From the NCBI GenBank assembly GCA_001442985.1, contig LDYB01000023.1, positions 1 to 64,000 on the forward strand: a DNA stretch of 64,000 bases, read 5' to 3'. This DNA is from Armatimonadetes bacterium DC. GTDB taxonomy: Bacteria > Armatimonadota > Fimbriimonadia > Fimbriimonadales > GBS-DC. Of the stretch, positions 1 through 64,000 are shown in pieces (positions within the stretch are counted from its first letter, which is position 1; each line of letters starts with the position of its first letter). A model generated the notes under the pieces. That model made no database searches. It was given only the letters and a program-made list of their open reading frames with translations, and had not been told where the DNA came from. A program made the position numbers and the translations under genes.

Positions 1-3000
1 AGATTGCCCCAGCTGTCATAAGTGTAGCGGTCGGTAATGACGCCGTTCGGTGCAACCAGCGCCCGCACATGTCCCAAACCGTCTATCACATAGTAGCGCG
101 TGTTCGCAGGGTTCTGCAGGTCAATCCGTGCAATCGGTCCCAGCAAGCCCCACACATACTCGGCAACAATCCGCCCCGAACCGTCCACCTCGGCAACAAT
201 CGTGTCGCCTTCATACACAGAGTAGGTGCGTGTGGCGCCTGTTTCGCGGATAATCTCCTGACCCACGCGCCGTCCCAGCGCGTCATACAGGGCGCGGTAG
301 CGTCCTGCTGCGGGGGAATACGCCTCTACCAGATTGCCCCACACATCGTAGGTGTATTCCCAGCTCAGGGAGCCGCCCGCCGATTGCCCAAAGTTGAACA
401 GCACAATCAGCATATCGGCGTCGTCGACTCGTCCATCCCCGCTGAGGTCTTCGGGGCAGGGGCAATCGGTGCGCCCAAGCGCGAACTGCACCGCCAGCAG
501 GTCAGCGTCATCGACCTGTCCATCGCGGTTCACATCACCATGCAGGTACTCGCCGCGGTCAGTCGTCCACCAGCGCCAGCGTTCACCGTTGGGTGTGTAC
601 GCGTAATACCAGTTGTTGTTCTGCCCAGTGCGGGGCACATAGATGAGCTGATTGTAGAGATAGCGCCAGTCCGTGGGGGTGTTGCCTCCCCACAGATTGC
701 CGCCCGCATCGTAGCGGAAATCGGTTCGCTGCCACTCGCCTGTCCCTCCGCGACGCTTCTCGTATGCCAGCTGCCCTAAAACATCATAGTCCCACTCCCA
801 TTCAGATGCAGGCTGCCCCGCCAGCTGATCCCGAGCACGCGCCAGCGTGCCATCAGGGTAGTAGCCGTAGTCAAAATATGCCAGAACACTCCCGTTCCAA
901 CGCCAGTCAACAGAACCCACGGCGTTCACCGATTGCTCGTCAGCAAATGTGAAGTCCGTGGTGAGCTCGGCGCTTGTGCCCAGCGGATAAACCTCCTGCT
1001 TCTTCAAACGCCCCGCACCATCATATTCATAGTAAGCAAGAAGTTGATTGTTATAGTAGATGTGTGTCAAACGCCCTGCGTCATCATACTCATACCGCAG
1101 CTGGCGCTGATACACCCCTTGAGGCGCGGAAAGGTTCAGCGTGCTGGTTTCCACCTCGCCGCTGGGGTAATAGGTATAGGTGTGGGTGTAGCTGATGCCT
1201 GCGCCATACAGCAGGTTACGCTCCTCACCGAGGCGCCCGGTATTGCGACGCCTCTCGTCGGGCAGTTCATATTCATACACCCACTGGTGCCAGGAAGTAT
1301 TACTCTGGGCGAGTTTGAGCCGCCCTGCCAGGTCATAGTCGAAGGTATAAGCAGGGTTGGTGTTGGGGTTACCGAGCTGGATATGCGTGAGCAGTCCAGC
1401 CTTATAGTCGAAGTAGACGGTTCTTCCGTCGGGTTTCGTCCAGCTCTTCAGCTCACCGCAGCAAGAGTAGGTGAACTGCTCAGCGCGGCTATCGCCGTCA
1501 TAACGCACGCTCAGAAGCTGATCGCGCAGACCATAGGTGTAGTTAACACCAACTCCATTCCCTCCTGCCACGCGAGTCAAGCGCCCCCGTAAATCATAGC
1601 TTAGTGAGGCAAACAGGTACCCGGCATTTAGATTTTCCACCATGTTCGGATACCAGACCTCGTCGGACACAGTCGAGGGCTGCGGTCCCAAGATCCGAAT
1701 CTGGTTTAGCAAACCTGCTTTACCAAGCTCCGATTGCAGGTTGTAGTCAAAGACCACCCAGCGCCGCCGCGCATCACGCACGGCTCGCAAGCCTGAACCA
1801 TGCCAGTAGAAGTCCACCTGAGTTCCATCGCTCCAGCGCACCGTGCGTGGCACACCCAGCATCGTCCAGTCAGTTTCTTGGTAGAGCAAGCGCCCTGCTT
1901 CTGGTCTCACCTCAACCCGTGTCGGACGCCCAAACAGGTCGTAGGCTGTCACATTGACTTCACGCTGTGTTGGGTCAACAATTTTCTCCAGTTTATTCTG
2001 GAAGGAGTGCTCTCGAGGATAGTACTCCAAAGTCCATGCAGGACGCTCAGGTTCTTTGAAACTCCGCAACAAGCCAGGACCTGTGTAAGCCATCTCCCAT
2101 CGGTGCCCTGCTCCGTCTACCAGAGCCGAGGGCAGCACAGGGTAGTTCGGATCCTCGTACTCTACAGTAGCTGCAACTCCCGTGGGATCCTGAACTGACT
2201 GCAGCAGGGTTTCGCCGTTCCGCTCAGTGTATCCGTAGCTCCAGGAGCGTGTGACCCCATCTTGCGGATATTGCACCGTGATTCCCGTAATCGCCAGAGG
2301 ATCCGAATCAAGCCCAAACTGATAGGTAGCCTCCTGCTTGAGAACCCCATCCAGCGAGAGGCGCCAGCGATCCACCTGCCCGTGTCGGTTGAAACGATAC
2401 TCGTGCGTCTCCCATGATGCGTCGCGCAACCCAGGACGCCGATAGGTCGCCTCCAGAAACTTCCCTGTTTCGCGATCTATGCGGTAGATGAGCTCCGTCT
2501 GAAGATTACCACGACTTGTTTCAATCTTGAACCGCGTCTCGTCAAGCCATTCGTAGCTATAAGTAGTCGGTGTCAGATTGCCTACACGACGCAAGCTCAA
2601 GCGTCCCTCAGAACCCCCAAATCGCCCCACAGAGGCGTGATTCAGGATGTTCTGTTCACGCCACGAGAAGCTCGACCAGCCGTATCTTGCCACTACCTCA
2701 GGACTCCCCTCAGTCTGCAAGTACGCTCCTCCTATCCGCACCTCTTGCAGACCGTCCCTCCAATCCTCCTCGTATTTGAGAGGCTCGCGGTAATAGCGAG
2801 GGTCCAATTGGTTCTGCAAGTTAGAACGAATCACACCATACTGATCTACTATCGTCACATTATGGCTTCCCTTCCCATAGGTGACCCCCAGGCTCCCTAT
2901 CGCCAAACTCGAACCCGATATTGGGTCTACCACCAGCCGATCCTCTCTGCGGTGTCCCGTGACCGTTATCGTGTTGCTCAGAGGGTCGCTCACCTGCACC

Positions 3001-4574
3001 AGTGGCGCATACGGCGTGGTCGACTCCTCTCGATCGCCTTCCACAACCGCGCCAAATGTGTATACCCATCCGCCTTTGGCGCGCATGTTCCCTGGCGCGC
3101 CCCCGCGCAAAGTGAACCTCTCCCCGTTTGAATCTACCGTTGACGACAGCTGAGAAAACACTCCCTGCGCAGGGCGATACACCCAGTTTCCATCCGCTGT
3201 ACGGCGCCCAAGAAAACGCAGAGCTGTTCCATCCACATCGTAAACCAGTACTTCACGCGTGCGTGCTAGGAAGTTGCCCGCTTCCCCCAAATGCTCATCA
3301 TACGGATCACCCAGCGTGTTGCCCCACGCCCACTGTACGGGACCGTCCCGCCAGAACTCACTCAACAGCTTCCCCTCGTTCGCAATCACAACCTGCACAT
3401 TCTCCAGACCATACCTTCCACTATTCATCAAAAAGGTGCCAGGCGCAGGCGAGGTGGTTCTCACCCAGCCCGTATAGGCTGTATCCACTGCAGGGAAGGG
3501 CACGCCCCAGCTGATTTGTCCCGTGGCAGGGCGCATCCCACAAAACTCGGGCGCACACCCCAGCGCGTCGGCTCCATCCACCAGCGAGGTGCTGGACACC
3601 AGATAAATATCCTGCCCTGAGGTGAAGATGTCAAAGAGGCGCTGAATTGAGGCCCTTGCACTCGGTTCTATGCGTGGATGCAGCTCCTTCGCATCCCTAT
3701 ACTGTGGGTGTGACATCCCGCACAGAGTGCCGTTACAACTATACGACTCTATGTCCGAAGACTGGTCTGTGTCTGCCATCAACATTAACTGATAAGGAAT
3801 ATCAACATAGTAATCACTGCCGTCGTGTCGTACTGGTAAAATCCATACCTGCGAAATAGCTAATTTTCCCTGACTGTCCTCTGCCCCGCGCGCAGATACC
3901 TGCACAGACACAGAGTTACCCAGCCCATCTGCGCCATCCAAAAAGCCAGGTCCACCCGACACCTGTGCCGATGCAGAGGCAGTGGCAGATGCCTGCCTGG
4001 TTGTGCAGCCACGCTGTGTGGCAGAGAGGGACGCGCTCGCCAAGACACGGAACACAGTCACTACTCGCACTTCGGATGGCGGCGAACCATTCCCACACCA
4101 CTTTAAGCGGAGCGTAGAACTACCGGTTGCTCTAACTGTGCCATCTGCATACCCTTCATTGTATGGATCACCAGCACGGCAGGAATGGTCCTCAGTAATT
4201 GCCACTACTGCTTCTCGAGCCCCTGTTGAATGATAAAGTGGGCAACACTGATTTGTTGTCCTAACTTGATCGTTAGCACAGTCGTTGGGATAACATATCC
4301 CAGGGTCCAGCGAGCCTGCCAGACATCCAGCAGTGAAAACTATCGGGGTATCAGTGCCACAACTGAAGGTGAAAATCGGTCGCCAGACCCGCTCTATGCT
4401 CAGGGTATCCAGATCCGAAGGAGGCTGAGGGTCAATACACCACTGGGCAAAACTCAGGAATGCAAAGAGACTCAGGACAGCAACCGCACTAACACGCCCC
4501 CCCCCCGCTAAAGCTGTGAGGGCGAAGCGCCAAACGGGTTTCCTCTCCGTTGCCTTGACTGCAACCACTCCCAT
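1..4574 (-). CDS. RHS/YD-repeat secreted protein, 3' end outside window
   Basis: I translated this strand by hand: the frame is open from the ATG at 4574 to the window edge (over 1520 codons), so the C-terminus is missing. GGAGG lies six bases before the ATG and TATAAT at 4600-4595. The N-terminus has a basic stretch and a hydrophobic segment ending ALSFAQ-like, read as a Sec signal peptide. After about 350 residues of cysteine-containing, non-repetitive sequence come YD/RHS repeats (YDLFGRP, YDLRGRL, YDDAGRL, YDVWGNL, YDALGRR, YDSWGNL). These repeats normally form a beta-cage around a variable C-terminal toxin or act as surface/wall proteins. The toxin-bearing end, if any, is not visible. 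Two dockerin-like loops are inserted between YD repeats (about 383-545). A run of ten G occurs near codon 24. No immunity gene is visible because the downstream side lies outside. Confidence 0.9.
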   Translation of the reverse strand, partial: MGVVAVKATERKPVWRFALTALAGGGRVSAVAVLSLFAFLSFAQWCIDPQPPSDLDTLSIERVWRPIFTFSCGTDTPIVFTAGCLAGSLDPGICYPNDCANDQVRTTNQCCPLYHSTGAREAVVAITEDHSCRAGDPYNEGYADGTVRATGSSTLRLKWCGNGSPPSEVRVVTVFRVLASASLSATQRGCTTRQASATASASAQVSGGPGFLDGADGLGNSVSVQVSARGAEDSQGKLAISQVWILPVRHDGSDYYVDIPYQLMLMADTDQSSDIESYSCNGTLCGMSHPQYRDAKELHPRIEPSARASIQRLFDIFTSGQDIYLVSSTSLVDGADALGCAPEFCGMRPATGQISWGVPFPAVDTAYTGWVRTTSPAPGTFLMNSGRYGLENVQVVIANEGKLLSEFWRDGPVQWAWGNTLGDPYDEHLGEAGNFLARTREVLVYDVDGTALRFLGRRTADGNWVYRPAQGVFSQLSSTVDSNGERFTLRGGAPGNMRAKGGWVYTFGAVVEGDREESTTPYAPLVQVSDPLSNTITVTGHRREDRLVVDPISGSSLAIGSLGVTYGKGSHNVTIVDQYGVIRSNLQNQLDPRYYREPLKYEEDWRDGLQEVRIGGAYLQTEGSPEVVARYGWSSFSWREQNILNHASVGRFGGSEGRLSLRRVGNLTPTTYSYEWLDETRFKIETSRGNLQTELIYRIDRETGKFLEATYRRPGLRDASWETHEYRFNRHGQVDRWRLSLDGVLKQEATYQFGLDSDPLAITGITVQYPQDGVTRSWSYGYTERNGETLLQSVQDPTGVAATVEYEDPNYPVLPSALVDGAGHRWEMAYTGPGLLRSFKEPERPAWTLEYYPREHSFQNKLEKIVDPTQREVNVTAYDLFGRPTRVEVRPEAGRLLYQETDWTMLGVPRTVRWSDGTQVDFYWHGSGLRAVRDARRRWVVFDYNLQSELGKAGLLNQIRILGPQPSTVSDEVWYPNMVENLNAGYLFASLSYDLRGRLTRVAGGNGVGVNYTYGLRDQLLSVRYDGDSRAEQFTYSCCGELKSWTKPDGRTVYFDYKAGLLTHIQLGNPNTNPAYTFDYDLAGRLKLAQSNTSWHQWVYEYELPDERRRNTGRLGEERNLLYGAGISYTHTYTYYPSGEVETSTLNLSAPQGVYQRQLRYEYDDAGRLTHIYYNNQLLAYYEYDGAGRLKKQEVYPLGTSAELTTDFTFADEQSVNAVGSVDWRWNGSVLAYFDYGYYPDGTLARARDQLAGQPASEWEWDYDVLGQLAYEKRRGGTGEWQRTDFRYDAGGNLWGGNTPTDWRYLYNQLIYVPRTGQNNNWYYAYTPNGERWRWWTTDRGEYLHGDVNRDGQVDDADLLAVQFALGRTDCPCPEDLSGDGRVDDADMLIVLFNFGQSAGGSLSWEYTYDVWGNLVEAYSPAAGRYRALYDALGRRVGQEIIRETGATRTYSVYEGDTIVAEVDGSGRIVAEYVWGLLGPIARIDLQNPANTRYYVIDGLGHVRALVAPNGVITDRYTYDSWGN
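383..545 (-). other. Dockerin-like EF-hand pair inserted in RHS core
   Basis: The translated segment holds two calcium-loop motifs, [19 protein letters not shown] and DLSGDGRVDDADMLIVLFNFG, joined by a short Cys-Pro-Cys linker. YD repeats occur on both sides. The same motif forms the very C-terminus of four other proteins in the window, so an internal position is unusual. Confidence 0.85.
4497..4506 (-). repeat. G10 homopolymer inside the RHS gene
   Basis: Ten consecutive G on the coding strand (ten C as printed) fall at codons 23-26 of the RHS gene, just before the hydrophobic core of the signal peptide. As written the frame is open. Gain or loss of one G would terminate or misframe the protein early. 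The longest other G/C runs I noticed in the window are seven bases. Confidence 0.9.
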
Positions 4575-4594
4575 CGCGAACCTCCAATGTCCTG

Positions 4595-4600
4595 ATTATA
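4595..4600 (-). promoter_or_regulatory. -10 box of the RHS gene
   Basis: TATAAT on the minus strand, 20 bases before the RHS start codon. No convincing -35 is visible. Confidence 0.55.
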
Positions 4601-4938
4601 CATTATCCATCGCAGCAACCGTCCTCCCACACGCCCCCATGAGCAAAACTTCGTTTTGAGTTCAAATCAGGTTCAGACTGTTGACGACACGACAAACCCT
4701 GCCGCAGGAGCCACCCTTTTTTGACGCCCCTGCCTAAATGACACAACACCCAACCTCGCAGCAGCGCCGCTTCAGCCCCACAGCACACTCATCACAAAGC
4801 GCCACCCGCGCAAAAAGTCATCCCGTGCAGGCACCAGCAGCCTTCCGACTCAGCCCTGTCTGTACCCAAGACCGCTCAGTCTCACCTCCGTTTAGTAATC
4901 GATTTCGCAGGTTTCCGCTGATTTCCTGCTTCCATTGT

Positions 4939-4991
4939 GAAAAGCGCTTCCAGTTTGCAAACGGGTATCCTTTTCTACAGGAGGTTTGCAA
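4939..4991 (+). promoter_or_regulatory. Promoter with two palindromes before acyl-CoA synthetase
   Basis: The 419-base gap between the divergent RHS and synthetase genes has no credible gene. Its right end holds the palindromes AAGCGCTT (4942-4949) and GTTTGCAAAC (4953-4962), a -10 TATCCT (4966-4971) and a Shine-Dalgarno AGGAGG (4979-4984). TTTGCAA recurs at 4985-4991. The palindromes sit where a regulator could block or recruit polymerase; the regulator is unknown. I see nothing recognisable in 4611-4935. Confidence 0.45.
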
Positions 4992-4993
4992 CG

Positions 4994-6940
4994 ATGCAGG
5001 AGTTCCAGCTGCCGATTGCGTGGCGACCCGATGAGGGGGTCATTGCGCAAGCCAACATCACGGCGCAGATGCGACGCTACCAGATTCCCTCTTATGAGGC
5101 GTTCCTGCAACGCTCCATCGAAGACCCCGACTGGTTCTGGCAGGCGTTTTTTGACGACATCGGTTTTTACTGGCACACGCCCTACGAGCGCACAGTAGAC
5201 CTGAGCGAGGGCAAGCCGTTCGCGAAGTGGTTCGTCGGCGGGAAGCTGAACTGGACTTATAACGCGCTGGAGCGCCATGTGCAGGCGGGGCGCGGCGAGG
5301 CGATTGCCCTGCGCTGGGAGGGCGAGGAAGGCACAATCCGCACCTACACCTACGCCCAGCTGCTTGCGGAGGTGAACGCGCTCGCGCGCGGGCTACAGGC
5401 GCTGGGTGTTCAGCCGGGCGACCGCGTGGGGCTGTTTCTGCCCTTCATCCCCGAAACGGCGATTGCGCTGCTGGCGGTCTCGCGAATCGGCGCGATTGCG
5501 CTCCCGCTGTTTTCAGGGTTTGGTCCTGAACCGATTATCTCGCGCATGCAGGACGCTGAGGCGGAGTGGCTCTTTATCGCCGATGGGTTCCCTCGCCGCG
5601 GCAAGACCGTGCCGATGAAGGAGACGGCTCTGACGGCGCTGGAGTCGCTGCCGCAGGTGAAGCGCGTGATTGTGGTGGAGCGCGCCCAGCGTGATATGCG
5701 CATAGACCCCGCCCGCGAAGTCCGCTACACCGACCTCCTTCAGGCTGGGGATTTTGAGGCGCCCGCGTTTGACAGCGAGACGCCCTGCATGATGATTTAC
5801 ACTTCGGGCACGACGGGCAAGCCGAAAGCCGCGCTCCATGTGCACGCGGGCTTTCCCATCAAGGCGGCGCAGGATATGTATCACCTGTTTGACCTCAAGC
5901 CGTCGGACACGATAAGCTGGCTCACCGACATCGGCTGGATGATGGGACCGTGGCTGATTATGGGTGGGCTGATTCTGGGCGCGACGGTGTTTATGTACGA
6001 TGGCTCGCCCGACTACCCCGCCCCCGACCGCGTGTGGGACATGGTGGAGCGGCACGGCATCACGGTGCTGGGCATCACGCCGACGCTGATACGGGCGTTG
6101 ATGCGCGAATCGGCGGAATACGCCGACCGCCACGCGATGCCCACCCTGCGCCTGCTCGGCTCCACCGGCGAGCCGTGGAACCCCGAACCGTGGCTCTGGA
6201 CGCTGGAGCATGTGGGCAAAAACCGCGCACCCATCATCAACTACTCTGGCGGCACGGAGATTTCGGGCGGCATTCTGGGCTGCACGGTGCTACGCCCGCT
6301 CAAGCCGTGCAGTTTCAACACCGTCGTGCCGGGGATTGATGCGGATGTGCTGAACGAGCAGGGCGAACCCGTGCGCGGCGAGATTGGCTTGCTGGTCGTG
6401 CGGAATGTAAACCCTGGCATGACGCGGGGCTTCTGGCGCGACCGCGAGCGCTATCTGGAGACCTACTGGAGCCGCTTTGAGGACATCTGGTATCACGGCG
6501 ACCTGAGCCTGATTGATGAGGAAGGCTTCTGGTACATTCTGGGGCGCGCGGACGACACGCTCAAAATCGCGGGCAAGCGCGTCGGTCCTGCCGAGATTGA
6601 AAGCGTGCTGGTGGAGCATCCTGCGGTGGTGGAGGCGGGCGTGATTGGCGTGCCCGACGAGCTGAAGGGTCAGGCGGCGGTGGCGTTCGTGGTGCTACGC
6701 CCCGGCACGGAGTTCAGCGAATCGCTGGCGGAGGCGTTGCGCAACCTTGTGGCGGAGCGGATGGGCAAGCCGCTGATGCCGAAAGCGGTCTATGCGGTGC
6801 CTGAATTGCCCAAAACGCGCAACGCGAAGATTATGCGCCGCGTGATCCGCGCGGCATATCTGGGCGAGCCGACGGGCGACCTCAGCGCGCTGGAGAACCC
6901 TCACAGCGTGGAGGCAATTCGCGCCCTTGCTACTCATTGA
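4994..6940 (+). CDS. Acetyl-CoA synthetase-like acyl-CoA synthetase (AMP-forming)
   Basis: 648 aa, close to the length of Acs (about 650). The ATG at 4994 is chosen because AGGAGG lies nine bases upstream; an in-frame upstream start has no such site. Visible in order: an ACS-type N-terminal domain, the P-loop TSGTTGKPK, GEPWNPEPW, the core motif YSGGTEISGG, the hinge region YHGDLSLIDEEGFWYILGRADD, and the C-terminal PKTRNAKIMRR with the catalytic lysine. It converts a carboxylate, ATP and CoA to acyl-CoA, AMP and PPi in the cytoplasm. In Acs the core motif is WWQTETG; here the acetate-pocket tryptophan (W414 in the Salmonella enzyme) aligns with glycine, so the substrate is probably larger than acetate. 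The 3' end overlaps convergent nadK by 11 bases. Confidence 0.9.
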   Translation: MQEFQLPIAWRPDEGVIAQANITAQMRRYQIPSYEAFLQRSIEDPDWFWQAFFDDIGFYWHTPYERTVDLSEGKPFAKWFVGGKLNWTYNALERHVQAGRGEAIALRWEGEEGTIRTYTYAQLLAEVNALARGLQALGVQPGDRVGLFLPFIPETAIALLAVSRIGAIALPLFSGFGPEPIISRMQDAEAEWLFIADGFPRRGKTVPMKETALTALESLPQVKRVIVVERAQRDMRIDPAREVRYTDLLQAGDFEAPAFDSETPCMMIYTSGTTGKPKAALHVHAGFPIKAAQDMYHLFDLKPSDTISWLTDIGWMMGPWLIMGGLILGATVFMYDGSPDYPAPDRVWDMVERHGITVLGITPTLIRALMRESAEYADRHAMPTLRLLGSTGEPWNPEPWLWTLEHVGKNRAPIINYSGGTEISGGILGCTVLRPLKPCSFNTVVPGIDADVLNEQGEPVRGEIGLLVVRNVNPGMTRGFWRDRERYLETYWSRFEDIWYHGDLSLIDEEGFWYILGRADDTLKIAGKRVGPAEIESVLVEHPAVVEAGVIGVPDELKGQAAVAFVVLRPGTEFSESLAEALRNLVAERMGKPLMPKAVYAVPELPKTRNAKIMRRVIRAAYLGEPTGDLSALENPHSVEAIRALATH

Positions 6941-7778
6941 CGCGCGCCCCCCACAGCAGGCGGTCGCGCAGTTTCTCAAAAAACTCGCCCTCGTGGAACG
7001 AGAGCAGCTTCGTGCGGAAGGGCGCTTCGGTGATAAACACCGTCTGCCCCAGCGCGACGGGCTGGTGGCGTCGCCCATCGGCAGACATGAGCGCCTCGCC
7101 CTGCCCGTCGGTCGCCTCACACTCCACCGTAATCGCGATTCGCGTGCTGGGCGGCAGCACCAGCGGGCGGGCGCCCAGCGTGTGGGGCGAAATCGGTGCG
7201 AGAATCAGCGCCTCCGTTTGCGGATGCACCACCGGGGCGCCCACCGAGAGCGCATACGCCGTGGACCCCGTGGGCGTGGACACCAGCGAGCCATCGGCGG
7301 GGTAGGTGGTCAGGAGCAGGTCGTTCAGGCGAATCGTGAAGTTCAGCATGGGGGCTAAGGAGTGGCGCACGAGCGCAATTTCATTCAGCGCGTACACGGT
7401 CTGCCCCGTGTCGCCGATTCGCGCCTGCACCATGAGGCGCTCCTGCACCACGAATTCGCCCGCACGCCAGCGCTCGATCGCGTCGCGCAGCTCGTGGGGT
7501 TCCACCTGCGCGATAAAGCCGAACCGCCCCAGATGCACCCCCAGCAGCGGCACGCCTGCGGGGGCGCTCAGCAGCGCGCCTGTTAGCAGCGTGCCGTCGC
7601 CTCCCAGCGTAATCACCAGCTGAATTTCAGGGTGAGGCAGTGCCTGCCAGCTGGTTGCTGTGAGCTGGTCGGCAACCTCTACATGGAACGACTCGCCCTG
7701 AAGCCATTGCGCCGTCTCTTTTGCAAGGCGCACTGCTTCAGGGCGTTTGGCGTTGTAAAGAATCAGAACTTGCGCCAT
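6930..7778 (-). CDS. nadK: NAD kinase
   Basis: 282 aa, the usual family length. It carries GGDGT (ITLGGDGTLL), the NE motif (ALNEIALVRHS) and the glycine-rich SLVSTPTGSTAYALS substrate loop, followed by the C-terminal beta region. It phosphorylates NAD to NADP using ATP in the cytoplasm. Its ATG shares one base with the TGA stop of the upstream TPR gene (TGATG), so the two are probably co-transcribed and translationally coupled. No independent promoter is seen. Certain at family level. Confidence 0.95.
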   Translation of the reverse strand: MAQVLILYNAKRPEAVRLAKETAQWLQGESFHVEVADQLTATSWQALPHPEIQLVITLGGDGTLLTGALLSAPAGVPLLGVHLGRFGFIAQVEPHELRDAIERWRAGEFVVQERLMVQARIGDTGQTVYALNEIALVRHSLAPMLNFTIRLNDLLLTTYPADGSLVSTPTGSTAYALSVGAPVVHPQTEALILAPISPHTLGARPLVLPPSTRIAITVECEATDGQGEALMSADGRRHQPVALGQTVFITEAPFRTKLLSFHEGEFFEKLRDRLLWGARVNE

Positions 7779-9205
7779 CAGCGACGGGAGATGCGCTCCA
7801 GGTTCTGGCGTGCGTCCGCGAAGTTGGGGTCCTGGCGCAGCGCCTGCTCGTACATCGTGCGGGCTTTCTGGCGCTGTCCGGCGCGTTCATACGCGGCGCC
7901 GAGGTTATTCAGGTAGACAGGCGACTTCGGGTTGAGTGCCACGGCGCGCTCCAGCGCCCGAATGGCTTCGTTCACGCGATTCGTGCGCATCAGCACCAGA
8001 CCGAGATTGTTCCATGCGACATCCGATTGCGGGTTTTGCTGAAGCACCGCGCGGTACTGGGCTTCGGCGCCCTGCAGGTCGCCCTTTTCCAGCAGCAGGT
8101 CGCCGACTGCAAGCCGCGCTTCGGTGCGTTTCGGGTCGCTGGCTAATACTTGCTGGTAGAGTTTAAGCGCTTCCTCTTTTTCGCCTTTAAGCCGTTTGGC
8201 GCTGGCGAGGTTGAGCCGCGCCTCAATCAGTTTCGGGTTTCGCTCCAGCGCGGTTTGCAGGGTGGCAATTGCGTCGTCCAGTTTGCGCTGGCGCAGGTAG
8301 ACAAAGCCGAGTTGCGAGAGCGCCTCGGCGTCGTTAGGACGAAGGTTCAGCGCGTTCTGGAAACTGGTCGCCGCCGCTGCCAGATCGCCTTTTTGCAGGT
8401 ACAGCACGCCGAGGTTGTAGTGCAGGTCGGGATTGTCGGGGTTGCTGGCGATGCCTTTCTGGAGCGCCTCTATCGCTTTCGCGGGGTTTTTGAGGCGCGT
8501 GTGGGCTTCTGCCAGCTTTAGCCAGCCCGCGTCCTCGTTGGGCATCTTGGGCATAACGGCTTCCAGTGTGCTGACAACCTCGCGCCAGTTGCCCAGTTCG
8601 GCGTTCACAAGGGCGTAGTTATAGCGGAAGGTGATATTGTTCGGTTCCAGTTCCACAGCGCGTTTGTAGGCGGGCAGGGCGCGGCTGGGCAGTTTCATCA
8701 TCTGATAGGCATAGCCCAGATTATTGTGGGCGTTCGCGTCGCGCGGGTTGAGCTGAATCGCCTTCTGGAAGTGATTGACCGCCTGCTGATACTGCTTCAG
8801 CTTGGTGTAGAGGTTGCCGAGGTTGTAGTGGGCGTCGGCGTAGTCGGGCTTCATCGCAATAACCTGCTTGTAGGCGTCTATTGCTTTCTCAATCTGCCCT
8901 GTGTGCAGATAGGCGTTGCCAAGGTTGTTCCACGCTTCAGGGTTCTTGGGCGCGGCTTTCACCGCCTTCTCCAGCACGGGTACCGCCTCTTCATATTTGC
9001 CTGTCTTGAGATACAGATAGCCAAGCCAGTTCAGCACCGTTTTGTTTTCGGGATCGCGCTGGAGGAGCGTTTCAAACATCTCGATGGCTTCCTGCGTTTT
9101 ACCCTGCTGGGCGAGTCGCACCGCCTCGCCAACGGTGGGTTGATTCTGCGCCATCGCCAGACTCCAGCCCAGTAAAAGCCCTATCAGCATCCGTCCAAGC
9201 ATCAT
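7778..9205 (-). CDS. Secreted TPR-repeat protein
   Basis: 475 aa from the ATG at 9205, which has GGAGGG six bases upstream and a -10 TATACT at 9241-9236. A longer in-frame opening upstream reads as non-coding. The N-terminus MMLGRMLIGLLLGWSLAMAQ is a signal peptide. The rest is about 13 tandem 34-residue TPRs (A-x-NNLGxAYxxxGxxxKAxxxYxxAxxxxPxxxxA pattern) ending near the C-terminus. Such proteins act as periplasmic or outer-membrane-associated scaffolds. The partner is not evident; the only operon neighbour is nadK, which is functionally unrelated. Confidence 0.9.
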   Translation of the reverse strand: MMLGRMLIGLLLGWSLAMAQNQPTVGEAVRLAQQGKTQEAIEMFETLLQRDPENKTVLNWLGYLYLKTGKYEEAVPVLEKAVKAAPKNPEAWNNLGNAYLHTGQIEKAIDAYKQVIAMKPDYADAHYNLGNLYTKLKQYQQAVNHFQKAIQLNPRDANAHNNLGYAYQMMKLPSRALPAYKRAVELEPNNITFRYNYALVNAELGNWREVVSTLEAVMPKMPNEDAGWLKLAEAHTRLKNPAKAIEALQKGIASNPDNPDLHYNLGVLYLQKGDLAAAATSFQNALNLRPNDAEALSQLGFVYLRQRKLDDAIATLQTALERNPKLIEARLNLASAKRLKGEKEEALKLYQQVLASDPKRTEARLAVGDLLLEKGDLQGAEAQYRAVLQQNPQSDVAWNNLGLVLMRTNRVNEAIRALERAVALNPKSPVYLNNLGAAYERAGQRQKARTMYEQALRQDPNFADARQNLERISRR

Positions 9206-9289
9206 GATTTCCCTCCACGGCTTTAAGACGACTCCAGTATACTCGAAGTGCCTTGCTTCTCGGATGTGTGGTGGGGTATCCTTTCCTTT

Positions 9290-9592
9290 ATGAAATGCCC
9301 GGTGTGTCAGGTGGAGCTGAAAATTGCCGACCGTGCAGGAATCGAGATAGACTACTGCCCGAACTGTCGGGGTGTGTGGCTGGATCGGGGCGAGCTGGAT
9401 AAGATTATTGAGCGCCACATTCAGGAAACCTCGGGGCGCGCGAGCTATCCCTCTTCCCCGCCGCCTGATACGCCCCGCGAACCTTATCGGGAGCGCTACT
9501 CGCGCGAAGAGTACGACTACGACGAGCCTCATAAGCATCGCAAGCGCAAGAAGCGCGACTGGTTTGAAGAGCTGTTCGACATTTTTGACTGA
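9290..9592 (+). CDS. Zn-ribbon protein, zf-TFIIB family
   Basis: 100 aa. The N-terminal 45 residues have the CPxC-x(n)-CPxCxGxWLDRGEL signature of the small TFIIB-type zinc-ribbon family, with cysteine pairs at residues 3/6 and 24/27. The rest is a charged, disordered, Arg/Lys/Asp/Tyr-rich tail ending in an acidic-aromatic DWFEELFDIFD segment. The function of the family is unknown. The -10 TATCCT at 9277-9282 is seven bases before the ATG and there is no Shine-Dalgarno, so the mRNA is probably leaderless. It is divergent from the TPR gene and convergent with the permease gene. Confidence 0.85.
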   Translation: MKCPVCQVELKIADRAGIEIDYCPNCRGVWLDRGELDKIIERHIQETSGRASYPSSPPPDTPREPYRERYSREEYDYDEPHKHRKRKKRDWFEELFDIFD

Positions 9593-9598
9593 GCGTGC

Positions 9599-10696
9599 CT
9601 ACTCGGCGCGGGAGATTAGCACAAAACCGCCCAGCCCGAACAGCAGGTTCGGCATCCACGCGGCAATAAGGGGCGGCAGAAGCGCCTGATCGCCCAGCAA
9701 CCGAAAGAGCAGAAAAGTGTTCCAGAACACGAACACCAGCACAATCGAGAGCAGCACGCCCACGAAGCTGCCTGCCCGTGCCAGCCAGAAGCTCAGCACG
9801 GGGCTACACAGCGCCAGCACAAAGCACGCCAGTGGCATCGCCACCTTCAGATGGTAGCTCACCTCAAGGCGGGGGTTATTCAGCCCCATCTGGCGGTTGC
9901 GCTCGATCTGCTCGCGGAGCTGGGCGCGGGTCTGCTCTTCGGGTTCGGGCGTGCTGAAAAAGTCCTGCAACGCCACCTGCAGGTTAATCACCAGCCGGGG
10001 CGCCTGTTTGACTTCAATCACCTCATCGTTTTCGGTGTAGTAGTGAAGCACGGGGGTCTGCAGTTCCCAAACGCCGTCCTGATAGGAGCCGCGCGGCGCT
10101 TTGATGACCAGCCATGCGCCCCGCTCGCGACGCTCCAAAATAATCACATCTTCCAGCTCCACGCGCTGACCGCGCTGTTCCGCCACACCAATCCCTATCA
10201 GATAGTTCTGCACCTTCAGCACGGCATTACTGGTGAGATTCGGCACAGGCGCCAGCAGGAACACCCGATTGCGCAGCCGATTGAACTCGCGCATCGCAGG
10301 GGGTACGACTCGCTCGTTGAGATAGTAGTTCAGAGCCGACATCGCCAGCCCCGCCAACAGCAGCGGCAAAAAGATTCGGCGCAGGCTCACCCCCGCCATG
10401 CGCAACACGGTGATTTCGCTATCGCGCGTGAGCCGATTCACGGTGAGTGCGGTGCCCACCGCCGTGCCCACGGGCAGGCTCAACACCAGCAGATAGGGCG
10501 TATAGTACATCACCATCTGCGCCACCGCCACCGCAGGCACGCCGTAGTTCAAAAACCATGGAGCATAGTTAAACAGCAGATTGCCGATCAACATCAACAG
10601 GATGGCGAGCGTACCGATCCCCAGCGGCACGAGCATCTCGCGCAGGATGTAGCGGTCTAACCGCGTAATGGGCAGGAGCGTCACGAGTCGGCTCAT
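9599..10696 (-). CDS. LptF/LptG-family permease (YjgP/YjgQ)
   Basis: 365 aa. Topology fits the family: three N-terminal membrane helices (about residues 22-120), a periplasmic beta-jellyroll domain (about 135-275), then three C-terminal helices. Conserved features include DRYILREMLVPL near the N-terminus and DSEITVLRMAGVSLRR after helix 3. LptF and LptG together form the inner-membrane channel that extracts lipopolysaccharide. Start chosen at 10696 because ATG overlaps the stop of the upstream gene (ATGA). A paralogue lies at 37877-38986, so the two subunits are encoded 27 kb apart; which is LptF and which LptG cannot be told here. Confidence 0.9.
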   Translation of the reverse strand: MSRLVTLLPITRLDRYILREMLVPLGIGTLAILLMLIGNLLFNYAPWFLNYGVPAVAVAQMVMYYTPYLLVLSLPVGTAVGTALTVNRLTRDSEITVLRMAGVSLRRIFLPLLLAGLAMSALNYYLNERVVPPAMREFNRLRNRVFLLAPVPNLTSNAVLKVQNYLIGIGVAEQRGQRVELEDVIILERRERGAWLVIKAPRGSYQDGVWELQTPVLHYYTENDEVIEVKQAPRLVINLQVALQDFFSTPEPEEQTRAQLREQIERNRQMGLNNPRLEVSYHLKVAMPLACFVLALCSPVLSFWLARAGSFVGVLLSIVLVFVFWNTFLLFRLLGDQALLPPLIAAWMPNLLFGLGGFVLISRAE

Positions 10697-11460
10697 TTTC
10701 GGTGTAGAATCCAGAAAATCAGAAGCAGTGCCGTAAGCAAGGTCAACCCGATGGCACCGAGCGCTGACAATCCCATCAAATGCTCCAGCCAGAGCAGGCT
10801 CAGCACAATCGCTGAGACCGCAACCACCCAGATGTGCATAATTTTGTGCAGCAGCTGCTTGGGGAGAAGCCCACCCTGAATGTAAGCAGGTATCAGAAAA
10901 TGATGACATCGCTGACACCGCAGGGGTCCGATTGGGTTCTCTTCGCCGCACACCATGCAGGGGAAGCTGCCGCGTTTGGGGATTTGCTGAAGCTCATCTT
11001 CCCATCGGCTGAGTGTTCGTTTTTCGTTGTAGGTGAACATCGGCGCCTGCTGGACCGCCTGACGCATATAATGCACAGCCAATTCCAGCAGGTCATGCTG
11101 ATAGCACAGGTTCGCCAGTTGCACCAGCGCGCCGAAGTTTTTGGGGTCGTACTCCACGGCGAGGCAGGCGCGCTCTGCCAGCTCGGCGTCCATCTGCGCG
11201 TGGGCGTGGCGGTTCAGGTAGGCGCGCAGAAGGGGCAAGCCAATTGCGCTCCCACCCAGCGTCAGCAGCGAGACCCAGACGGCATGCGGAAACGCCTGAC
11301 GCGCACTCGCAAACGCCAGCAGCAGCGCAATTAACGATCCCGCCAGCGCCTCGCCCGGATGCACATCCCCCGTGATGGCCATATTGACAAGCGCGAAAAT
11401 CCACGCCGCGGCAACCGCCCACACCATCATCACCAGAAAAATCTGGGTGATAGCCTCCAT
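10693..11460 (-). CDS. Membrane protein with TPR-like and Zn-ribbon segment
   Basis: 255 aa; not a family I recognise. Two N-terminal membrane helix pairs (about residues 5-30 and 40-80) precede a cytoplasmic helical, TPR-like stretch (about 95-150). Next is a CxxC-x(9)-CxxC knuckle (CMVCGEENPIGPLRCQRC), then two C-terminal helices. The -10 TACACT at 11474-11469 is eight bases before the ATG with no Shine-Dalgarno, so the transcript is probably leaderless. It overlaps the downstream LptF/G gene by four bases, suggesting joint expression, possibly at the inner membrane. Confidence 0.8.
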   Translation of the reverse strand: MEAITQIFLVMMVWAVAAAWIFALVNMAITGDVHPGEALAGSLIALLLAFASARQAFPHAVWVSLLTLGGSAIGLPLLRAYLNRHAHAQMDAELAERACLAVEYDPKNFGALVQLANLCYQHDLLELAVHYMRQAVQQAPMFTYNEKRTLSRWEDELQQIPKRGSFPCMVCGEENPIGPLRCQRCHHFLIPAYIQGGLLPKQLLHKIMHIWVVAVSAIVLSLLWLEHLMGLSALGAIGLTLLTALLLIFWILHRK

Positions 11461-11485
11461 ATGTTTCGAGTGTACCTCAAACAAT

Positions 11486-12625
11486 TCAGTCCCGTTTGTG
11501 CAGGCGTGCGAGGTCTGCTTGCAGGCTGTCGGGGTAGCGCTCCTGCAGTTCGCGGAGTGCCTGTTTTGCTTGCTGGGGTTGCCCCGCACGCTCCAGCAGG
11601 CGCGCATATTGCAAGAGAATTTCGGGGCGCTGGGGGTGGTCGGCGTGTTGAAGAAGCGTCTGCAGCCAGCGGAGGGCGGTTTCCCGGTCGTGCTGGCGCT
11701 CGGCGCGCTCTATCAGGCGGTCGCGCTCAGCGGAGCTGAGCAGGATTAATCCCCCCATCTCGGCGAGCAGGTTCGCCAGCTGGCGGAGGGTGGCGTAATC
11801 GGTTTCGGGGTGGTTCAGTGCATGGCGCAGGGCGCGTGTGAGAAGCGGGCGCGCCTCCTCATAGTCCCCCAGCAGCGCCCATGCCTCTCCCGCCAGCTGC
11901 AACGCCTCCAGAGGCGGGGCAGGTTGACTCAGCAGGGGCTGGAGCCAGCGCAGGGCGTCGCCGCCTGCACCCTGTTGCAAACTTGCCATCGCCTGCTGGA
12001 GGAGATATTCGCGCTCGCCCTCGCCTCCTGCGCCCCACAGCACCGCCAGAATCAGCCCCGTCGCAAACCCGCCCAGATGCGCCCAGTAGCCAATCTCGGT
12101 GGGGTTTTCGCTCCCCGCGTCCAGAATTGCCCCTATCCCCTGCCACAGCACCCACAGCAGCACCGCCACCCACATCGGGATGCCCCAGCCCCACTGATGC
12201 ACCGCCGACCATGCGAGGCGTACCCGACGACGATAGTAGCGGAGCGCGAAGTAGCCTACCAGCCCCGAAATCGCCCCCGACGCGCCCACCAGCGAATCAT
12301 CGTACAGTGTCGGCTGGAAGATGCCCACCATCGCCCAGTGAGTCAGCGCCGCCAGAACCCCGCTGATAAAGTAAAGCGCCAGAAACCGCCAGCCGTCCAG
12401 CGCACGCTCCACATACCAGCCAAAGAGCGTTAGAAACAGGGCGTTTTTGAGCCAGTGAATATAACTTGCGTGCGCAAAGAGGCTGGTGAGCAGGTTGATC
12501 CATTGCGGATTCGCAGGGGTAAAGCCCCACGCCTCCACCACTTCAGGATGGCGGATGCACCAGAAAGTTGCGAGGGTATGGGTCAGCAGTAGCCCCCCCG
12601 TCACGAAGGGCAGGCGTGTGCGCAT
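11486..12625 (-). CDS. Rhomboid intramembrane serine protease with TPR tail
   Basis: 379 aa. The N-terminal 200 residues form a six-helix rhomboid domain with HASYIHWLKN (HxxxN region), catalytic GASGAISG and a catalytic-histidine helix AHLGGFATG. The C-terminal half (about 215-379) is helical, with TPR-like repeats rich in Leu, Ala and Arg, and is probably cytoplasmic. Rhomboids cleave membrane-anchored substrates within the bilayer; the TPR part may select substrates. The gene lies 18 bases after yebC on the same strand, likely in one operon. No strong Shine-Dalgarno is seen before the ATG. Confidence 0.92.
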   Translation of the reverse strand: MRTRLPFVTGGLLLTHTLATFWCIRHPEVVEAWGFTPANPQWINLLTSLFAHASYIHWLKNALFLTLFGWYVERALDGWRFLALYFISGVLAALTHWAMVGIFQPTLYDDSLVGASGAISGLVGYFALRYYRRRVRLAWSAVHQWGWGIPMWVAVLLWVLWQGIGAILDAGSENPTEIGYWAHLGGFATGLILAVLWGAGGEGEREYLLQQAMASLQQGAGGDALRWLQPLLSQPAPPLEALQLAGEAWALLGDYEEARPLLTRALRHALNHPETDYATLRQLANLLAEMGGLILLSSAERDRLIERAERQHDRETALRWLQTLLQHADHPQRPEILLQYARLLERAGQPQQAKQALRELQERYPDSLQADLARLHKRD

Positions 12626-12643
12626 AGGAGACCGCCTCAGCGA

Positions 12644-13390
12644 TTAAGAGCGCCCCGCCAGCGCCTCGTCGGGGATATCGAAGTTGGCGTAGGTGTTCTG
12701 CACATCGTCATGCTCTTCGAGGGCTTCCAGCAGGCGCATGAGTTTCTCGGCGGTTTCGCCTTCCACGCGCACGGTGGTGGTCGGCGACATCTCCAGCTGC
12801 GCTTCGGTAATGGGCACGCCCCGCTCCTGAAGCGCCTCGCGCACGCGATGAAAATCTTCCACCGCCGTAATCACCCGATAAAACTCCTCTTCGGTCTGCA
12901 CATCTTCGGCGCCTGCTTCCAGCGCAATCTCCAGCAAGGACTCCTCATCGATAGCGCTGGTGGGCACCACAATCACGCCCTGACGCTTGAACTGCCACGC
13001 GACGCTCCCGCTCTCGCCCAGATTGCCCCCATGCTTGGAAAACAGATGGCGCAGCTCCGCGACGGTACGGTTGCGGTTATCGGTCAGGCACTCTACCATG
13101 ATGGCGACCCCGCCTGGACCGTAGCCCTCGTAGGTTACCTCTTCGTAGTTCACGCCTTCCAGTTCGCCCGTACCGCGCTGGATGGCGCGTTTGATGTTTT
13201 CTGCAGGCATATGGTGTTCGCGGGCTTTTTCGATGGCGAGTCGCAGGCGCGGGTTCGCGTCGGGGTTGCCGCCCCCCAGTCGCGCGGCGACGATAATCTC
13301 GCGCGCCAGCTTCGTGAACAGCTTGCTGCGCATCGCATCTTGCTTGGACTTGCGGATACGGATGTTATGCCACTTGGAATGTCCTGCCAT
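12644..13390 (-). CDS. YebC/PmpR-family protein
   Basis: 248 aa, full family length. Begins MAGHSKWHNIRIRKSKQDAMR and has GGGNPDANPRLRLAIEKAR and YEGYGPGGVAIMVECLTDNRNRT, all hallmark segments. YebC-type proteins are DNA-binding regulators; TACO1-like members help ribosomes through proline runs. Which role applies here is not determinable. A -10 TATCCT (13417-13412), overlapping a TATAAT, is followed by AAGGAG before the ATG. The usual HKK near residue 12 reads RIRK here. Confidence 0.93.
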   Translation of the reverse strand: MAGHSKWHNIRIRKSKQDAMRSKLFTKLAREIIVAARLGGGNPDANPRLRLAIEKAREHHMPAENIKRAIQRGTGELEGVNYEEVTYEGYGPGGVAIMVECLTDNRNRTVAELRHLFSKHGGNLGESGSVAWQFKRQGVIVVPTSAIDEESLLEIALEAGAEDVQTEEEFYRVITAVEDFHRVREALQERGVPITEAQLEMSPTTTVRVEGETAEKLMRLLEALEEHDDVQNTYANFDIPDEALAGRS

Positions 13391-13426
13391 CGTCGCTCAC
13401 TCCTTGATTATAGGATACCCGATGGG

Positions 13427-15670
13427 CTATTCGTAGCCCCGAAGCATCTGTTCCGCCTCGTCGCGGGTAACCAGCACCTGTCGGGGCTTTGCGCCGTCCA
13501 GCGGTCCGACAATCCCGCGCCGTTCCATCAGGTCCAGCAGGCGCGCGGCACGCCCGTAGCCGATTTTGAATCGCCGCTGCAGCATGGAGGTGGACGCCTG
13601 CCCGTGCGAGACCACCAATCGCACCGCCGCGGGATACAGCTCGTCCTCTTCCTCATCATCTTCAAAGTCGCCACCCAGCGCGGTTTCAAATTCGGCAGGG
13701 TTCAGCAGGTACACAGGCGCCTCCTGCGCCCGCCAGAACTCGACGACCGCCTCAATCTCTGGCTCACTGATGTAGCAGCCCTGAATACGCACGGGTTTTG
13801 CGGCGTCTATCGGCAAAAAGAGCATATCGCCCCGCCCCAGCAAACGCTCCGCACCGTTCATGTCCAGAATCGTGCGGCTATCCACCTGACTGGAGACCGC
13901 AAACGCGATTCGGCTGGCAATGTTCGCCTTAATCGTGCCCGTAATCACATCCACGGAGGGGCGCTGGGTCGCCACCACGAGGTGGATGCCCGTTGCCCGC
14001 GCCAGCTGCGCCAGTCGGCAGATGGAGGTCTCAATCTCCGCCGCCGCCTGCATCATCAGGTCTGCCAGCTCGTCAATCACCACCACCACATAAGGCAGGC
14101 GCTCCGATTCGGGGGCGCGTTCGTTGTAGCCCTGAATGTTGCGCACGCCCGCGTTCGCGAACAGGTCGTAGCGCCGATCCATCTCTTTGAGAACCGCGCG
14201 CAGGGCGCCCGCCGCCTGCTTCACATCGCGCACCACAGGGCACATCAGGTGGGGAATGCCGTCAAACAGCGAGAGTTCCACGCGCTTTGGGTCTATCATC
14301 ACGAAGCGCACCTCGCGCGGGGTCGCGCGAAACAGAATACAGGTAATCAGTGAGAGCAGGCACATGCTCTTTCCAGAGTTGGTGGCGCCGCCAATCAGCA
14401 GGTGAGGCAGGCGCGTGAGGTCGGTATACTTGGGCGTGCCTGCGACATCCTTACCGAGCGCGACGGTCAACAGGCTCGGCGCGTTCCAGAACTCGTCGCG
14501 CTCCATCACCTCGCGCAGGCTCACTACCTGCGGCTGGTCGTTGGGCACTTCCACGCCAATCGCGCTCTTGCCGGGGATGGGCGCTTCCACACGCACCGCA
14601 ATCGCCGCAAGCGCCATCGCGAGGTTATCCGCCAGATTCACCACCTTGCTGACCTTGATGCCGGGGTCTAACTGAATCTCATAGCGCGTGACGGTAGGAC
14701 CGTGCGCGACTTCCACCACATTCGCGCCGATGCCAAACTCTTCCAGCGTGCGCTCCAGAATCGCAATCTTTTCCTTAATTTCAGATTGGCTGCGTCGTGG
14801 TGGGGCAGGTGGCTCTTTGAGGAGCGAGAGCGGCGGGAGCGTGTAGTTGCCCTCGCTGGCGGGCGGCGGCGTGGGGATATTCGGCTTGGTGCGAGCAGGC
14901 AGGCTGGGACGACGCTTCTCGCTCGAATCGCCCTCTGCAGATGGCTCGGAGACGGCTGAAGTTTGGGCGGGAGCGCTGGCTTCCGCAGGCGTCGCGCCCG
15001 AAGGCTTCTGCACCACACGCGGTGTGGGGCGTTCGGGTTTGCGCTTGAGAACGGTTGTGGCTTTCTCTGCGGTGTGCGAGGCGACTTCAGCCACCGCGCG
15101 AGTGGCGGTCGCTGTGCCGCGCCAGCCCGTCCACAGCACGCGCCCTATCCCCCGAAAGAGGCTAACCAGCGGGATGTTGAACATCATCAGGGCGCCCACC
15201 AGCCCCAGCGCGCCCAGCACCACGCTCTTCGCTTGACCCAGCCCAATATGAAGGAGATAGCCAATCACTGCGCCGATGTAGCCCCCCGTGCTTTTGAGCG
15301 CGCCCGCGTGGAACCAGTTGCCCGACTGCGATTCGGGCTGCGCCATCCAGCCCAGCAGCACCACATAGAGCAAGACGCCCCCACCAATCACCTCAGGAAG
15401 CGCGAGCTTGCCTGTGCCGAACACCAGCGCGCCCGCCGCCAGCCATAGCACTATCGGCAACAAGTAGGCGCCGTTCCCGAACAGCAGGCGTAGCCCATCG
15501 CTCAAAAACGCCCCCACAACCCCCTTCTGGGGCATGGTCAGGCTCAACAGTACCAGTAAGCCCACCACACCCAGCGCAATCGCAATACGGTCATAAAAGA
15601 GGGGCGACCGCTCTTTAGGCGGTGGCGTGCGTTTCGCTGACGAGCGCCGTTTCTGCGTTTTCGTCGCCAT
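13427..15670 (-). CDS. ftsK: FtsK/SpoIIIE-type DNA translocase
   Basis: 747 aa from the ATG at 15670 (MATKTQKRR), preceded by a weak purine-rich site; longer in-frame starts are unlikely. Four N-terminal membrane helices (about residues 25-170) are followed by a Pro/Ala-rich linker (about 200-290), then the RecA-like motor with Walker A GGATNSGKS and Walker B VVVIDELADLMM. The C-terminal winged-helix gamma domain (ISEPEIE... STSMLQRRFKIGYGRAARLLDLMERRGIVG) reads oriented KOPS-like sites. It pumps DNA through the closing septum and activates dimer resolution. A -10 TACAAT lies at 15724-15719. The linker is short compared with E. coli FtsK, as in SpoIIIE. Confidence 0.95.
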   Translation of the reverse strand: MATKTQKRRSSAKRTPPPKERSPLFYDRIAIALGVVGLLVLLSLTMPQKGVVGAFLSDGLRLLFGNGAYLLPIVLWLAAGALVFGTGKLALPEVIGGGVLLYVVLLGWMAQPESQSGNWFHAGALKSTGGYIGAVIGYLLHIGLGQAKSVVLGALGLVGALMMFNIPLVSLFRGIGRVLWTGWRGTATATRAVAEVASHTAEKATTVLKRKPERPTPRVVQKPSGATPAEASAPAQTSAVSEPSAEGDSSEKRRPSLPARTKPNIPTPPPASEGNYTLPPLSLLKEPPAPPRRSQSEIKEKIAILERTLEEFGIGANVVEVAHGPTVTRYEIQLDPGIKVSKVVNLADNLAMALAAIAVRVEAPIPGKSAIGVEVPNDQPQVVSLREVMERDEFWNAPSLLTVALGKDVAGTPKYTDLTRLPHLLIGGATNSGKSMCLLSLITCILFRATPREVRFVMIDPKRVELSLFDGIPHLMCPVVRDVKQAAGALRAVLKEMDRRYDLFANAGVRNIQGYNERAPESERLPYVVVVIDELADLMMQAAAEIETSICRLAQLARATGIHLVVATQRPSVDVITGTIKANIASRIAFAVSSQVDSRTILDMNGAERLLGRGDMLFLPIDAAKPVRIQGCYISEPEIEAVVEFWRAQEAPVYLLNPAEFETALGGDFEDDEEEDELYPAAVRLVVSHGQASTSMLQRRFKIGYGRAARLLDLMERRGIVGPLDGAKPRQVLVTRDEAEQMLRGYE

Positions 15671-15829
15671 GCTCTCACCCTGCAGATGTTGCGCTTGATT
15701 CGTGCGCCATCCCCACCGATTGTACCCCATAAAACTGACAGGATGCAACTTTGCTCAGTGTGCCAGTGCCGGGGGCTTGATATTTAGCCACGCTAAAGGG
15801 TATATTTATAGAGAATGGAGGACGAGGCT

Positions 15830-16603
15830 ATGGAGAGCGAACTTTCGCAGAGGCGGACGGCGAACCTGCCGCTCCGCCATGGGTTCACTTTGATTGAGCT
15901 GTTGGTCGTGATTGCGATTGTTGCCATTCTGGCGGCAATCCTGTTCCCGGTGTTTGCGCAGGCGCGTGTCAAAGCCCGTCAGACCAGCTGTTCCAGCAAC
16001 CTGCGCCAGCACGGCTTGGCGCTCGCGATGTATGTGCAGGACTGGGAGGCGTTTCCGCCTTTCTCGTATGTTACGCATGGGCAGCCCGTGCGCTGGTATG
16101 ACCATGTGTTCACCTACACGCGCAACGCGGGGATTTTCGTGTGTCCGCAGGTTTCGCGCAAGTGGGATTTTGGCGCGGCGGGACGCAACGCCACCTATGG
16201 CTATAACTACCAGTACCTGGGTCTCTCGCGGGCGAACTGCTGGAATGTGCCTGTTCTGGAAAGCATGATTGAAACCCCCGCGCAGATGATTGCCGTCGGC
16301 GACAATCGCGGCACAGGCACACGCCCCTGCAAAAATGACGACCCCAGCGACCCCGACTTCCTCAACCCTGACTGCCTGTTCAATCACGGCTACGCGATGG
16401 ACCCGCCTGTGTTGCCACCCTGTCGCTACGGTTCGGGACCCAACGCGCCCAGCAGTGCGGGACGCTGGTCGCCGCCCGACCCGCGCCACAACAACGGGGC
16501 GAACTTCGTCTTTGTGGATGGACACCTCCGCTGGAGCCGCGTGGAACCCCTCTATCAGGACAACCGCTGGTGGAACGGGCGGTATCCTGACCCCAATCCG
16601 TAA
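15830..16603 (+). CDS. Pseudopilin with H-X9-DG C-terminal motif
   Basis: 257 aa. A short basic leader ends in the prepilin cleavage site HG^[18 protein letters not shown], the hydrophobic N-terminal helix of type IV pilins and T2SS pseudopilins. The C-terminus has [13 protein letters not shown], the H-X9-DG motif of the large processing-associated prepilin family seen in Planctomycetes, Armatimonadota and relatives. GGAGG lies eight bases before the ATG at 15830, so this start is preferred to 15815; the -10 is TATATT in GGGTATATTT near 15800. It stands alone, far from the pil operon at 30-36 kb; a peptidase PilD is not in the window. Cargo or role unknown. Confidence 0.9.
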
Positions 16604-16651
16604 TCGAGCGCGGGTCGTCCTGGTTCGCACAGGATTAGCCGTTCCGAGTAG

Positions 16652-16670
16652 GGGCGTGGTCACCACGCCC
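16652..16670. repeat. Hairpin GGGCGTGGT-C-ACCACGCCC
   Basis: A perfect 9-bp inverted repeat with a one-base centre lies in the 161-base gap between the pseudopilin and the nuclease/beta-helix gene. There is no T-tract, so it is a poor intrinsic terminator. It could be a REP-like dispersed element; no second copy was noticed in this window. Confidence 0.5.
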
Positions 16671-16721
16671 ATGTACTCGTTTGCACGGGGGAGGGCATAT
16701 CCATCAGCAATGAGTGTGAGG

Positions 16722-16727
16722 TATACT
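16722..16727 (+). promoter_or_regulatory. -10 box of nuclease/beta-helix gene
   Basis: TATACT preceded by GAGG, 37 bases before the start codon of the large accessory gene. GGGAG lies seven bases before the ATG. No -35 is obvious. Confidence 0.5.
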
Positions 16728-16764
16728 ATTAGCAAAGACCTCTCTGGAATGTGGGAGACGGGCA

Positions 16765-19700
16765 ATGAGTGGTGAGGAACTACTGCGGAGATTCAGGCAC
16801 TACCCGTTTGCGCGGGAGGTTTACAACTCCTCCTGCGTTGTGTGGGCAAATACAGCATCTCGTTTCGATTTCGTTCGCATCCCCGAGCCTCACGATGCAG
16901 ATTCAGAGCCAGAAGAAGTCGATGAGGTAACAGCAGAACTCATCCTTGTAAAATCATGGGCAAGATCACTCTCTCTAGAGCAAGCACTTTCTGCCCGCGC
17001 TGCAGAACGCGCTTGCAAACGGTTTTTTGAGGGACTGGGCTACCAGGTACAGGACATTTCCATCACACAGCCATTAGAGCTGTATAACCTCACTATTCCG
17101 GGAATCGAAATCGGCCCATGGCGAAAGTACGACATTAGAGCCACGAATACGGCAGGCGAGACCTTATGCATTGATGTCAAAAGCGCTCGTCAGAATCCGC
17201 ATGGTGTCTACTCTAATTTCTTCATAAAACCTAAATATGAAAATTTAAAGCGGATTGGTTTTTTGAGGTATTATTTTGCCGTTCTGATGCCTCAATCTAT
17301 AGCTGATCGTCCCAATCCTGGAGATAGTCAAGCAATCATTTTAGGAATGACATCAAGATCGTCTATACAAAGCTTGCAAGAATATCTTAGACATGGAGAT
17401 GCCCCTCTCAGGGTTGATTTTAAAAGACCGGACAGAGATCTGGGGGATTACATGCCACCCTATCTTTTTGATTATCCCCATGAGTTTTACAGCTCCCAAC
17501 ATGAGGTTTGCACCTATATCCGTGATTTGTCGCCGGAGGGAATCTCCCAGCTAATCCACTTGCATGGTGATCCCATCCTGCCCCTCCTTGTAGCCAGCGG
17601 CGTCGAGTTTCCACCTGAATTCCTCAACGCCTTGAGCGATTGGGAGAGAGAATTTTTGGACGGGCTTCGCGAATTGGCTGCTTCAAACCGCCTCTCGCGC
17701 CCCTTCCTCTTCTTCTACCTGTTAAAGTTTTTTGTGCTTACCGTGGTGGGGAAGGTCCCGGAAAATCATCCCACTCGCTGGCTTCGCTGGATTTATGGCA
17801 CGGAAAGCCCAACAGACATTCAGAAACACCCTCCTGGGCTGTACGACCCCCTGGAAACCGTGTGGGATTTAGTTCGGTCCTTAGGCGTGCTGTACAGCAA
17901 CATCAGGAAAGGCTCCCTCTCCTATAGGTCATTCGAATTTTGTGGTCCGGGACTTTTGCGGGGTAGAACCGAGAATAGGCAAACCCATACTTTGCTTGCA
18001 TATTGTGGAGGATGCGGTAAGTTCCCTCTGGTATGGGGTCGGGAGGAAACCTGTGCTGCTTGCGGGTATCTGGTATGCAACAAATCAGATTGCCACACCT
18101 GTAAACCGCAGAGTCCCCACCACTCCTTTCGGAATGGAACCAGTCCTGCGCATAGGGTACAGACGCTTCACGAAATAAAAAGCGAGGTGAACAAAGATGG
18201 TGTCTTGATGCGCCTGAACACGAAGGCGACAATCAGGAACCTCTCTTTGGAGCACAATGGGAAGATATGCAAGTTCACGATCAAATTCCCGAAGACGAGC
18301 TCCCAGCACACTCTGGAGATAGAAAGCGAGACTGAGAACCTTCCAAAGACCGAGTCCGCTAACTTCGCGGAGATGAACGCTCGCTATCGGTACTGGATAG
18401 AGCGCGACAGAGAGTACCCGATCATAGCCACTGTCTTCATTGAAGCTGATTTTCAGATTCAGGCGCTGCATGCCATTGATCTGCCAGGCATTGAGGTGGA
18501 GTGGTTTTGTTCCATTGGCAGCAAGATACATCAGGAAGTGGTTTGCGGAATGAGCCATATTCTACCCACTCGAATATCCCAGCCCATTGAGATCGTACAG
18601 GCCATCAGAAGCGCACAGCCAAACGAGATTATTCTGATTCCTGAAGGTGAGCATGTTATTGAACATACCGTAACCATAGATAAACCGCTCCTGCTGATAG
18701 GGGCAGGTGCAGGGAAAACCGTTCTCATCTGCAGGGACGCGGTGGGTATTCAGGTGAGTCTACCCTCGGATAGGGTACTGGCTATGCATGGACTGACGAT
18801 TGACTGTCAGGGGCAATCCGAGTGCGCCCTCAGTGTAGAAAGCGGGACAGTCCGTCTGGCGTGCTGTCATATACGAGGGGCGAGCAGGTATGGCACCCAG
18901 GTCTCCGGAGAGGCTACGCTTATAGCAGAGGATTGTTGTTATGAGGATCACGGGGCTTGCGGGATTGCGCTTCAGGATTCCTCTTCTGGCTCGGTCAAGC
19001 AAAGCAACTTCCGAAACAACCATACAGGTATTTGCGCTCAGGATTGCTCGCGTCTTACTATGAGCAATAGCAGTTTCGTCGCGAATACAGAGTTGGGAAT
19101 TGAGCTTGCGGGGAGCGCAAAGGGCGAAGTAGAAGAGAGCCTCTTCGCAGAAAACATCGGCAGTGGTATTCGTGCTGGGGAACAGTCCACCCTCACCGCC
19201 CGCAACAACACCTGCGAGGGGAACACATACTCAGGCATAGCGCTCTTTGGCAGTGCGCGGGGCATACTGGAAGGCAACACCTGCAAAGGAAACGGCTCTC
19301 ACGGGATTTATGCTCAAGACCAAGCTCGCCTCACCGCCCGCAACAACACCTGCGAGGGGAACACATACTCAGGCATAGCGCTCTTTGGCAACGCGCGGGG
19401 CACGCTGGAAGCCAACACCTGCAAAGGAAACGGCTATCACGGGATTTACGCTCAAGACCAAGCTCACCTCACCGCCCGCAACAACACCTGCGAGGGGAAC
19501 TCTCAAGCTGGCATAGCGCTCTTTGGCAGTGCGCAGGGCACGCTGGAAGGCAACACCTGCAAAGGAAACGGCTCTCACGGGATTGCAGGCAACGAGCAGT
19601 CCGCCCTCACTGCTCGCAACAACACCTGCGAAGGGAATAGGGATGGTGGGATTTCGCTCTTTGGCAGTGCGCAGGGCACACTGGAAGGCAACACCTGCAA

Positions 19701-19944
19701 GGAAAACGGCTCTCACGGGATTTACGCTCAAGACCAAGCTCACCTCACTGCTCGCAACAACACCTGCGAGGGGAACGAGGACTGTGGTATCTGGCTTTCT
19801 GACAATGTGCAGGGTGAGGTGAGCGGGAATCGGTGTGTAGGAAATCAATACGGCATCTATGTGCGAGACAAAACCGTGAAGGCTCGCCTGAATAGCAACT
19901 TTTGCAGTGGGAACACAGCCCAAGACATCTACGATGTGCGCTAA
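16765..19944 (+). CDS. PD-(D/E)xK-like nuclease / Cys-cluster / right-handed beta-helix fusion
   Basis: 1059 aa, no signal peptide, so probably cytoplasmic. Residues about 55-210 look like an Mrr/DUF3883-type restriction fold: E81 in the helix AAERACKRFFEGLGYQV, D123 in KYDIRA, and D137/K139 in LCIDVKSAR, the E...D-x13-DxK arrangement of PD-(D/E)xK enzymes. About 230-400 is helical and unrecognised. A cysteine cluster follows at C414, C417, C430, C433, C438, C443 and C446, likely binding zinc. About 470-600 is beta-rich. From about 605 (PIEIVQAIRSAQPNEIILIP) to the end is a right-handed parallel beta-helix of 22-24-residue coils, the last part made of near-identical 46-residue double coils. 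The region is A+T-rich (16 G+C of 60 at 17221-17280) and next to a tRNA, suggesting transfer. Function unknown; defence against foreign DNA is a guess. Confidence 0.85.
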   Translation: MSGEELLRRFRHYPFAREVYNSSCVVWANTASRFDFVRIPEPHDADSEPEEVDEVTAELILVKSWARSLSLEQALSARAAERACKRFFEGLGYQVQDISITQPLELYNLTIPGIEIGPWRKYDIRATNTAGETLCIDVKSARQNPHGVYSNFFIKPKYENLKRIGFLRYYFAVLMPQSIADRPNPGDSQAIILGMTSRSSIQSLQEYLRHGDAPLRVDFKRPDRDLGDYMPPYLFDYPHEFYSSQHEVCTYIRDLSPEGISQLIHLHGDPILPLLVASGVEFPPEFLNALSDWEREFLDGLRELAASNRLSRPFLFFYLLKFFVLTVVGKVPENHPTRWLRWIYGTESPTDIQKHPPGLYDPLETVWDLVRSLGVLYSNIRKGSLSYRSFEFCGPGLLRGRTENRQTHTLLAYCGGCGKFPLVWGREETCAACGYLVCNKSDCHTCKPQSPHHSFRNGTSPAHRVQTLHEIKSEVNKDGVLMRLNTKATIRNLSLEHNGKICKFTIKFPKTSSQHTLEIESETENLPKTESANFAEMNARYRYWIERDREYPIIATVFIEADFQIQALHAIDLPGIEVEWFCSIGSKIHQEVVCGMSHILPTRISQPIEIVQAIRSAQPNEIILIPEGEHVIEHTVTIDKPLLLIGAGAGKTVLICRDAVGIQVSLPSDRVLAMHGLTIDCQGQSECALSVESGTVRLACCHIRGASRYGTQVSGEATLIAEDCCYEDHGACGIALQDSSSGSVKQSNFRNNHTGICAQDCSRLTMSNSSFVANTELGIELAGSAKGEVEESLFAENIGSGIRAGEQSTLTARNNTCEGNTYSGIALFGSARGILEGNTCKGNGSHGIYAQDQARLTARNNTCEGNTYSGIALFGNARGTLEANTCKGNGYHGIYAQDQAHLTARNNTCEGNSQAGIALFGSAQGTLEGNTCKGNGSHGIAGNEQSALTARNNTCEGNRDGGISLFGSAQGTLEGNTCKENGSHGIYAQDQAHLTARNNTCEGNEDCGIWLSDNVQGEVSGNRCVGNQYGIYVRDKTVKARLNSNFCSGNTAQDIYDVR
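19192..19800 (+). repeat. 138-bp in-frame tandem repeats in the beta-helix
   Basis: Units start at 19192, 19330, 19468, 19606 and 19744 (exact 138-base spacing), each encoding 46 residues beginning LTARNNTCEGN and containing LEGNTCKGNG; the last is partial. Units 1 and 2 differ at only about eight bases by eye, so duplication or gene conversion is recent. Each unit corresponds to two beta-helix coils. Confidence 0.92.
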
Positions 19945-19952
19945 TCCACCCC

Positions 19953-19982
19953 TTGCAACAACGCTGTGGGGTCGGGTATAAT
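19953..19982 (+). promoter_or_regulatory. Promoter of tRNA-Thr
   Basis: TTGCAA (19953-19958), an 18-base spacer and TATAAT (19977-19982), ending 10 bases before the tRNA. This is the most complete -35/-10 pair I found in the window. Confidence 0.7.
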
Positions 19983-19992
19983 AACCCCCAGA

Positions 19993-20067
<75 letters not shown>

Positions 20068-20068
20068 G

Positions 20069-21085
20069 TTAGCCCATCGCCCGCTTGAAAAGCCACAGCG
20101 CCACCACCGCCATCGCCAGCGCAATCCCGTACAATAGCAGCACGGTCTGACGCTGGGTCAAGCCGCGCGCCAGCAGCTGATGGTGGATGTGGCGCTTGTC
20201 GGGCTTGTGAATGGGCGCGCCGCTCAGCAGCCGCCGAACCACCACATTCACCGCGTCCAGCAACGGCAAGCCGAACACCAGCAGGGGCACGAAAATCGCG
20301 AACGCGGTCGCCGTTTTGAACGCGCCAATCACCGATAGCCCCGCCAGCACAAAGCCCAGAAACTGCGCGCCGCCCGTGCCCATAAAAATCCGCGCCGGGT
20401 TGAAGTTATAGCGCAAAAACCCGCCAGCCGCGCCCGCCACCGCCGCCGCCGTAATCGCAATCAGCCAGTTGGGATAGGGCTGGTCTAAAATATTCGCCGC
20501 CTGAAGCGCCATCAGCGCCAGCGTCAGCGCCGCAATCGCGCTCACGCCCGCCGCCAAGCCGTCCAGCCCGTCAATCGTGTCCATCGTTTTGCTGATGACG
20601 AACATCCACAGCGCAGTGAGCGGAATCGTCCACGCGCCCAGCGACACCCAGCGCGCGTCTCGGAAGTTACCCCCAATCGGCGCGGCGAAGCCCTCAATCT
20701 GCACGCCGAACAGCTGCACCAGCAACCCCGCCAGCAACAACACCCCCGCCTGAAGCACCGCCGAAAAACCCTTCAAATCGTCCAGCATGCCTGCCGCCAG
20801 CACCAGCGTGCCCACCAGCAACAGCCCCACGAACGGCACCACCCGCTCCCAGAACACGCCATCGTTGGGCGCCAGCAGGTACAGTCGGAACATCCCCGCC
20901 AGCGTCGCCACCACCACCCCCAGATAGATGGCTAACCCGCCCCAGCGCGGTATCGGCTCGGTGTGAACCCGCCGCGCGTCAGGAATGTCCAGCACCCCAA
21001 ACCGTATCGCCAGCGCCCGCACCCAGGGCGTCAGCAGATAGGTCGTCGCCAGCGCAATCAGAAACACAACCGTAATCGTTTTCAT
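20069..21085 (-). CDS. Polyprenyl-phosphate HexNAc-1-P transferase (WecA/TagO/MraY family)
   Basis: 338 aa with about ten membrane helices. Conserved cytoplasmic motifs are visible: MLDDLKG (Mg-binding DD), DTIDGLDGLAAG, NFNPARIFMGTGG and KRHIHHQLL, plus the N-terminal DARRVHTEPIPRWGG. The HIHH pattern and substrate loop favour the WecA/TagO subgroup over MraY. It transfers GlcNAc- or similar sugar-1-phosphate from a UDP-sugar to undecaprenyl phosphate, starting a surface polysaccharide. Its ATG overlaps the dCMP deaminase stop by four bases (ATGA), so it is the third gene of a BMP-deaminase-transferase operon. Confidence 0.93.
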   Translation of the reverse strand: MKTITVVFLIALATTYLLTPWVRALAIRFGVLDIPDARRVHTEPIPRWGGLAIYLGVVVATLAGMFRLYLLAPNDGVFWERVVPFVGLLLVGTLVLAAGMLDDLKGFSAVLQAGVLLLAGLLVQLFGVQIEGFAAPIGGNFRDARWVSLGAWTIPLTALWMFVISKTMDTIDGLDGLAAGVSAIAALTLALMALQAANILDQPYPNWLIAITAAAVAGAAGGFLRYNFNPARIFMGTGGAQFLGFVLAGLSVIGAFKTATAFAIFVPLLVFGLPLLDAVNVVVRRLLSGAPIHKPDKRHIHHQLLARGLTQRQTVLLLYGIALAMAVVALWLFKRAMG

Positions 21086-21549
21086 CGCTTTGGCATATAG
21101 GGCGTCAGGTCAACAGGCTCAATCCGCCCGTCCACGAACCGATCCAGCGCAATCCCCGCTTCGGCGAACAGCTCCAGCGCGAACTCGTCGGGGTAATCGC
21201 CCTGAAACACCACGCGCTCGATGCCAGCGTTAATAATCATCTTCGCGCAGTGGTTGCACGGCTGGCAGGTGACATAGACCGTCGCCCCGCGCGTGGAGAC
21301 CCCGTTCATCGCCGCCTGCAGGATGGCATTCTGCTCGGCGTGCAGAGCGCGAATGCAGTGCCCCGCCACGAGATGGCAGCCCACTTCGGTGCAGTGCGCC
21401 AGACCCCGCGGCGCGCCATTATAGCCCGTCGCCAGAATGCGCTTATCCAGCACAATCACGGCGCCCACACTCCGACGCGGGCAGGTGGCGCGAGTCGCCA
21501 CCACAAACGCCACCTGCATAAAATACTCATCCCAGCTGGGGCGCGACAT
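21082..21549 (-). CDS. dCMP deaminase family protein
   Basis: 155 aa from the ATG at 21549 (MSRPSWDEYFMQVA), two bases after the upstream stop. The zinc site reads HAEQNA (His and catalytic Glu) with PCNHC, and CPRRSVGAVIV precedes the TGYNGAPRGL substrate loop typical of deoxycytidylate deaminases. It converts dCMP to dUMP to supply thymidylate synthesis. Its operon partner upstream is a nucleoside-binding-type BMP protein, which hints at a shared nucleoside or nucleotide role, while the downstream gene is a cell-surface transferase. Confidence 0.93.
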   Translation of the reverse strand: MSRPSWDEYFMQVAFVVATRATCPRRSVGAVIVLDKRILATGYNGAPRGLAHCTEVGCHLVAGHCIRALHAEQNAILQAAMNGVSTRGATVYVTCQPCNHCAKMIINAGIERVVFQGDYPDEFALELFAEAGIALDRFVDGRIEPVDLTPYMPKR

Positions 21550-21551
21550 CG

Positions 21552-22499
21552 TTAAACCTTTGGTGGACGGAACGCCCGGAAAGTCTGCTCGTTGTACGGG
21601 GGCACGACTTTGCCCTGCACAATCAGCTGCTCCAGTTTGTTGATTTTTGCCATGATGGCGTCGCGCACGAGCTTTCGGGTAAAGCGCATCGGGCTGAGAC
21701 CGACGCCCTTCTCCTTGACCCCGTACACAATCGTCCCGCTCTTGAAGCGTCCTTCGGCGACGCGCTTGCACACATCGAACACGGCGTTATCCACGCGCTT
21801 CATCATGCTGGTCAACACATGTCCGGGCGCGAGGTGGTCCTGGTCGCTGTCCACGCCAATTGCATAGTAGCCTTTGCCTTTTTGCTGGGCGGCGCGAATG
21901 ACACCGATTCCGCAGCGCCCTGCGGCGTGATAGATGATGTCCGCGCCCTGATTGAACTGGGTGAGCGCCAGCTCGCGCCCCTTGCTGACATCATCCCAGT
22001 TGCCCGTGTAGCCGACCAGCACCTTCGCCTTCGGGTTGGTGGTCAGCACGCCTGCGCGATAGCCGTACTCAAACTTTTTGATGAGGGGCACATTCATACC
22101 GCCCACGAACCCCACCACATTCGTTTTGGTGAACGCGCCTGCGAGCGCCCCCACCAGGTAAGAGCCTTCCTGCTCGTTGAAAATGAGCGACACGCAGTTG
22201 GGCAAGTTCGGCGCTCTGCCGTCCACAATCCCGAAATAGACCTTCGGGAAGCGCGGCGCCACTTTGGCGAGCGAGTCTTCCATCAAAAACCCAATCGCGA
22301 AGACCACATTAAACCCCTGCCGCGCCAGTGCGGTCAGGTTGCGCACATAGTCCGCCGCCGTGCGCGACTCCAGATAGCGCACCTCCGCGCCGAGTTGATC
22401 GCGCGCACGCTCCAGCCCGCGCCACGCCGAAGCGTTGAACGACTCGTCGCCGATACCGCCCACATCGGTTACCATCGCGGCACGAATCCGTCGTTGCAT
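21552..22499 (-). CDS. BMP/PnrA-family protein without signal peptide
   Basis: 315 aa. The sequence from RAAMVTDVGGIGDESFNASAWRGL onwards matches the mature part of basic membrane protein/PnrA/Med proteins, which bind purine nucleosides, and continues through GADIIYHAAGRCGIGVIRAA and YAIGVDSDQ. Family members are normally lipoproteins feeding an ABC transporter. Here the protein starts only six residues before the mature fold, with no hydrophobic leader or lipobox, and no ABC genes are nearby. GGGAGG lies nine bases before the ATG and TACAAT at 22529-22524, so the short start is well supported. It is inferred to be cytoplasmic, perhaps a sensor. Confidence 0.88.
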   Translation of the reverse strand: MQRRIRAAMVTDVGGIGDESFNASAWRGLERARDQLGAEVRYLESRTAADYVRNLTALARQGFNVVFAIGFLMEDSLAKVAPRFPKVYFGIVDGRAPNLPNCVSLIFNEQEGSYLVGALAGAFTKTNVVGFVGGMNVPLIKKFEYGYRAGVLTTNPKAKVLVGYTGNWDDVSKGRELALTQFNQGADIIYHAAGRCGIGVIRAAQQKGKGYYAIGVDSDQDHLAPGHVLTSMMKRVDNAVFDVCKRVAEGRFKSGTIVYGVKEKGVGLSPMRFTRKLVRDAIMAKINKLEQLIVQGKVVPPYNEQTFRAFRPPKV

Positions 22500-22567
22500 A
22501 CGATAAAACCTCCCTGTAGCAAGATTGTACCCGATGGAAACCTCACGGGAGGTATACTTCTGATGTT

Positions 22568-23554
22568 ATGACCGTTGCTTCGCAGGAGTGGCTCACCGAA
22601 TCGGAAGCGCGCGAGGTGGCGCACCAGGCACGAACCCTCATTCAAACCGTCGAGCGCGTGATTCTGGGCAAGACAGAAGCCGTGCGCCTGATGATTACGG
22701 GACTGCTGAGTGGGGGGCACCTGCTAATCGAAGATATCCCCGGCGTGGGCAAGACCACCCTGGCACGCGCCCTGGCGCGCGCGATTGGCGGACAGTTCCG
22801 ACGCATCCAGTTCACGCCCGACCTGCTGCCCGCCGATGTAACGGGTTCCGTGATCTACAACCAGCGCACGGGGCAGTTCGAGTTCCACCCCGGACCGATT
22901 TTTGCGAACATTGTGCTGGCAGACGAGATTAACCGCGCCACGCCGAAGACCCAATCCGCTCTGCTGGAAGCGATGGAAGAGCGCACGGTCTCGGTGGAGG
23001 GTGCTTCGCATCCCCTGCCCCATCCATTTCTGGTAATTGCGACCCAGAACAATATCGAGATGGTGGGCACTTACCCGCTGCCCGAGGCGCAGATGGATCG
23101 GTTTTTCGCGCGGGTGTCGCTGGGTTACCCATCGCCTGAGGTGGAGGAGCAGATTCTGGCGAGCCGTCAGCTCCGCTCGCCGCTGGACACCCTTGAGCCA
23201 GTGCTGTCGCTGGAACAGCTGGAGCAGCTCCAGCAGCAGGTGCGGCGGGTCTACATCAGCCCCGCCGTGCGACGCTACCTGGTGGCGGTGGTGAACGCCA
23301 CACGCCACCATCCCCAGATTGCGCTGGGCGCCAGCCCCCGCGCCTCGCTGGCGCTTATGCTCGCCGCGCAAGCCAACGCCATCCTCTCAGAACGCCACTT
23401 CGTTACCCCCGACGATGTGCAACGGATGGCGGTTCCCGTGCTGGCACACCGTCTGATTCTGCGAAGCGACTCGCAGGGCAAAATCCCACGCGCCGAACAG
23501 GTGATTCAGGAAATCCTGAAGCAAGTGCCCGTGCCGATGGGTGAGGAAACCTGA
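22568..23554 (+). CDS. MoxR-family AAA+ ATPase
   Basis: 328 aa. Walker A is IPGVGKTTLA, Walker B is IVLADEINRATPKTQSALLEAMEE, sensor 1 is VIATQNN, followed by the helical lid. MoxR ATPases act as chaperones that insert metals or mature VWA-protein complexes. The partner DUF58 gene follows with a one-base overlap (TGATG), the usual pairing. TATACT at 22553-22558 is nine bases before the ATG and there is no Shine-Dalgarno, so the message is probably leaderless. Confidence 0.95.
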   Translation: MTVASQEWLTESEAREVAHQARTLIQTVERVILGKTEAVRLMITGLLSGGHLLIEDIPGVGKTTLARALARAIGGQFRRIQFTPDLLPADVTGSVIYNQRTGQFEFHPGPIFANIVLADEINRATPKTQSALLEAMEERTVSVEGASHPLPHPFLVIATQNNIEMVGTYPLPEAQMDRFFARVSLGYPSPEVEEQILASRQLRSPLDTLEPVLSLEQLEQLQQQVRRVYISPAVRRYLVAVVNATRHHPQIALGASPRASLALMLAAQANAILSERHFVTPDDVQRMAVPVLAHRLILRSDSQGKIPRAEQVIQEILKQVPVPMGEET

Positions 23555-24636
23555 TGCGAGAATACAAACTCACCGCGCTGATGGCGGCGACCTCGTTCCT
23601 GCTGGTCTCTGGCTTGATGACCAACAACCGCCAGATGTACTGGATGGCGAGCGTGCTGGGGTTCATTCTGGGCGCGACCTACCTGCTGGTGAACCGGCGC
23701 ATGCAACACCTCGAGGCAGATTTCCACTGCCCGCCCGAAGTTCTGGAGGGCGAGTCGTTCGAGGTGACTATCGAAACGAACCTGCGCGTGTCGTGGGCAG
23801 TTGCCATCAGTGATTTTAAGATTGTCCACCCTCCCAGCTTTTCGATGGAGCATCAGCGTGTGGAGCCGCGCGCAGACGGGGTTCAGCGGATTGTCAGCGA
23901 GTTGACCGCAAATCGGATGGGGCGCTACACGCTGGGCGAAATCGCGATTGTGCTCTCGGATATTTTCGGCTTGTTTTATCGAGTTGCGTGGTTTGACCTC
24001 CTCGCGGAGGTGCGCGTGTTGCCGCGTCCTGTACCGCTTGCGGGCTGGTCGTGGTCCGGGGGCGGGCACGGGCGTTTTCTGATGGCATCCTCGCTGCGGG
24101 GTCAGCGCGGCGAGGGGGCGGACTGGCACGGCACACGCCCCTACATTCCGGGCGACCCCCTCCGACGCATCAACTGGCGCGCCACCGCCCGCCACCATGA
24201 GTGGCATGTAAAAGAGTTTGAAACCGACCAGCTCGCGCCCGTGCTGGTCGCTGTTGAGTATGCTCCGCGCTGGCGTATCGACGAAGACGAGGGCGCGCCC
24301 GACTTCGAACAGGCGCTCCGCCACCTGGCATGGCTTGCGACCGAAGCGCCCCGCCACGGCGTCGCACTCAGCGTGCTGGACGAAACGGGCACGGTAACGC
24401 CCGTCGCTTTCAGCCAGTCGCACGAGATGCGCCAGTTCCTCCGCTGGCTCACCGACCGTACCCCCACCGCCTCGCAGTCAGTGCTGGACCGGCTCCCCAG
24501 CCTGATACGGCAATATGGCAACCAGTACCGCATCGTGCTGCTGGTGCCAGCAAGCGAGCGGGCGGTCTACGAATCGGCTCTCAACCCCTATCGTCAACAG
24601 GGCTATGCCGTCGAGGTCTTCGGGGTCTCCGCCTGA
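23554..24636 (+). CDS. DUF58 domain protein
   Basis: 360 aa. Two N-terminal membrane helices (about residues 8-45) are followed by a beta-rich region and then the DUF58 signature GTRPYIPGDPLRRINWRATARHHEWHVKEFE (about 190-222), then a VWA-like alpha/beta C-terminal part. DUF58 proteins partner MoxR ATPases; the process they serve here is unknown. It is translationally coupled to moxR by overlapping TGATG. The next gene begins inside its last 32 bases. Confidence 0.92.
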   Translation: MREYKLTALMAATSFLLVSGLMTNNRQMYWMASVLGFILGATYLLVNRRMQHLEADFHCPPEVLEGESFEVTIETNLRVSWAVAISDFKIVHPPSFSMEHQRVEPRADGVQRIVSELTANRMGRYTLGEIAIVLSDIFGLFYRVAWFDLLAEVRVLPRPVPLAGWSWSGGGHGRFLMASSLRGQRGEGADWHGTRPYIPGDPLRRINWRATARHHEWHVKEFETDQLAPVLVAVEYAPRWRIDEDEGAPDFEQALRHLAWLATEAPRHGVALSVLDETGTVTPVAFSQSHEMRQFLRWLTDRTPTASQSVLDRLPSLIRQYGNQYRIVLLVPASERAVYESALNPYRQQGYAVEVFGVSA

Positions 24637-25819
24637 ACCCCCTGCACGCTGGGTTCTGTTTGGGGCGCCGGTTCGCCCGGGAATGGCAATCGGCGTTGGG
24701 GCGCCGCTCTATCTGCCCGCACCCACTGCCCCCGAATGGTTAGACCCGCGCCTCTTTGCACAGGACGAAGACGAATGGCTCGCGATTGAGTATCGCATGC
24801 GCACCGAGCCGCTGGAGGTGATCGCGCTGGCGCCCTCGCTGGAAGACGCACCCCCTATTCTCGCGCCCTATGTGCGCGTCGTGGGCTGGATAGTGGAGCG
24901 CGAACCCACACCGCCCCTGCCCTCCGTGCCTGTGCTGAAGGTGGAGCGCCTGCCCCGCGTGCTACCGCCCGACGCGATGGTGGTGCTGGACGCGAACGCA
25001 GGCGTCGCCTACATAGACCCCAGCGTCGCGACCCTCACGCGCTATCAGAGCCAGCTCCTGCGTGTCGCCACCCACACACGCTATCATATCGAGAGCCAGC
25101 ACCTGCCCGTGCGTACATGGGACGGGCAAACCGTTGCGATTGGCGGCAGGATTGAGGAGTGGGCGGCGCTGGAATCAACGGCTCAAATTGGCGCGGAACT
25201 GGTGGTGAGCTTTGCGGTTAGCCCCCCTGAAAAGCCCGAAGTGCCCCATCTGGCGCACCAGCTGGGAGGCAAGCCGCTCTGGTGGGTTGTCCCCCGCGAA
25301 ATTCTGGAGGAGCCTGAACTTCAGGAATCGCTCTGGCGCTGGAGCGTGGAAATGAATTTGACGCTGATTCCCCATCCGCCTGAACGGCTTGCCGAGTGGC
25401 TGCAGGCGATGGAAGCGGTCAAACTCAGCCTGCGCGAACAGCATACGCCCATCGGCAGGTGGCAACTCGGCTGGCTGGGCACACTGCCCGACAGAGAAGA
25501 GGACTCCCTGCCCCTCTCCGCGCACCTGAGCGAGGCGGCTTCGCTGGAGGCATTCTGGGAGGTGGAACAGAGCGCGCTGGAATGGGGCTTGTATCGGGCT
25601 GTGCTATTGCCCGATGCGGAACCCGCAACCCTCGCGACAGGGCTGGCGGCGGCGCCGCATGCACTCATCGTACCGCCCACTCAAGTTCCCCTCGCCAAAG
25701 AGCGTGTCGCGTTGCTTGCCACAGGCGAGTGTCGCGCATGGTTTCTGCAGCGCCTGAATCAGGGCGATACTGAAACCCTCCTGCGCCAGCCTGAAGCATG
25801 GATTCGGCAGAGGCGTTAG
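24605..25819 (+). CDS. PTS Enzyme I-like protein lacking the active-site histidine
   Basis: 404 aa from ATG 24605; an ATG at 24681 is a possible later start. By eye the order of segments follows PEP:sugar phosphotransferase Enzyme I. GAPVRPGMAIGVGAPL resembles the EI N-terminus. LEVIALAPSLEDAPPILAPYVRVVGWIVE resembles the EI swivelling-domain strand. VPVLKVERLPRVLPPDAMVVLDANAGVAYIDP resembles the PEP-utiliser end. WDGQTVAIGGRIEE and APHALIVPPTQVPLAKERV resemble barrel segments. The phosphorylated GGxTSHxAI motif is replaced by a Pro-rich stretch, and the GLxRTEFLF arginine motif is absent. It is therefore probably a pseudoenzyme. No HPr or EII gene is adjacent. It follows moxR-DUF58 in one operon. 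Confidence 0.7.
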   Translation: MPSRSSGSPPEPPARWVLFGAPVRPGMAIGVGAPLYLPAPTAPEWLDPRLFAQDEDEWLAIEYRMRTEPLEVIALAPSLEDAPPILAPYVRVVGWIVEREPTPPLPSVPVLKVERLPRVLPPDAMVVLDANAGVAYIDPSVATLTRYQSQLLRVATHTRYHIESQHLPVRTWDGQTVAIGGRIEEWAALESTAQIGAELVVSFAVSPPEKPEVPHLAHQLGGKPLWWVVPREILEEPELQESLWRWSVEMNLTLIPHPPERLAEWLQAMEAVKLSLREQHTPIGRWQLGWLGTLPDREEDSLPLSAHLSEAASLEAFWEVEQSALEWGLYRAVLLPDAEPATLATGLAAAPHALIVPPTQVPLAKERVALLATGECRAWFLQRLNQGDTETLLRQPEAWIRQRR

Positions 25820-25883
25820 TCTTAACACCCATCCAGCAGGAAATCCCCTGCCCAAAGCGAAACCTCCTACGGAGGCGATACCC

Positions 25884-26411
25884 ATGAGTTCACTGAGAGG
25901 CACCGGAGGACGCACATCGTGCTGGGTTCTGGGTGGCATCGGCTGTCTGGGGCTGCTGGTGGTGTTCGCTATCCTGCTCTTCTTTGGCGCACGCCAGCTG
26001 GGCAGCATGTTTGGCGACATCGTTCAGCAGTCGATGGTGATTGAACAGGAGGTCAAACCCCCGTTTCAGGTAATTGCCAACGCTATCAAGCAATATCACA
26101 CCGACACGGGCAAGTTCCCCCCAAATCTGAACGCACTCACGCCCAAATATCTCAAACCCGACGCGCTGAAACCTATCACCCTTAAGGATGGAACCCAGAT
26201 TAAGTGGGTCTACCGCCCCCCTAAACCCGACTCCACGGGCGACACGGTGATTCTGGAGCATACTCCGCCTGTCACGGCTGAAATGAAGTTCGGGCAAACC
26301 GTCAAGGCGAACCTCACCCTGCAGCTGACCAGAGATTTTTCCATGATGCTCCAGCAGGAGATGATAACGCCCGACGGCAAGCGCCAGATACAGAAGCAGT
26401 CGGTGAATTAA
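25884..26411 (+). CDS. Single-helix membrane protein with pilin-like segment
   Basis: 175 aa. A Cys-containing transmembrane helix (about residues 13-36) is followed by IANAIKQYHTDTGKFPPNLNALTPKYL, which resembles the post-helix segment of type II secretion G-type pseudopilins, then a beta-rich C-terminus. The canonical prepilin cleavage motif is absent, so it is not a classic pilin. GGAGG lies nine bases before the ATG. It sits 64 bases after the Enzyme I-like gene and may belong to the same transcript. Function unknown. Confidence 0.75.
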   Translation: MSSLRGTGGRTSCWVLGGIGCLGLLVVFAILLFFGARQLGSMFGDIVQQSMVIEQEVKPPFQVIANAIKQYHTDTGKFPPNLNALTPKYLKPDALKPITLKDGTQIKWVYRPPKPDSTGDTVILEHTPPVTAEMKFGQTVKANLTLQLTRDFSMMLQQEMITPDGKRQIQKQSVN

Positions 26412-26417
26412 TCAGGA

Positions 26418-27464
26418 TCAGGTATCCATCTCCAGACGGGGCTGGAGACTAACGCCTGGGCAGGGGATTCCCAGATGGGCGTACGCCTGCGGGGTCGCCA
26501 GTCGCCCACGCGGCGTGCGCTGGATGAACCCCAGCTGCATCAGGAAGGGTTCGTACATGTCTTCAATCGTGCCCGCGTCTTCCTGAATCGAGGCTGCCAG
26601 CGTCTCCAGCCCCACAGGACCCCCGCCGAACTTCTCAATCAGCGTGCGCAGAATCTTAATGTCCATCTCGTCCAGTCCCAGCGGGTCTACGCCCAGCCGC
26701 TGAAGCGCGTCCTGCGTGATTTCCAGCGTGATTTTGCCCTCGCCCAGCACCTGCGCGAAGTCGCGGATGCGTCGCAGCAGGCGGTTCGCGATGCGCGGCG
26801 TGCCCCGCGAGCGCATCGCAATCTCCTGCACCGCTGGCTCTTCTATCGCCACCTGCAGAATCCGCGCCGAACGGCGGATAATCTGCGCCAGTTCCTCAGG
26901 CGTGTAGAACTGGAAGTAATGCACAATCCCGAATCGGTCGCGCAGGGGTGAAGTGAGCAAGCCTGCGCGTGTGGTCGCCCCCACCACCGTGAACGGCGGC
27001 AGGTCCAGCCGTAAAGAGCGCGCGCCCGCCCCCTTGCCCAGCACGATATCGATCTGAAAATCTTCCATCGCAGGGTACAGCACCTCTTCCACCGCGCGGC
27101 TGAGGCGGTGAATCTCGTCAATAAACAGCACCTGCCCCGCCTCCATGCTGGTCAGAATCGCTGCGAGGTCGCCCGGGCGCTCAATCGCGGGACCAGAGGT
27201 GATGTGAATGGGCACGCCCATCTCGTTGGCGATAATCGTGGCGATGGTGGTTTTACCCAGCCCCGGCGGACCGAACAACAACACATGGTCCAGTGATTCG
27301 CCCCGCGCCCGCGCCGCCTGAATGAAGATGCTCAGGTTCTCTTTGAGCTGCTGCTGCCCGATGAACTCGGTGAGTCGCTTCGGGCGCAGGGACGCCTCGC
27401 TCTCCACCTCTTCCCGATGGCGAGCAGGGTCTACAACGCGCGTTGGTGTCGTGTGATGGCTCAT
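26418..27464 (-). CDS. ruvB: Holliday junction branch-migration ATPase RuvB
   Basis: 348 aa, typical length. Contains [12 protein letters not shown], Walker [11 protein letters not shown], Walker [10 protein letters not shown], sensor 1 VGATTRAG, the arginine-finger/sensor region [14 protein letters not shown] and the winged-helix C-terminal domain. It drives branch migration with RuvA in recombinational repair. RuvA and RuvC are not adjacent. TACACT at 27478-27473 is eight bases before the ATG with no Shine-Dalgarno, so it is probably leaderless; the box overlaps that of the divergent apbE gene. Confidence 0.97.
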
Positions 27465-27472
27465 GCAGTATA

Positions 27473-27493
27473 AGTGTACCCGACGGGTACAAC
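27473..27493. promoter_or_regulatory. Overlapping divergent promoters ruvB/apbE with 17-bp palindrome
   Basis: TGTACCCGACGGGTACA (27475-27491) is a perfect palindrome around one central base. Its two ends are the -10 boxes for ruvB (TACACT, minus strand) and apbE (TACAAC, plus strand), each eight bases from a start codon. Two polymerases could not occupy both at once. Confidence 0.65.
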
Positions 27494-27501
27494 ATGGTGT
27501 C

Positions 27502-28380
27502 GTGGAGCGCTACGAATACACGCAGATACGGATGGGCGTGGAGACGCGCATGGTGGTCTACGCGCCCAGCGAGTCGGTGGCGTTGCGGGCGTGTCGAGCC
27601 GCCTATAGCCGACTCAGCGCGCTGGAAGCCATGATGAGCGACTACCGCCCCGACAGTGAGCTGATGCGCCTCTGTCAAACCGCCGTCCGGCGCTGGGTGA
27701 AGGTCAGCCCCGAACTGTTTTATGTGCTGTGGCACGCCCAGAAGCTGGCGAAGCAGACCGACGGCGCGTTCGACATCACCGTTGGACCGCTCACCGCACT
27801 GTGGCGCGAGGCGCGCGCGAAGCAAAAACTGCCCGACGACGCCACGCTTCAGCAGGCACTAACACGCACAGGCTGGCAGAAGGTGGCGCTGAGCCTTCGC
27901 CGCCGCGCCGTGCGCCTCGCCGTAGAGGGGATGCGTCTGGATCTGGGCGGTATCGCCAAAGGCTATGCCTGCGACTGCGCCCTGCGGGTGCTACGCCAGC
28001 ACGGGATTACGCGCGCGCTGGTGCAGATGGGCGGCGATCTGGCGGTCTCCGCACCTCCACCCAACCAAAAAGGCTGGCGGATTGAGATTCCGCCCCTTTC
28101 CTCGCGCGAGGAGCCTGTGTTTCTGACGCTGGCGAACTGTGCCCTCTCCACTTCAGGCAGCACGGAGCAGTTCGTGGTGATTGACGGCGTGCGCTACGCC
28201 CATATTGTAGACCCCCGCACCGGGCTGGGACTGCGCCACCTCGTGCAGGTGAGCGTCAAAGCGCCATCAGGAATCGTTTCGGATAGCCTTGCGACTGCCC
28301 TCTGTGTGATGGACGCCGAGGGCGTTGCACGAATCAAACACCTCTATCGGGGCGTGGAGGTGTGGTATAAGGTGGCTTAA
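27502..28380 (+). CDS. ApbE-type FAD:protein FMN transferase
   Basis: 292 aa from GTG 27502, chosen because it lies eight bases after the -10 and the family's [19 protein letters not shown] start follows at once; ATG 27532 is an alternative. Visible motifs are [13 protein letters not shown]-like [51 protein letters not shown], and the metal-binding AHIVDPRTG. ApbE attaches FMN to threonines of RNF/NQR-type subunits, normally in the periplasm as a lipoprotein. No signal peptide is present here, so location is unclear. Confidence 0.93.
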
Positions 28381-28433
28381 AGCTCTGTCAGCAAATCTTT
28401 CTGGAGGAACGGTGTTGAGGTATACTGTTGCTG

Positions 28434-28673
28434 ATGGAACCTGACGAGTTGCTCAGCCGCATCACGCGCGACCCGAATATCTGTCACGGGAAGCCCGTCA
28501 TCCGGGGGCTGCGCTATCCTGTGGCAACGGTACTGGAGTGGCTTGCCAGCGGCATGACCCCCGAAGATATCCTGCGTGACTATCCCGACCTTGAGCGTGA
28601 GGATTTGCAGGCAGCACTCCTCTACGCGGCACGCCTGACTGAAGTTAAGCGGGTGGAACTGTTTTCCCGATGA
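28434..28673 (+). CDS. DUF433 antitoxin-like protein
   Basis: 79 aa. ITRDPNICHGKPVIRGLRYPVATVLEWLASGMTPEDILRDYPDL is the DUF433 signature, a helix-turn-helix protein of the VapB45 type. It normally neutralises and autoregulates with an adjacent DUF5615 PIN-like toxin. TATACT at 28421-28426 lies seven bases before ATG 28434, so this start is preferred over TTG 28428 and the message is probably leaderless. It overlaps the toxin reading frame by ATGA. The antitoxin appears intact while the toxin is broken. Confidence 0.93.
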   Translation: MEPDELLSRITRDPNICHGKPVIRGLRYPVATVLEWLASGMTPEDILRDYPDLEREDLQAALLYAARLTEVKRVELFSR

Positions 28674-29013
28674 GATGGCTCGTGGATGCGCAGCTACCAA
28701 TGCGACTGGTGACTTACCTGAGACAACAAGGGGTGGAGGCGCTTCACACCACCGAGATGCCTCTGGGTAACCGCACACCTGACGACATGTATCAGTTCTC
28801 CAAGAGTATGTGGTGGTGACCAAAGATAGCGACTTTATAGACAACCTGCTCCTCCACGGGAATGTTTATAAACTACTCTTAGTTAGCACAGGCAATATCA
28901 CAAATAATGAGTTGATACATCTGTTTAGCACTCATCTGCATATGATGATTGATGCTTTATCAGGAGCGAGGTTTGTGGAACTGACTCGCGTGGGTCTGGT
29001 GGTTCACTGGTAG
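28670..29013 (+). pseudogene. DUF5615 PIN-like toxin, frameshifted
   Basis: The frame opens MRWLVDAQLPMRLVTYLRQQGVEALHTTEMPLGNRTPDDMYQFSK, the N-terminal half of DUF5615 (VapC45-like) nucleases with the first catalytic Asp. It hits TGA at 28817-28819. The other half, EYVVVTKDSDFIDNLLLHG..., with the conserved TKDSDF, continues in another frame to 29013. Joining them needs a one-base insertion (or two-base deletion) near 28800-28808. The toxin is therefore probably inactive, unless this is a sequencing error. Confidence 0.85.
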
Positions 29014-29027
29014 AGCGTCTCACAAGG

Positions 29028-29033
29028 TATAAT
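29028..29033 (+). promoter_or_regulatory. -10 box of glycosidase-like gene
   Basis: AAGG-TATAAT, ten bases before the ATG at 29044, and no Shine-Dalgarno: a leaderless arrangement. Confidence 0.6.
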
Positions 29034-29043
29034 CTCCCGAACC

Positions 29044-30162
29044 ATGAGCCTGTTTAAGGAGCGGCGGGCGAAGGGCGAAGCGCGCCTTCCTGAAACCGTG
29101 CGCGCCCTGTGGGTTGTGCGCACTTCCTTAGTTTCACCCCAATCTGTGGAACGCGCAGTGGAGATTGCCTATCGCTACGGCTTCAATACGCTGTTTGTGC
29201 AGGTTCGGGGACGTGGGGACGCCTATTATCGCTCCACCTTAGAGCCGCGTGCCGAGGCGTTGCGTTTCCAGCCCGATTCGTTTGACCCGCTGGGGCATCT
29301 GCTCCGCTGTACGCAGGGCACAGGCATTATGGTGCATGCGTGGCTGAATGTGTTCTATGTGTGGAGCCAGCCCCGACGCCCCCTCAGCCCCCAGCATGTG
29401 ATAAACCGCTATCCCTATTGGATTGCCCGCGACCGCAATCAGCGCTATCAGATGACCACTGCAGGTAAGGTGGAGGGAGTGTATCTCTGCCCCAGCAACC
29501 CGAATGTGCGCACGCATACGCTCAAGGTGTTCGCCGAAGTCGCCCAGCGCTACCCCCAGCTGGACGGCTTGCATCTGGACTATGTGCGCTACCCCTACGA
29601 GGGCTACTGCTACTGTGCAGGGTGTCGAGCGCGGTTTCGGGAGGCGATGCAGGAGCGCGTTTCCGAGCGCGAGCGTCGGGCGCTGGAGCGCAAGCGCAAT
29701 CCGTTTGCATGGATAGACGCCTTCCCCGCCGAATGGAGCGACTGGCGTCGGGAGCAGGTCAGCGCGTTCGTTTCCCAGTTTGCCCGTCAATCGCGCCGAA
29801 TCAACCCGAACCTCATTCTCTCCGCTGCCGTCTGGCCCGACCCCGCGCTGGCATACCGACACAAGCTACAGGATTGGGTCTACTGGATTCGCGCCGGGTG
29901 GCTAGACACGCTGGCGCTGATGGCGTATGACAAAGACACCGCCCGCGTGCAAAAGCAGATAGAACACGCCCTGAAGCATGTGGAAGGGCGTCCGCTGATT
30001 GCCGGGATTGGCGCGTGGCACATCTCCCCTGAAAGCACGACGAACAAGATTCGCGCCTCGCTTCGGGCGGGCGCGCGGGGCTACAGTCTCTTCTCCTACG
30101 ACGCCATCACCCAGAACGGCAGCAGCGAAGCCTACCTGCTCGCGATGCCGATTGGAGGGTAG
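29044..30162 (+). CDS. Family 10-like glycosylhydrolase (GHL10/DUF187 type)
   Basis: 372 aa. VRALWVVRTSLVSPQSVERAVEIAYRYGFNTLFVQVRGRGDAYY, VHAWLNVFYVW, CPSNPNVRTHTLKVFAEVAQRYPQLDGLHLDYVRYPY and the late LALMAYD follow the (beta/alpha)8 barrel layout of the GHL10 family. Acidic residues in LDGLHLDYVRYP are the candidate catalytic site. Members are usually lipoproteins acting on cell-wall or surface glycans. No signal peptide is present here, so it would be cytoplasmic, unless the true start is elsewhere. It is a single-gene unit with a terminator at its end. Confidence 0.85.
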   Translation: MSLFKERRAKGEARLPETVRALWVVRTSLVSPQSVERAVEIAYRYGFNTLFVQVRGRGDAYYRSTLEPRAEALRFQPDSFDPLGHLLRCTQGTGIMVHAWLNVFYVWSQPRRPLSPQHVINRYPYWIARDRNQRYQMTTAGKVEGVYLCPSNPNVRTHTLKVFAEVAQRYPQLDGLHLDYVRYPYEGYCYCAGCRARFREAMQERVSERERRALERKRNPFAWIDAFPAEWSDWRREQVSAFVSQFARQSRRINPNLILSAAVWPDPALAYRHKLQDWVYWIRAGWLDTLALMAYDKDTARVQKQIEHALKHVEGRPLIAGIGAWHISPESTTNKIRASLRAGARGYSLFSYDAITQNGSSEAYLLAMPIGG

Positions 30163-30197
30163 TTTCCGCCCCCAACGCAGGGAGCGGAAACTTTATT
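30161..30197. terminator. Hairpin between glycosidase-like gene and pilQ
   Basis: AGTTTCCGC (30161-30169) pairs with GCGGAAACT (30184-30192), nine perfect pairs with a 14-base loop, followed by TTATT on the plus strand. It overlaps the upstream stop codon and separates two convergent genes. Confidence 0.6.
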
Positions 30198-32307
30198 CCA
30201 TCACACGCACGGTGAGGGTAATCACAATCTCCGAGCGATCGCGCGTGGTGGACGACCTGCGGAAGAGATAGCCGAAGAACGGCAGGTCGCCCAGCAGGGG
30301 CACTTTCTGGATGGTCTTGATGTCCTGCTCGCGAATCAGCCCGCCGATGATGAGCGTCTCGCCGTTGTTGAGGCGAATGGTGGTCTCCGCGTTGCGTCGT
30401 GCCAGCTGCGGCAGTGAACCACCCCCCGGCACATTCAGGAACCCCGTAATCACGCTCACCTCAGGCTTAACCTGAAGCGTGATAGAGCCATCCTCATGCA
30501 CGCGCGGCAGCACGCTCAGAATGATGCCCGCTTGCACCGAGTCGGTCTGCACATTCGCACCTTGAGGTGTCTGCTGGATGAGTTTGACATAGTTCACCTC
30601 ATCGCCGATGAAGATGGTGGCAGGGCGTCCGTCCAGCGTGGCGACGCGCGGGTTTGCCAGCAGGCGGTTGCGCCGATCCTCTGCCAGCGCGTTCAGAGTC
30701 ACGCTGAAATCGATCGGCTTCTTGACGATGCTGAAATCAATCCCCAGCGAACCGTCTTTGTTCACCTGAACTCCTTGCTGGTTCGGCACCGGTGTGCCCC
30801 CACTGGGGAAAGGTAATCTGCCTTCGGAGCGATCCAGCGTATCTACGGCGCTGGACTGAAGTGCGCTCCACGACAGCCCCAGCGACTTGAGGCTTCCCTC
30901 GGAGACATCCAGCACGCGCGCCTCAATCACGACCTGCGGCTGCTTGATGTCCACCTTTTTGAGGATCTCCAGCGCACGCAACACATCGCGTGCCGTGCCC
31001 ATCAGCACCAGCAGGTTCGGCGGCTGGGCGCTGCTGGAACCCGAATCGCCGCCTGCAGGCATCGGCGCGCCCATCTGCTGGGCAGAAGGGCTGGGTGCAT
31101 CGCCTCCAGAGGGCGACGCCATCGCTTGCGTTGTGCCCGAAACTGTGCCCCGACTCAACAGCGCGTCAGGACCCAGCGCGACCGAAACGGTTGGCACCAT
31201 CTGCGCCAGAATTCGCACCAGATCACGCGAGTCGGCATACTTGACGCGGTAGACCTCGGTAACAATCTCGACGCCGCCAGTGATTTGCTGCTCAAAATAC
31301 TCCGCTGCGGCGCGCGCTTCGGCAATCCGTTCGGGGTCGCCCTCCACCAGCAGGTAGCGCGGGTCTTTCTCGGAGGAGGGGGTGATGGTGAGGTCAGGGA
31401 AACGCGCGCGCAGATAAAGCGCTACCTCGTTCGCCTGGGCGACTTTGAAGGTGAACACCTCCACCGCTTTGGCGCGTTCCGACGGCGCGGGTTTGCCACG
31501 GAAGGCTTCTATGGAGGCAGGCGTGCCCACCACATAAGTGTTCTCGATGCGCTCGTAGTGATAGCCACTGAGCCGCGTAATCAGGTTCAGCGCCTCTTCT
31601 ACTGACACACGGTTGAGGCTGACGGTGATGGTGCCCTTCACATCGGGCGCGGTTACGATGTTCGCCCCCGACTGGATGGCAAGCGCTTTCAGCACATCGC
31701 CGATGTCGGCTCCCACGAAATCGAGCGAAACCAGCACTGGGGGGCGCGTGGCTGTGGGAGGCGCGCTGGCAACCTCACGCCGTTCGGGTTCGGGCGCCGC
31801 CGTGCGCACCTGCACCGCCGATTCGGGCAGGATGGGTTTCACCTCACGCCACTCGCTTGCAGGTGGATTCGGCTCAGCCGACGCCACCTGAACCGACTTT
31901 GTGGATATGGGCTGAGTTTCTGGAGGCGTCGTTGTTTGTACTTGCCCTATCTGCACACGGAAGCCCGTCTCGGTTCTCTCCACGCGGTAGGGCGGTTTGC
32001 CCCGAAGCGTTACCACCACGCGCACACGCGGCGGGTTGCTGGTGTACCAGCCATAACGCAGCTTGATGGCGTGGGGGGTCGTCAGGCGCACTTCGCGCCC
32101 ACGCCCCTCAAATCGTGCGCGAAACTCCAGAATCAGAAACTGATTGCGCCATAGGCTCACCGAGGGGCTGGGCAGTTTCTCACCCGTAATCTGAACTACA
32201 GTTTGCCCCTGTTCCACCGTCGCGCTAACCTGACGGACGGTTTGACCAAACATCGCCGACAACAGGAGCGTGCTGATCCCGCAAGACAACCATAGACCGT
32301 ATCGCAT
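30193..32307 (-). CDS. pilQ: Type IV pilus secretin PilQ
   Basis: 704 aa with a signal peptide (MRYGLWLSCGISTLLLSAMFG). In order: an AMIN domain (about 25-125), a Pro-rich linker, the STN/N0 domain (VSLDFVGADIGDVLKALAIQSG...), an N1 secretin domain, and the C-terminal secretin barrel with VVIEARVLDVSEGSLKSLGL, RLLANPRVATLDG and GETLIIGGLIREQDIKTIQKVPLLGDLPFFGYLFR. It forms the outer-membrane gate for the pilus. It is the last gene of the pil operon and its ATG shares one base with the pilP-like stop (TAATG). A low-complexity Gly/Ser/Pro insert lies around 385-425. Confidence 0.95.
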   Translation of the reverse strand: MRYGLWLSCGISTLLLSAMFGQTVRQVSATVEQGQTVVQITGEKLPSPSVSLWRNQFLILEFRARFEGRGREVRLTTPHAIKLRYGWYTSNPPRVRVVVTLRGKPPYRVERTETGFRVQIGQVQTTTPPETQPISTKSVQVASAEPNPPASEWREVKPILPESAVQVRTAAPEPERREVASAPPTATRPPVLVSLDFVGADIGDVLKALAIQSGANIVTAPDVKGTITVSLNRVSVEEALNLITRLSGYHYERIENTYVVGTPASIEAFRGKPAPSERAKAVEVFTFKVAQANEVALYLRARFPDLTITPSSEKDPRYLLVEGDPERIAEARAAAEYFEQQITGGVEIVTEVYRVKYADSRDLVRILAQMVPTVSVALGPDALLSRGTVSGTTQAMASPSGGDAPSPSAQQMGAPMPAGGDSGSSSAQPPNLLVLMGTARDVLRALEILKKVDIKQPQVVIEARVLDVSEGSLKSLGLSWSALQSSAVDTLDRSEGRLPFPSGGTPVPNQQGVQVNKDGSLGIDFSIVKKPIDFSVTLNALAEDRRNRLLANPRVATLDGRPATIFIGDEVNYVKLIQQTPQGANVQTDSVQAGIILSVLPRVHEDGSITLQVKPEVSVITGFLNVPGGGSLPQLARRNAETTIRLNNGETLIIGGLIREQDIKTIQKVPLLGDLPFFGYLFRRSSTTRDRSEIVITLTVRVME

Positions 32308-32969
32308 TACTGGCTCCCTCCATGCTCTTGAGTGGATTGACCGACACGCACAGATATTTGCTCATTTGCTTTTTTGAAAACCACCTGACCCCGCTGAATC
32401 TGCTGCACCCGCCAACCTTCCTCCAGCGTATCGCCCGGACGCACAAAGCGGCGGTTGCCCTCGCTATCTTTGAGAATCGCAAGGGTGTTGGGTCCCTGCA
32501 CGACTCCCACCACAGTCCACTGGGGCGTCTGGGGGGCTTGCGAATCTTCAGGTTCCGTTTTAGCGAGTTCCAGTTGCAGGTTGCCGGGCGCAGGCAGGGC
32601 TACGGGGGGCACGCCGCCAATCTCGCGTTTGGGCGCGCCCTCCGATTTTTTCGCGACGACCACTTTATTGTTGTTCTGCGTGGCTGCCTGGGCAACAACC
32701 TCCGGGGTGGGTTTGAACGGGTCGCGTGGCGAAAGGGCGGGCAGTACGATTCCTGTCGCGGGCTGGGCAGGAGCTTGCGCGGTCTGAGTAGCGCTGGAGT
32801 TGCTCGTCGCCTGCGCAGGTTTTGAAGGCGTATTCTGGGGCGCGGGTTGTGAGAGGTTCGTCCACTGCCAGACCCCAACCCCTATGAGCAGCAGGGTCAA
32901 CACCGCAACCGCAACCAGCTGTTTTGGGTTTGCCTGTTTCTTCGCTTGCATACTCTGGAGTTTTTCCAT
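32307..32969 (-). CDS. PilP-like inner-membrane pilus protein
   Basis: 220 aa. One transmembrane helix (about residues 18-36), a Pro/Ala/Gln-rich linker, then SPRDPFKPTPE and a C-terminal beta domain WTVVGVVQGPNTLAILKDSEGNRRFVRPGDTLEEGWRVQQIQRGQVVFKK, the homology-region fold of PilP and GspC. PilP links the PilMNO platform to the PilQ secretin. It has a membrane helix where classic PilP is a lipoprotein, so it is somewhat GspC-like. GGAGG lies six bases before the ATG. Position between pilO and pilQ supports the assignment. Confidence 0.85.
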   Translation of the reverse strand: MEKLQSMQAKKQANPKQLVAVAVLTLLLIGVGVWQWTNLSQPAPQNTPSKPAQATSNSSATQTAQAPAQPATGIVLPALSPRDPFKPTPEVVAQAATQNNNKVVVAKKSEGAPKREIGGVPPVALPAPGNLQLELAKTEPEDSQAPQTPQWTVVGVVQGPNTLAILKDSEGNRRFVRPGDTLEEGWRVQQIQRGQVVFKKANEQISVRVGQSTQEHGGSQ

Positions 32970-32971
32970 AT

Positions 32972-33616
32972 TCAGCCTCCGTTCTGGGAGTTTTGCGTCG
33001 TGGGCGGACTGTTGCGGAAGATAAAGGCTTTGACCGTGAACTTAGCTTCCAGCTCCGGGTTTGTATCGGCGGTTTGCTGGGTGGTGGACTTCGCCTGCAG
33101 GTTCATCGTTTGCACTGCCAGAATCTTGGGGTATTCGTCGAGTTGCTTCAGGAAGCTCATCAGGCTCCAGAAGTGTCCTTGCAGGCTGATCTCAATCATC
33201 TGCTCTTCGTAGGGCTTGGCTTGCTGTTTTTTGGCGTCGTTTTGCCCTCCGCCGGTGTTGTTTTGCGCAGGCTGTTGGGGGCGGATGGCGACGATTTTGA
33301 GATTCAGGGCGCGGGCGGTGTCCTCAATTTGTTTGAGCATCGTGGGGATGTAGGCGGCTTCCGAGACGCCGCGCTCCAGAAACGCAAGGTTGCGCTGGGT
33401 TTGCTCCAGCTGCGCCTGCAGAATGCGCAGTTGCCCCGGCGCCTGACGCGCCTGTTCCAGCGCTTTCTGGCGCTCCGCCAGGTGATTCTGGGCTTCGCTG
33501 ATCATACTGTAGGGGAAGTAGGCGCTGCCAATCCCCAGCAGCAGCGTGACCAATATCGCCAGCCCAATTACCCGAACCGCGCTTTCAAGACGCTGGATTC
33601 TACTGTTGCCCGCCAT
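32972..33616 (-). CDS. pilO: PilO, type IV pilus alignment protein
   Basis: 214 aa from ATG 33616 (MAGNSRIQRLES), which overlaps the end of pilN by 17 bases. A single transmembrane helix (about 14-35) and a coiled coil rich in Gln/Glu/Ala (about 40-85) are followed by a ferredoxin-like C-terminal domain ending in KFTVKAFIFRN. The linker around 115-140 is Asn/Gly/Gln/Lys rich. PilO pairs with PilN in the periplasm. Family sequence conservation is low, so order in the operon carries much of the weight. Confidence 0.88.
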   Translation of the reverse strand: MAGNSRIQRLESAVRVIGLAILVTLLLGIGSAYFPYSMISEAQNHLAERQKALEQARQAPGQLRILQAQLEQTQRNLAFLERGVSEAAYIPTMLKQIEDTARALNLKIVAIRPQQPAQNNTGGGQNDAKKQQAKPYEEQMIEISLQGHFWSLMSFLKQLDEYPKILAVQTMNLQAKSTTQQTADTNPELEAKFTVKAFIFRNSPPTTQNSQNGG

Positions 33617-34205
33617 CTTTCTTCTCCTCCTTCGTCTGGATTGCGGTGCCTTTGATTTCGGCGGTAATCTGGAAATCGAAGGCGGACTGGGTCTCGCCAA
33701 GGGTACGCTCCTGCGAGAAATCGAGTCGGACTTTTTCGAGGTCGGGGTGCTGATTGAGCCGAAGCATCAGTTCGCCGACGGTTTCCTGTTTATCGGCAGT
33801 ACCGCGCAGCACGACTTCCATCGGCTTTTTGGGGTCGCTTCGTTTACCAAACTCGATGGCGCTGAGGTAGCATCCTGCAGGGGTATGCTGGCTGAGGTGC
33901 TGCAGGAGTTTGCGTGCGCGCCCCGTTTCAGTTCGGGCGTTCTGGAGGGTTGTGACGGTGGGCTGGAGCGCGTTAAGCTGCGCCTGCACCTGCTTGAGCG
34001 CCTGCACGGTGGGGTTCAGCCTGACCATCTCTTCCTCGATACGCGCGGTTTGCAGGCTGAGCGCGCCGACATAGAGAATCGCGCCGCCCCAGCCGACCGC
34101 CACCAGCACGACCACCCCGAACCACGCCAGCCCCGCCAGACGCGCCTTACGCGCCAGCTGCTGGCGCTTGAGACGATCCTGGGCAATTAAGTTGATAACC
34201 GACAT
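33600..34205 (-). CDS. pilN: PilN, type IV pilus assembly protein
   Basis: 201 aa from ATG 34205, with AGGAGGAG upstream. It begins MSVINLIAQDRLKRQQLARK, which is the short cytoplasmic INL-containing tail that binds the PilM groove. One membrane helix (about 27-52), a coiled coil (about 60-110), and a ferredoxin-like periplasmic domain follow, ending in a charged Lys/Glu tail. It bridges cytoplasmic PilM to PilO. Confidence 0.9.
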   Translation of the reverse strand: MSVINLIAQDRLKRQQLARKARLAGLAWFGVVVLVAVGWGGAILYVGALSLQTARIEEEMVRLNPTVQALKQVQAQLNALQPTVTTLQNARTETGRARKLLQHLSQHTPAGCYLSAIEFGKRSDPKKPMEVVLRGTADKQETVGELMLRLNQHPDLEKVRLDFSQERTLGETQSAFDFQITAEIKGTAIQTKEEKKDGGQQ

Positions 34206-34215
34206 AGGCTCCTCC

Positions 34216-35364
34216 TTATGCGGCGACCTCTTCAAGCGACTCGGTGGCGGCGTACCATATGTCGCGTTCCGCTTGCTCGATGGGGATCATCGTGGCGCCA
34301 AGTGCGTTCACCCACTGGCATCCCAGCATTTCGGGGTCGGGTACAAAGTTGCCGAAGTTAACCGCCTCGCTCTGGAACGGGTCAAACACCTGTGTGGGGA
34401 TGCCCATCTTATGCTCGAAGTAGGTGGCGATGCCCTGCATGCGCGCTGTTCCCCCTGCCAGATAGAGGCGTTCCACGCGCCCCTCGCGCCCTTTCTGGGA
34501 CTGGAACTGCGATTGGTAGTAGTTGAGCGAGCGGCGGATTTCGCGAATCAGCTCGTCCAGAATGGGCTGCACGAGGCGCAGCGGCGGATTCTCCTGCGGT
34601 ATGTGTTCAATCAGATCGGCGAGGTTCAGACCGCGCTTAATCTGCTCCGCCTCTTCGTCGCTGTAATGGAAGTAGCCCTTGAGCGCGGCGCTGAAGGTTT
34701 CCCCTGCTATGGGAATGTGGCGCGTGAGCGCCAGCAGCGGTCCGCGCACCACGCTCACCTGGGTGTGCCCGCCTCCAATATCCACAAAAGCGTAAGCGGG
34801 GGGCGTGTGTCCTCGATACGCCGTCTGGATGGCACGCCAGAACGCGAACGGCTGGAGCTCCACGAGCTCCACCTCAATATTGTGCTTCTCAATCAGATCG
34901 ATAAAGGCTTCTGTGGAGGCACGGGGCGCGGCGACCAGCAGGATTTCCAGATACTCCTCACCCTGCTCCACCACCTCGAAGCCGATGAAATGTTCCTCGG
35001 CGGCGGAGGGCAAATAACGCCCTGCCTCGAACTGGATGGATTTTTCAAGCACTTCTACAGGCATCGGCGGCAGGCGAACGGGGCGCGCCGTGGTGTGCGG
35101 TCCAGCAATGGTCAGAACGGCGGCTTTGGGATGCTTGCCTGCCTGCTGGAGCGTTTCACGCAAGGCTCTGGCGACCGTATCCGGTTCCAGCAGGGTACCC
35201 TCGCGCACCGCGTTGGGTGGGAGAGGTGTCTCCACAAGCCGCTCAATCGTGATGGAACGCCCATGCACCTGCGCGATGCAGAGCTTGATGCTCGTGCTGC
35301 CGATATCGAACGCCATGAAGGCTTCGCCTTTAGGCTGCCGATTCGTTTTCCGCACTTTTCTCAT
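34216..35364 (-). CDS. pilM: PilM, actin-like pilus ATPase platform protein
   Basis: 382 aa from ATG 35364 (GGGAG six bases upstream); this start overlaps the HTH gene by 35 bases. Actin-fold motifs are MAFDIGSTSIKLCIA (phosphate 1), AYAFVDIGGGHTQVSVVRG (phosphate 2) and LYLAGGTARMQGI (adenosine). PilM binds ATP and the PilN tail at the inner face of the membrane. Downstream pilN follows after ten bases. Conserved among machines that make pili, pseudopili or DNA-uptake fibres. Confidence 0.95.
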   Translation of the reverse strand: MRKVRKTNRQPKGEAFMAFDIGSTSIKLCIAQVHGRSITIERLVETPLPPNAVREGTLLEPDTVARALRETLQQAGKHPKAAVLTIAGPHTTARPVRLPPMPVEVLEKSIQFEAGRYLPSAAEEHFIGFEVVEQGEEYLEILLVAAPRASTEAFIDLIEKHNIEVELVELQPFAFWRAIQTAYRGHTPPAYAFVDIGGGHTQVSVVRGPLLALTRHIPIAGETFSAALKGYFHYSDEEAEQIKRGLNLADLIEHIPQENPPLRLVQPILDELIREIRRSLNYYQSQFQSQKGREGRVERLYLAGGTARMQGIATYFEHKMGIPTQVFDPFQSEAVNFGNFVPDPEMLGCQWVNALGATMIPIEQAERDIWYAATESLEEVAA

Positions 35365-35758
35365 TGCGTTCTCCCTCTGTTGTTTCCGGTGTGGCATCGG
35401 TGGCGCGTTGCAGGATCATCCATTCGTCCAGCGCCGTCTTGAGAAATCGCCAGCGATGGTCCACTTTGAAAGCGGGGATAATCCCCTGCTCTGCCATCTG
35501 TTGCAGCTCTGCGGGTCGTAACCGGAGATAATGCGCCGCCTCTTTGAGGGTCATCACGGGGTGTAGCGAGCGTGCCAGCCAGCTGAGCAGATCATACAGT
35601 TGCTGGTTGGTCAGACGCACCTCAAAACGCACCGTTTGCATCTCTTCCCGTTCGCCGGATGCCCCTGGCTCCGCGTTCGGCGAAGAAGCGGGCGCGGGCG
35701 GATTCTCTGTGCCCTCGCGTTTCTGGGATGCCAATCGGATTGCCTCTACCAGGTTCAT
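35330..35758 (-). CDS. HTH (excisionase/MerR-like) protein in pil operon
   Basis: 142 aa from ATG 35758 with GGAG eight bases upstream. The middle, MTLKEAAHYLRLRPAELQQMAEQGIIPAFKVDHRWRFLKTALDEWM (about residues 68-113), is a helix-turn-helix_17/excisionase-type winged helix that reads K-x-DHRWRF as the wing. Both flanks are low-complexity and charged. It could bind DNA and control the pil operon in which it lies, but the same fold also occurs in structural adaptors. It sits between the ExeA-like ATPase and pilM, overlapping pilM. Confidence 0.8.
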   Translation of the reverse strand: MNLVEAIRLASQKREGTENPPAPASSPNAEPGASGEREEMQTVRFEVRLTNQQLYDLLSWLARSLHPVMTLKEAAHYLRLRPAELQQMAEQGIIPAFKVDHRWRFLKTALDEWMILQRATDATPETTEGERNEKSAENESAA

Positions 35759-35760
35759 TG

Positions 35761-36576
35761 TTACCACTCCTTGCCTTCGGCTTCCATAATCACGCCGTGC
35801 ATCAGAAAGCCGTCGATCTGGCGTACGCCCTGCGCCATGCCCACCAGCAGCGCGTTATCCGCTATCTGGCAGATAAGGCGCGGGTAGCCCCCGGTGTACT
35901 GGTACAGTTCATAAAGCGCGTCGGGCGTGAACGGAATGCGCTCGCCGGCGTAGCCTGCTGTGCGCATGCGGAACTCTATCATGCGGGCGGTCTCTTCCTG
36001 ATCCAGCGGTTTGAGTTGATGGCGGATTGCCAGCCTTTGCTTGAGCGCAGGCACGCGCTCTATCTTTTTCCGTAACTCCAGCTGACCCAGCAGAATCAGG
36101 CTAATCAGGAACTGGTCGTTCATCTGACAGTTCAACAACAGGCGCAATTCTTCAAAAGTGCTGCTGGCACGAATCAGATGCGCCTCATCCACAATCAGCA
36201 CCACACGCTGACCGTGTTCGTACAGGTGGATGAGATGTTCAAAGAGCATCTGCACCAGTTGCTGGCGGTTGCGCACGCTGGTCTGGATGTCCAGTTGGTA
36301 TAAGATTTCCTGCAAAAGTTGTATTGGCGTCAGGATGGGGTTCACAATCAGCACGACTTTGAACTCCACAGGGTCCAGCAGTTCCAGCAGTTTTCGGCTG
36401 AGCGTGGTTTTGCCCAGCCCGATATCGCCGATGAGCATCCCCGCGCCCCGATTGCGGGTGATGGTGTAATGGAGCATTACCAGCGCATCCTCATGCTCTT
36501 TGCCCAGATAGAGGAAGCGCGGGTCGGGCGTCAGGGTGAACGGCGGCTCGTTTAAGCCCCAGTATGCCTCATACAT
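35761..36576 (-). CDS. ExeA/GspA-like AAA ATPase
   Basis: 271 aa. Starts MYEAYWGLNEPPFTLTPDPRFLYLGKEHEDAL, the ExeA hallmark. It has Walker A IGDIGLGKTTLSRK and Walker B VVLIVDEAHLI, sensor NDQFLISLILLGQ, and a lid with YTGGYPRLICQIADNALL. In Aeromonas, ExeA with a membrane/peptidoglycan partner (ExeB) helps the secretin assemble through the cell wall. Here only the ATPase core is present, without the peptidoglycan-binding C-terminal domain. It heads the pil operon, so a role in PilQ assembly is a reasonable inference. GGAGG lies about 13 bases before the ATG. Confidence 0.9.
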   Translation of the reverse strand: MYEAYWGLNEPPFTLTPDPRFLYLGKEHEDALVMLHYTITRNRGAGMLIGDIGLGKTTLSRKLLELLDPVEFKVVLIVNPILTPIQLLQEILYQLDIQTSVRNRQQLVQMLFEHLIHLYEHGQRVVLIVDEAHLIRASSTFEELRLLLNCQMNDQFLISLILLGQLELRKKIERVPALKQRLAIRHQLKPLDQEETARMIEFRMRTAGYAGERIPFTPDALYELYQYTGGYPRLICQIADNALLVGMAQGVRQIDGFLMHGVIMEAEGKEW

Positions 36577-36665
36577 AGTGCGTTTCGCCCTCCAGTTGAG
36601 AGAATCGGTTCCCTCATAGAGTCTTCCAGACCTCTGACGAAGATTATCGGTAAAACAGCGGGGTT

Positions 36666-37040
36666 TTGGAGAGGGGCGGGTATTTTCAGTGTTTTTTCAG
36701 TGGGCGAGGCATTTACATCGTAATCTCCAATCCTTTCCCTCCCAACAATCCTGCGAAAGTTTCTCTACGCACGCTTGATGGAGAGCCTGTGTGGGATGGC
36801 GAGGCGGTGAGCGACGAGCAAGGTCAAATGGAAATCTTCCCTGATGTTGCCCCCGGCACCTACATCCTCACCGTTCGCATGGGCGGGATGCTTCCCTACG
36901 AGACGCGGGTTAACATTCAGCCTGGGGTTCCCAACATTATCCGAAACCCCGCCATTACCCTAGGCGACCTGAACGGCGATGGCGTTGTTGATGATGCCGA
37001 CCTGCTGGTTGTGCTGTTCAACTTCGGCGCCGGGCGCTAA
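36666..37040 (+). pseudogene. Dockerin-tailed fragment of a secreted protein
   Basis: At most 124 codons, opening only with TTG; there is an in-frame stop at 36651 and no signal peptide. YIVISNPFPPNNPAKVSLRTLDGEPVWDGEAV...PGTYILTVRMGGMLPYE resembles a carboxypeptidase-regulatory-like beta sandwich, followed by one dockerin-like loop (DLNGDGVVDDADLL) and a C-terminal FGAGR where relatives have two loops and FGxGC. It therefore looks like the 3' remnant of a larger exported protein. It could instead be a short expressed protein, since no internal stop is present. Confidence 0.6.
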
Positions 37041-37054
37041 CCTTCCTGACCAGC

Positions 37055-37086
37055 GGGGCGGTGAACCGAAGCAGGTTCGCCGCCCC
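37055..37086. terminator. Bidirectional hairpin between dockerin fragment and coaX
   Basis: GGGGCGGTGAACC (37055-37067) pairs with GGTTCGCCGCCCC (37074-37086): 13 pairs with one T-G wobble and a six-base loop, between convergent genes. No strong T-tract. Confidence 0.5.
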
Positions 37087-37091
37087 CATTC

Positions 37092-37853
37092 TCATCCCTT
37101 TGCTCGCTCCCACAGGATTCGCAAGCCGTCCAGTGTGAGCCAGGGTTCCACCGCCTCGATGGAGGGGCAGCGTTTGGCGAAACTGGGCGCCAGCCCGCCT
37201 GTCGCCACCACGCGCGTGTCCGTCCCCAGCGACTGCTTGAACAGCCCTATCAGATACTCTATCGCGCCGACGGAACCCAGCACGACTCCGCTGCGCAGGC
37301 TGGCGGGCGTGCTTTGACCAATCGCCTGCGGCTCCTCGTCCAGCGCAATGCGTGGCAGTCGCGCCGTGCGCCCCGCGAGCGCTTCCAGCATCAGCTCCAC
37401 GCCGGGCAAAATCGCGCCGCCCACATAGACCCCCTCGCGTGAAACGGCGTCCAGCGTGGTTGCTGTGCCGAAGTCCACCACTATCAGCGGCTTGCCGAAA
37501 CGCGCGACCCCAGCCACCGCGTTCGCCAGACGATCGGCGCCCACCGCCGTCGGGGGGTCATACGCCACGGTGATGCCTAAATCCATCTCCACCGACACAA
37601 AGAGGGGTTCACACTTCAGCCAGCGGTGCGCCAGCTGGCGTAGCACTGGCTCCAGCGCGGGTACGACGGAACTGATGGCAACCCCCGTAATCGTGCCGTG
37701 TAGCCCTTCCGCCTCCATGAGGGAGCGCAACAGCACATAATGTTCGTCTTCGGTGCGGGCAGGGTTCGTATGCACGCGCCATGCGTGCCAGCGTCCGTTC
37801 GCATACAGCCCCATCACTGTGTGCGTGTTGCCGACATCGATTGCCAGAAGCAT
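37092..37853 (-). CDS. coaX: Type III pantothenate kinase
   Basis: 253 aa. LLAIDVGNTHTVMGLY (phosphate motif), GADRLANAVAG and VVDFGTATTLDAV, plus ATGGLAPSF, are CoaX signatures. It phosphorylates pantothenate in the first step of coenzyme A synthesis. TATAAT at 37866-37861 puts the probable transcription start at the ATG at 37853, which also gives the canonical MLLAIDVGNT start; GTG 37859 is less likely. The message is thus probably leaderless. Confidence 0.95.
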   Translation of the reverse strand: MLLAIDVGNTHTVMGLYANGRWHAWRVHTNPARTEDEHYVLLRSLMEAEGLHGTITGVAISSVVPALEPVLRQLAHRWLKCEPLFVSVEMDLGITVAYDPPTAVGADRLANAVAGVARFGKPLIVVDFGTATTLDAVSREGVYVGGAILPGVELMLEALAGRTARLPRIALDEEPQAIGQSTPASLRSGVVLGSVGAIEYLIGLFKQSLGTDTRVVATGGLAPSFAKRCPSIEAVEPWLTLDGLRILWERAKG

Positions 37854-37876
37854 CGCCACGATTATACCGCCTGCGT

Positions 37877-38986
37877 TCAGGCGCGTTCGCGGCGTGTGAT
37901 GAGCCAGAGGGCGAGCGCCAGCCCAATCATGTTTGGCAGGCTGCTGGCAAGCAGGGGCGGCAGTGCGCTCCTGCCCAGAATAATCAGGTATCGTGCCAGC
38001 ACCCAGTAGAGGAAGATAATCGCCACGCTCAGCGCGAACCCCGTCGCGGGGCTGGAGCGCTGGGGGCGAATGCCCAGCGGCGCGCCCAGTAATGCAAAAA
38101 TCAGGCTGGCTAAGGGCACATTAATCTTATTGTAAAGCTCCACCGTGAGCTGGCGCACCACCTGCGGGTCGGCGCCTTCACGCTCATAGAACTCAATCTG
38201 TTCGCGCAGTTGCCGAAACGAGCGCTCGTCCACCTGTGTCAGCAGCGCTTCAATCTGTACAGGGGTTCGCTCGATGCGCACCTGCGCCCGCGGCTCGGCG
38301 CGAAACATGCGGAAAGTGAGCGTTTGCCCCTCCATCGTGCGCACCCAGCCGTCGTACAGCACCCACTCGTTCTCGCCCGTCCACTCGGCGCGCTGGGCGT
38401 AGGCAACCGCCTCTGGCGCCCTTTGGGAACCCGCCTGGTACTTCAAAATCGTGACCTGAAACAGGGTCTGGGTCTGGGGGTCGCGCCCGCCCGCCACAAT
38501 GACATAGGAATCGAGTCGCCCCTCTTTATACTGCGGAAAGCCGAACGCCTGCTGCTCGCTCAATTCCAAACTTTTGAGAATCTCGGCGCGGATGGTGTTG
38601 GCGCGGGCGGTCGCCCACGGCACGAGCGTCTCGTTGAAGCCCATCGCGAACAGGCTCACCAGCAGGCTCATCACGAACACAGGCGCCATAATCCGTCGCA
38701 GGCTCACCCCCGCCGCACGGAGCGCGGTAATCTCCCAGTCCGAAGAGAGTCGTCCAAATCCCAGCAGGGTCGCCAGCAGCATGCCCATCGGCAGCGTTTT
38801 CACCGCAATCTGGGGCAAGTAAAGCAGCGCCAGCTCCACCACCAGCCGTAGCGGAACCCCCTTGACGGCGTACTCGGTAATCATAAACACATAGCCCCCC
38901 GCGAAAATCAGCGCGGTAAACAACGCCACGCCGAACAGCAACGGGGGGGTGAGCTCGCGCACAATCAGCCGATCCAGCAGCTGCAT
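37877..38986 (-). CDS. LptF/LptG-family permease, second copy
   Basis: 369 aa with three N-terminal helices, a periplasmic domain and three C-terminal helices. LDRLIVRELTPPLLFGV at the start, LSSDWEITALRAAGVSLRRI, and KINVPLASLIFALLGAPLGIRPQR near the C-terminus match the YjgP/YjgQ family. Together with the paralogue at 9599-10696 it would form the LptFG channel for LPS export. TATCCT at 39000-38995 lies eight bases before the ATG and no Shine-Dalgarno is seen (leaderless). Confidence 0.92.
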   Translation of the reverse strand: MQLLDRLIVRELTPPLLFGVALFTALIFAGGYVFMITEYAVKGVPLRLVVELALLYLPQIAVKTLPMGMLLATLLGFGRLSSDWEITALRAAGVSLRRIMAPVFVMSLLVSLFAMGFNETLVPWATARANTIRAEILKSLELSEQQAFGFPQYKEGRLDSYVIVAGGRDPQTQTLFQVTILKYQAGSQRAPEAVAYAQRAEWTGENEWVLYDGWVRTMEGQTLTFRMFRAEPRAQVRIERTPVQIEALLTQVDERSFRQLREQIEFYEREGADPQVVRQLTVELYNKINVPLASLIFALLGAPLGIRPQRSSPATGFALSVAIIFLYWVLARYLIILGRSALPPLLASSLPNMIGLALALWLITRRERA

Positions 38987-39092
38987 TGTGCAGAAGGATA
39001 CCCGATGGCGTTCGGGCGTCGGAATTTGTCGCGTTTCCGAGAGAAAAGCACGCCTTCCGTTGAATATAATATGCTCGCGAGGTGATGTGCAA

Positions 39093-40355
39093 ATGATGCA
39101 GAAAGGGTTTGTGCAGATTCGGAGCTTTATCGGGCTGATACTGTGGGGGCTTCTCTCCTATGCCCTTGCGCAGACGCCCGCGTTCTACGGCGCTGGCGAT
39201 TTACCCGGAGGCAACCCCACCAGCAACCTGTTCGCGGTTTCGGCAAATGGGCGCGTCGCAGTGGGCTGGAGCAGCTCCGCCAACGGTACCGAAGCGTGCT
39301 ACTGGACGCGGGAAACGGGCTTGGTTCCCCTGGGCGATCTGCCCGGAGGCACTTTCACCAGCATTGCATGGGGCGTCTCGTTTGATGGTGCCGTAATTGT
39401 GGGTCAGGGGCGCTCGGCAAGTGGCACGGAGGCGTTCCTCTGGCGGCGCGATACGAACACGATGACAGGGCTGGGCGATTTGCCCGGCGGTAACTTTCAG
39501 AGCTTCGCGCTGGGATGCTCGGCGAACGGCGCCGTGGTGGTGGGCTGGAGCGCCTCCAGCAACGGCTCGGAAGCCTTCCGCTGGACGCCTTCAGACGGGA
39601 TGGGCGGACTGGGCGACCTGGAAGGCGGGAGCTTCGCCAGCTATGCCCAGAATGTGTCGGCAAACGGGCTGGTGATTGTGGGGCGCAGCGCCTCCTCCAA
39701 CGGCGATAACGAAGCGTTCCGCTGGGAAAATGGCACCTTCCAGCCGCTGGGCAGTCTGGGCGGGTTTCCCTTCCTCAGCTACGCCTACGGGGTCAACGCC
39801 AACGGCTCGGTGGTAGTCGGCTGGAGCCGCGGTCCCAGTGGGATTGAAGCCTTCCGCTGGAGTGCAGAGACAGGCATGGTCGGGCTGGGCGAGCTGGAAG
39901 GTGGGCAATATGATAGCCGCGCCTACGCCGTGAGCGCCGATGGGCGACTGGTCGGCGGTTTCGGCACCTCCGACATCGGCAAAGAAGCGGTCATCTGGGA
40001 TTATGAGGGCGTGATGTATCGTGTAAAAGACCTGCTGCTCGCGGCAGGTGTCAGCGAGGTCGCCGACTGGCGACTTGAAGAGGTTCGCGCCTTCAGCGCC
40101 GATGGCACGGTGCTGGTCGGCACAGGCAGGAACCCCAGCGGCAACAGCGAAGCATGGATTGCCATCCTGCCGCGCTTTGACCGACGGCTGGAAGACCTGA
40201 ACTTTGACGGCTGCGTGGACGATGCGGATTTGCTTCAGGTGTTGTTTGCGTTCGGCAACACGGGTTATTTTGACCCCGCGGATGTCAACTACGATGGTGT
40301 GGTGGACGATGCAGACCTGCTTGCTGTGCTGTTCGCCTTCGGAGAGGGCTGCTGA
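39093..40355 (+). CDS. Secreted HAF-repeat protein with dockerin-like tail
   Basis: 420 aa from ATG 39093 (GAGGTG nearby, TATAAT at 39065-39070). After a signal peptide ending SYALAQ come about seven HAF repeats of the type GLGDLPGGxFxSxAxGVSANGxVVVGWSxSxxGxEAFRW, which form a beta-propeller-like extracellular module. The C-terminus is a dockerin-like pair ([14 protein letters not shown] and DVNYDGVVDDADLL) ending FGEGC. The stop is followed directly by the trpC start. Role unknown; it is inferred to be exported and possibly displayed. Confidence 0.9.
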   Translation: MMQKGFVQIRSFIGLILWGLLSYALAQTPAFYGAGDLPGGNPTSNLFAVSANGRVAVGWSSSANGTEACYWTRETGLVPLGDLPGGTFTSIAWGVSFDGAVIVGQGRSASGTEAFLWRRDTNTMTGLGDLPGGNFQSFALGCSANGAVVVGWSASSNGSEAFRWTPSDGMGGLGDLEGGSFASYAQNVSANGLVIVGRSASSNGDNEAFRWENGTFQPLGSLGGFPFLSYAYGVNANGSVVVGWSRGPSGIEAFRWSAETGMVGLGELEGGQYDSRAYAVSADGRLVGGFGTSDIGKEAVIWDYEGVMYRVKDLLLAAGVSEVADWRLEEVRAFSADGTVLVGTGRNPSGNSEAWIAILPRFDRRLEDLNFDGCVDDADLLQVLFAFGNTGYFDPADVNYDGVVDDADLLAVLFAFGEGC

Positions 40356-41153
40356 ATGAGCGTGCTGGAGCGCATTCTCGCCGATAAGCGTGCGGAGGTC
40401 GCCGCGCAACAGTCGGCGGTTCCGTTGCAGGAGCTGCAGGCGCGCTGTGCGGACGCACCTCCCACGCGCGGATTCACCGACGCACTCCGCAATACCGCCA
40501 ATCCGATTGCGCTGATTGCGGAGGTGAAACGCGCCTCGCCCAGCAAGGGGGTCATCCGACACGATTTTGACCCCGTAGCGATTGCCGAAGCCTACTATCG
40601 GGGCGGCGCGGATGCGCTCAGCGTGCTGACCGACACACCCTACTTTCAGGGACGGCTGGAATATCTCGCGCAGGTACGGGCGCGCGTGCCTCTACCCCTG
40701 TTGCGCAAAGACTTTATTGTAGACCCCTATCAGATTTATCAGAGCCGTGTGGTGGGCGCCGACGCGATTTTGCTGATTGTTGCCAGCCTGCCTGACGCCG
40801 CCACCCTTCGGGAATGGCGCGAACTCGCCGAATCACTCCAGCTCAGCGTGCTGGTGGAGGTGCATACCGAGCCTGAACTGGAGATTGCTCTGCAGTCGGG
40901 CGCAACCCTGATTGGGGTGAACAATCGCGACCTGAAGACCTTCCACACCACGCTGGAGACCACCTTCCGCTTGTTGCCGCGCATGCCCGACGGCGTGCTG
41001 AAGGTAAGCGAAAGCGGGATTGAAAGCGCCGACCATGTGCGTGCGCTGTGGCAGGCGGGCGTGAACGCGCTGCTGGTGGGCGAGAGCCTGATGCGCGCGA
41101 GTAACCCTGAAACAACGATTCGCGAATGGATGCAGGCATGTCGCTCCAGTTGA
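40356..41153 (+). CDS. trpC: Indole-3-glycerol-phosphate synthase
   Basis: 265 aa. IAEVKRASPSKG (catalytic Lys), LSVLTDTPYFQG, LLRKDFIVDPYQI, VEVHTEPELEIAL, GVNNRDLKTF and SESGIES match the whole barrel signature. It closes CdRP to indole-3-glycerol phosphate in tryptophan synthesis. It starts at the base after the HAF protein's stop, so it may be read with that gene; no other trp gene is near. GVNNRDLKTF and LLVGES at the end complete the phosphate site. Position 47 of the family's SP-loop is normal. Confidence 0.95.
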   Translation: MSVLERILADKRAEVAAQQSAVPLQELQARCADAPPTRGFTDALRNTANPIALIAEVKRASPSKGVIRHDFDPVAIAEAYYRGGADALSVLTDTPYFQGRLEYLAQVRARVPLPLLRKDFIVDPYQIYQSRVVGADAILLIVASLPDAATLREWRELAESLQLSVLVEVHTEPELEIALQSGATLIGVNNRDLKTFHTTLETTFRLLPRMPDGVLKVSESGIESADHVRALWQAGVNALLVGESLMRASNPETTIREWMQACRSS

Positions 41154-41896
41154 CCTTGATTCACACCAACGATGTGCATAACCGCTGGAGCGAGGTGTTT
41201 GTGGCGCAGCTGCGGGAGGCGAAAACGCGCTATAGCGCTCTGCTGCTGGATGCGGGCGATAGCATCCGTTCAGGGAATGTGGGCGTGCCCCTGAGCGTGG
41301 AGCCTGCGTGGGCGTTCATGGCGCAGGCAGGCTACGATGTGATGACGATTGGCAACCGCGAGTTTCACATCACTTCGTGGGGGTTTCTGGCGAAGACACG
41401 GGGTGCGCCCTGCCCCCTGCTGTGCGCCAACCTGCGCCCCAAACATCCCGACACGCCTGTGCCTGTCCAGCCTGTGTGGCGCACCGTACATCAGGGCGTG
41501 CGCGTGGCGGTACTGGGGCTGACCGTGCCGATGGTTACCCCTCGCATGAAGAGCGCCCTGCTCTCTGCCTACCTGTTTGACCCGCCGATAGAAGTGGCAC
41601 GGGAGTGGGTTCTGCGCCTGCGCCCAGAAGCCGATTTGCTGATTGCACTCACCCATATCGGCTACAAGCAGGACTGCCTGCTGGCGGAGGCGTGCCCCCA
41701 GATTGATGTGATTCTGGGCGGGCACTCCCACACGCCCATTCAGCCGCCTCAGCAGGTGAATGGCGTCTGGATTGCGCAGGCGCCTCCCTTCGCCAGAGGG
41801 TTTGGCGTGATTCACCTGCAACGCATGGAATCTGGGAGGTGGGAGATAGGAGGAGGCGTTGCGAAACATTCGCACGGTGATACAGGAGCCTCTTGA
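41138..41896 (+). CDS. Calcineurin-like metallophosphatase, UshA N-domain type
   Basis: 252 aa from ATG 41138, which overlaps trpC by 16 bases. Metal-binding motifs are LIHTNDVHNRW, LLLDAGDSI, ALTHIGYK and ILGGHSHTPIQ, as in 5'-nucleotidase/UshA catalytic domains. The usual GNHE(F/D) reads GNREF here, so the catalytic histidine is replaced by arginine. No signal peptide and no C-terminal 5'-nucleotidase domain are seen, so it is a short cytoplasmic-type form. Substrate unknown. Confidence 0.85.
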   Translation: MSLQLTLIHTNDVHNRWSEVFVAQLREAKTRYSALLLDAGDSIRSGNVGVPLSVEPAWAFMAQAGYDVMTIGNREFHITSWGFLAKTRGAPCPLLCANLRPKHPDTPVPVQPVWRTVHQGVRVAVLGLTVPMVTPRMKSALLSAYLFDPPIEVAREWVLRLRPEADLLIALTHIGYKQDCLLAEACPQIDVILGGHSHTPIQPPQQVNGVWIAQAPPFARGFGVIHLQRMESGRWEIGGGVAKHSHGDTGAS

Positions 41897-41950
41897 ACTC
41901 GCATGCCAGATAGGAGCAGACAAAGGGCGGGGTGAGGGACTTAGAGGGGG

Positions 41951-41962
41951 TACAATTCCCCC
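41951..41962 (+). promoter_or_regulatory. -10 of rimO flanked by a G5/C5 repeat
   Basis: GGGGG-TACAATT-CCCCC (41946-41962) surrounds the -10 TACAAT (41951-41956). The ATG of rimO follows the box by seven bases with no Shine-Dalgarno. Confidence 0.55.
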
Positions 41963-41963
41963 G

Positions 41964-43328
41964 ATGCTGAAAAAGTCATCCGAAAACGGGCGCGAGGCGG
42001 CTCCTGTCGTGCGTCTCATCACCCTGGGGTGCGCCAAAAACGAGGTGGACTCCGAGGAGATCGCTGGAGTCCTGCAACAGGCGGGGTATCGGCTGGATGG
42101 GCACGCCGAAAACCCCGATGTGGTGATTATCAACACCTGCGGGTTTATCGAGCCAGCGAAACGCGAGGGGCTGCAGGTGATTCAGCACGCTCTGCAGGAG
42201 AAGCGTGCGGGGCGTGTGGGGCGCGTGATTGTCGCGGGCTGCCTCGTCCAGCGCGAGGGCGAGACCCTGCGCCAGATGTTTCCCGATGTGGATGCGTTCG
42301 TGGGCGTGGGGCAGATGGCGCGGTTCGCCGAAATCGTCGGCACGGTGCGCCGCAGCACACAACCCCTGACCGACATCCAGCCCCCACACCACCGCTGGGC
42401 GGAAGTTACGACCCGCCTGCGCTCGCGTACCCCATGGTCTGCCTACCTCAAAATCTCGGAAGGGTGCGACCACAAATGCACCTTCTGTACCATCCCCTCG
42501 TTTCGCGGTCCGCATGTGAGCAAGCCGCTGGAGCGTGTGCTTCAGGAAGCCGAGTGGCTCGCCCAGAACGGCGCGAAGGAGATTAATCTGATTGCACAGG
42601 ACACCACCCAGTACGGCTACGACCTCTACAAACAGTTCATGCTCCCCACCCTGCTGAAGGAGCTGGCGCAAGTGGCGGGGATTGAGTGGATTCGCATTCA
42701 CTACGCTTACCCCTCGCGCATTACCGACGCGCTGATTGAGACGATGGCGACCACGCCGAAAGTTGTGCCCTATCTGGATGTGCCCCTGCAGCACGCCGAC
42801 CGTGAGGTTTTACGCGCGATGCGCCGCCCAGGCGACGGGCAGACCTATCTGAAGATGATTCGCAAACTGCGCGAAGCGATGCCCGATATTGCGATTCGCA
42901 CCACCTTCATCGTGGGCTTTCCGGGCGAGAGCGAAGAGGCGTTTCAGAACCTTCTGCGCTTTCTGGAGGAGGCGGAGCTGGATCGGGTGGGCGCGTTTAT
43001 CTATTCGCGAGAGAAGGGCACACCTGCGGCGGAGATGCCCGATCAAGTCCCGTTTCGGGTAAAGCGGGCGCGGTTTGACGCGCTGATGCGGGCGCAGCAG
43101 CCCATTTCCCTGCGGCGCAACCGTGCGTGGGTCGGTAAAACGATGCGCGTGCTGATCGAAGGCTACACCGACGACAGGCAGCTCGCGATTGGACGCAGCC
43201 ACCGCGACGCGCCTGAAGTGGATGGGCTGGTCTATGTGCGCAACTGCATGGCGGCGCCGGGCGAGTTTGTTTCTGTGCGCATCGAACGCGCCGATGTATA
43301 CGATGTGTATGGGGTCGCCGAGGGGTGA
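41964..43328 (+). CDS. rimO: Ribosomal protein S12 methylthiotransferase
   Basis: 454 aa from ATG 41964 (leaderless arrangement). The UPF0004 cluster cysteines appear in LGCAKNEVDSE, NTCGFIE and VAGCLVQRE, the radical SAM CxxxCxxC in CDHKCTFCTIPSFRG, and a C-terminal TRAM domain (RNRAWVGKTMRVLIEG...DVYDVYG). It methylthiolates Asp88 of S12 using two 4Fe-4S clusters. LGCAKN and SFRGPHVSKP are RimO-type rather than MiaB-type. Convergent with argS with a two-base gap. Confidence 0.95.
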   Translation: MLKKSSENGREAAPVVRLITLGCAKNEVDSEEIAGVLQQAGYRLDGHAENPDVVIINTCGFIEPAKREGLQVIQHALQEKRAGRVGRVIVAGCLVQREGETLRQMFPDVDAFVGVGQMARFAEIVGTVRRSTQPLTDIQPPHHRWAEVTTRLRSRTPWSAYLKISEGCDHKCTFCTIPSFRGPHVSKPLERVLQEAEWLAQNGAKEINLIAQDTTQYGYDLYKQFMLPTLLKELAQVAGIEWIRIHYAYPSRITDALIETMATTPKVVPYLDVPLQHADREVLRAMRRPGDGQTYLKMIRKLREAMPDIAIRTTFIVGFPGESEEAFQNLLRFLEEAELDRVGAFIYSREKGTPAAEMPDQVPFRVKRARFDALMRAQQPISLRRNRAWVGKTMRVLIEGYTDDRQLAIGRSHRDAPEVDGLVYVRNCMAAPGEFVSVRIERADVYDVYGVAEG

Positions 43329-43330
43329 GC

Positions 43331-45013
43331 CTACTCCATCCGCTCTGGAGCGGAGACGCCCAGCAGGCTCAGCGTTTTCGCCAGCACGAGTCGGGTGGCT
43401 TTGACGAGCCACAATCGCGCCGCCTGAAGCGCCTCCGTTTCCGCGCCCAGCACGCGGCACTCGGTGTAAAAACTGTGGAAAGCGCGGGCGGTGTCCAGGG
43501 CATACGCCGTCAGCCGATGGGGCGCGAACTGCGTGCCCGCCAGCATCACCTCGTGCGGTAAGTCCGCCAGCTGCTTGATGAGCGCCACCTCCGCAGGATG
43601 GGTTAGCGCCTCCAGTGGCACCTCCTCAAAGGGCGGCAACGCAACGCCTCGCTCCTGCGCCGTGCGCTCGATACTGCAGATGCGCGCGTGCGCATATTGC
43701 ACATAGTAGACGGGGTTTTTCTCGGATTGCTCCTTCGCGAGCTCCAGATCGATATCGAGCGTGCTGTCGTGCGAGCGCAGCATGTAGAAGAATCGAAGCG
43801 CGTCCACGCCGATTTCGTCCATCACCTCGCGCAGGGTGATGAGGTCGCCCGCGCGCTTGGACATGCGCACCACCTCGTCGCCCCGATAGAGGTTCACCAG
43901 CTGATAGATGAGGATGTGCAGTTTGCTGGGGTCGTAGCCAAGCGCTGCCATCGCGGCTTTCATCCGCGCCACATAGCCGTGGTGGTCGGCGCCCCAGAGG
44001 TCAATCATCATGTCGTAGCCGCGCTCGTACTTGTCGCGGTGATAGGCGACATCGGCGGCGAGGTAGGTCGGAACGCCGTTCGCCCGCACCAGCACGCGGT
44101 CTTTCTCGTCGCCAAACGCCGTAGAACGCAGCCAGAGCGCGCCCTCCGCCTCGTAGGCATAGCCGTTCGCTTTCAGCTGTTCCAGAGTCTTCTGCACCGC
44201 ACTGCTCTCGTACAGGCTCTGTTCCGAGAACCAGCGGTCAAACACCACACGAAAATCCTGCAGGTCTTGCTTTTGCATCTCCAGCATCAGCTGGGTTGCG
44301 ACCTGCTCGAAGCGTTTGAGCGTGGCTTCGGCGTCGTCTTGCACGAGGCTCTCGCCGTGATGTTCGGCAATCCAGCGGGCGATATCGATCACATATTCCC
44401 CGAAGTAGCCGTCTTCGGGCATTTCAGCCGGTTCGCCCTTCAGCTGGCGGTAGCGCGCCCACACGGAGAGCGCGAAGTTACGGATTTGCGTGGAGTTCTC
44501 GCCATCGTTGATGTAGAATTCGCGCTCCACTTTGTAGCCGTTCGCTTCGAGGACTCGTGCGAGGGTGTCGCCGACCGCCGCGTTGCGCCCGTGCCCCAGC
44601 GACAGGGGACCTGTGGGGTTCGCGCTCACGAACTCGATCAGCGCGCGCTTGCCCGCGCCAACTTGGGTTTCGCCATACCGCTGGTCTTCGGTAAGGATAT
44701 GGCGCACGACCTTCCCTGCCCAACCGGGGCGCAGGTAGAAGTTCAGAAAGCCTGCGCCCGCAATCTCCACGCGCTCCATCCACTCTTCAGTTTGAGGGGG
44801 CAGGTGGGCACGGAGAAGTGCGGCAATCTCGCGGGGATTGCGCCGCAGCAGGCGCGTCAGTGCCATCGCCGCGTTGGTGGCGTAGTCGCCAAACTCCGGG
44901 TTGCGCGGCACCTCCACCTCAACGGCGGGGAGCTCGCTAATCTCCCACCCCTGTGCCGTTGCGGCGGCGTCAATCGCCTGACGAACCCACTGCGCAATCT
45001 GTTCGCGTATCAC
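43331..45013 (-). CDS. argS: Arginyl-tRNA synthetase
   Basis: 560 aa from GTG 45013, which has GGAGGG six bases upstream and TACAAT at 45040-45035. It has an N-terminal Add-1 domain, the HIGH-type SANPTGPLSLGHGRNA, the KMSKS-like RMSKRAGDLITLREVMDE and an anticodon-binding domain ending in LVLAKTLSLLGVSAPERM. The family is class I and attaches arginine to tRNA-Arg. All features are normal; the lack of canonical KMSKS lysine order (MSKR) is common in ArgS. Confidence 0.97.
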   Translation of the reverse strand: MIREQIAQWVRQAIDAAATAQGWEISELPAVEVEVPRNPEFGDYATNAAMALTRLLRRNPREIAALLRAHLPPQTEEWMERVEIAGAGFLNFYLRPGWAGKVVRHILTEDQRYGETQVGAGKRALIEFVSANPTGPLSLGHGRNAAVGDTLARVLEANGYKVEREFYINDGENSTQIRNFALSVWARYRQLKGEPAEMPEDGYFGEYVIDIARWIAEHHGESLVQDDAEATLKRFEQVATQLMLEMQKQDLQDFRVVFDRWFSEQSLYESSAVQKTLEQLKANGYAYEAEGALWLRSTAFGDEKDRVLVRANGVPTYLAADVAYHRDKYERGYDMMIDLWGADHHGYVARMKAAMAALGYDPSKLHILIYQLVNLYRGDEVVRMSKRAGDLITLREVMDEIGVDALRFFYMLRSHDSTLDIDLELAKEQSEKNPVYYVQYAHARICSIERTAQERGVALPPFEEVPLEALTHPAEVALIKQLADLPHEVMLAGTQFAPHRLTAYALDTARAFHSFYTECRVLGAETEALQAARLWLVKATRLVLAKTLSLLGVSAPERME

Positions 45014-45075
45014 GATGTCCCTCCGAGAGGCTCAATTGTACCCGCTCTGAAGCATGCCCCTCGCGAGAGCAGGGG

Positions 45076-46272
45076 TTATTTTTCTTCAGCGCCCCATCGC
45101 GTTACGATTCGCAACACTGCCTCACCACAGCGGTAGAAGTTGGGCAGAATCAGGCTCTCCGTGTTGGAGTGGATATCCGCCGCGCCCGTGGGGAACACGA
45201 GGCACTCGATGCCGTATCCGCTGAACACATTCGCGTCGGAGCCGCCGCCTGTGCGCGTGAGTCTTGCCTCGATGCCCATCTCGCGCATCACCGCAAGCGC
45301 CAGCTTCGCAATCGGCGCATCGGGCGACACGCGCACTGCATCAAAGGTTTTATCAAATTTGAACTCCACCCTGCCCTCCATCTGCTCGGCGACCTGCTGG
45401 CAGACGGTACGCCATCGGTTTATCAGCGCCTCCACGCGGGCAGGGTCAAAACTGCGAAACTCGCCCACCAGCTTGACCTGATCGGGCACGATGTTCATCG
45501 CTTTGCCGCCCTCGATCACACCGATATTCGCCGTCGTTTCAGGGTCCAGGCGTCCCCACTCCATCTGGGCGATGGCTTTGCTCGCCATCCAGATGGCGTT
45601 GCGTCCTTTTTCGGGTTCCGCGCCTGCGTGTGCTGGCTTGCCGTAAAACACCACTTCAAATTTCCAGTGCGTGGGGGAGTGCGTGAAAATCTCTTCCGGG
45701 GTTTCGCGCCCATCCACGACCAGCCCCGCTTTCGCCGTGAGTTTGGAGGGGTCTAACGCCTTCGCGCCCAGCAACCCTTTCTCCTCACGGATGGTGAACA
45801 CCACTTCCAGCGGCGGATGCGGAAGCTTGCGCTCTTTGAGAGTTTGCAGCACTTCCAGAATAATCGCGACTCCTGCCTTATTGTCGGCGCCCAGAATGGT
45901 GGAGCCGTCGGTGCGGATGCGGTCGCCGTCGCGCACAATCTTGATGCCTGCGGTAGAGGCAACCGTGTCCAGATGAGCGTTGAGAAATAGAGGGGGCGCG
46001 TTCCGTGTGCCTTTGAACTTCGCAATCACATTCCCGCCTGTGCCGCCGATTTTCTGGCTGGCGTTATCGATCTCCACGCTTTCTGCGCCCAGCTGGCGCA
46101 GGCGTTCTGCCACCCACTGGCAGGCTTCCGCCTCGTTTTCAGCGCCCGTGTCGATTGCCACCAGCTGCAGGAAGGTCTCGGTCATGCGCTCGCGGTTAAT
46201 CTGGAACTCTGCCGCTTGCGCATACAGCCCGACCACAAGAACCCAGTAAAGATGCCACAGTGCCCGTCTCAT
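45076..46272 (-). CDS. Exported M20-family peptidase (PepT-like)
   Basis: 398 aa with a signal peptide (MRRALWHLYWVLVVGLYAQAA). The zinc ligands are in FLNAHLDTVAS, STILGADNKAGVA, TIREEKGLLGAKAL (EE), VVDGRETP and DIHSNTESL, as in M20B tripeptidase/PepT2-type enzymes. The dimerisation domain lies in the middle (about 195-310). It removes N-terminal residues from short peptides, here probably in the periplasm. GGAGG lies eight bases before the ATG and TATACT at 46300-46295. It lies directly upstream of argS but that gene has its own promoter. Confidence 0.9.
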   Translation of the reverse strand: MRRALWHLYWVLVVGLYAQAAEFQINRERMTETFLQLVAIDTGAENEAEACQWVAERLRQLGAESVEIDNASQKIGGTGGNVIAKFKGTRNAPPLFLNAHLDTVASTAGIKIVRDGDRIRTDGSTILGADNKAGVAIILEVLQTLKERKLPHPPLEVVFTIREEKGLLGAKALDPSKLTAKAGLVVDGRETPEEIFTHSPTHWKFEVVFYGKPAHAGAEPEKGRNAIWMASKAIAQMEWGRLDPETTANIGVIEGGKAMNIVPDQVKLVGEFRSFDPARVEALINRWRTVCQQVAEQMEGRVEFKFDKTFDAVRVSPDAPIAKLALAVMREMGIEARLTRTGGGSDANVFSGYGIECLVFPTGAADIHSNTESLILPNFYRCGEAVLRIVTRWGAEEK

Positions 46273-46337
46273 CGCACGCTCCTCCTTGTGGGAGAGTATA
46301 CCCGTGGCTCAGGGGTTTCGGGTATAACTTGACGCCT

Positions 46338-47189
46338 ATGCGCGGGCGGGACTGGGCATGGTTGGGCTGGAGCGCTGCCTATCTGGGGCTTCAGATAGGC
46401 ACGCCTCTGATACAGGTGCCGCTGGAGTGGGTGCGCCCTGCAACGCTGGTCAGCACGCTGTTCTGGATGGCGACCGTGCTGGGGCTTCTGTTCAGTCTGG
46501 CGCGGCTGCTGGAGAGCCGGCGCTGGCTGGCGCCCGTACTGCTGGTTGTGGGCGCGATGGCTTGGGCGCTGAGTCTCCAGATTCCCGCGTGGCTGGGCTG
46601 GTCGGCTCAGCACACACCGCCCATGTGGGCGCAGGCGGTGTGGCGCGGTGGGTCGGGCTACTTTTTGATGTTGGGCGCAGTCGGGCTTGGTGCAATTGTC
46701 TCATGGGTGATACGGGAGAAGAACCTGCTCGTGCCCGCGGTGCCGCTGGCAGCAGCGATTGATGTGTTGACCGTGCTGGCGCCTGAAGGCGCCGTGCGCC
46801 AGATTGTAGAGAAAGCCCCAGAAGTGGTGGAAAAAGCCTCCGTCGCGATTACAGCGGCGCCTTCTGTGGCGGGCGAAGTCGCGCGCGTGATGCCGATTGC
46901 ACTCATTGGCGTGGGCGACTTCGTGTTCCTGACGCTTTATCTCACCTGCCTGTATCGGTTCGGGTTGCGCGTGCGGGCGACCGCTATCGGGCTGTTTCTG
47001 GTGCTGTGGCTCTATCTGATGGTGGTGGCGTTCGGCGTCGTGCCCGCCCTGCCAGGCTTGGTGCCGATGGCGCTGGTGGTGCTGGGCGTGAACTGGCGGG
47101 AGTTTCAGCTCTCCCGCCAGGAGAAAGTTGCCAGCCTGCTGACCGTGGGGATGGTGCTGGGGCTTATCGGATGGCTTTTCTGGCGGTAG
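46338..47189 (+). CDS. Multipass membrane protein, unknown
   Basis: 283 aa with about seven or eight hydrophobic helices (residues 5-25, 38-58, 66-84, 105-124, 130-145, 195-220, 225-260, 268-283) and a helical acidic loop (about 150-185: RQIVEKAPEVVEKA). I do not recognise the family. TATAAC at 46323-46328 lies nine bases before ATG, no Shine-Dalgarno (leaderless). Divergent from the M20 peptidase; its last 26 bases overlap the convergent HAF gene. Confidence 0.75.
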   Translation: MRGRDWAWLGWSAAYLGLQIGTPLIQVPLEWVRPATLVSTLFWMATVLGLLFSLARLLESRRWLAPVLLVVGAMAWALSLQIPAWLGWSAQHTPPMWAQAVWRGGSGYFLMLGAVGLGAIVSWVIREKNLLVPAVPLAAAIDVLTVLAPEGAVRQIVEKAPEVVEKASVAITAAPSVAGEVARVMPIALIGVGDFVFLTLYLTCLYRFGLRVRATAIGLFLVLWLYLMVVAFGVVPALPGLVPMALVVLGVNWREFQLSRQEKVASLLTVGMVLGLIGWLFWR

Positions 47190-48288
47190 CGTTGCGCCGC
47201 CGCGCCAGCGCGCAGAGTCCTCCCATCAGCACGGCAACGGAGGCAGGCTCCGGCACGGTATCCAGCAGCCACGCCTCGCCCCGATCTGTCAGTGAGTTGT
47301 AGCCAAACCCCACGATATAGCGTCCGTCGGGCGAAATGGCATACGCCGCAATCAGCAACGACTCGGGCGCCAGAAGGTTCTCGTAAACGAGGTTCAGTTT
47401 TTCCCAGCCGACGCCCTCGCGCCAGCGCACCGCCACATAGTCATTTGTTTCGGTGCTGGCTTGTCCCACGATAATGGAGCCATCGGCAGAGACCGCCCGC
47501 GCCTCCGAATAGGAGCCGCCCGGCAGGGTACCCAGCCGAACATGCCCGGTTTCGGGTGTCCAGCGAAACGCCTGCACCTGCGCACCTGTTCCTGAACGCC
47601 CCACGACCACCCTGCCGTCTGCAGAGACCGCGAAGGCGATACCGCTGTTACCGTCTGAAATATCTTCCACGCCGTCCGGCGTCCAGCGGACGGCGTAGGT
47701 GCGGTTCAGAGTACCTGCAGCCCCTACCACAACCTCTCCGTTCGCGGAAACAGCAGTCGCATCACTGATGGTCGCATCGGCAGGGAGCGGCAGAGAGACG
47801 GTGCCCCCGTCGGCGCTCCAGCGAAAAGCGCGCAGGCGCCCCTGCCCCAGCGAGAGCTGCCCCACCACCACGCTCCCATCTGCGGAGGTGCCGTAGGCGG
47901 TACTCCAGCGCACCTCCGAGGGCATGGACAGTGCTTCCATCACGCCGTTCGCCCAGCGGTAAGCGCGAAAACGGTTCGCCGCGTCGTAGGAATAGCCCAC
48001 CACCACGCTCCCATCCGCAGACACGCCATGGGCATAGCTGCGGTTGCCTCCGAGCGTGCCCAGCGAGACCATGCCCGTCGCCGCGGTCCAGCGAAATGCT
48101 GTGGCAGAGGAGTCGCCTGTGTTCAGGGACACGCCCACCACCTGGCCATCCGCCGAGACAGCGTATGCCTCACTCATGTCGCCGCCCGGCAAAACGCCGA
48201 GCCATGTCAGGGTCTGGGAAAATGCCGAACAAAGCGTCGCAAACACCGACAGCGCCACGACCCATCCACGAAAAGATGACCACCGCAT
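47164..48288 (-). CDS. HAF-repeat protein with PEP-CTERM sorting signal
   Basis: 374 aa from ATG 48288 (GGAGG eight bases upstream). Signal peptide ends SAFSQ. About seven HAF-type repeats (LGxLxGGxxSxAxGVSADGSVVVGxSxxxxxxRAFRW) follow. The C-terminus is VPEPASVAVLMGGLCALARRRN, a PEP-CTERM signal: VPEP motif, hydrophobic segment and basic tail, processed by an exosortase. The exosortase gene is not in the window. A paralogue at 39093 has a dockerin-like tail instead. Confidence 0.9.
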   Translation of the reverse strand: MRWSSFRGWVVALSVFATLCSAFSQTLTWLGVLPGGDMSEAYAVSADGQVVGVSLNTGDSSATAFRWTAATGMVSLGTLGGNRSYAHGVSADGSVVVGYSYDAANRFRAYRWANGVMEALSMPSEVRWSTAYGTSADGSVVVGQLSLGQGRLRAFRWSADGGTVSLPLPADATISDATAVSANGEVVVGAAGTLNRTYAVRWTPDGVEDISDGNSGIAFAVSADGRVVVGRSGTGAQVQAFRWTPETGHVRLGTLPGGSYSEARAVSADGSIIVGQASTETNDYVAVRWREGVGWEKLNLVYENLLAPESLLIAAYAISPDGRYIVGFGYNSLTDRGEAWLLDTVPEPASVAVLMGGLCALARRRNATARKAIR

Positions 48289-48359
48289 CTTTTTATCCTC
48301 CTTCCGTATGAGCGACAACCTCGCAAGATTGCCTGTATTTTTGACAGGGGGGAGGCGTG

Positions 48360-49472
48360 TCAGGTTCCCAAGTCTGCCTTCTCAGTCGCGGCGACCGCCA
48401 TCCGCAACGAGTTCAAGCCGTTCTGCTCCGTGATTCGACGGGCGTGCTGGGGGTTCTCCAGATAGGCGAGCTGGTCGGTCAGCATCGCCCGCAACAGCTG
48501 CCCATAGAGATGCATCTTCTGATTTTCCAGCCCCCAGCGCATCTCAATCATCTGATAGAGGTCGCGCTCCTGAAAGCGTGAGCGTGCGAGGCGGTCTTTG
48601 CCTCCATACACCGCGCTCACATCCAGCAGGGCGTTCGGGAATATCTCGCACAGCTGGCGCGTTTGCGCTTCGTCCACCACCGCGTGAATGCGCACACGCG
48701 TCGGAATCCACTCATAGAGCGTGACATCGCCCAGTTCAAACACGAACCGCATCTCCTGCCGATCCATCCGCCCCACCTGATGGAAGCCGTGATAAAAGTT
48801 CACCAGCACATCGGAACGGTAGCGCACGGCGCACTGTACCTGCTCTTCCACTCCGCTGTTGGGGCGCAACCCGCGCTGGGCGCTCACCACCTCGCCCGCA
48901 CCCAGCCAGCCCTCAAACAGGTCAAAGAAATGCACCCCATGCTCTATAAAGATGCCGCCGCTCTTCTCGCGGTCCCAGAACCAGTGGTCGGGCGGCAATC
49001 CCTCATCGGTGGCGTAGTTTTCAAAATAGGCGTGGAGCAGTTCCCCCAGCGGTTTGCGCTCAATCAGTTGCTGGATTTTGTCGAACACGGGATTGTAGCG
49101 TTGCATCAGGTTCGTGACCAGCAGGCGGTTCTGGGCGCGGGCGAGCGCAATCAGTTCTTCGGCGTGTTCGAGGCGCGTGGCGAGAGGCTTCTCCACAATC
49201 ACATGCTTGCCCGCCTCCAGCGCCATCTTCGCCTGCGGATAGTGCAAAAACGGGGGCGTGGCGATGTAGACGATATCGATTTCAGGCATCTGCACCAGCG
49301 CTTCCACCTCTATCGGGTCGGGGATACCGAAGCGTCGTGCGCACGCAATCGCTTGCGGGCGGTGCGTGCCTGCCATCGCAATCAGGCGCACGCCCTCCAC
49401 CTGCGTGAAATGTTGCAGAGCGAATAGCCCGAAACCGCCACAGCCAATAATACCCAGCCCGTAGGTTCGCAT
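48360..49472 (-). CDS. Gfo/Idh/MocA-family oxidoreductase
   Basis: 370 aa. The Rossmann motif is LGIIGCGGFG, with DIVYIATPPFLHYPQAKMALEAGKHVIVEKPLA (conserved EKP) and the GGIFIEHGVHFFDLFEGWLG catalytic-side segment with His. It oxidises or reduces a sugar or cyclitol with NAD(P). The substrate is unknown. ATG 49472 follows TATCCT (49487-49482) by nine bases without Shine-Dalgarno (leaderless). It is downstream of rsmA on the same strand. Confidence 0.92.
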   Translation of the reverse strand: MRTYGLGIIGCGGFGLFALQHFTQVEGVRLIAMAGTHRPQAIACARRFGIPDPIEVEALVQMPEIDIVYIATPPFLHYPQAKMALEAGKHVIVEKPLATRLEHAEELIALARAQNRLLVTNLMQRYNPVFDKIQQLIERKPLGELLHAYFENYATDEGLPPDHWFWDREKSGGIFIEHGVHFFDLFEGWLGAGEVVSAQRGLRPNSGVEEQVQCAVRYRSDVLVNFYHGFHQVGRMDRQEMRFVFELGDVTLYEWIPTRVRIHAVVDEAQTRQLCEIFPNALLDVSAVYGGKDRLARSRFQERDLYQMIEMRWGLENQKMHLYGQLLRAMLTDQLAYLENPQHARRITEQNGLNSLRMAVAATEKADLGT

Positions 49473-49489
49473 GGCGTCAAGAGGATACC

Positions 49490-50383
49490 TCACGACGACT
49501 CGCGGATAGCGCGGAGGGTGCGAACGGTTTCCTGCGCCAGCGCCATCCACTGCTCCAGCCCCAGCGTCTCGGCACGGGTGGAGGTGTGAATCCCCGTGCG
49601 CCGGAGAATCGCGGAGGCGCGGTCAGGATCGTTGAAGAGCGCGCTGAGCGCATTCCGAAGCGTCTTGCGCCGCTTGCCGAACCCCGCACGCACCAGCTTA
49701 AACAGCCACTTCTGCTCTTCAGGCGGGAGTCGGTCAGGCACGGGCGTCAGGCGCACAATTGCGGAATCGACCTCCGGCTTGGGATAGAAAGCATCCGCGG
49801 GCACGCGCCCCAGATACTCCGCTTCGGTGTGATATTGCACAAACACCGAGAGCGCGCCATACGCCGATGTGCCCGGACGCGCCGTAAGCCGCTCCGCCAC
49901 CTCTTTTTGGACCGTCAGCACAATCAGGCTCAGATGCTCCTTCGCCTTCAGTAGATGCTCCAGCAGGGGCGAGGTAATGGAATAGGGAATGTTTGCCACC
50001 ACCTTCGCCTGCGTTTCCCCACGCAACAGCTGGGGCACAGGCTGGCTCAGCGCGTTTGCCTGAATCAGGGTGATGTTCTCGTAGCCTCCTTCCTCAATCA
50101 CGCTTTGCAGGATAGCGACCAGTCGAGCGTCCACTTCCACCGCAATCACGCGCCGCACGCGCGGCGCCATCAGCAGCGTGAGCGCGCCCAGCCCCGGACC
50201 AATCTCCAGCACCACATCCGTCTCCTGAAGCCGAGCCGCCTCCAGCACGCGCTCGGCAACGCGCCGATCCGTCAAAAAGTTCTGACCCCACCCTTTGGAA
50301 GGGCGCACGCCAAACTCGTCCAGCCACGCTCGAATCTGCCTTACTGAAAAAGGATTTACCGTGTTCATAGGGTACAATTCCAT
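49490..50383 (-). CDS. rsmA: 16S rRNA dimethyladenosine transferase (KsgA/RsmA)
   Basis: 297 aa from ATG 50383; ATG 50368 (292 aa) is the other candidate. The upstream start is preferred because TATGCT (50398-50393) is nine bases before it. Motifs are KGWGQNFLTD, LEIGPGLGALTLLMA (SAM), NANALSQPV-like QANALSQPV, NIPYSITSPLL (NxPY) and the C-terminal domain KRRKTLRNAL. It dimethylates A1518/A1519 of 16S rRNA. Divergent with argB: the two start codons are seven bases apart and their -10 boxes lie in each other's coding sequences. Confidence 0.96.
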   Translation of the reverse strand: MELYPMNTVNPFSVRQIRAWLDEFGVRPSKGWGQNFLTDRRVAERVLEAARLQETDVVLEIGPGLGALTLLMAPRVRRVIAVEVDARLVAILQSVIEEGGYENITLIQANALSQPVPQLLRGETQAKVVANIPYSITSPLLEHLLKAKEHLSLIVLTVQKEVAERLTARPGTSAYGALSVFVQYHTEAEYLGRVPADAFYPKPEVDSAIVRLTPVPDRLPPEEQKWLFKLVRAGFGKRRKTLRNALSALFNDPDRASAILRRTGIHTSTRAETLGLEQWMALAQETVRTLRAIRESS

Positions 50384-50398
50384 CCACCTATGAGCATA
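50373..50398. promoter_or_regulatory. Interlocked divergent leaderless promoters rsmA/argB
   Basis: The argB -10 TACAAT (50373-50378, plus) lies inside the first codons of rsmA. The rsmA -10 TATGCT (50398-50393, minus) lies inside codons 2-4 of argB. The start codons are at 50383 (minus) and 50390 (plus). Confidence 0.6.
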
Positions 50399-51253
50399 CC
50401 CGAAAACGCGCGACTTCAGGCGGAAGTCCTGATTCAGGCACTGCCTTATATCCAGAAGTGGAGAGGCTCTATTTTTGTGATTAAGTACGGCGGCGCCGCG
50501 ATGGTGGAGAACGGTCTCGCCGCGCAGGTGATGCAGGATATTGTGCTGATGCACTGCGTGGGCATCCGCCCGGTGATTGTGCATGGCGGCGGTCCTGAAA
50601 TCTCCGAAGCGATGAAGCGCCTGGGCAAGCAGCCGACCTTCGTGCAGGGCTTGCGCGTCACCGACGCCGAAACGATGGAGATTGTGGAGATGGTGCTGAC
50701 GGGCAAGACGAACCGTCGGTTGGTCAGCGCGATTCACCAGCAGGGCGGGCGCGCCGTCGGGCTTTCGGGAAAAGACGGCAATCTGCTGATTGCACGGAAG
50801 ATAGAGAGCGAAGTGGACCTCGGCTTCGTGGGCGAGGTGGAGGAGGTACACCCCAGCATCCTCTACTCGCTGCTGGAGGCGGGCTACATCCCGGTGGTGG
50901 CGCCGATCGGCGCGGGACGCGAGGGCGAAAGCTACAACCTGAACGCCGACCATGTGGCGGGCGTGCTGTCCGCGAAGCTCGGCGCCGCCAAACTGATTTT
51001 GATGACCGATGTGCCCGGCGTCCTCAGCGACCCCGACGACCCCAGCTCGCTCATTTCGGAACTGACGCGCGAGCAGGCGCAGAAAATGATTGAGGCAGGG
51101 CGCGTCGGCGGAGGGATGATCCCCAAACTGCAGGCGTGCCTCACCGCACTGGAAGGCGGCGTGCCCCGCACCCACATCATCGATGGGCGCATTCCCCACG
51201 CCCTGCTGATTGAGGTCTTCACCGACACCGGTATCGGCACGATGGTGCGCTAA
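50390..51253 (+). CDS. argB: Acetylglutamate kinase
   Basis: 287 aa. VIKYGGAAM, VIVHGGGPEI, NRRLVSAIHQQGGRAVGLSGKDG, SYNLNADHVAG, LILMTDVPGVL and GGMIPKLQACLTALEGGV are argininosuccinate-pathway NAGK signatures. It phosphorylates N-acetylglutamate in arginine synthesis. Ala-rich N-terminus and LLIEVFTDTGIGTMV at the end suggest an arginine-sensitive-type enzyme is possible but cannot be confirmed. Leaderless arrangement with TACAAT 11 bases upstream. Followed 11 bases later by smc. Confidence 0.96.
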   Translation: MSIPENARLQAEVLIQALPYIQKWRGSIFVIKYGGAAMVENGLAAQVMQDIVLMHCVGIRPVIVHGGGPEISEAMKRLGKQPTFVQGLRVTDAETMEIVEMVLTGKTNRRLVSAIHQQGGRAVGLSGKDGNLLIARKIESEVDLGFVGEVEEVHPSILYSLLEAGYIPVVAPIGAGREGESYNLNADHVAGVLSAKLGAAKLILMTDVPGVLSDPDDPSSLISELTREQAQKMIEAGRVGGGMIPKLQACLTALEGGVPRTHIIDGRIPHALLIEVFTDTGIGTMVR

Positions 51254-51264
51254 GGAGCCACGGA

Positions 51265-54200
51265 ATGGCGCAGGCGCTCACACGCATACGGCTCAACGGC
51301 TTTAAAACCTTCGCCCAGCGGATGGAGGTGGAACTCCAGCACGCGCTCACCGCGATTGTTGGTCCCAACGGATGCGGCAAAAGCAATCTGGTGGACGCGA
51401 TTCTGTGGGCGCTGGGCGAGCCGAATGTACGCGCCCTGCGTGCCGCCAACGCAACCGAAGTGCTTTTCAACGGCTCCGCCTCCGCCAAGCCGATGGGACT
51501 GGCAGAGGTCTCGCTCTGGTTCAATAACGAATCGCGCTGGCTCCCCCTCGATGTGGACGAGGTGCAGATTACGCGCCGCCTCTACCGCTCAGGCGAATGG
51601 GAGTGCTGGATTAACAAAACCCCTGCCCGTCTGCGCGATGTGGCAGACCTGTTCGCGGGCACGGGGCTGGGGCGCGGCGGCTACGCGATTGTGGGACAGG
51701 GCGATATTGAGGCGTTTCTGAACGCCGACCCCGAAAGCCGACGCCTCTGGCTGGAAGAGGTAGCAGGCGTGAGCCTCTACCGCCAGCGACGCAAGGAGGC
51801 TCTGCGCGACCTGGAGGCGGCGCAACTCCACCTCAAGCGCGTGGAAGATGTGATGCGCGAGTTAGACCGCCAGCGCGAGCCGATGCGCGAGCAAGCCGAA
51901 CGCGCCCTGCTCTACCGCGAACTGCAAGCCCAGCTGCGCCAGCGCGAACGCCAGCGACTGCTCTACGACTGGCACAGCCTGCACACGCAACTGCACCGCC
52001 ACCGCGAGGAGCGCGAGCAACTGCGCCTGCAAATCGCCCACACCGAACAGCAGATGACCGAAAGCGAAGCGCAGGCGGAGCAATATGGACAGCAGATCAG
52101 CGCCCTCGAAGCGGAGATGGACACCCTGCGCTCCCTGCTTCAGGCGCACCTCAGCGCGGAAGAGCGCACCACAGGGCAACTGAACACACTCGCCGAACGT
52201 GAACGCGCCCTCGAAGAGCTCGCGAACGCCCTGCACGACGAATCCAGCGCTTTAGACCAGCAGGAGGCGCAGAGCCTGCAACTGATGGGAGCGCTCCAGA
52301 GCGAACTGGAGCAGGCAACGCGCGAGGCTCACGCACTGAGCGCCCAGCTGCAAGAAGCCGAAGCCGAAACCCGCCAGCTCGCCGAGCAGAAGCAGGCGCT
52401 CGAAACACGCTACCGCACGGCGCTCAAAGCGCAGACCGAATACACCGAAAAACGCCAGAAACTCAGTCTGCTTGCCGAAGCCATCACCACACGGAGTCAA
52501 CAGCGCGAGGCGCTCCAGCAGCGGCTCGCCCATGTCCAGCATGCCTGCGAGACCGCTCGCCAGCAGGAGCAGAGCGCCTCGGAAGCTGTAGAGCAGCTGG
52601 AAAGCGCTTACTGGCAAAGCGAGCGCACAGTGCAACAGCATCTTCGCGAAGTGCAGAACGCCCAGCGTCAGGTGGAAACCCTGCGTGCGCGCGCCCGGGC
52701 GCTCGAAGCCAGCCTGCTCTCAGGCGAAGGCGCCAGCCCTGCCGTACGCGCCCTGCTGCAGGCGGTCAAAAAAGGCGAACTGCCCCCACACTACACGCCT
52801 GTCGGCAGTGCGCTGTCTGTGCCTGAAGCCTATCTGAACGCGCTCAACGCCGCGTTGGGGAACGCGCTCAACGACATCATCACCCCCACCGAAGCGGATG
52901 CCAAGCATGCCATCAACTGGCTCAAACAGAACCGCGCAGGCAGGCTCACCTTCCTGCCGTTAGACCTGCTGGAACCCGCGCCCCTGCCTGAACCGCCCCG
53001 CCAGAAGGGCGTTCTCGGGCGCGCCTACGACCTTGTGAGCGCCGAGCCAGAGTTCGCGCCTGCCATCCAGCACCTGCTGGGGCGCGTGCTGATCGTGGAA
53101 ACCCTCGACGACGCGATTGCCCTGCTCCGAACCCTGCGCCAGAATCGCGAGCGCAAAGGAGAACCGCGCTGGACGCGGATCGTAACCCTGGAAGGCGAAG
53201 TGCTGCAACTTTCGGGCGTGCTGAGCGGCGGCGCGGCGCCACAGGAACGCCATACCCTGCTCCACCTCAAGACCGAACGGGGCACAGTTCTGAAACAACT
53301 CCAGCATGCGGAGCAACACCTCACCGACGCCGAATCGGCGCTGGAAGCCGCGCGCGCTCAGCATCGCACGCTCCACGCCGAGCTGGAAACCGCACGCCAG
53401 CGCCTGCGCGAGCGCACGCAGGCACGCCTGCACGCCGAAAACGAACTCAAACTCGCCCAGCGCGAGCTGACCCAGCTGGAACGCGAACTCACGCAACTCA
53501 CCCAGCAGCAACAAAGCCTGCAGGCGGAACTCCAGACCGAACCCGCCGATGCCGAGTCGCTCCACGCCGAGCGCGAGCGCCTCGAATCGCGCTATCAGCA
53601 GGCGCTCCAGCAACTGACCGCGCTCCGAACGCAACACACCCAGCGACAGGCGCAAATTCGCGAACTCCAGCAGCGCCTCGAAGCCGAGAAACGCCAGCAG
53701 GAGCGCATCCACCAACGCCGCCAGACGCTCGCCCAGCGACTCCAGCACTGGCAACACGAACGCGCCCAGATTCAAACCCAGCGCGCCCAGCTGGAATCGC
53801 AACTTCAGCACACACGCCAGCAAATTGACGCCCTCCAGACCCAGCTGGAAGCGATGCGCCACGAGCGCCAGCAACTGCTGGAGACCAGCTTCCACCTCAC
53901 CCAGCAGGCGAAGGCGTATCGCCAGCAGCGGCAAGCCCTCGCCGAGCGCGATCGCGCCCTCGAAGTGCAAATCGCCCGCGCCGAAGTCCGACTGAACGAG
54001 ATTCAGGAATCGTGGAGCCAGCTCTTCCCCGACGAGCCGTTGCCCGCACCCGAGACGATGGAGCCGCCCCCGCCTGTGAACCGCGCGGAGCTGGAACGCC
54101 TGCGACGCGCCCTGCAGGAGATGGGCGAGGTGAACCTCGGCGCGACCGAAGAGTACGCCCGACTCACCGAACGCTACCAGACCCTCGAACGCCAGCGCCA

Positions 54201-54789
54201 CGACCTCGAAGCGACCTGCGAGCAGCTGAAACAGAACCTGCACGAGATTGACGCCGACGCCCGCACCCGATTCCTGCAAACCTATGAGCAGGTACGAAAC
54301 GCCTTTCAGGAGCGATTCAAACGGCTGTTTGAAGGGGGCAACGCCGACCTGATTCTGACCGACGCCGCCGACCCGCTTTCGGCAGGGGTGATTGTGGAAG
54401 CCCAGCCGCCGAACAAGCGCCGTCAGCGGCTGGAACTGCTCTCTGGCGGCGAGCGCGCGCTCACCGCCCTCGCCATCCTCTTCGCGCTGAACGATGTGCG
54501 CCCCAGCCCGCTCTACATTCTGGACGAGGTGGACGCCGCCTTAGACGGACGCAATGTGCAACGCTTCGCCGACCACCTCAAAGAGATTGCCCAGACCACA
54601 CAGGTGCTGATCGTTACGCACAACCCCATCACCACGGCGGTTGCCCAGCACTGGCTGGGCGTAACGATGACGGGCGGCGTGTCGCGAATCGTGCCCTACT
54701 CGCCACGGCTGGACGGACTCGATTCGGATGGGGTGGACACCCGCCGCGCCGTGATTTTGCACCAGAGCCAGCCCACGCCCCAGCCATAA
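51265..54789 (+). CDS. smc: Chromosome segregation protein SMC
   Basis: 1174 aa, full length. Walker A is VGPNGCGKSNLVDAILWALGE (residues about 31-51). Two long Gln/Glu/Arg/Leu-rich coiled coils (about 165-500 and 660-990) flank the hinge (about 505-620: ALNAALGNALNDIITPTEADAKHAINWL). The C-terminal head carries the signature LSGGERALTALAILFAL and Walker B PLYILDEVDAALD. With ScpA and ScpB it folds chromosomes. The last about 25 residues are extra polar tail. GGAGC lies six bases before ATG. Its end overlaps the convergent PAP2 gene by 94 bases. Confidence 0.97.
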   Translation: MAQALTRIRLNGFKTFAQRMEVELQHALTAIVGPNGCGKSNLVDAILWALGEPNVRALRAANATEVLFNGSASAKPMGLAEVSLWFNNESRWLPLDVDEVQITRRLYRSGEWECWINKTPARLRDVADLFAGTGLGRGGYAIVGQGDIEAFLNADPESRRLWLEEVAGVSLYRQRRKEALRDLEAAQLHLKRVEDVMRELDRQREPMREQAERALLYRELQAQLRQRERQRLLYDWHSLHTQLHRHREEREQLRLQIAHTEQQMTESEAQAEQYGQQISALEAEMDTLRSLLQAHLSAEERTTGQLNTLAERERALEELANALHDESSALDQQEAQSLQLMGALQSELEQATREAHALSAQLQEAEAETRQLAEQKQALETRYRTALKAQTEYTEKRQKLSLLAEAITTRSQQREALQQRLAHVQHACETARQQEQSASEAVEQLESAYWQSERTVQQHLREVQNAQRQVETLRARARALEASLLSGEGASPAVRALLQAVKKGELPPHYTPVGSALSVPEAYLNALNAALGNALNDIITPTEADAKHAINWLKQNRAGRLTFLPLDLLEPAPLPEPPRQKGVLGRAYDLVSAEPEFAPAIQHLLGRVLIVETLDDAIALLRTLRQNRERKGEPRWTRIVTLEGEVLQLSGVLSGGAAPQERHTLLHLKTERGTVLKQLQHAEQHLTDAESALEAARAQHRTLHAELETARQRLRERTQARLHAENELKLAQRELTQLERELTQLTQQQQSLQAELQTEPADAESLHAERERLESRYQQALQQLTALRTQHTQRQAQIRELQQRLEAEKRQQERIHQRRQTLAQRLQHWQHERAQIQTQRAQLESQLQHTRQQIDALQTQLEAMRHERQQLLETSFHLTQQAKAYRQQRQALAERDRALEVQIARAEVRLNEIQESWSQLFPDEPLPAPETMEPPPPVNRAELERLRRALQEMGEVNLGATEEYARLTERYQTLERQRHDLEATCEQLKQNLHEIDADARTRFLQTYEQVRNAFQERFKRLFEGGNADLILTDAADPLSAGVIVEAQPPNKRRQRLELLSGGERALTALAILFALNDVRPSPLYILDEVDAALDGRNVQRFADHLKEIAQTTQVLIVTHNPITTAVAQHWLGVTMTGGVSRIVPYSPRLDGLDSDGVDTRRAVILHQSQPTPQP

Positions 54790-55280
54790 AGCGCGCCCAG
54801 CAGCCAGCCCCCCAGCACATCCGAGGGGTAATGCACGCCCACATACACGCGCGATAGCCCCACCATCAGCGGCAGCCAGCCCCAGTAAAGCGCCTGGCGC
54901 CAGCCGCCAATTGCGCCTGCCAGCGCGACCACCGCCCCCATGTTCGCCGCGTGCGCCGACGGGAACGACCCCGAAGTGAGCCGCCCCGTGATCGGCTCGA
55001 TCGGTAGCGCCACACACGGGCGCTCGCGCCCCACCCACGCTTTCAGCCAGTCGCTGGTCTCGTTGGTCAGAATCAAAACGGGCACTAAGAGGAGCGCAAA
55101 CTGTCGCAGTTTACCCCCACGCCACACCATCCAGCCCCAGAAGAGCAGCACCCCCACCCTCGCAGGCAGGCTTTTCAGCGCATCCGAAAGAACCACCATC
55201 ACGGGCGTGAGCCAGTCGGCACGCCAGCCCTCAAAAATCCAGAAAAACAGCTGCTCATCCCAGCGCAAAAGCGTCTCCAT
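54696..55280 (-). CDS. PAP2-family phosphatase
   Basis: 194 aa with several membrane helices. The three motifs are KAWVGRERP (K-x6-RP), PSAH (PSGH-like) and SRVYVGVHYPSD (SR-x5-H-x3-D). It dephosphorylates lipid phosphates, e.g. undecaprenyl diphosphate recycling or phosphatidic acid; which is unknown. TACAAC at 55293-55288 is seven bases before the ATG (leaderless). The C-terminal 31 codons overlap smc antisense and end in a Ser/Pro-rich tail. Promoter is back to back with the riboswitch promoter. Confidence 0.92.
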   Translation of the reverse strand: METLLRWDEQLFFWIFEGWRADWLTPVMVVLSDALKSLPARVGVLLFWGWMVWRGGKLRQFALLLVPVLILTNETSDWLKAWVGRERPCVALPIEPITGRLTSGSFPSAHAANMGAVVALAGAIGGWRQALYWGWLPLMVGLSRVYVGVHYPSDVLGGWLLGALYGWGVGWLWCKITARRVSTPSESSPSSRGE

Positions 55281-55302
55281 CGGCTATGTTGTACCCCATG
55301 GG

Positions 55303-55308
55303 TATAAT
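55303..55308 (+). promoter_or_regulatory. -10 box of TerC leader transcript
   Basis: GGG-TATAAT, followed by about 140 bases of structured leader before the TerC start codon. Confidence 0.7.
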
Positions 55309-55314
55309 TAAGCG

Positions 55315-55396
55315 CACGGAGGGGAGTAGCGCCTGCTCCGCAGGGATGAACCTCGTCAGGACGCTGGAAAAAACCAGCCGGGGTTCATCATAAAAC
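55315..55396 (+). ncRNA. yybP-ykoY-like (manganese) riboswitch aptamer
   Basis: The leader holds GGAGGGGAGTAGCGCC and TCGTCAGGACGC, conserved-looking loop sequences of the yybP-ykoY class. A long pairing GATGAACC (55345-55352) with GGTTCATC (55382-55389) encloses a GCTGG/CCAGC stem. It precedes a TerC-family gene, the usual target of this class, and is followed by a strong terminator hairpin. Binding of Mn2+ is known for the class; it was not tested here. Exact boundaries are approximate. Confidence 0.7.
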
Positions 55397-55446
55397 GCGA
55401 GACCTCCATTGCTGTGCATCACGGCAATGGAGGTCTCGCATTTTTT
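55397..55446 (+). terminator. Intrinsic terminator / expression platform
   Basis: GCGAGACCTCCATTGC (55397-55412) pairs perfectly over 16 bases with GCAATGGAGGTCTCGC (55424-55439), with an 11-base loop and then ATTTTTT. The right arm contains GGAGG 13 bases before the TerC ATG, so the hairpin may both end transcription and hide the ribosome site. Confidence 0.9.
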
Positions 55447-56400
55447 ATGGGCACAGCCATGCTAACGATAACAGCGGAGTTCTGGCTCGCGTTTGTGCTG
55501 ATTGTGGGCGGTCTGATGGCGGTGGACCTTTTCGTGGTGCATCGCAACCCACACGAGGTAAAGCCGCGGGAAGCCCTTTTCTGGGCGGGTCTCTGGGTCG
55601 CTCTGGCGATTCTGTTCAACATCGGCATCGCGATATGGTACAGCCGACAGGGCGCTGTGGAGTTCTTCTCAGCGTACCTGATTGAGCTCTCCCTGAGCGT
55701 GGACAATCTTTTCGTCTTTCTGGTCATTTTCCGATACTTTCGGATCGCTCCTGACCTGCAACACCGTCTGCTGTTTGTGGGGGTGCTGAGCGCCCTGGTG
55801 ATGCGCGCCCTTTTCATTATGGTAGGGCTTGCGCTTCTGGAGCGTTTTCACTGGATGACCTATGTTTTCGGGTTGATTCTTATCTTGACGGCTCTGCGCC
55901 TCCTGCTAAAGCCCTCCGAAGAGGTGGAGATTGAACGCAATCTCGTGATGCGCATCGCCCGCCGTTTTCTGCGCATCACGCCCGTCTATCATGGCGGGCA
56001 CTTCTTCATACGCCAGCATGGACGACTGGTCGCCACTCCCCTGTTCATTGCGCTTATTTTGATTGAAAGCACCGACCTCCTGTTCGCGCTGGACTCCATT
56101 CCCGCCGCGTTAGCGATTTCCCGCGACCCGTTTATTGTGTATACTTCCAACGCCTTCGCCATTCTGGGCTTGCGTTCCTTCTTTTTTGTGCTGGCGGGGA
56201 TGATGAACCGATTCGTTTACTTGCACTACGGACTGGCGGTGATTCTCTCGTTTGTGGGGGTAAAGATGCTCCTTGCGTCGGTGTACAAAATTCCTCCTGG
56301 GGCATCGTTGGGGTTTATCGCAAGCGTACTGCTCACAAGCGTGGTGTTCTCGCTGCTTGTGCGCCGGGAGACAAACGATGAAAGCAACGGGGACAGGTGA
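55447..56400 (+). CDS. TerC-family membrane protein (putative Mn exporter)
   Basis: 317 aa from ATG 55447 directly after the T-tract; ATG 55459 is a possible alternative. About nine membrane helices. Conserved acidic sites are LSLSVDNLFVFLVIFRYF and LIESTDLLFALDSIPA, as in Alx/YkoY/TerC proteins, which act in manganese efflux or metalation of exported proteins. The riboswitch and terminator upstream point to manganese-controlled expression. The last codons fall in a hairpin shared with the convergent gene. Confidence 0.93.
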   Translation: MGTAMLTITAEFWLAFVLIVGGLMAVDLFVVHRNPHEVKPREALFWAGLWVALAILFNIGIAIWYSRQGAVEFFSAYLIELSLSVDNLFVFLVIFRYFRIAPDLQHRLLFVGVLSALVMRALFIMVGLALLERFHWMTYVFGLILILTALRLLLKPSEEVEIERNLVMRIARRFLRITPVYHGGHFFIRQHGRLVATPLFIALILIESTDLLFALDSIPAALAISRDPFIVYTSNAFAILGLRSFFFVLAGMMNRFVYLHYGLAVILSFVGVKMLLASVYKIPPGASLGFIASVLLTSVVFSLLVRRETNDESNGDR

Positions 56401-56415
56401 GGTTCCTGTCCCCGT
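56387..56415. terminator. Bidirectional hairpin after TerC gene
   Basis: ACGGGGACAGG (56387-56397) pairs with CCTGTCCCCGT (56405-56415), 11 perfect pairs with a seven-base loop including the TerC stop, between convergent genes. No T-tract on the plus strand. Confidence 0.55.
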
Positions 56416-56425
56416 GTGGATTATG

Positions 56426-57946
56426 TTAGCACCCCGTGCCGAAGTTGAACAGTACGGTCAGCAGGTCGGCATCGTCCACCGTACCATCGCCGTTCACATC
56501 TGCCAGCGGGTCGGTGCCGCCGAAGGCGAACAGCGTCGCCAGCAGGTCGGCATCGTCCACGCAGCCGTTGCCGTCCACATCGCCCTCGATGGGCACGAAG
56601 AGGCGGAGCGCGTCGATGCGAACGGGATTGATGAGCAAAGCGTTATTGCTCATCGCCTCGCGATAGCCGATGTAGAACGAACCGTACTGGTTCGGCGTGG
56701 CGGTTGCCGTAATCAGGGTTCCGTCGCTCAGCGAGCCGTAGGTGCCGCCAAACACGCCGATAATGCGGTTGCCGCGCACCTCCAGCCGCAGGCGATACCA
56801 GCCCGAACTCAGTCCGGAGAGGTCAATCTCGCCGTAGTTCTGCCAGGTGTTGTTGCCGTTCGGGTTGCTGTCGCCGCCCGTGCCTGCGTTCATCAAGCGC
56901 AGCTTAACCTCTGTGGGGTCGGCAGTGGTGTTATTCGCACGACGGAAATACCAGCCGATGCCTGTAGCTCCGCCGGCGTTAGCCCCTGTGGTCAAGGAGC
57001 GATAAGGAATGTTATAGTACGATTCGCAAGTACCCAGCACGCCAATCATCCACGATTCCAGCTGCCCCGCGATGGGGAGCGCCGTATCGATATAGATATA
57101 CAGTTCGTATCCTGCACGCCCCTCGAAGATAGCGGTGGAGGTTCCCATGTTGCCGCCGCCTGCCCAGTCGTACACGATCATCGCGTTCCCGCCCTGAGGC
57201 GAGGCAGGAATACTATTCGGGTTGGCGCCGCTTGGCAGAGTGGGATCAATCGCTCGCGGCGCACGGAATGAACCGCTGAAGCCAGGCACGAAGTCGTCCA
57301 CATTCAGGTTGTCAAAGTTCATCACCATCGAGCCGCTGAACACATTCGGGTTGTTGGGTGCGCCCGGCGTCCACGGCATATGCCCAAAGTCGCTGCCGTT
57401 GTTGTTGGTGTCGTAGCCATCGCGCCAGCGTCCGATGGAGAGCAGGGTGTTATCTACGGTGGTACTCGCCTGCAGAGTAATGTAGTTACCCCAGACCCCT
57501 GGACCCAACTGCGGAATCACATCCGCGGGCACCCATGTGGTGAGGTCAGGCGCTTTGTTGGTCTCATAAGCAATCGCGTCCACCACATTGCCGTTCGCGT
57601 CGCGCAACACGGTCCACTCGTTATCGTTCTCAAACAGGTTGTTCGCGCCCACCACCTGATCCACATTCGGCACATTGCCGGAGCCAATCACATAGTAGTC
57701 GCCGGGCTGAAGCACTGTGCCTGAGGGGATGGTGTAGTCCGCGTTGTTGTCGCCTGTCAGCTGGTCTCCACTCTGAAGTGTCCAGCCGCTGATGTCAACT
57801 GCGGTGCTGCCTGCGTTGTAGAGTTCAACGAACTCTACATCGTCGGTGCCGGTATCATCGTAGGCGAACTCGTTGATGACGACCTGCGCACTAACAAGTC
57901 CCGTCGCCCACAGCAGCGCTATTGTGCCACACAGTAATCGCTTCAT
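56426..57946 (-). CDS. Secreted lamin-tail-domain protein with dockerin-like tail
   Basis: 506 aa from ATG 57946 (GGAGG nine bases upstream; TATAAT at 58007-58002). Signal peptide [20 protein letters not shown]. Residues 21-135 are a lamin-tail domain ([36 protein letters not shown]). The middle (about 200-440) is beta-rich and may be a lectin or jelly-roll-like fold; I do not recognise it. The end is a dockerin-like pair ([14 protein letters not shown] and [14 protein letters not shown]) ending FGTGC. Function unknown; probably displayed outside. Confidence 0.9.
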
Positions 57947-58057
57947 CGCATCGTTCCTCCTTTCGAGTGTGTTTTGGGGTGCCAGAAACACCACTTACCA
58001 GATTATACCCCACTTGCGCCCTTTCGGGTATACTTTCGCCGTGTAAGGAGGCAAAAA

Positions 58058-58483
58058 ATGGCAGAAATTCAGCGTACCCTTGTGTTTGTCAAACCTGACG
58101 GCGTAAAGAGAGGCTTGGTAGGCGAAATCATTCAGCGCTTCGAGCGGCGCGGCATCCGGATTGTGGGGCTGAAGATGGTTCACCCCACCCGCGAGCTGGC
58201 GGAGCGCCACTACGCCGTGCATCGCGACAAGCCTTTCTTCGAGGATGTGGTGCGTTTCATCACCTCAGGTCCTGTGGTGGCGATGGTGCTGGAGTGCCCG
58301 AACGCGATTGAAGTCACGCGCCAGATGATGGGCGCCACGAACCCGCTGAACGCCGCGCCAGGCACCATCCGCGGCGACTTCGGGCTGGATATTGAGCAGA
58401 ATGTAATTCACGGCTCTTCCGACCCCGAGGCTGCCGCGTATGAGATTAACCTCTGGTTCTGCCCCGAAGAGCTGGTGGGCTGA
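58058..58483 (+). CDS. ndk: Nucleoside diphosphate kinase
   Basis: 141 aa. [53 protein letters not shown] (catalytic His) and the C-terminal EINLWF are the complete signature. It balances nucleoside triphosphate pools using ATP. ATG 58058 has AAGGAGG and TATACT at 58029-58034 (leadered). Its stop is two bases before argC, so both may share a transcript. Confidence 0.97.
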
Positions 58484-58485
58484 GC

Positions 58486-59541
58486 ATGAAATCTCTTGTG
58501 CAGGTGGGGATCGTCGGCGCGACGGGCTACACCGGAAGCGAGCTGGTGCGCCTGTTGAGCCAGCATCCGCGGGTGCAAATTACTGCGCTGACCTCGCGCT
58601 CGGAAGCGGGCAAGCCCCTCACCGCCGTGCTACCCCACCTGCATGGGCTGACGCTGCCCCCGCTGACTGCTTATGACCCCGATACGCTCGCCGAAAAATG
58701 CGAAGTGGTGTTTCTGGCGGGCGAAACGGGCTTCGCGATGGAGCATGCGCCCGAACTGCTGGAGCGCGGCGTTAAAGTGATTGACCTTTCCGCCGATTTT
58801 CGCCTCAAAGAACCGGGCGTGTTTCAGGAGTGGTATGGCAAAACCCATACAGCTCCCCACCTGCTGAACGAGGCGCTCTACGGCTTGCCTGAGCTAACCC
58901 CCCCAGCGGCATATGCTTCCGCGCGACTGATTGCGAACCCTGGCTGCTACCCCACCGCGAGCGCGCTCGCGCTTGCGCCCCTGCTACAGGCAGACCTCGT
59001 GGACAGCGAGCGGATTGTGGTAGACGCTAAGTCGGGCGTGTCGGGCGCAGGGCGCTCGCGCGTGAGCGTGGACTATCTGTTCACCGAACTGGACGAGAAT
59101 TTCAAGGCTTACGCCGTGGAAAAGCACCGACACACGCCCGAAATGGAGCAGACCCTGCAGGGGATCGCGCGACGCACCGTGCGCATTCGCTTCACCCCTC
59201 ACCTCGTGCCGATGACACGGGGAATTCTGGCAACCGCTTATGCGCCGCTAACCCAGCCCGTCGCCCTGCAGGATTTGCACGCGCTCTACAGCGCATTTTA
59301 CGCGAACCAGCCCTTCGTGCAGGTACGCCCGCTGGGAGAGTTCCCCGCCACCCGCGATGTGTACGGCTCCAATCGTTGCGATATTGGGCTGACGATTGAC
59401 GCCCGCACACGCATGGCGGTCGTAATCAGCGTTATCGACAACCTCGTCAAGGGCGCGGCAGGACAAGCCATCCAGAATCTGAACCTGCTGATGGGCTGGG
59501 AGCCAACTTCAGGACTACCTCTCGCAGGGATGGCGCCCTGA
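58486..59541 (+). CDS. argC: N-acetyl-gamma-glutamyl-phosphate reductase
   Basis: 351 aa. VGIVGATGYTGSELVRLL (NADP Rossmann), NPGCYPTASAL (catalytic Cys), SGVSGAGRSRV, YAVEKHRHTPEM (catalytic His) and TRGIL match ArgC type 1. It performs the third step of arginine synthesis. It follows ndk by two bases and is 8 kb from argB, so arginine genes are scattered. LGEFPATRDVYGSNRCDIG completes the C-terminal part. Confidence 0.97.
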   Translation: MKSLVQVGIVGATGYTGSELVRLLSQHPRVQITALTSRSEAGKPLTAVLPHLHGLTLPPLTAYDPDTLAEKCEVVFLAGETGFAMEHAPELLERGVKVIDLSADFRLKEPGVFQEWYGKTHTAPHLLNEALYGLPELTPPAAYASARLIANPGCYPTASALALAPLLQADLVDSERIVVDAKSGVSGAGRSRVSVDYLFTELDENFKAYAVEKHRHTPEMEQTLQGIARRTVRIRFTPHLVPMTRGILATAYAPLTQPVALQDLHALYSAFYANQPFVQVRPLGEFPATRDVYGSNRCDIGLTIDARTRMAVVISVIDNLVKGAAGQAIQNLNLLMGWEPTSGLPLAGMAP

Positions 59542-59598
59542 GCATGGCAGGAAAATGCCTCCGTGCTGGGTATATAACACTTGAGGAGGCAAACTGCG

Positions 59599-61173
59599 AT
59601 GATTTTCAAAAGTCCATACGCAGAGGTATCCATACCCAGCGTGGGGTTAGTGCCGTTTGTCTATCAGCACGCGGAGTCTTTCGGTGAGAAGCCCGCGCTG
59701 ATTGACGGTCCGTCGGGGCGAACCTTAACTTATGCTCAGTTGTGGGCGGGCGTGCGGCGCGTTGCGGGCAACCTGGCGAAGCGCGGGCTGAAAAAAGGCG
59801 AGGTGGTGGGGATTTACTGCCCTAACCTGCCTGAATACGCGCTGGCATTCCACGGAACCGCGCTGGCAGGGGGGGTCGTAACCACTGCGAACCCGCTCTA
59901 CACTGCGGACGAACTGGCTTACCAGCTCAAAGACTCAGGTGCGAAGTTTCTCGTGACGGTGGGTCCACTGCTGGAGAAGGCGCTCCCTGCGGCGGAGAAG
60001 GCGGGTGTTCAGGAGGTGTTTGTGATTGGCGAGGGCGAAGGCGCGACACCCTTCACGGTGCTGCTCGCCGACGCCGAACCGCCCGAAGTCGCCATAGACC
60101 CCCAGAATGACCTCGTGGTCCTTCCCTACTCCAGCGGCACCACAGGGCTGCCAAAGGGCGTGATGCTCACCCACTATAACCTCGTGGCGAACATGTGTCA
60201 GGTGCTGGGGTCAGGCGTGAACCTGCGATCGGACGAGCGCGTGATCGGCGTGTTGCCCTTTTATCATATCTACGGCATGCTGGTGATTCTCAACCTTTGT
60301 CTGTATAAGGGCATCACGATTGTTACGATGCCGCGCTTTGATCTGGAGCAGTTCCTGAAACTGATGCAGGATTACCGCATCACCCGCGCCAATCTTGTAC
60401 CGCCGATTATTCTGGCGCTCGCCAAGCATCCGATTGTGTCGCAGTACGACCTGTCGCACCTGCGTATTATCATGTCGGGCGCGGCGCCCCTGAGCGCGGA
60501 GCTGGCGCAGGAGGCGTCCCAGCGACTGGGGTGCATCGTCATGCAGGGCTACGGGCTGACCGAAACCAGCCCCGTAACGCATGTGAACCCCGAAGACCCT
60601 GCGAAGATCAAGCTTGGCTCGGTGGGTCCGCCAATAGCGAACACCGAGTGTATGGTGGTAGACCTCAACACGGGCAACCCGAAAGGCGTGCGCGAAGAGG
60701 GCGAAATCTGGATTCGCGGTCCGCAGGTGATGAAGGGGTACCTGAATGCTCCGGAAGCCACCGCGTTTACCCTCACGCCCGAAGGCTGGCTCCGCACAGG
60801 CGATGTCGGCTATGTGGACGAGGATGGCTATTTCTACATCGTGGACCGCGTGAAGGAGATGATCAAATATAAGGGCTTGCAGATAGCGCCTGCGGAGCTG
60901 GAGGCGGTGCTGTTGACCCACCCGGCAGTCGCCGACGCGGCGGTGATTCCCAGCCCCGACCCTGAGGCAGGCGAAGTGCCCAAAGCGTTCGTGGTGCTGA
61001 AGCCTGATATTCCCACGACCGCCGAAGACCTCATGGAGTATGTTGCCGAGCGCGTGGCGCCGTTCAAAAAGATTCGGCGCATCGAGTTCGTGCAGCAGAT
61101 TCCCAAGTCGCCTTCGGGCAAGATTCTGCGGCGTGTGCTGGTTCAGCAAGAGCGCGAACGCCATCAAACATAA
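59599..61173 (+). CDS. 4-coumarate-CoA-ligase-like acyl-CoA synthetase
   Basis: 524 aa from ATG 59599 (GAGGAGG nearby; -10 TATATA at 59571-59576). PYSSGTTGLPKGVMLTH, GYGLTETSPVTH, GEIWIRGPQVMKGY, GWLRTGDVGYVDEDGYFYIVDRVKEMIKYKG and PKSPSGKILRR define an ANL enzyme of the long-chain/4CL subgroup. It activates a fatty or aryl acid as acyl-CoA via acyl-AMP; the exact substrate is unknown. It is monocistronic, ending at a hairpin. Confidence 0.93.
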   Translation: MIFKSPYAEVSIPSVGLVPFVYQHAESFGEKPALIDGPSGRTLTYAQLWAGVRRVAGNLAKRGLKKGEVVGIYCPNLPEYALAFHGTALAGGVVTTANPLYTADELAYQLKDSGAKFLVTVGPLLEKALPAAEKAGVQEVFVIGEGEGATPFTVLLADAEPPEVAIDPQNDLVVLPYSSGTTGLPKGVMLTHYNLVANMCQVLGSGVNLRSDERVIGVLPFYHIYGMLVILNLCLYKGITIVTMPRFDLEQFLKLMQDYRITRANLVPPIILALAKHPIVSQYDLSHLRIIMSGAAPLSAELAQEASQRLGCIVMQGYGLTETSPVTHVNPEDPAKIKLGSVGPPIANTECMVVDLNTGNPKGVREEGEIWIRGPQVMKGYLNAPEATAFTLTPEGWLRTGDVGYVDEDGYFYIVDRVKEMIKYKGLQIAPAELEAVLLTHPAVADAAVIPSPDPEAGEVPKAFVVLKPDIPTTAEDLMEYVAERVAPFKKIRRIEFVQQIPKSPSGKILRRVLVQQERERHQT

Positions 61174-61177
61174 AGGT

Positions 61178-61200
61178 GTGCTGGGGTTATCCCCCAGCAC
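61178..61200 (+). terminator. Hairpin after acyl-CoA ligase gene
   Basis: GTGCTGGGG (61178-61186) pairs with CCCCAGCAC (61192-61200), nine perfect pairs, five-base loop, no T-tract. Confidence 0.55.
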
Positions 61201-61253
61201 CTCCAATTGTCGCAGGAAGGTATAATCCCTGTTGCGGGGAAAGGAGATGATCT

Positions 61254-62927
61254 ATGCGATGGTGGACTGTTTTGGCAGGTGTAGGGACGCTCCTTGCCGT
61301 TGCGGGGGCGCAAATTCAGATGGCGCCCGTCCGGGAAAGTGAGCCGAACGATAGCTTCGGCGCGCCTCAGGTGATTGGGACTTCCCTGAATAGCCAGCGC
61401 GGTTGTGTCGTCTGGAACGCCCAGATTACGCCGCAGGGCGATCGGGACTTTTATCAGATTACGATTTCTCAGCAGGGTGTCTATTCGCTGCGGGTGGATT
61501 CTAACCGCGACCCCGTGATGACGCTTTACAACGCCAGCGGCGAGATTCTGGGAAGCGCCGCCTCAGGGGGCAACCCAAATGTCCCTAATGGAAACGCCCC
61601 CGGATTGACCCTTACCCTCTCTTCGGGAACCTATATTGTAGAAGTCGCTTATCGGTTCAACATCGGCTTGTGCCGGTATGCCCTGCGGGTGTTCCCGGGC
61701 ACTCAGGCACCCGACACCGACCCCACGGAACCAAACAACTCGTTTGATGAAGCGTTTGGACTGGGTAGTTTCACCGGGGGCGAGCTGATTAGCCCCACTT
61801 TCGGCTTCCTGAGCTACGGTGGCGGTGATGTGGATATCTACCGATTTAAGGTTTCTGGCAGTGCCAGCTACCTGCGCATTCGCACGGAAACCTATGTGGA
61901 CACCGCGATTGAGGTGCATACCTCCACAGGCGAAATTTTCTCCAACGACGATTCCGACTGGGATACTTTGAACGGGGGCGCCTCGGAAGTCGTCATTCCC
62001 AACGCCAGCGCCGGGACCTACTTTGTGGTGGTGCGCGGGTTTGGCACATGGGGTGGCTACTACCGCCTGCGCGTGCTGGCGGAGCTGCCCACCGAAGTGG
62101 TCCTCATCGACGGGGAGACCACCTTCCGCCTGCGCGATCTGCAGGGTAGCCCATTCCGTTCCCTGCTGAACAACACCGACTGGCTCGTCGCCGGGCGCGA
62201 TCATCTCTACCAGCTGGGCTGGTGGTTCCGCCGTGAGGGTACCGATACTCAGGAGCAAGCCCTGGCTTCGCTTTACTCCTTTGAGCAGGAAGCCGCCAAT
62301 CGGGCGACCCTGATCTATAACGAGGGCGGTCTCATCATTGCGACCACCTATTCGCTGCGCGGTGAGGGTGCAGAGCGCGCCACTCTGCGTATCGACGCGC
62401 TGGTACTGAACTTTAACTTCGAGCCGCAACGCGTGCATCTGTTTCACTACTTTGACCCCGACATCGGACAAAATCACACCAATACCGCCACTTCCGCAGG
62501 CGAACGGCTCCGATTCGAAGCGCCTAACAACGATTTTTGCTACCTCACACCCCTAAATCCGCCCACTTTCTGGGAGGTTCAGGGGTGGTCCGCTACTTTA
62601 GACCGCCTTCTGGACGGAGAACCCACCCAGCTGGTGAACGGTTCCCTGCCTTTCACGGGCGATGTGGCAGGCGCGTTCCAGTGGGTGCTTTTACTGGAAC
62701 CCTTCACATGGCGTCGGATTACCCTTCATTATGCGGTCAACACGGAAACCCTCGCCCTTTTGGCGGATGTGAATCAGGACGGTTGCGTAGACGATGCGGA
62801 CCTGCTGGAAGTGTTGTTCGCCTTCGGCAACGCCACCTTCGCCCCAGTGGATGTGAACGGCGACGGCATCGTGGATGATGCGGACCTGCTGGAGGTGCTG
62901 TTCGCTTTCGGGAGAGGTTGCGGGTAA
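61254..62927 (+). CDS. Secreted PPC-domain protein with dockerin-like tail
   Basis: 557 aa from ATG 61254 (AAGGAG upstream; TATAAT 61221-61226). Signal peptide MRWWTVLAGVGTLLAVAGAQ. Two pre-peptidase C-terminal (PPC) domains follow: ESEPNDSFGAPQV... (about 28-155) and EPNNSFDEAFG... (about 160-280), each with a DxDxY-type core. Residues about 285-505 are beta-rich and unrecognised. The C-terminus is a dockerin-like pair ([14 protein letters not shown] and DVNGDGIVDDADLL) ending FGRGCG. Role unknown. Confidence 0.9.
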   Translation: MRWWTVLAGVGTLLAVAGAQIQMAPVRESEPNDSFGAPQVIGTSLNSQRGCVVWNAQITPQGDRDFYQITISQQGVYSLRVDSNRDPVMTLYNASGEILGSAASGGNPNVPNGNAPGLTLTLSSGTYIVEVAYRFNIGLCRYALRVFPGTQAPDTDPTEPNNSFDEAFGLGSFTGGELISPTFGFLSYGGGDVDIYRFKVSGSASYLRIRTETYVDTAIEVHTSTGEIFSNDDSDWDTLNGGASEVVIPNASAGTYFVVVRGFGTWGGYYRLRVLAELPTEVVLIDGETTFRLRDLQGSPFRSLLNNTDWLVAGRDHLYQLGWWFRREGTDTQEQALASLYSFEQEAANRATLIYNEGGLIIATTYSLRGEGAERATLRIDALVLNFNFEPQRVHLFHYFDPDIGQNHTNTATSAGERLRFEAPNNDFCYLTPLNPPTFWEVQGWSATLDRLLDGEPTQLVNGSLPFTGDVAGAFQWVLLLEPFTWRRITLHYAVNTETLALLADVNQDGCVDDADLLEVLFAFGNATFAPVDVNGDGIVDDADLLEVLFAFGRGCG

Positions 62928-62954
62928 TCGGGTATCCTAATAGCGGAGGTAACG

Positions 62955-64000
62955 ATGGCAGAGAAAGACATTATTCCGTATCGTCCTGGGCTCGAAGGCG
63001 TGACCGCAGGAATCAGCAAAATCTCGGATGTGATTGCCGCCGAGAACCGCCTGATTTATCGTGGGTATGACGTCCGTGACCTCGCGGCGAACTGCTCGTT
63101 CGAAGAGGTCGCCTATCTGATTCTGCTGGGCAAGCTGCCCAATCGGCGCGAGCTTTCCGAGTTTGAATCCCAGCTTAAGGCGCACCGCGAGTTGCCTGCG
63201 GAGGTCTACGCCACCCTGAAGGCGCTTCCCAAAGGCGGGAACCTGATGGCGGCGCTGCAGGTTGGGGTCGCCACGCTGGGTATGCTGGACCCGAAAGCCG
63301 ACGATAACTCCCACGACGCGAACCTGAATAAGGCGATACGGCTCACCGCCTGTATGCCAACGCTGGTGGCAAACGCCTATCGCATCCTGCAGGGGCAGGA
63401 ACCCGTGGCTCCGCGCAACGAGCTGGGGCATGCCGAGAACTTCCTGTATGTGCTGTTTGGGCGCGAGCCAGAACCGCTCCACGCCCGTGTGATGAACTTG
63501 ACCTTCATCCTTTACGCCGAACATGGCTACAACGCCTCTACCTTCACCGCCCATGTGATTGCTTCTACGCTGGCGGATATGTACTCCGCTGTCGTAGGGG
63601 CGATCGGGGCACTGCGCGGACCGTTGCACGGCGGCGCGAACGAAGCGGCGATGGAAGCCATCCTTGAGATTGGCTCGCCCGAACGCGCCGAAAGCTGGGT
63701 CATGGAAAAACTCGCCCAGAAAGCACGCATCATGGGCTTCGGGCATCGCGAATACAAAACGGGCGACATCCGCGCCGTGATTCTCAAAGATTGGGTCCGC
63801 CAGCTGGCGGAGCAAACAGGACGCACCGACCTCTACGAAATCCAGAACATCATGGAGCGCGTGATGTTGCGCGAGAAGAACCTCCACCCGAATGTGGACT
63901 TCCCCGCCGCAACCGTCTACTACATGATGGGGATTCCCATTCCGCTCTACACGCCGATCTTCGCCGCGGCACGCATTGTGGGCTGGACAGCGCATGTGAT
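62955..64000 (+). CDS. Citrate synthase, 3' end outside window
   Basis: 348 codons are visible; about 25-30 residues are missing. ISKISDVIAAENRLIYRGYDV at the start, catalytic His in EHGYNAST-type LYAEHGYNAST and LHGGANE, GFGHREYK and catalytic Asp in NVDFPAATVYY, and IPIPLYTPIFAAARIVGWTAHV at the end, fit the short bacterial type (about 375 aa). It condenses acetyl-CoA with oxaloacetate; 2-methylcitrate synthase cannot be excluded. GGAGG lies five bases before the ATG and TATCCT at 62933-62938. Confidence 0.95.
   Translation, partial: MAEKDIIPYRPGLEGVTAGISKISDVIAAENRLIYRGYDVRDLAANCSFEEVAYLILLGKLPNRRELSEFESQLKAHRELPAEVYATLKALPKGGNLMAALQVGVATLGMLDPKADDNSHDANLNKAIRLTACMPTLVANAYRILQGQEPVAPRNELGHAENFLYVLFGREPEPLHARVMNLTFILYAEHGYNASTFTAHVIASTLADMYSAVVGAIGALRGPLHGGANEAAMEAILEIGSPERAESWVMEKLAQKARIMGFGHREYKTGDIRAVILKDWVRQLAEQTGRTDLYEIQNIMERVMLREKNLHPNVDFPAATVYYMMGIPIPLYTPIFAAARIVGWTAHV

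Follow-up and report, generated by a model that had tools for sequence, protein, structure and literature searches.

A nuclease-like core with a cysteine cluster, joined to a long beta-helix in Armatimonadetes bacterium DC, belongs to a rare family often found near defence genes

Right-handed beta-helix proteins are usually exported enzymes or tail spikes, and the question raised by the present locus is what such a helix does at the end of a protein that begins with a nuclease-like domain. The gene lies in the window analysed here, a stretch of 64,000 nucleotides of contig LDYB01000023.1 from Armatimonadetes bacterium DC, and consists of a single uninterrupted frame (16765-19944, plus strand) that encodes 1059 amino acids; no second copy was found in its own genome. 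The parts of the gene are as follows.

16765..19944, plus strand: whole gene, comprising a nuclease-like core, a cysteine cluster, a linker and a beta-helix; 1059 codons plus stop
16765..16959, plus strand: residues 1-65, an N-terminal stretch with no detectable relatives, which replaces the longer N-terminal parts of related proteins
16960..17406, plus strand: residues 66-214, a PD-(D/E)xK-like core of the NOV_C/DUF3883 type with E81, D97, D123 and D137-V-K139, as judged by conservation in 14 sequences and by an hhalign match to NOV_C
17407..18003, plus strand: residues 215-413, a mainly helical middle part that is kept in the family
18004..18102, plus strand: residues 414-446, a seven-cysteine cluster (CGGC..C..CG.L.C....C..C), a probable zinc-binding knuckle
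18103..18576, plus strand: residues 447-604, a linker or extra domain with no match in 291 genomes or in plasmids
18577..19941, plus strand: residues 605-1059, a right-handed parallel beta-helix of about 20 rungs of 23 residues, containing 22 cysteines
19191..19776, plus strand: 138-bp tandem duplications within the helix, each spanning two rungs, in 4.2 copies with 86% matches and with a hypervariable triplet after EGN

An earlier note, made from the sequence of the window, had described the frame of 1059 codons, the residues E81, D123, D137 and K139, seven cysteines between 414 and 446, a beta-helix from about residue 605 to the end and the absence of a signal peptide. All of these were borne out: the four residues are E, D, D and K, the cysteines are located at 414, 417, 430, 433, 438, 443 and 446, no hydrophobic N-terminus was seen in the window protein, and the C-terminal part matches Pfam Beta_helix (PF13229) with an E value of 4.4e-80 (267 bits against a cut-off of 25.9) and TIGR03804 with 2.4e-43 and 11 repeats.

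A tblastn search with residues 1-598 identified six relatives on plasmids, from Synechocystis (6e-20), Variovorax (1e-15), Roseomonas (two), Microvirga and Sinorhizobium, and a scan of genomes with a three-sequence alignment identified eight more, in Solimonas, Lysobacter, Corallococcus and Rhizobacter, so that 14 relatives were found on Proteobacterial, Myxococcal and Synechocystis replicons. Single-sequence pattern scans of genomes and viral contigs found no relatives, and no member was found in phages or viral contigs, including by an alignment scan of the latter. Among 291 genomes belonging to the phylum of the window, one has a member of the family, and the window gene is the sole carrier of the fusion there; among 369 genomes of the class of a Solimonas carrier, one has a member. 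The nuclease-cysteine family, which is unclassified, is rare and patchy. None of the relatives has a beta-helix, and the whole domain order was found in no homologue in the genome, plasmid and viral scans. Because the fusion is known so far as a single gene, the earlier term "new system" is too strong for it, and the more secure and broader finding is an unclassified nuclease-cysteine family in defence neighbourhoods.

The family was characterized with an alignment of 14 sequences, namely the window protein and 13 relatives that are 22-28% identical to it; the Synechocystis copy, which is split over two ORFs, was excluded. D123, D137, K139 and Cys 414, 417, 430, 433 and 438 are invariant, and E81, C443 and C446 are nearly so (at least 90%), a conservation that is not due to chance at this level of identity. 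In the numbering of the aligned segment, the invariant residues of the core are D42, Q47, W64, D68 and D82-V83-K84 (D97, Q102, W119, D123 and D137-K139 of the window protein), and those of the cluster are C359-G-G-C362, C375, C378-G, L381 and C383, while the helix glutamate (in ARAAE) and the equivalents of C386 and C389 are near-invariant. The glutamate, aspartate and (D/E)xK of the PD-(D/E)xK superfamily are therefore present in order, as E81, D123 and D137-V-K139.

The layout had been called Mrr/DUF3883-like, and the DUF3883 part of this assignment stood whereas the direct relationship to Mrr did not. In hhalign comparisons with a NOV_C/DUF3883 profile made from 29 sequences, the family core profile gave a probability of 69% (P 4.5e-5) and the window sequence alone 83% (P 9e-6). 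The alignment pairs DISI...YDIRATN-TAGETLCIDVK with DVST...GYDI.S..GxxRxIEVK and places D123 and D137-x-K139 in register with GYDI and IEVK of NOV_C, and E81 is offset from the NOV_C glutamate by one helical turn. The top score among 100 column shuffles was 18.9, against 36.1 for the real comparison, and the reversed profile scored 10.4 (probability 0.1%). Against Mrr (Mrr_cat, PF04471), the family profile gave a probability of 0.9%, indicating no kinship, and one of 50 shuffled profiles reached 30.8, which illustrates the noise in such scores. Searches at a threshold as loose as E 10 found no model in Pfam, NCBIfam or PADLOC for the nuclease and cysteine parts of the window protein, in line with the earlier note, which knew of no described family with this domain order; nor did any relative reach the Pfam cut-off or match PADLOC. 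Since neither the window protein nor any relative reached the Pfam gathering score of NOV_C/DUF3883 (PF13020), the core is regarded as NOV_C-like and is not filed as a NOV_C member. DUF3883 is known as a novel restriction endonuclease domain in restriction-modification operons, fused to an SNF2 helicase (PMC3710099). The window family resembles it in a colinear motif made up of a helix, a DVS-like turn, an aspartate before a strand and (D/E)xK, but the window core has DxK rather than ExK, and the family has a C-terminal cysteine cluster without a helicase fusion. The same genome also encodes, on its contig C20, a separate frame of 1114 codons with a strong NOV_C/DUF3883 domain (2.6e-26).

An AlphaFold model of residues 1-480 of the window protein, built with nine sequences, was poor (pLDDT 52.5); its helix at 71-90 and strands at 124-127 and 133-137 follow an order that agrees with a restriction-like alpha/beta fold, but a Foldseek search with this model found no significant nuclease match and no meaningful match in the PDB. 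The model of a Solimonas relative (L010) was better (pLDDT 75.6). Its clear fold matches were restricted to cold-shock/OB folds, which its N-terminus resembles (CRHSP-24 and AtGRP2, Foldseek probability 1.00), and it weakly matched the influenza PA endonuclease, a PD-(D/E)xK enzyme (probability 0.57, E 0.58). No identifiable nuclease was found by Foldseek against viral structures, and a PDB sequence search with the family profile returned only noise.

All relatives have the cysteine cluster close to their C-terminus, and the parts surrounding the core differ. Members from Solimonas, Lysobacter, Corallococcus and Variovorax form a clade that starts with a KGFGFA...FLN segment, which in the L010 model is the part that matches cold-shock/OB domains and is followed by helical repeats, alphaproteobacterial members have a different N-terminal part, and the window protein has about 65 residues before the core, with the linker (447-604) and the helix added after it. 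Judging from the 15 sequences, the core seems to act as a module able to take various partners at its ends. The window protein sits on a long branch of the family tree, and its position there is not reliable. By tblastn its closest relative is that of Synechocystis (L003 9797-11175), which is divided into two ORFs and may be a decaying copy; the plasmid concerned also bears DUF3883, DUF1156 and csx2 genes.

Defence genes lie within 10 kb of at least 7 of the 14 relatives, and a recognized defence neighbour is absent at about six of the 14 loci. The neighbours identified within this distance are listed below.

Solimonas locus L010: DpdB, DpdD, DpdJ and DpdK
Locus L014: MzaC, MzaD and MzaE
Sinorhizobium locus L008: GajA and UvrD, with the start of GajA 135 bp downstream
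Locus L007: SspH and a phosphorothioation methyltransferase
Solimonas locus L015: an Mrr-nSTAND3 protein (PDC-S73) and SIR2
Locus L017: an NsnA-like DUF262 protein
Locus L005: two C5-methyltransferases, Vsr, HEPN, DUF262 and a helicase

The 91 ORFs near eight genome members matched 45 PADLOC families (E 1e-15), with Dpd, Mza and PDC-S73 proteins at the head of the list, whereas 106 control ORFs from elsewhere in the same genomes matched 28. The control matches were mostly of helicase type, with SNF2-helicase-like models in front, each found next to a single member, and included one SduA match; the enrichment was judged by eye against this small control and is not a measured rate. The flanks in the two Solimonas genomes are nearly identical (88-98%; 3038-5527 and 11779-13203 in L010, 2024-4591 and 13984-15408 in L015), and between them lie Dpd genes in one and a STAND-REase with SIR2 in the other, each together with a family member. 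The same flanks with different cargo suggest an integration hotspot, likely a defence island. The earlier note had proposed to look for homologues of the same domain order beside known defence genes; no homologue of that order was found, and the link to defence genes is seen for the nuclease-cysteine core of the relatives.

The beta-helix grew through recent 138-bp duplications of a two-rung unit: TRF reports 4.2 copies with 86% matches, and the DNA identity of neighbouring units reaches 94%. All five type-A rungs open with the same eleven residues (LTARNNTCEGN), after which comes a variable triplet (TYS, TYS, SQA, RDG, EDC), and the amino-acid changes between copies cluster in one turn and at the rung end, a pattern that hints at, rather than proves, a recognition surface. 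The helix contains 22 cysteines in 455 residues, against 2-3 in each of six beta-helices from the same genome and Deinococcus that appear to be exported or membrane-anchored, and this richness speaks for a reducing, cytoplasmic setting; we infer that the protein is intracellular. Its most hydrophobic 19-residue stretch is borderline (1.8, at 314-332), and the strongest hydrophobic windows of the relatives fall outside the equivalent region. No phage match to the helix was found, and a tail-spike origin was rejected for that reason; a secreted toxin of the CdiA/TPS type was rejected as well, the order being reversed (nuclease first, helix last) and a signal peptide absent. The window protein shares its repeats with right-handed beta-helix proteins such as NosD (PF13229, TIGR03804) and differs from them in that its helix is rich in cysteine, lacks a signal and follows a nuclease-like core. 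Kinase-SH3-beta-helix proteins encoded on Deinococcus plasmids (L024-L027) likewise combine an N-terminal domain of catalytic type with a C-terminal beta-helix, but there the domain is a kinase, a hydrophobic segment lies between it and the SH3 domain and helix, and the helix has 2 cysteines. The D. radiodurans gene (L024) stands downstream of PP2C phosphatase and FHA genes, and at the other loci OmpA or DUF2336 genes are located upstream; these loci are candidates for a membrane signalling cassette.

In its own genome, the gene stands alone among housekeeping genes. PADLOC found no defence neighbour within the window, its matches to the 48 other ORFs scanned fitting housekeeping ATPases of the FtsK, SMC and RuvB types. 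The A+T-rich composition of the earlier note is better described as a GC content low for this genome (0.39-0.61), and GC3 is about 0.55 in the gene against 0.76-0.83 in its neighbours, which fits a foreign origin. The adjacent tRNA had been cited as support for an accessory origin, a point that found no support here. This tRNA-Thr(CGT), at 19993-20067, has a promoter-like site of its own at 19953-19982 and is absent from the corresponding place in the related genomes examined; no copy of its 3' end was found flanking the gene. Integration at the tRNA was consequently rejected, and the tRNA is probably an incidental neighbour. The locus is flanked by FtsK and WecA genes (13427 to 21085), which are not adjacent in the relatives examined, indicating a rearranged junction rather than a clean insertion. 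Elsewhere in the window (28428-28880), an ORF that we take to be a DUF433-type antitoxin-like gene is followed by a presumably DUF5615-like (PIN-like) frame; the latter stops early in frame 0 and continues in frame 2, so that the second gene looks broken.

The reading favoured here, at a probability of about one half, is that the protein is a cytoplasmic NOV_C-like defence nuclease with a zinc-binding segment, targeted or regulated by the beta-helix; activity, zinc binding, location, sensing and the role in defence are each putative. The core would probably be a metal-dependent DNA-cutting domain, with D123 and D137 binding metal and acting alongside K139 and the helix glutamate E81, and the zinc-binding cluster after the helical part would probably help to hold DNA or to fold the protein. 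Elsewhere in the family the core carries different end modules, an N-terminal cold-shock/OB domain with helical repeats being one example; in this genome its C-terminus has gained the long beta-helix, built by recent two-rung duplications. The earlier note had seen the helix as a possible sensor or scaffold. In the present reading it would serve as a recognition or regulatory module that binds a phage or plasmid product through the ridge of varying turns, or alternatively it may hold the nuclease off until such a product is bound; the nuclease would then cut invading or cellular DNA. The narrower proposal that target recognition resides in a modular beta-helix is a rather long shot; here the 46-residue repeats would be constant apart mainly from the turn triplet, and repeat duplication and triplet change would retune a ridge that recognizes phage components.

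The chief rival keeps the same defence-linked nuclease-cysteine family and takes the helix as a passive scaffold, an oligomerization stalk or a neutral fusion without sensing. It is unlikely, and it draws on the absence of the helix from all relatives, on the fusion occurring in one genome and on the ability of repeat duplications to arise neutrally; however, no stop codon has interrupted the frame across about 20 rungs, and the type-A changes gather in one turn and the rung end behind eleven invariant residues. Improbable to a greater degree is a cellular DNA-repair or quality-control nuclease, for which proximity to defence genes would reflect accessory regions in general. The solitary position of the window gene, the cold-shock/OB domain of relatives, which suits the handling of single-stranded DNA or RNA, and the loci without a recognized defence neighbour, seen against a small background control, would fit such a role, whereas the rare and patchy distribution, the foreign composition and the recurrent pairing with dedicated defence systems argue against it.

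A helix located outside the cell after a membrane pass near 313-331, as is likely for the Deinococcus proteins with their hydrophobic segment before a similar helix, is very unlikely. The borderline stretch is compatible with it, but the family as a whole has a helix at this place (LFVYAMAL / WLYLFILHSWL among the relatives), which in no relative is the most hydrophobic part, and the stretch precedes the conserved cysteine cluster in a protein whose helix is itself cysteine-rich. That two genes were fused by an assembly or sequencing artefact, as the lack of the fusion in a second genome might suggest, is scarcely credible, given that the frame is open throughout, that the composition looks foreign on either side of the junction and that no long repeat lies at the junction (residues 447-604).

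A comparison may be drawn with Shedu, in which autoinhibition of the nuclease is relieved by DNA-end sensing via an N-terminal clamp and the diversity of the N-terminal domains is proposed to determine specificity (PMC12904381). Like Shedu (SduA, DUF4263), the window family would be a single-gene PD-(D/E)xK-type nuclease with variable attached domains, and unlike Shedu it has a cysteine cluster and, in the window protein, its extra module at the C-terminus; the SduA/DUF4263 profile gave no match in Pfam or PADLOC, and the likeness is one of analogy rather than membership. The family is a single-gene candidate defence system: unclassified and nuclease-like, it recurs beside Dpd, Mza, Gabija and Ssp/Dnd genes, with modules exchanged at its ends. 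The fusion suggests that a cytoplasmic beta-helix might act as the sensor of a nuclease, for which the literature searched offered no example, and a triplet-tuned ridge, if true, would be a recognition principle without description for defence nucleases in that literature.
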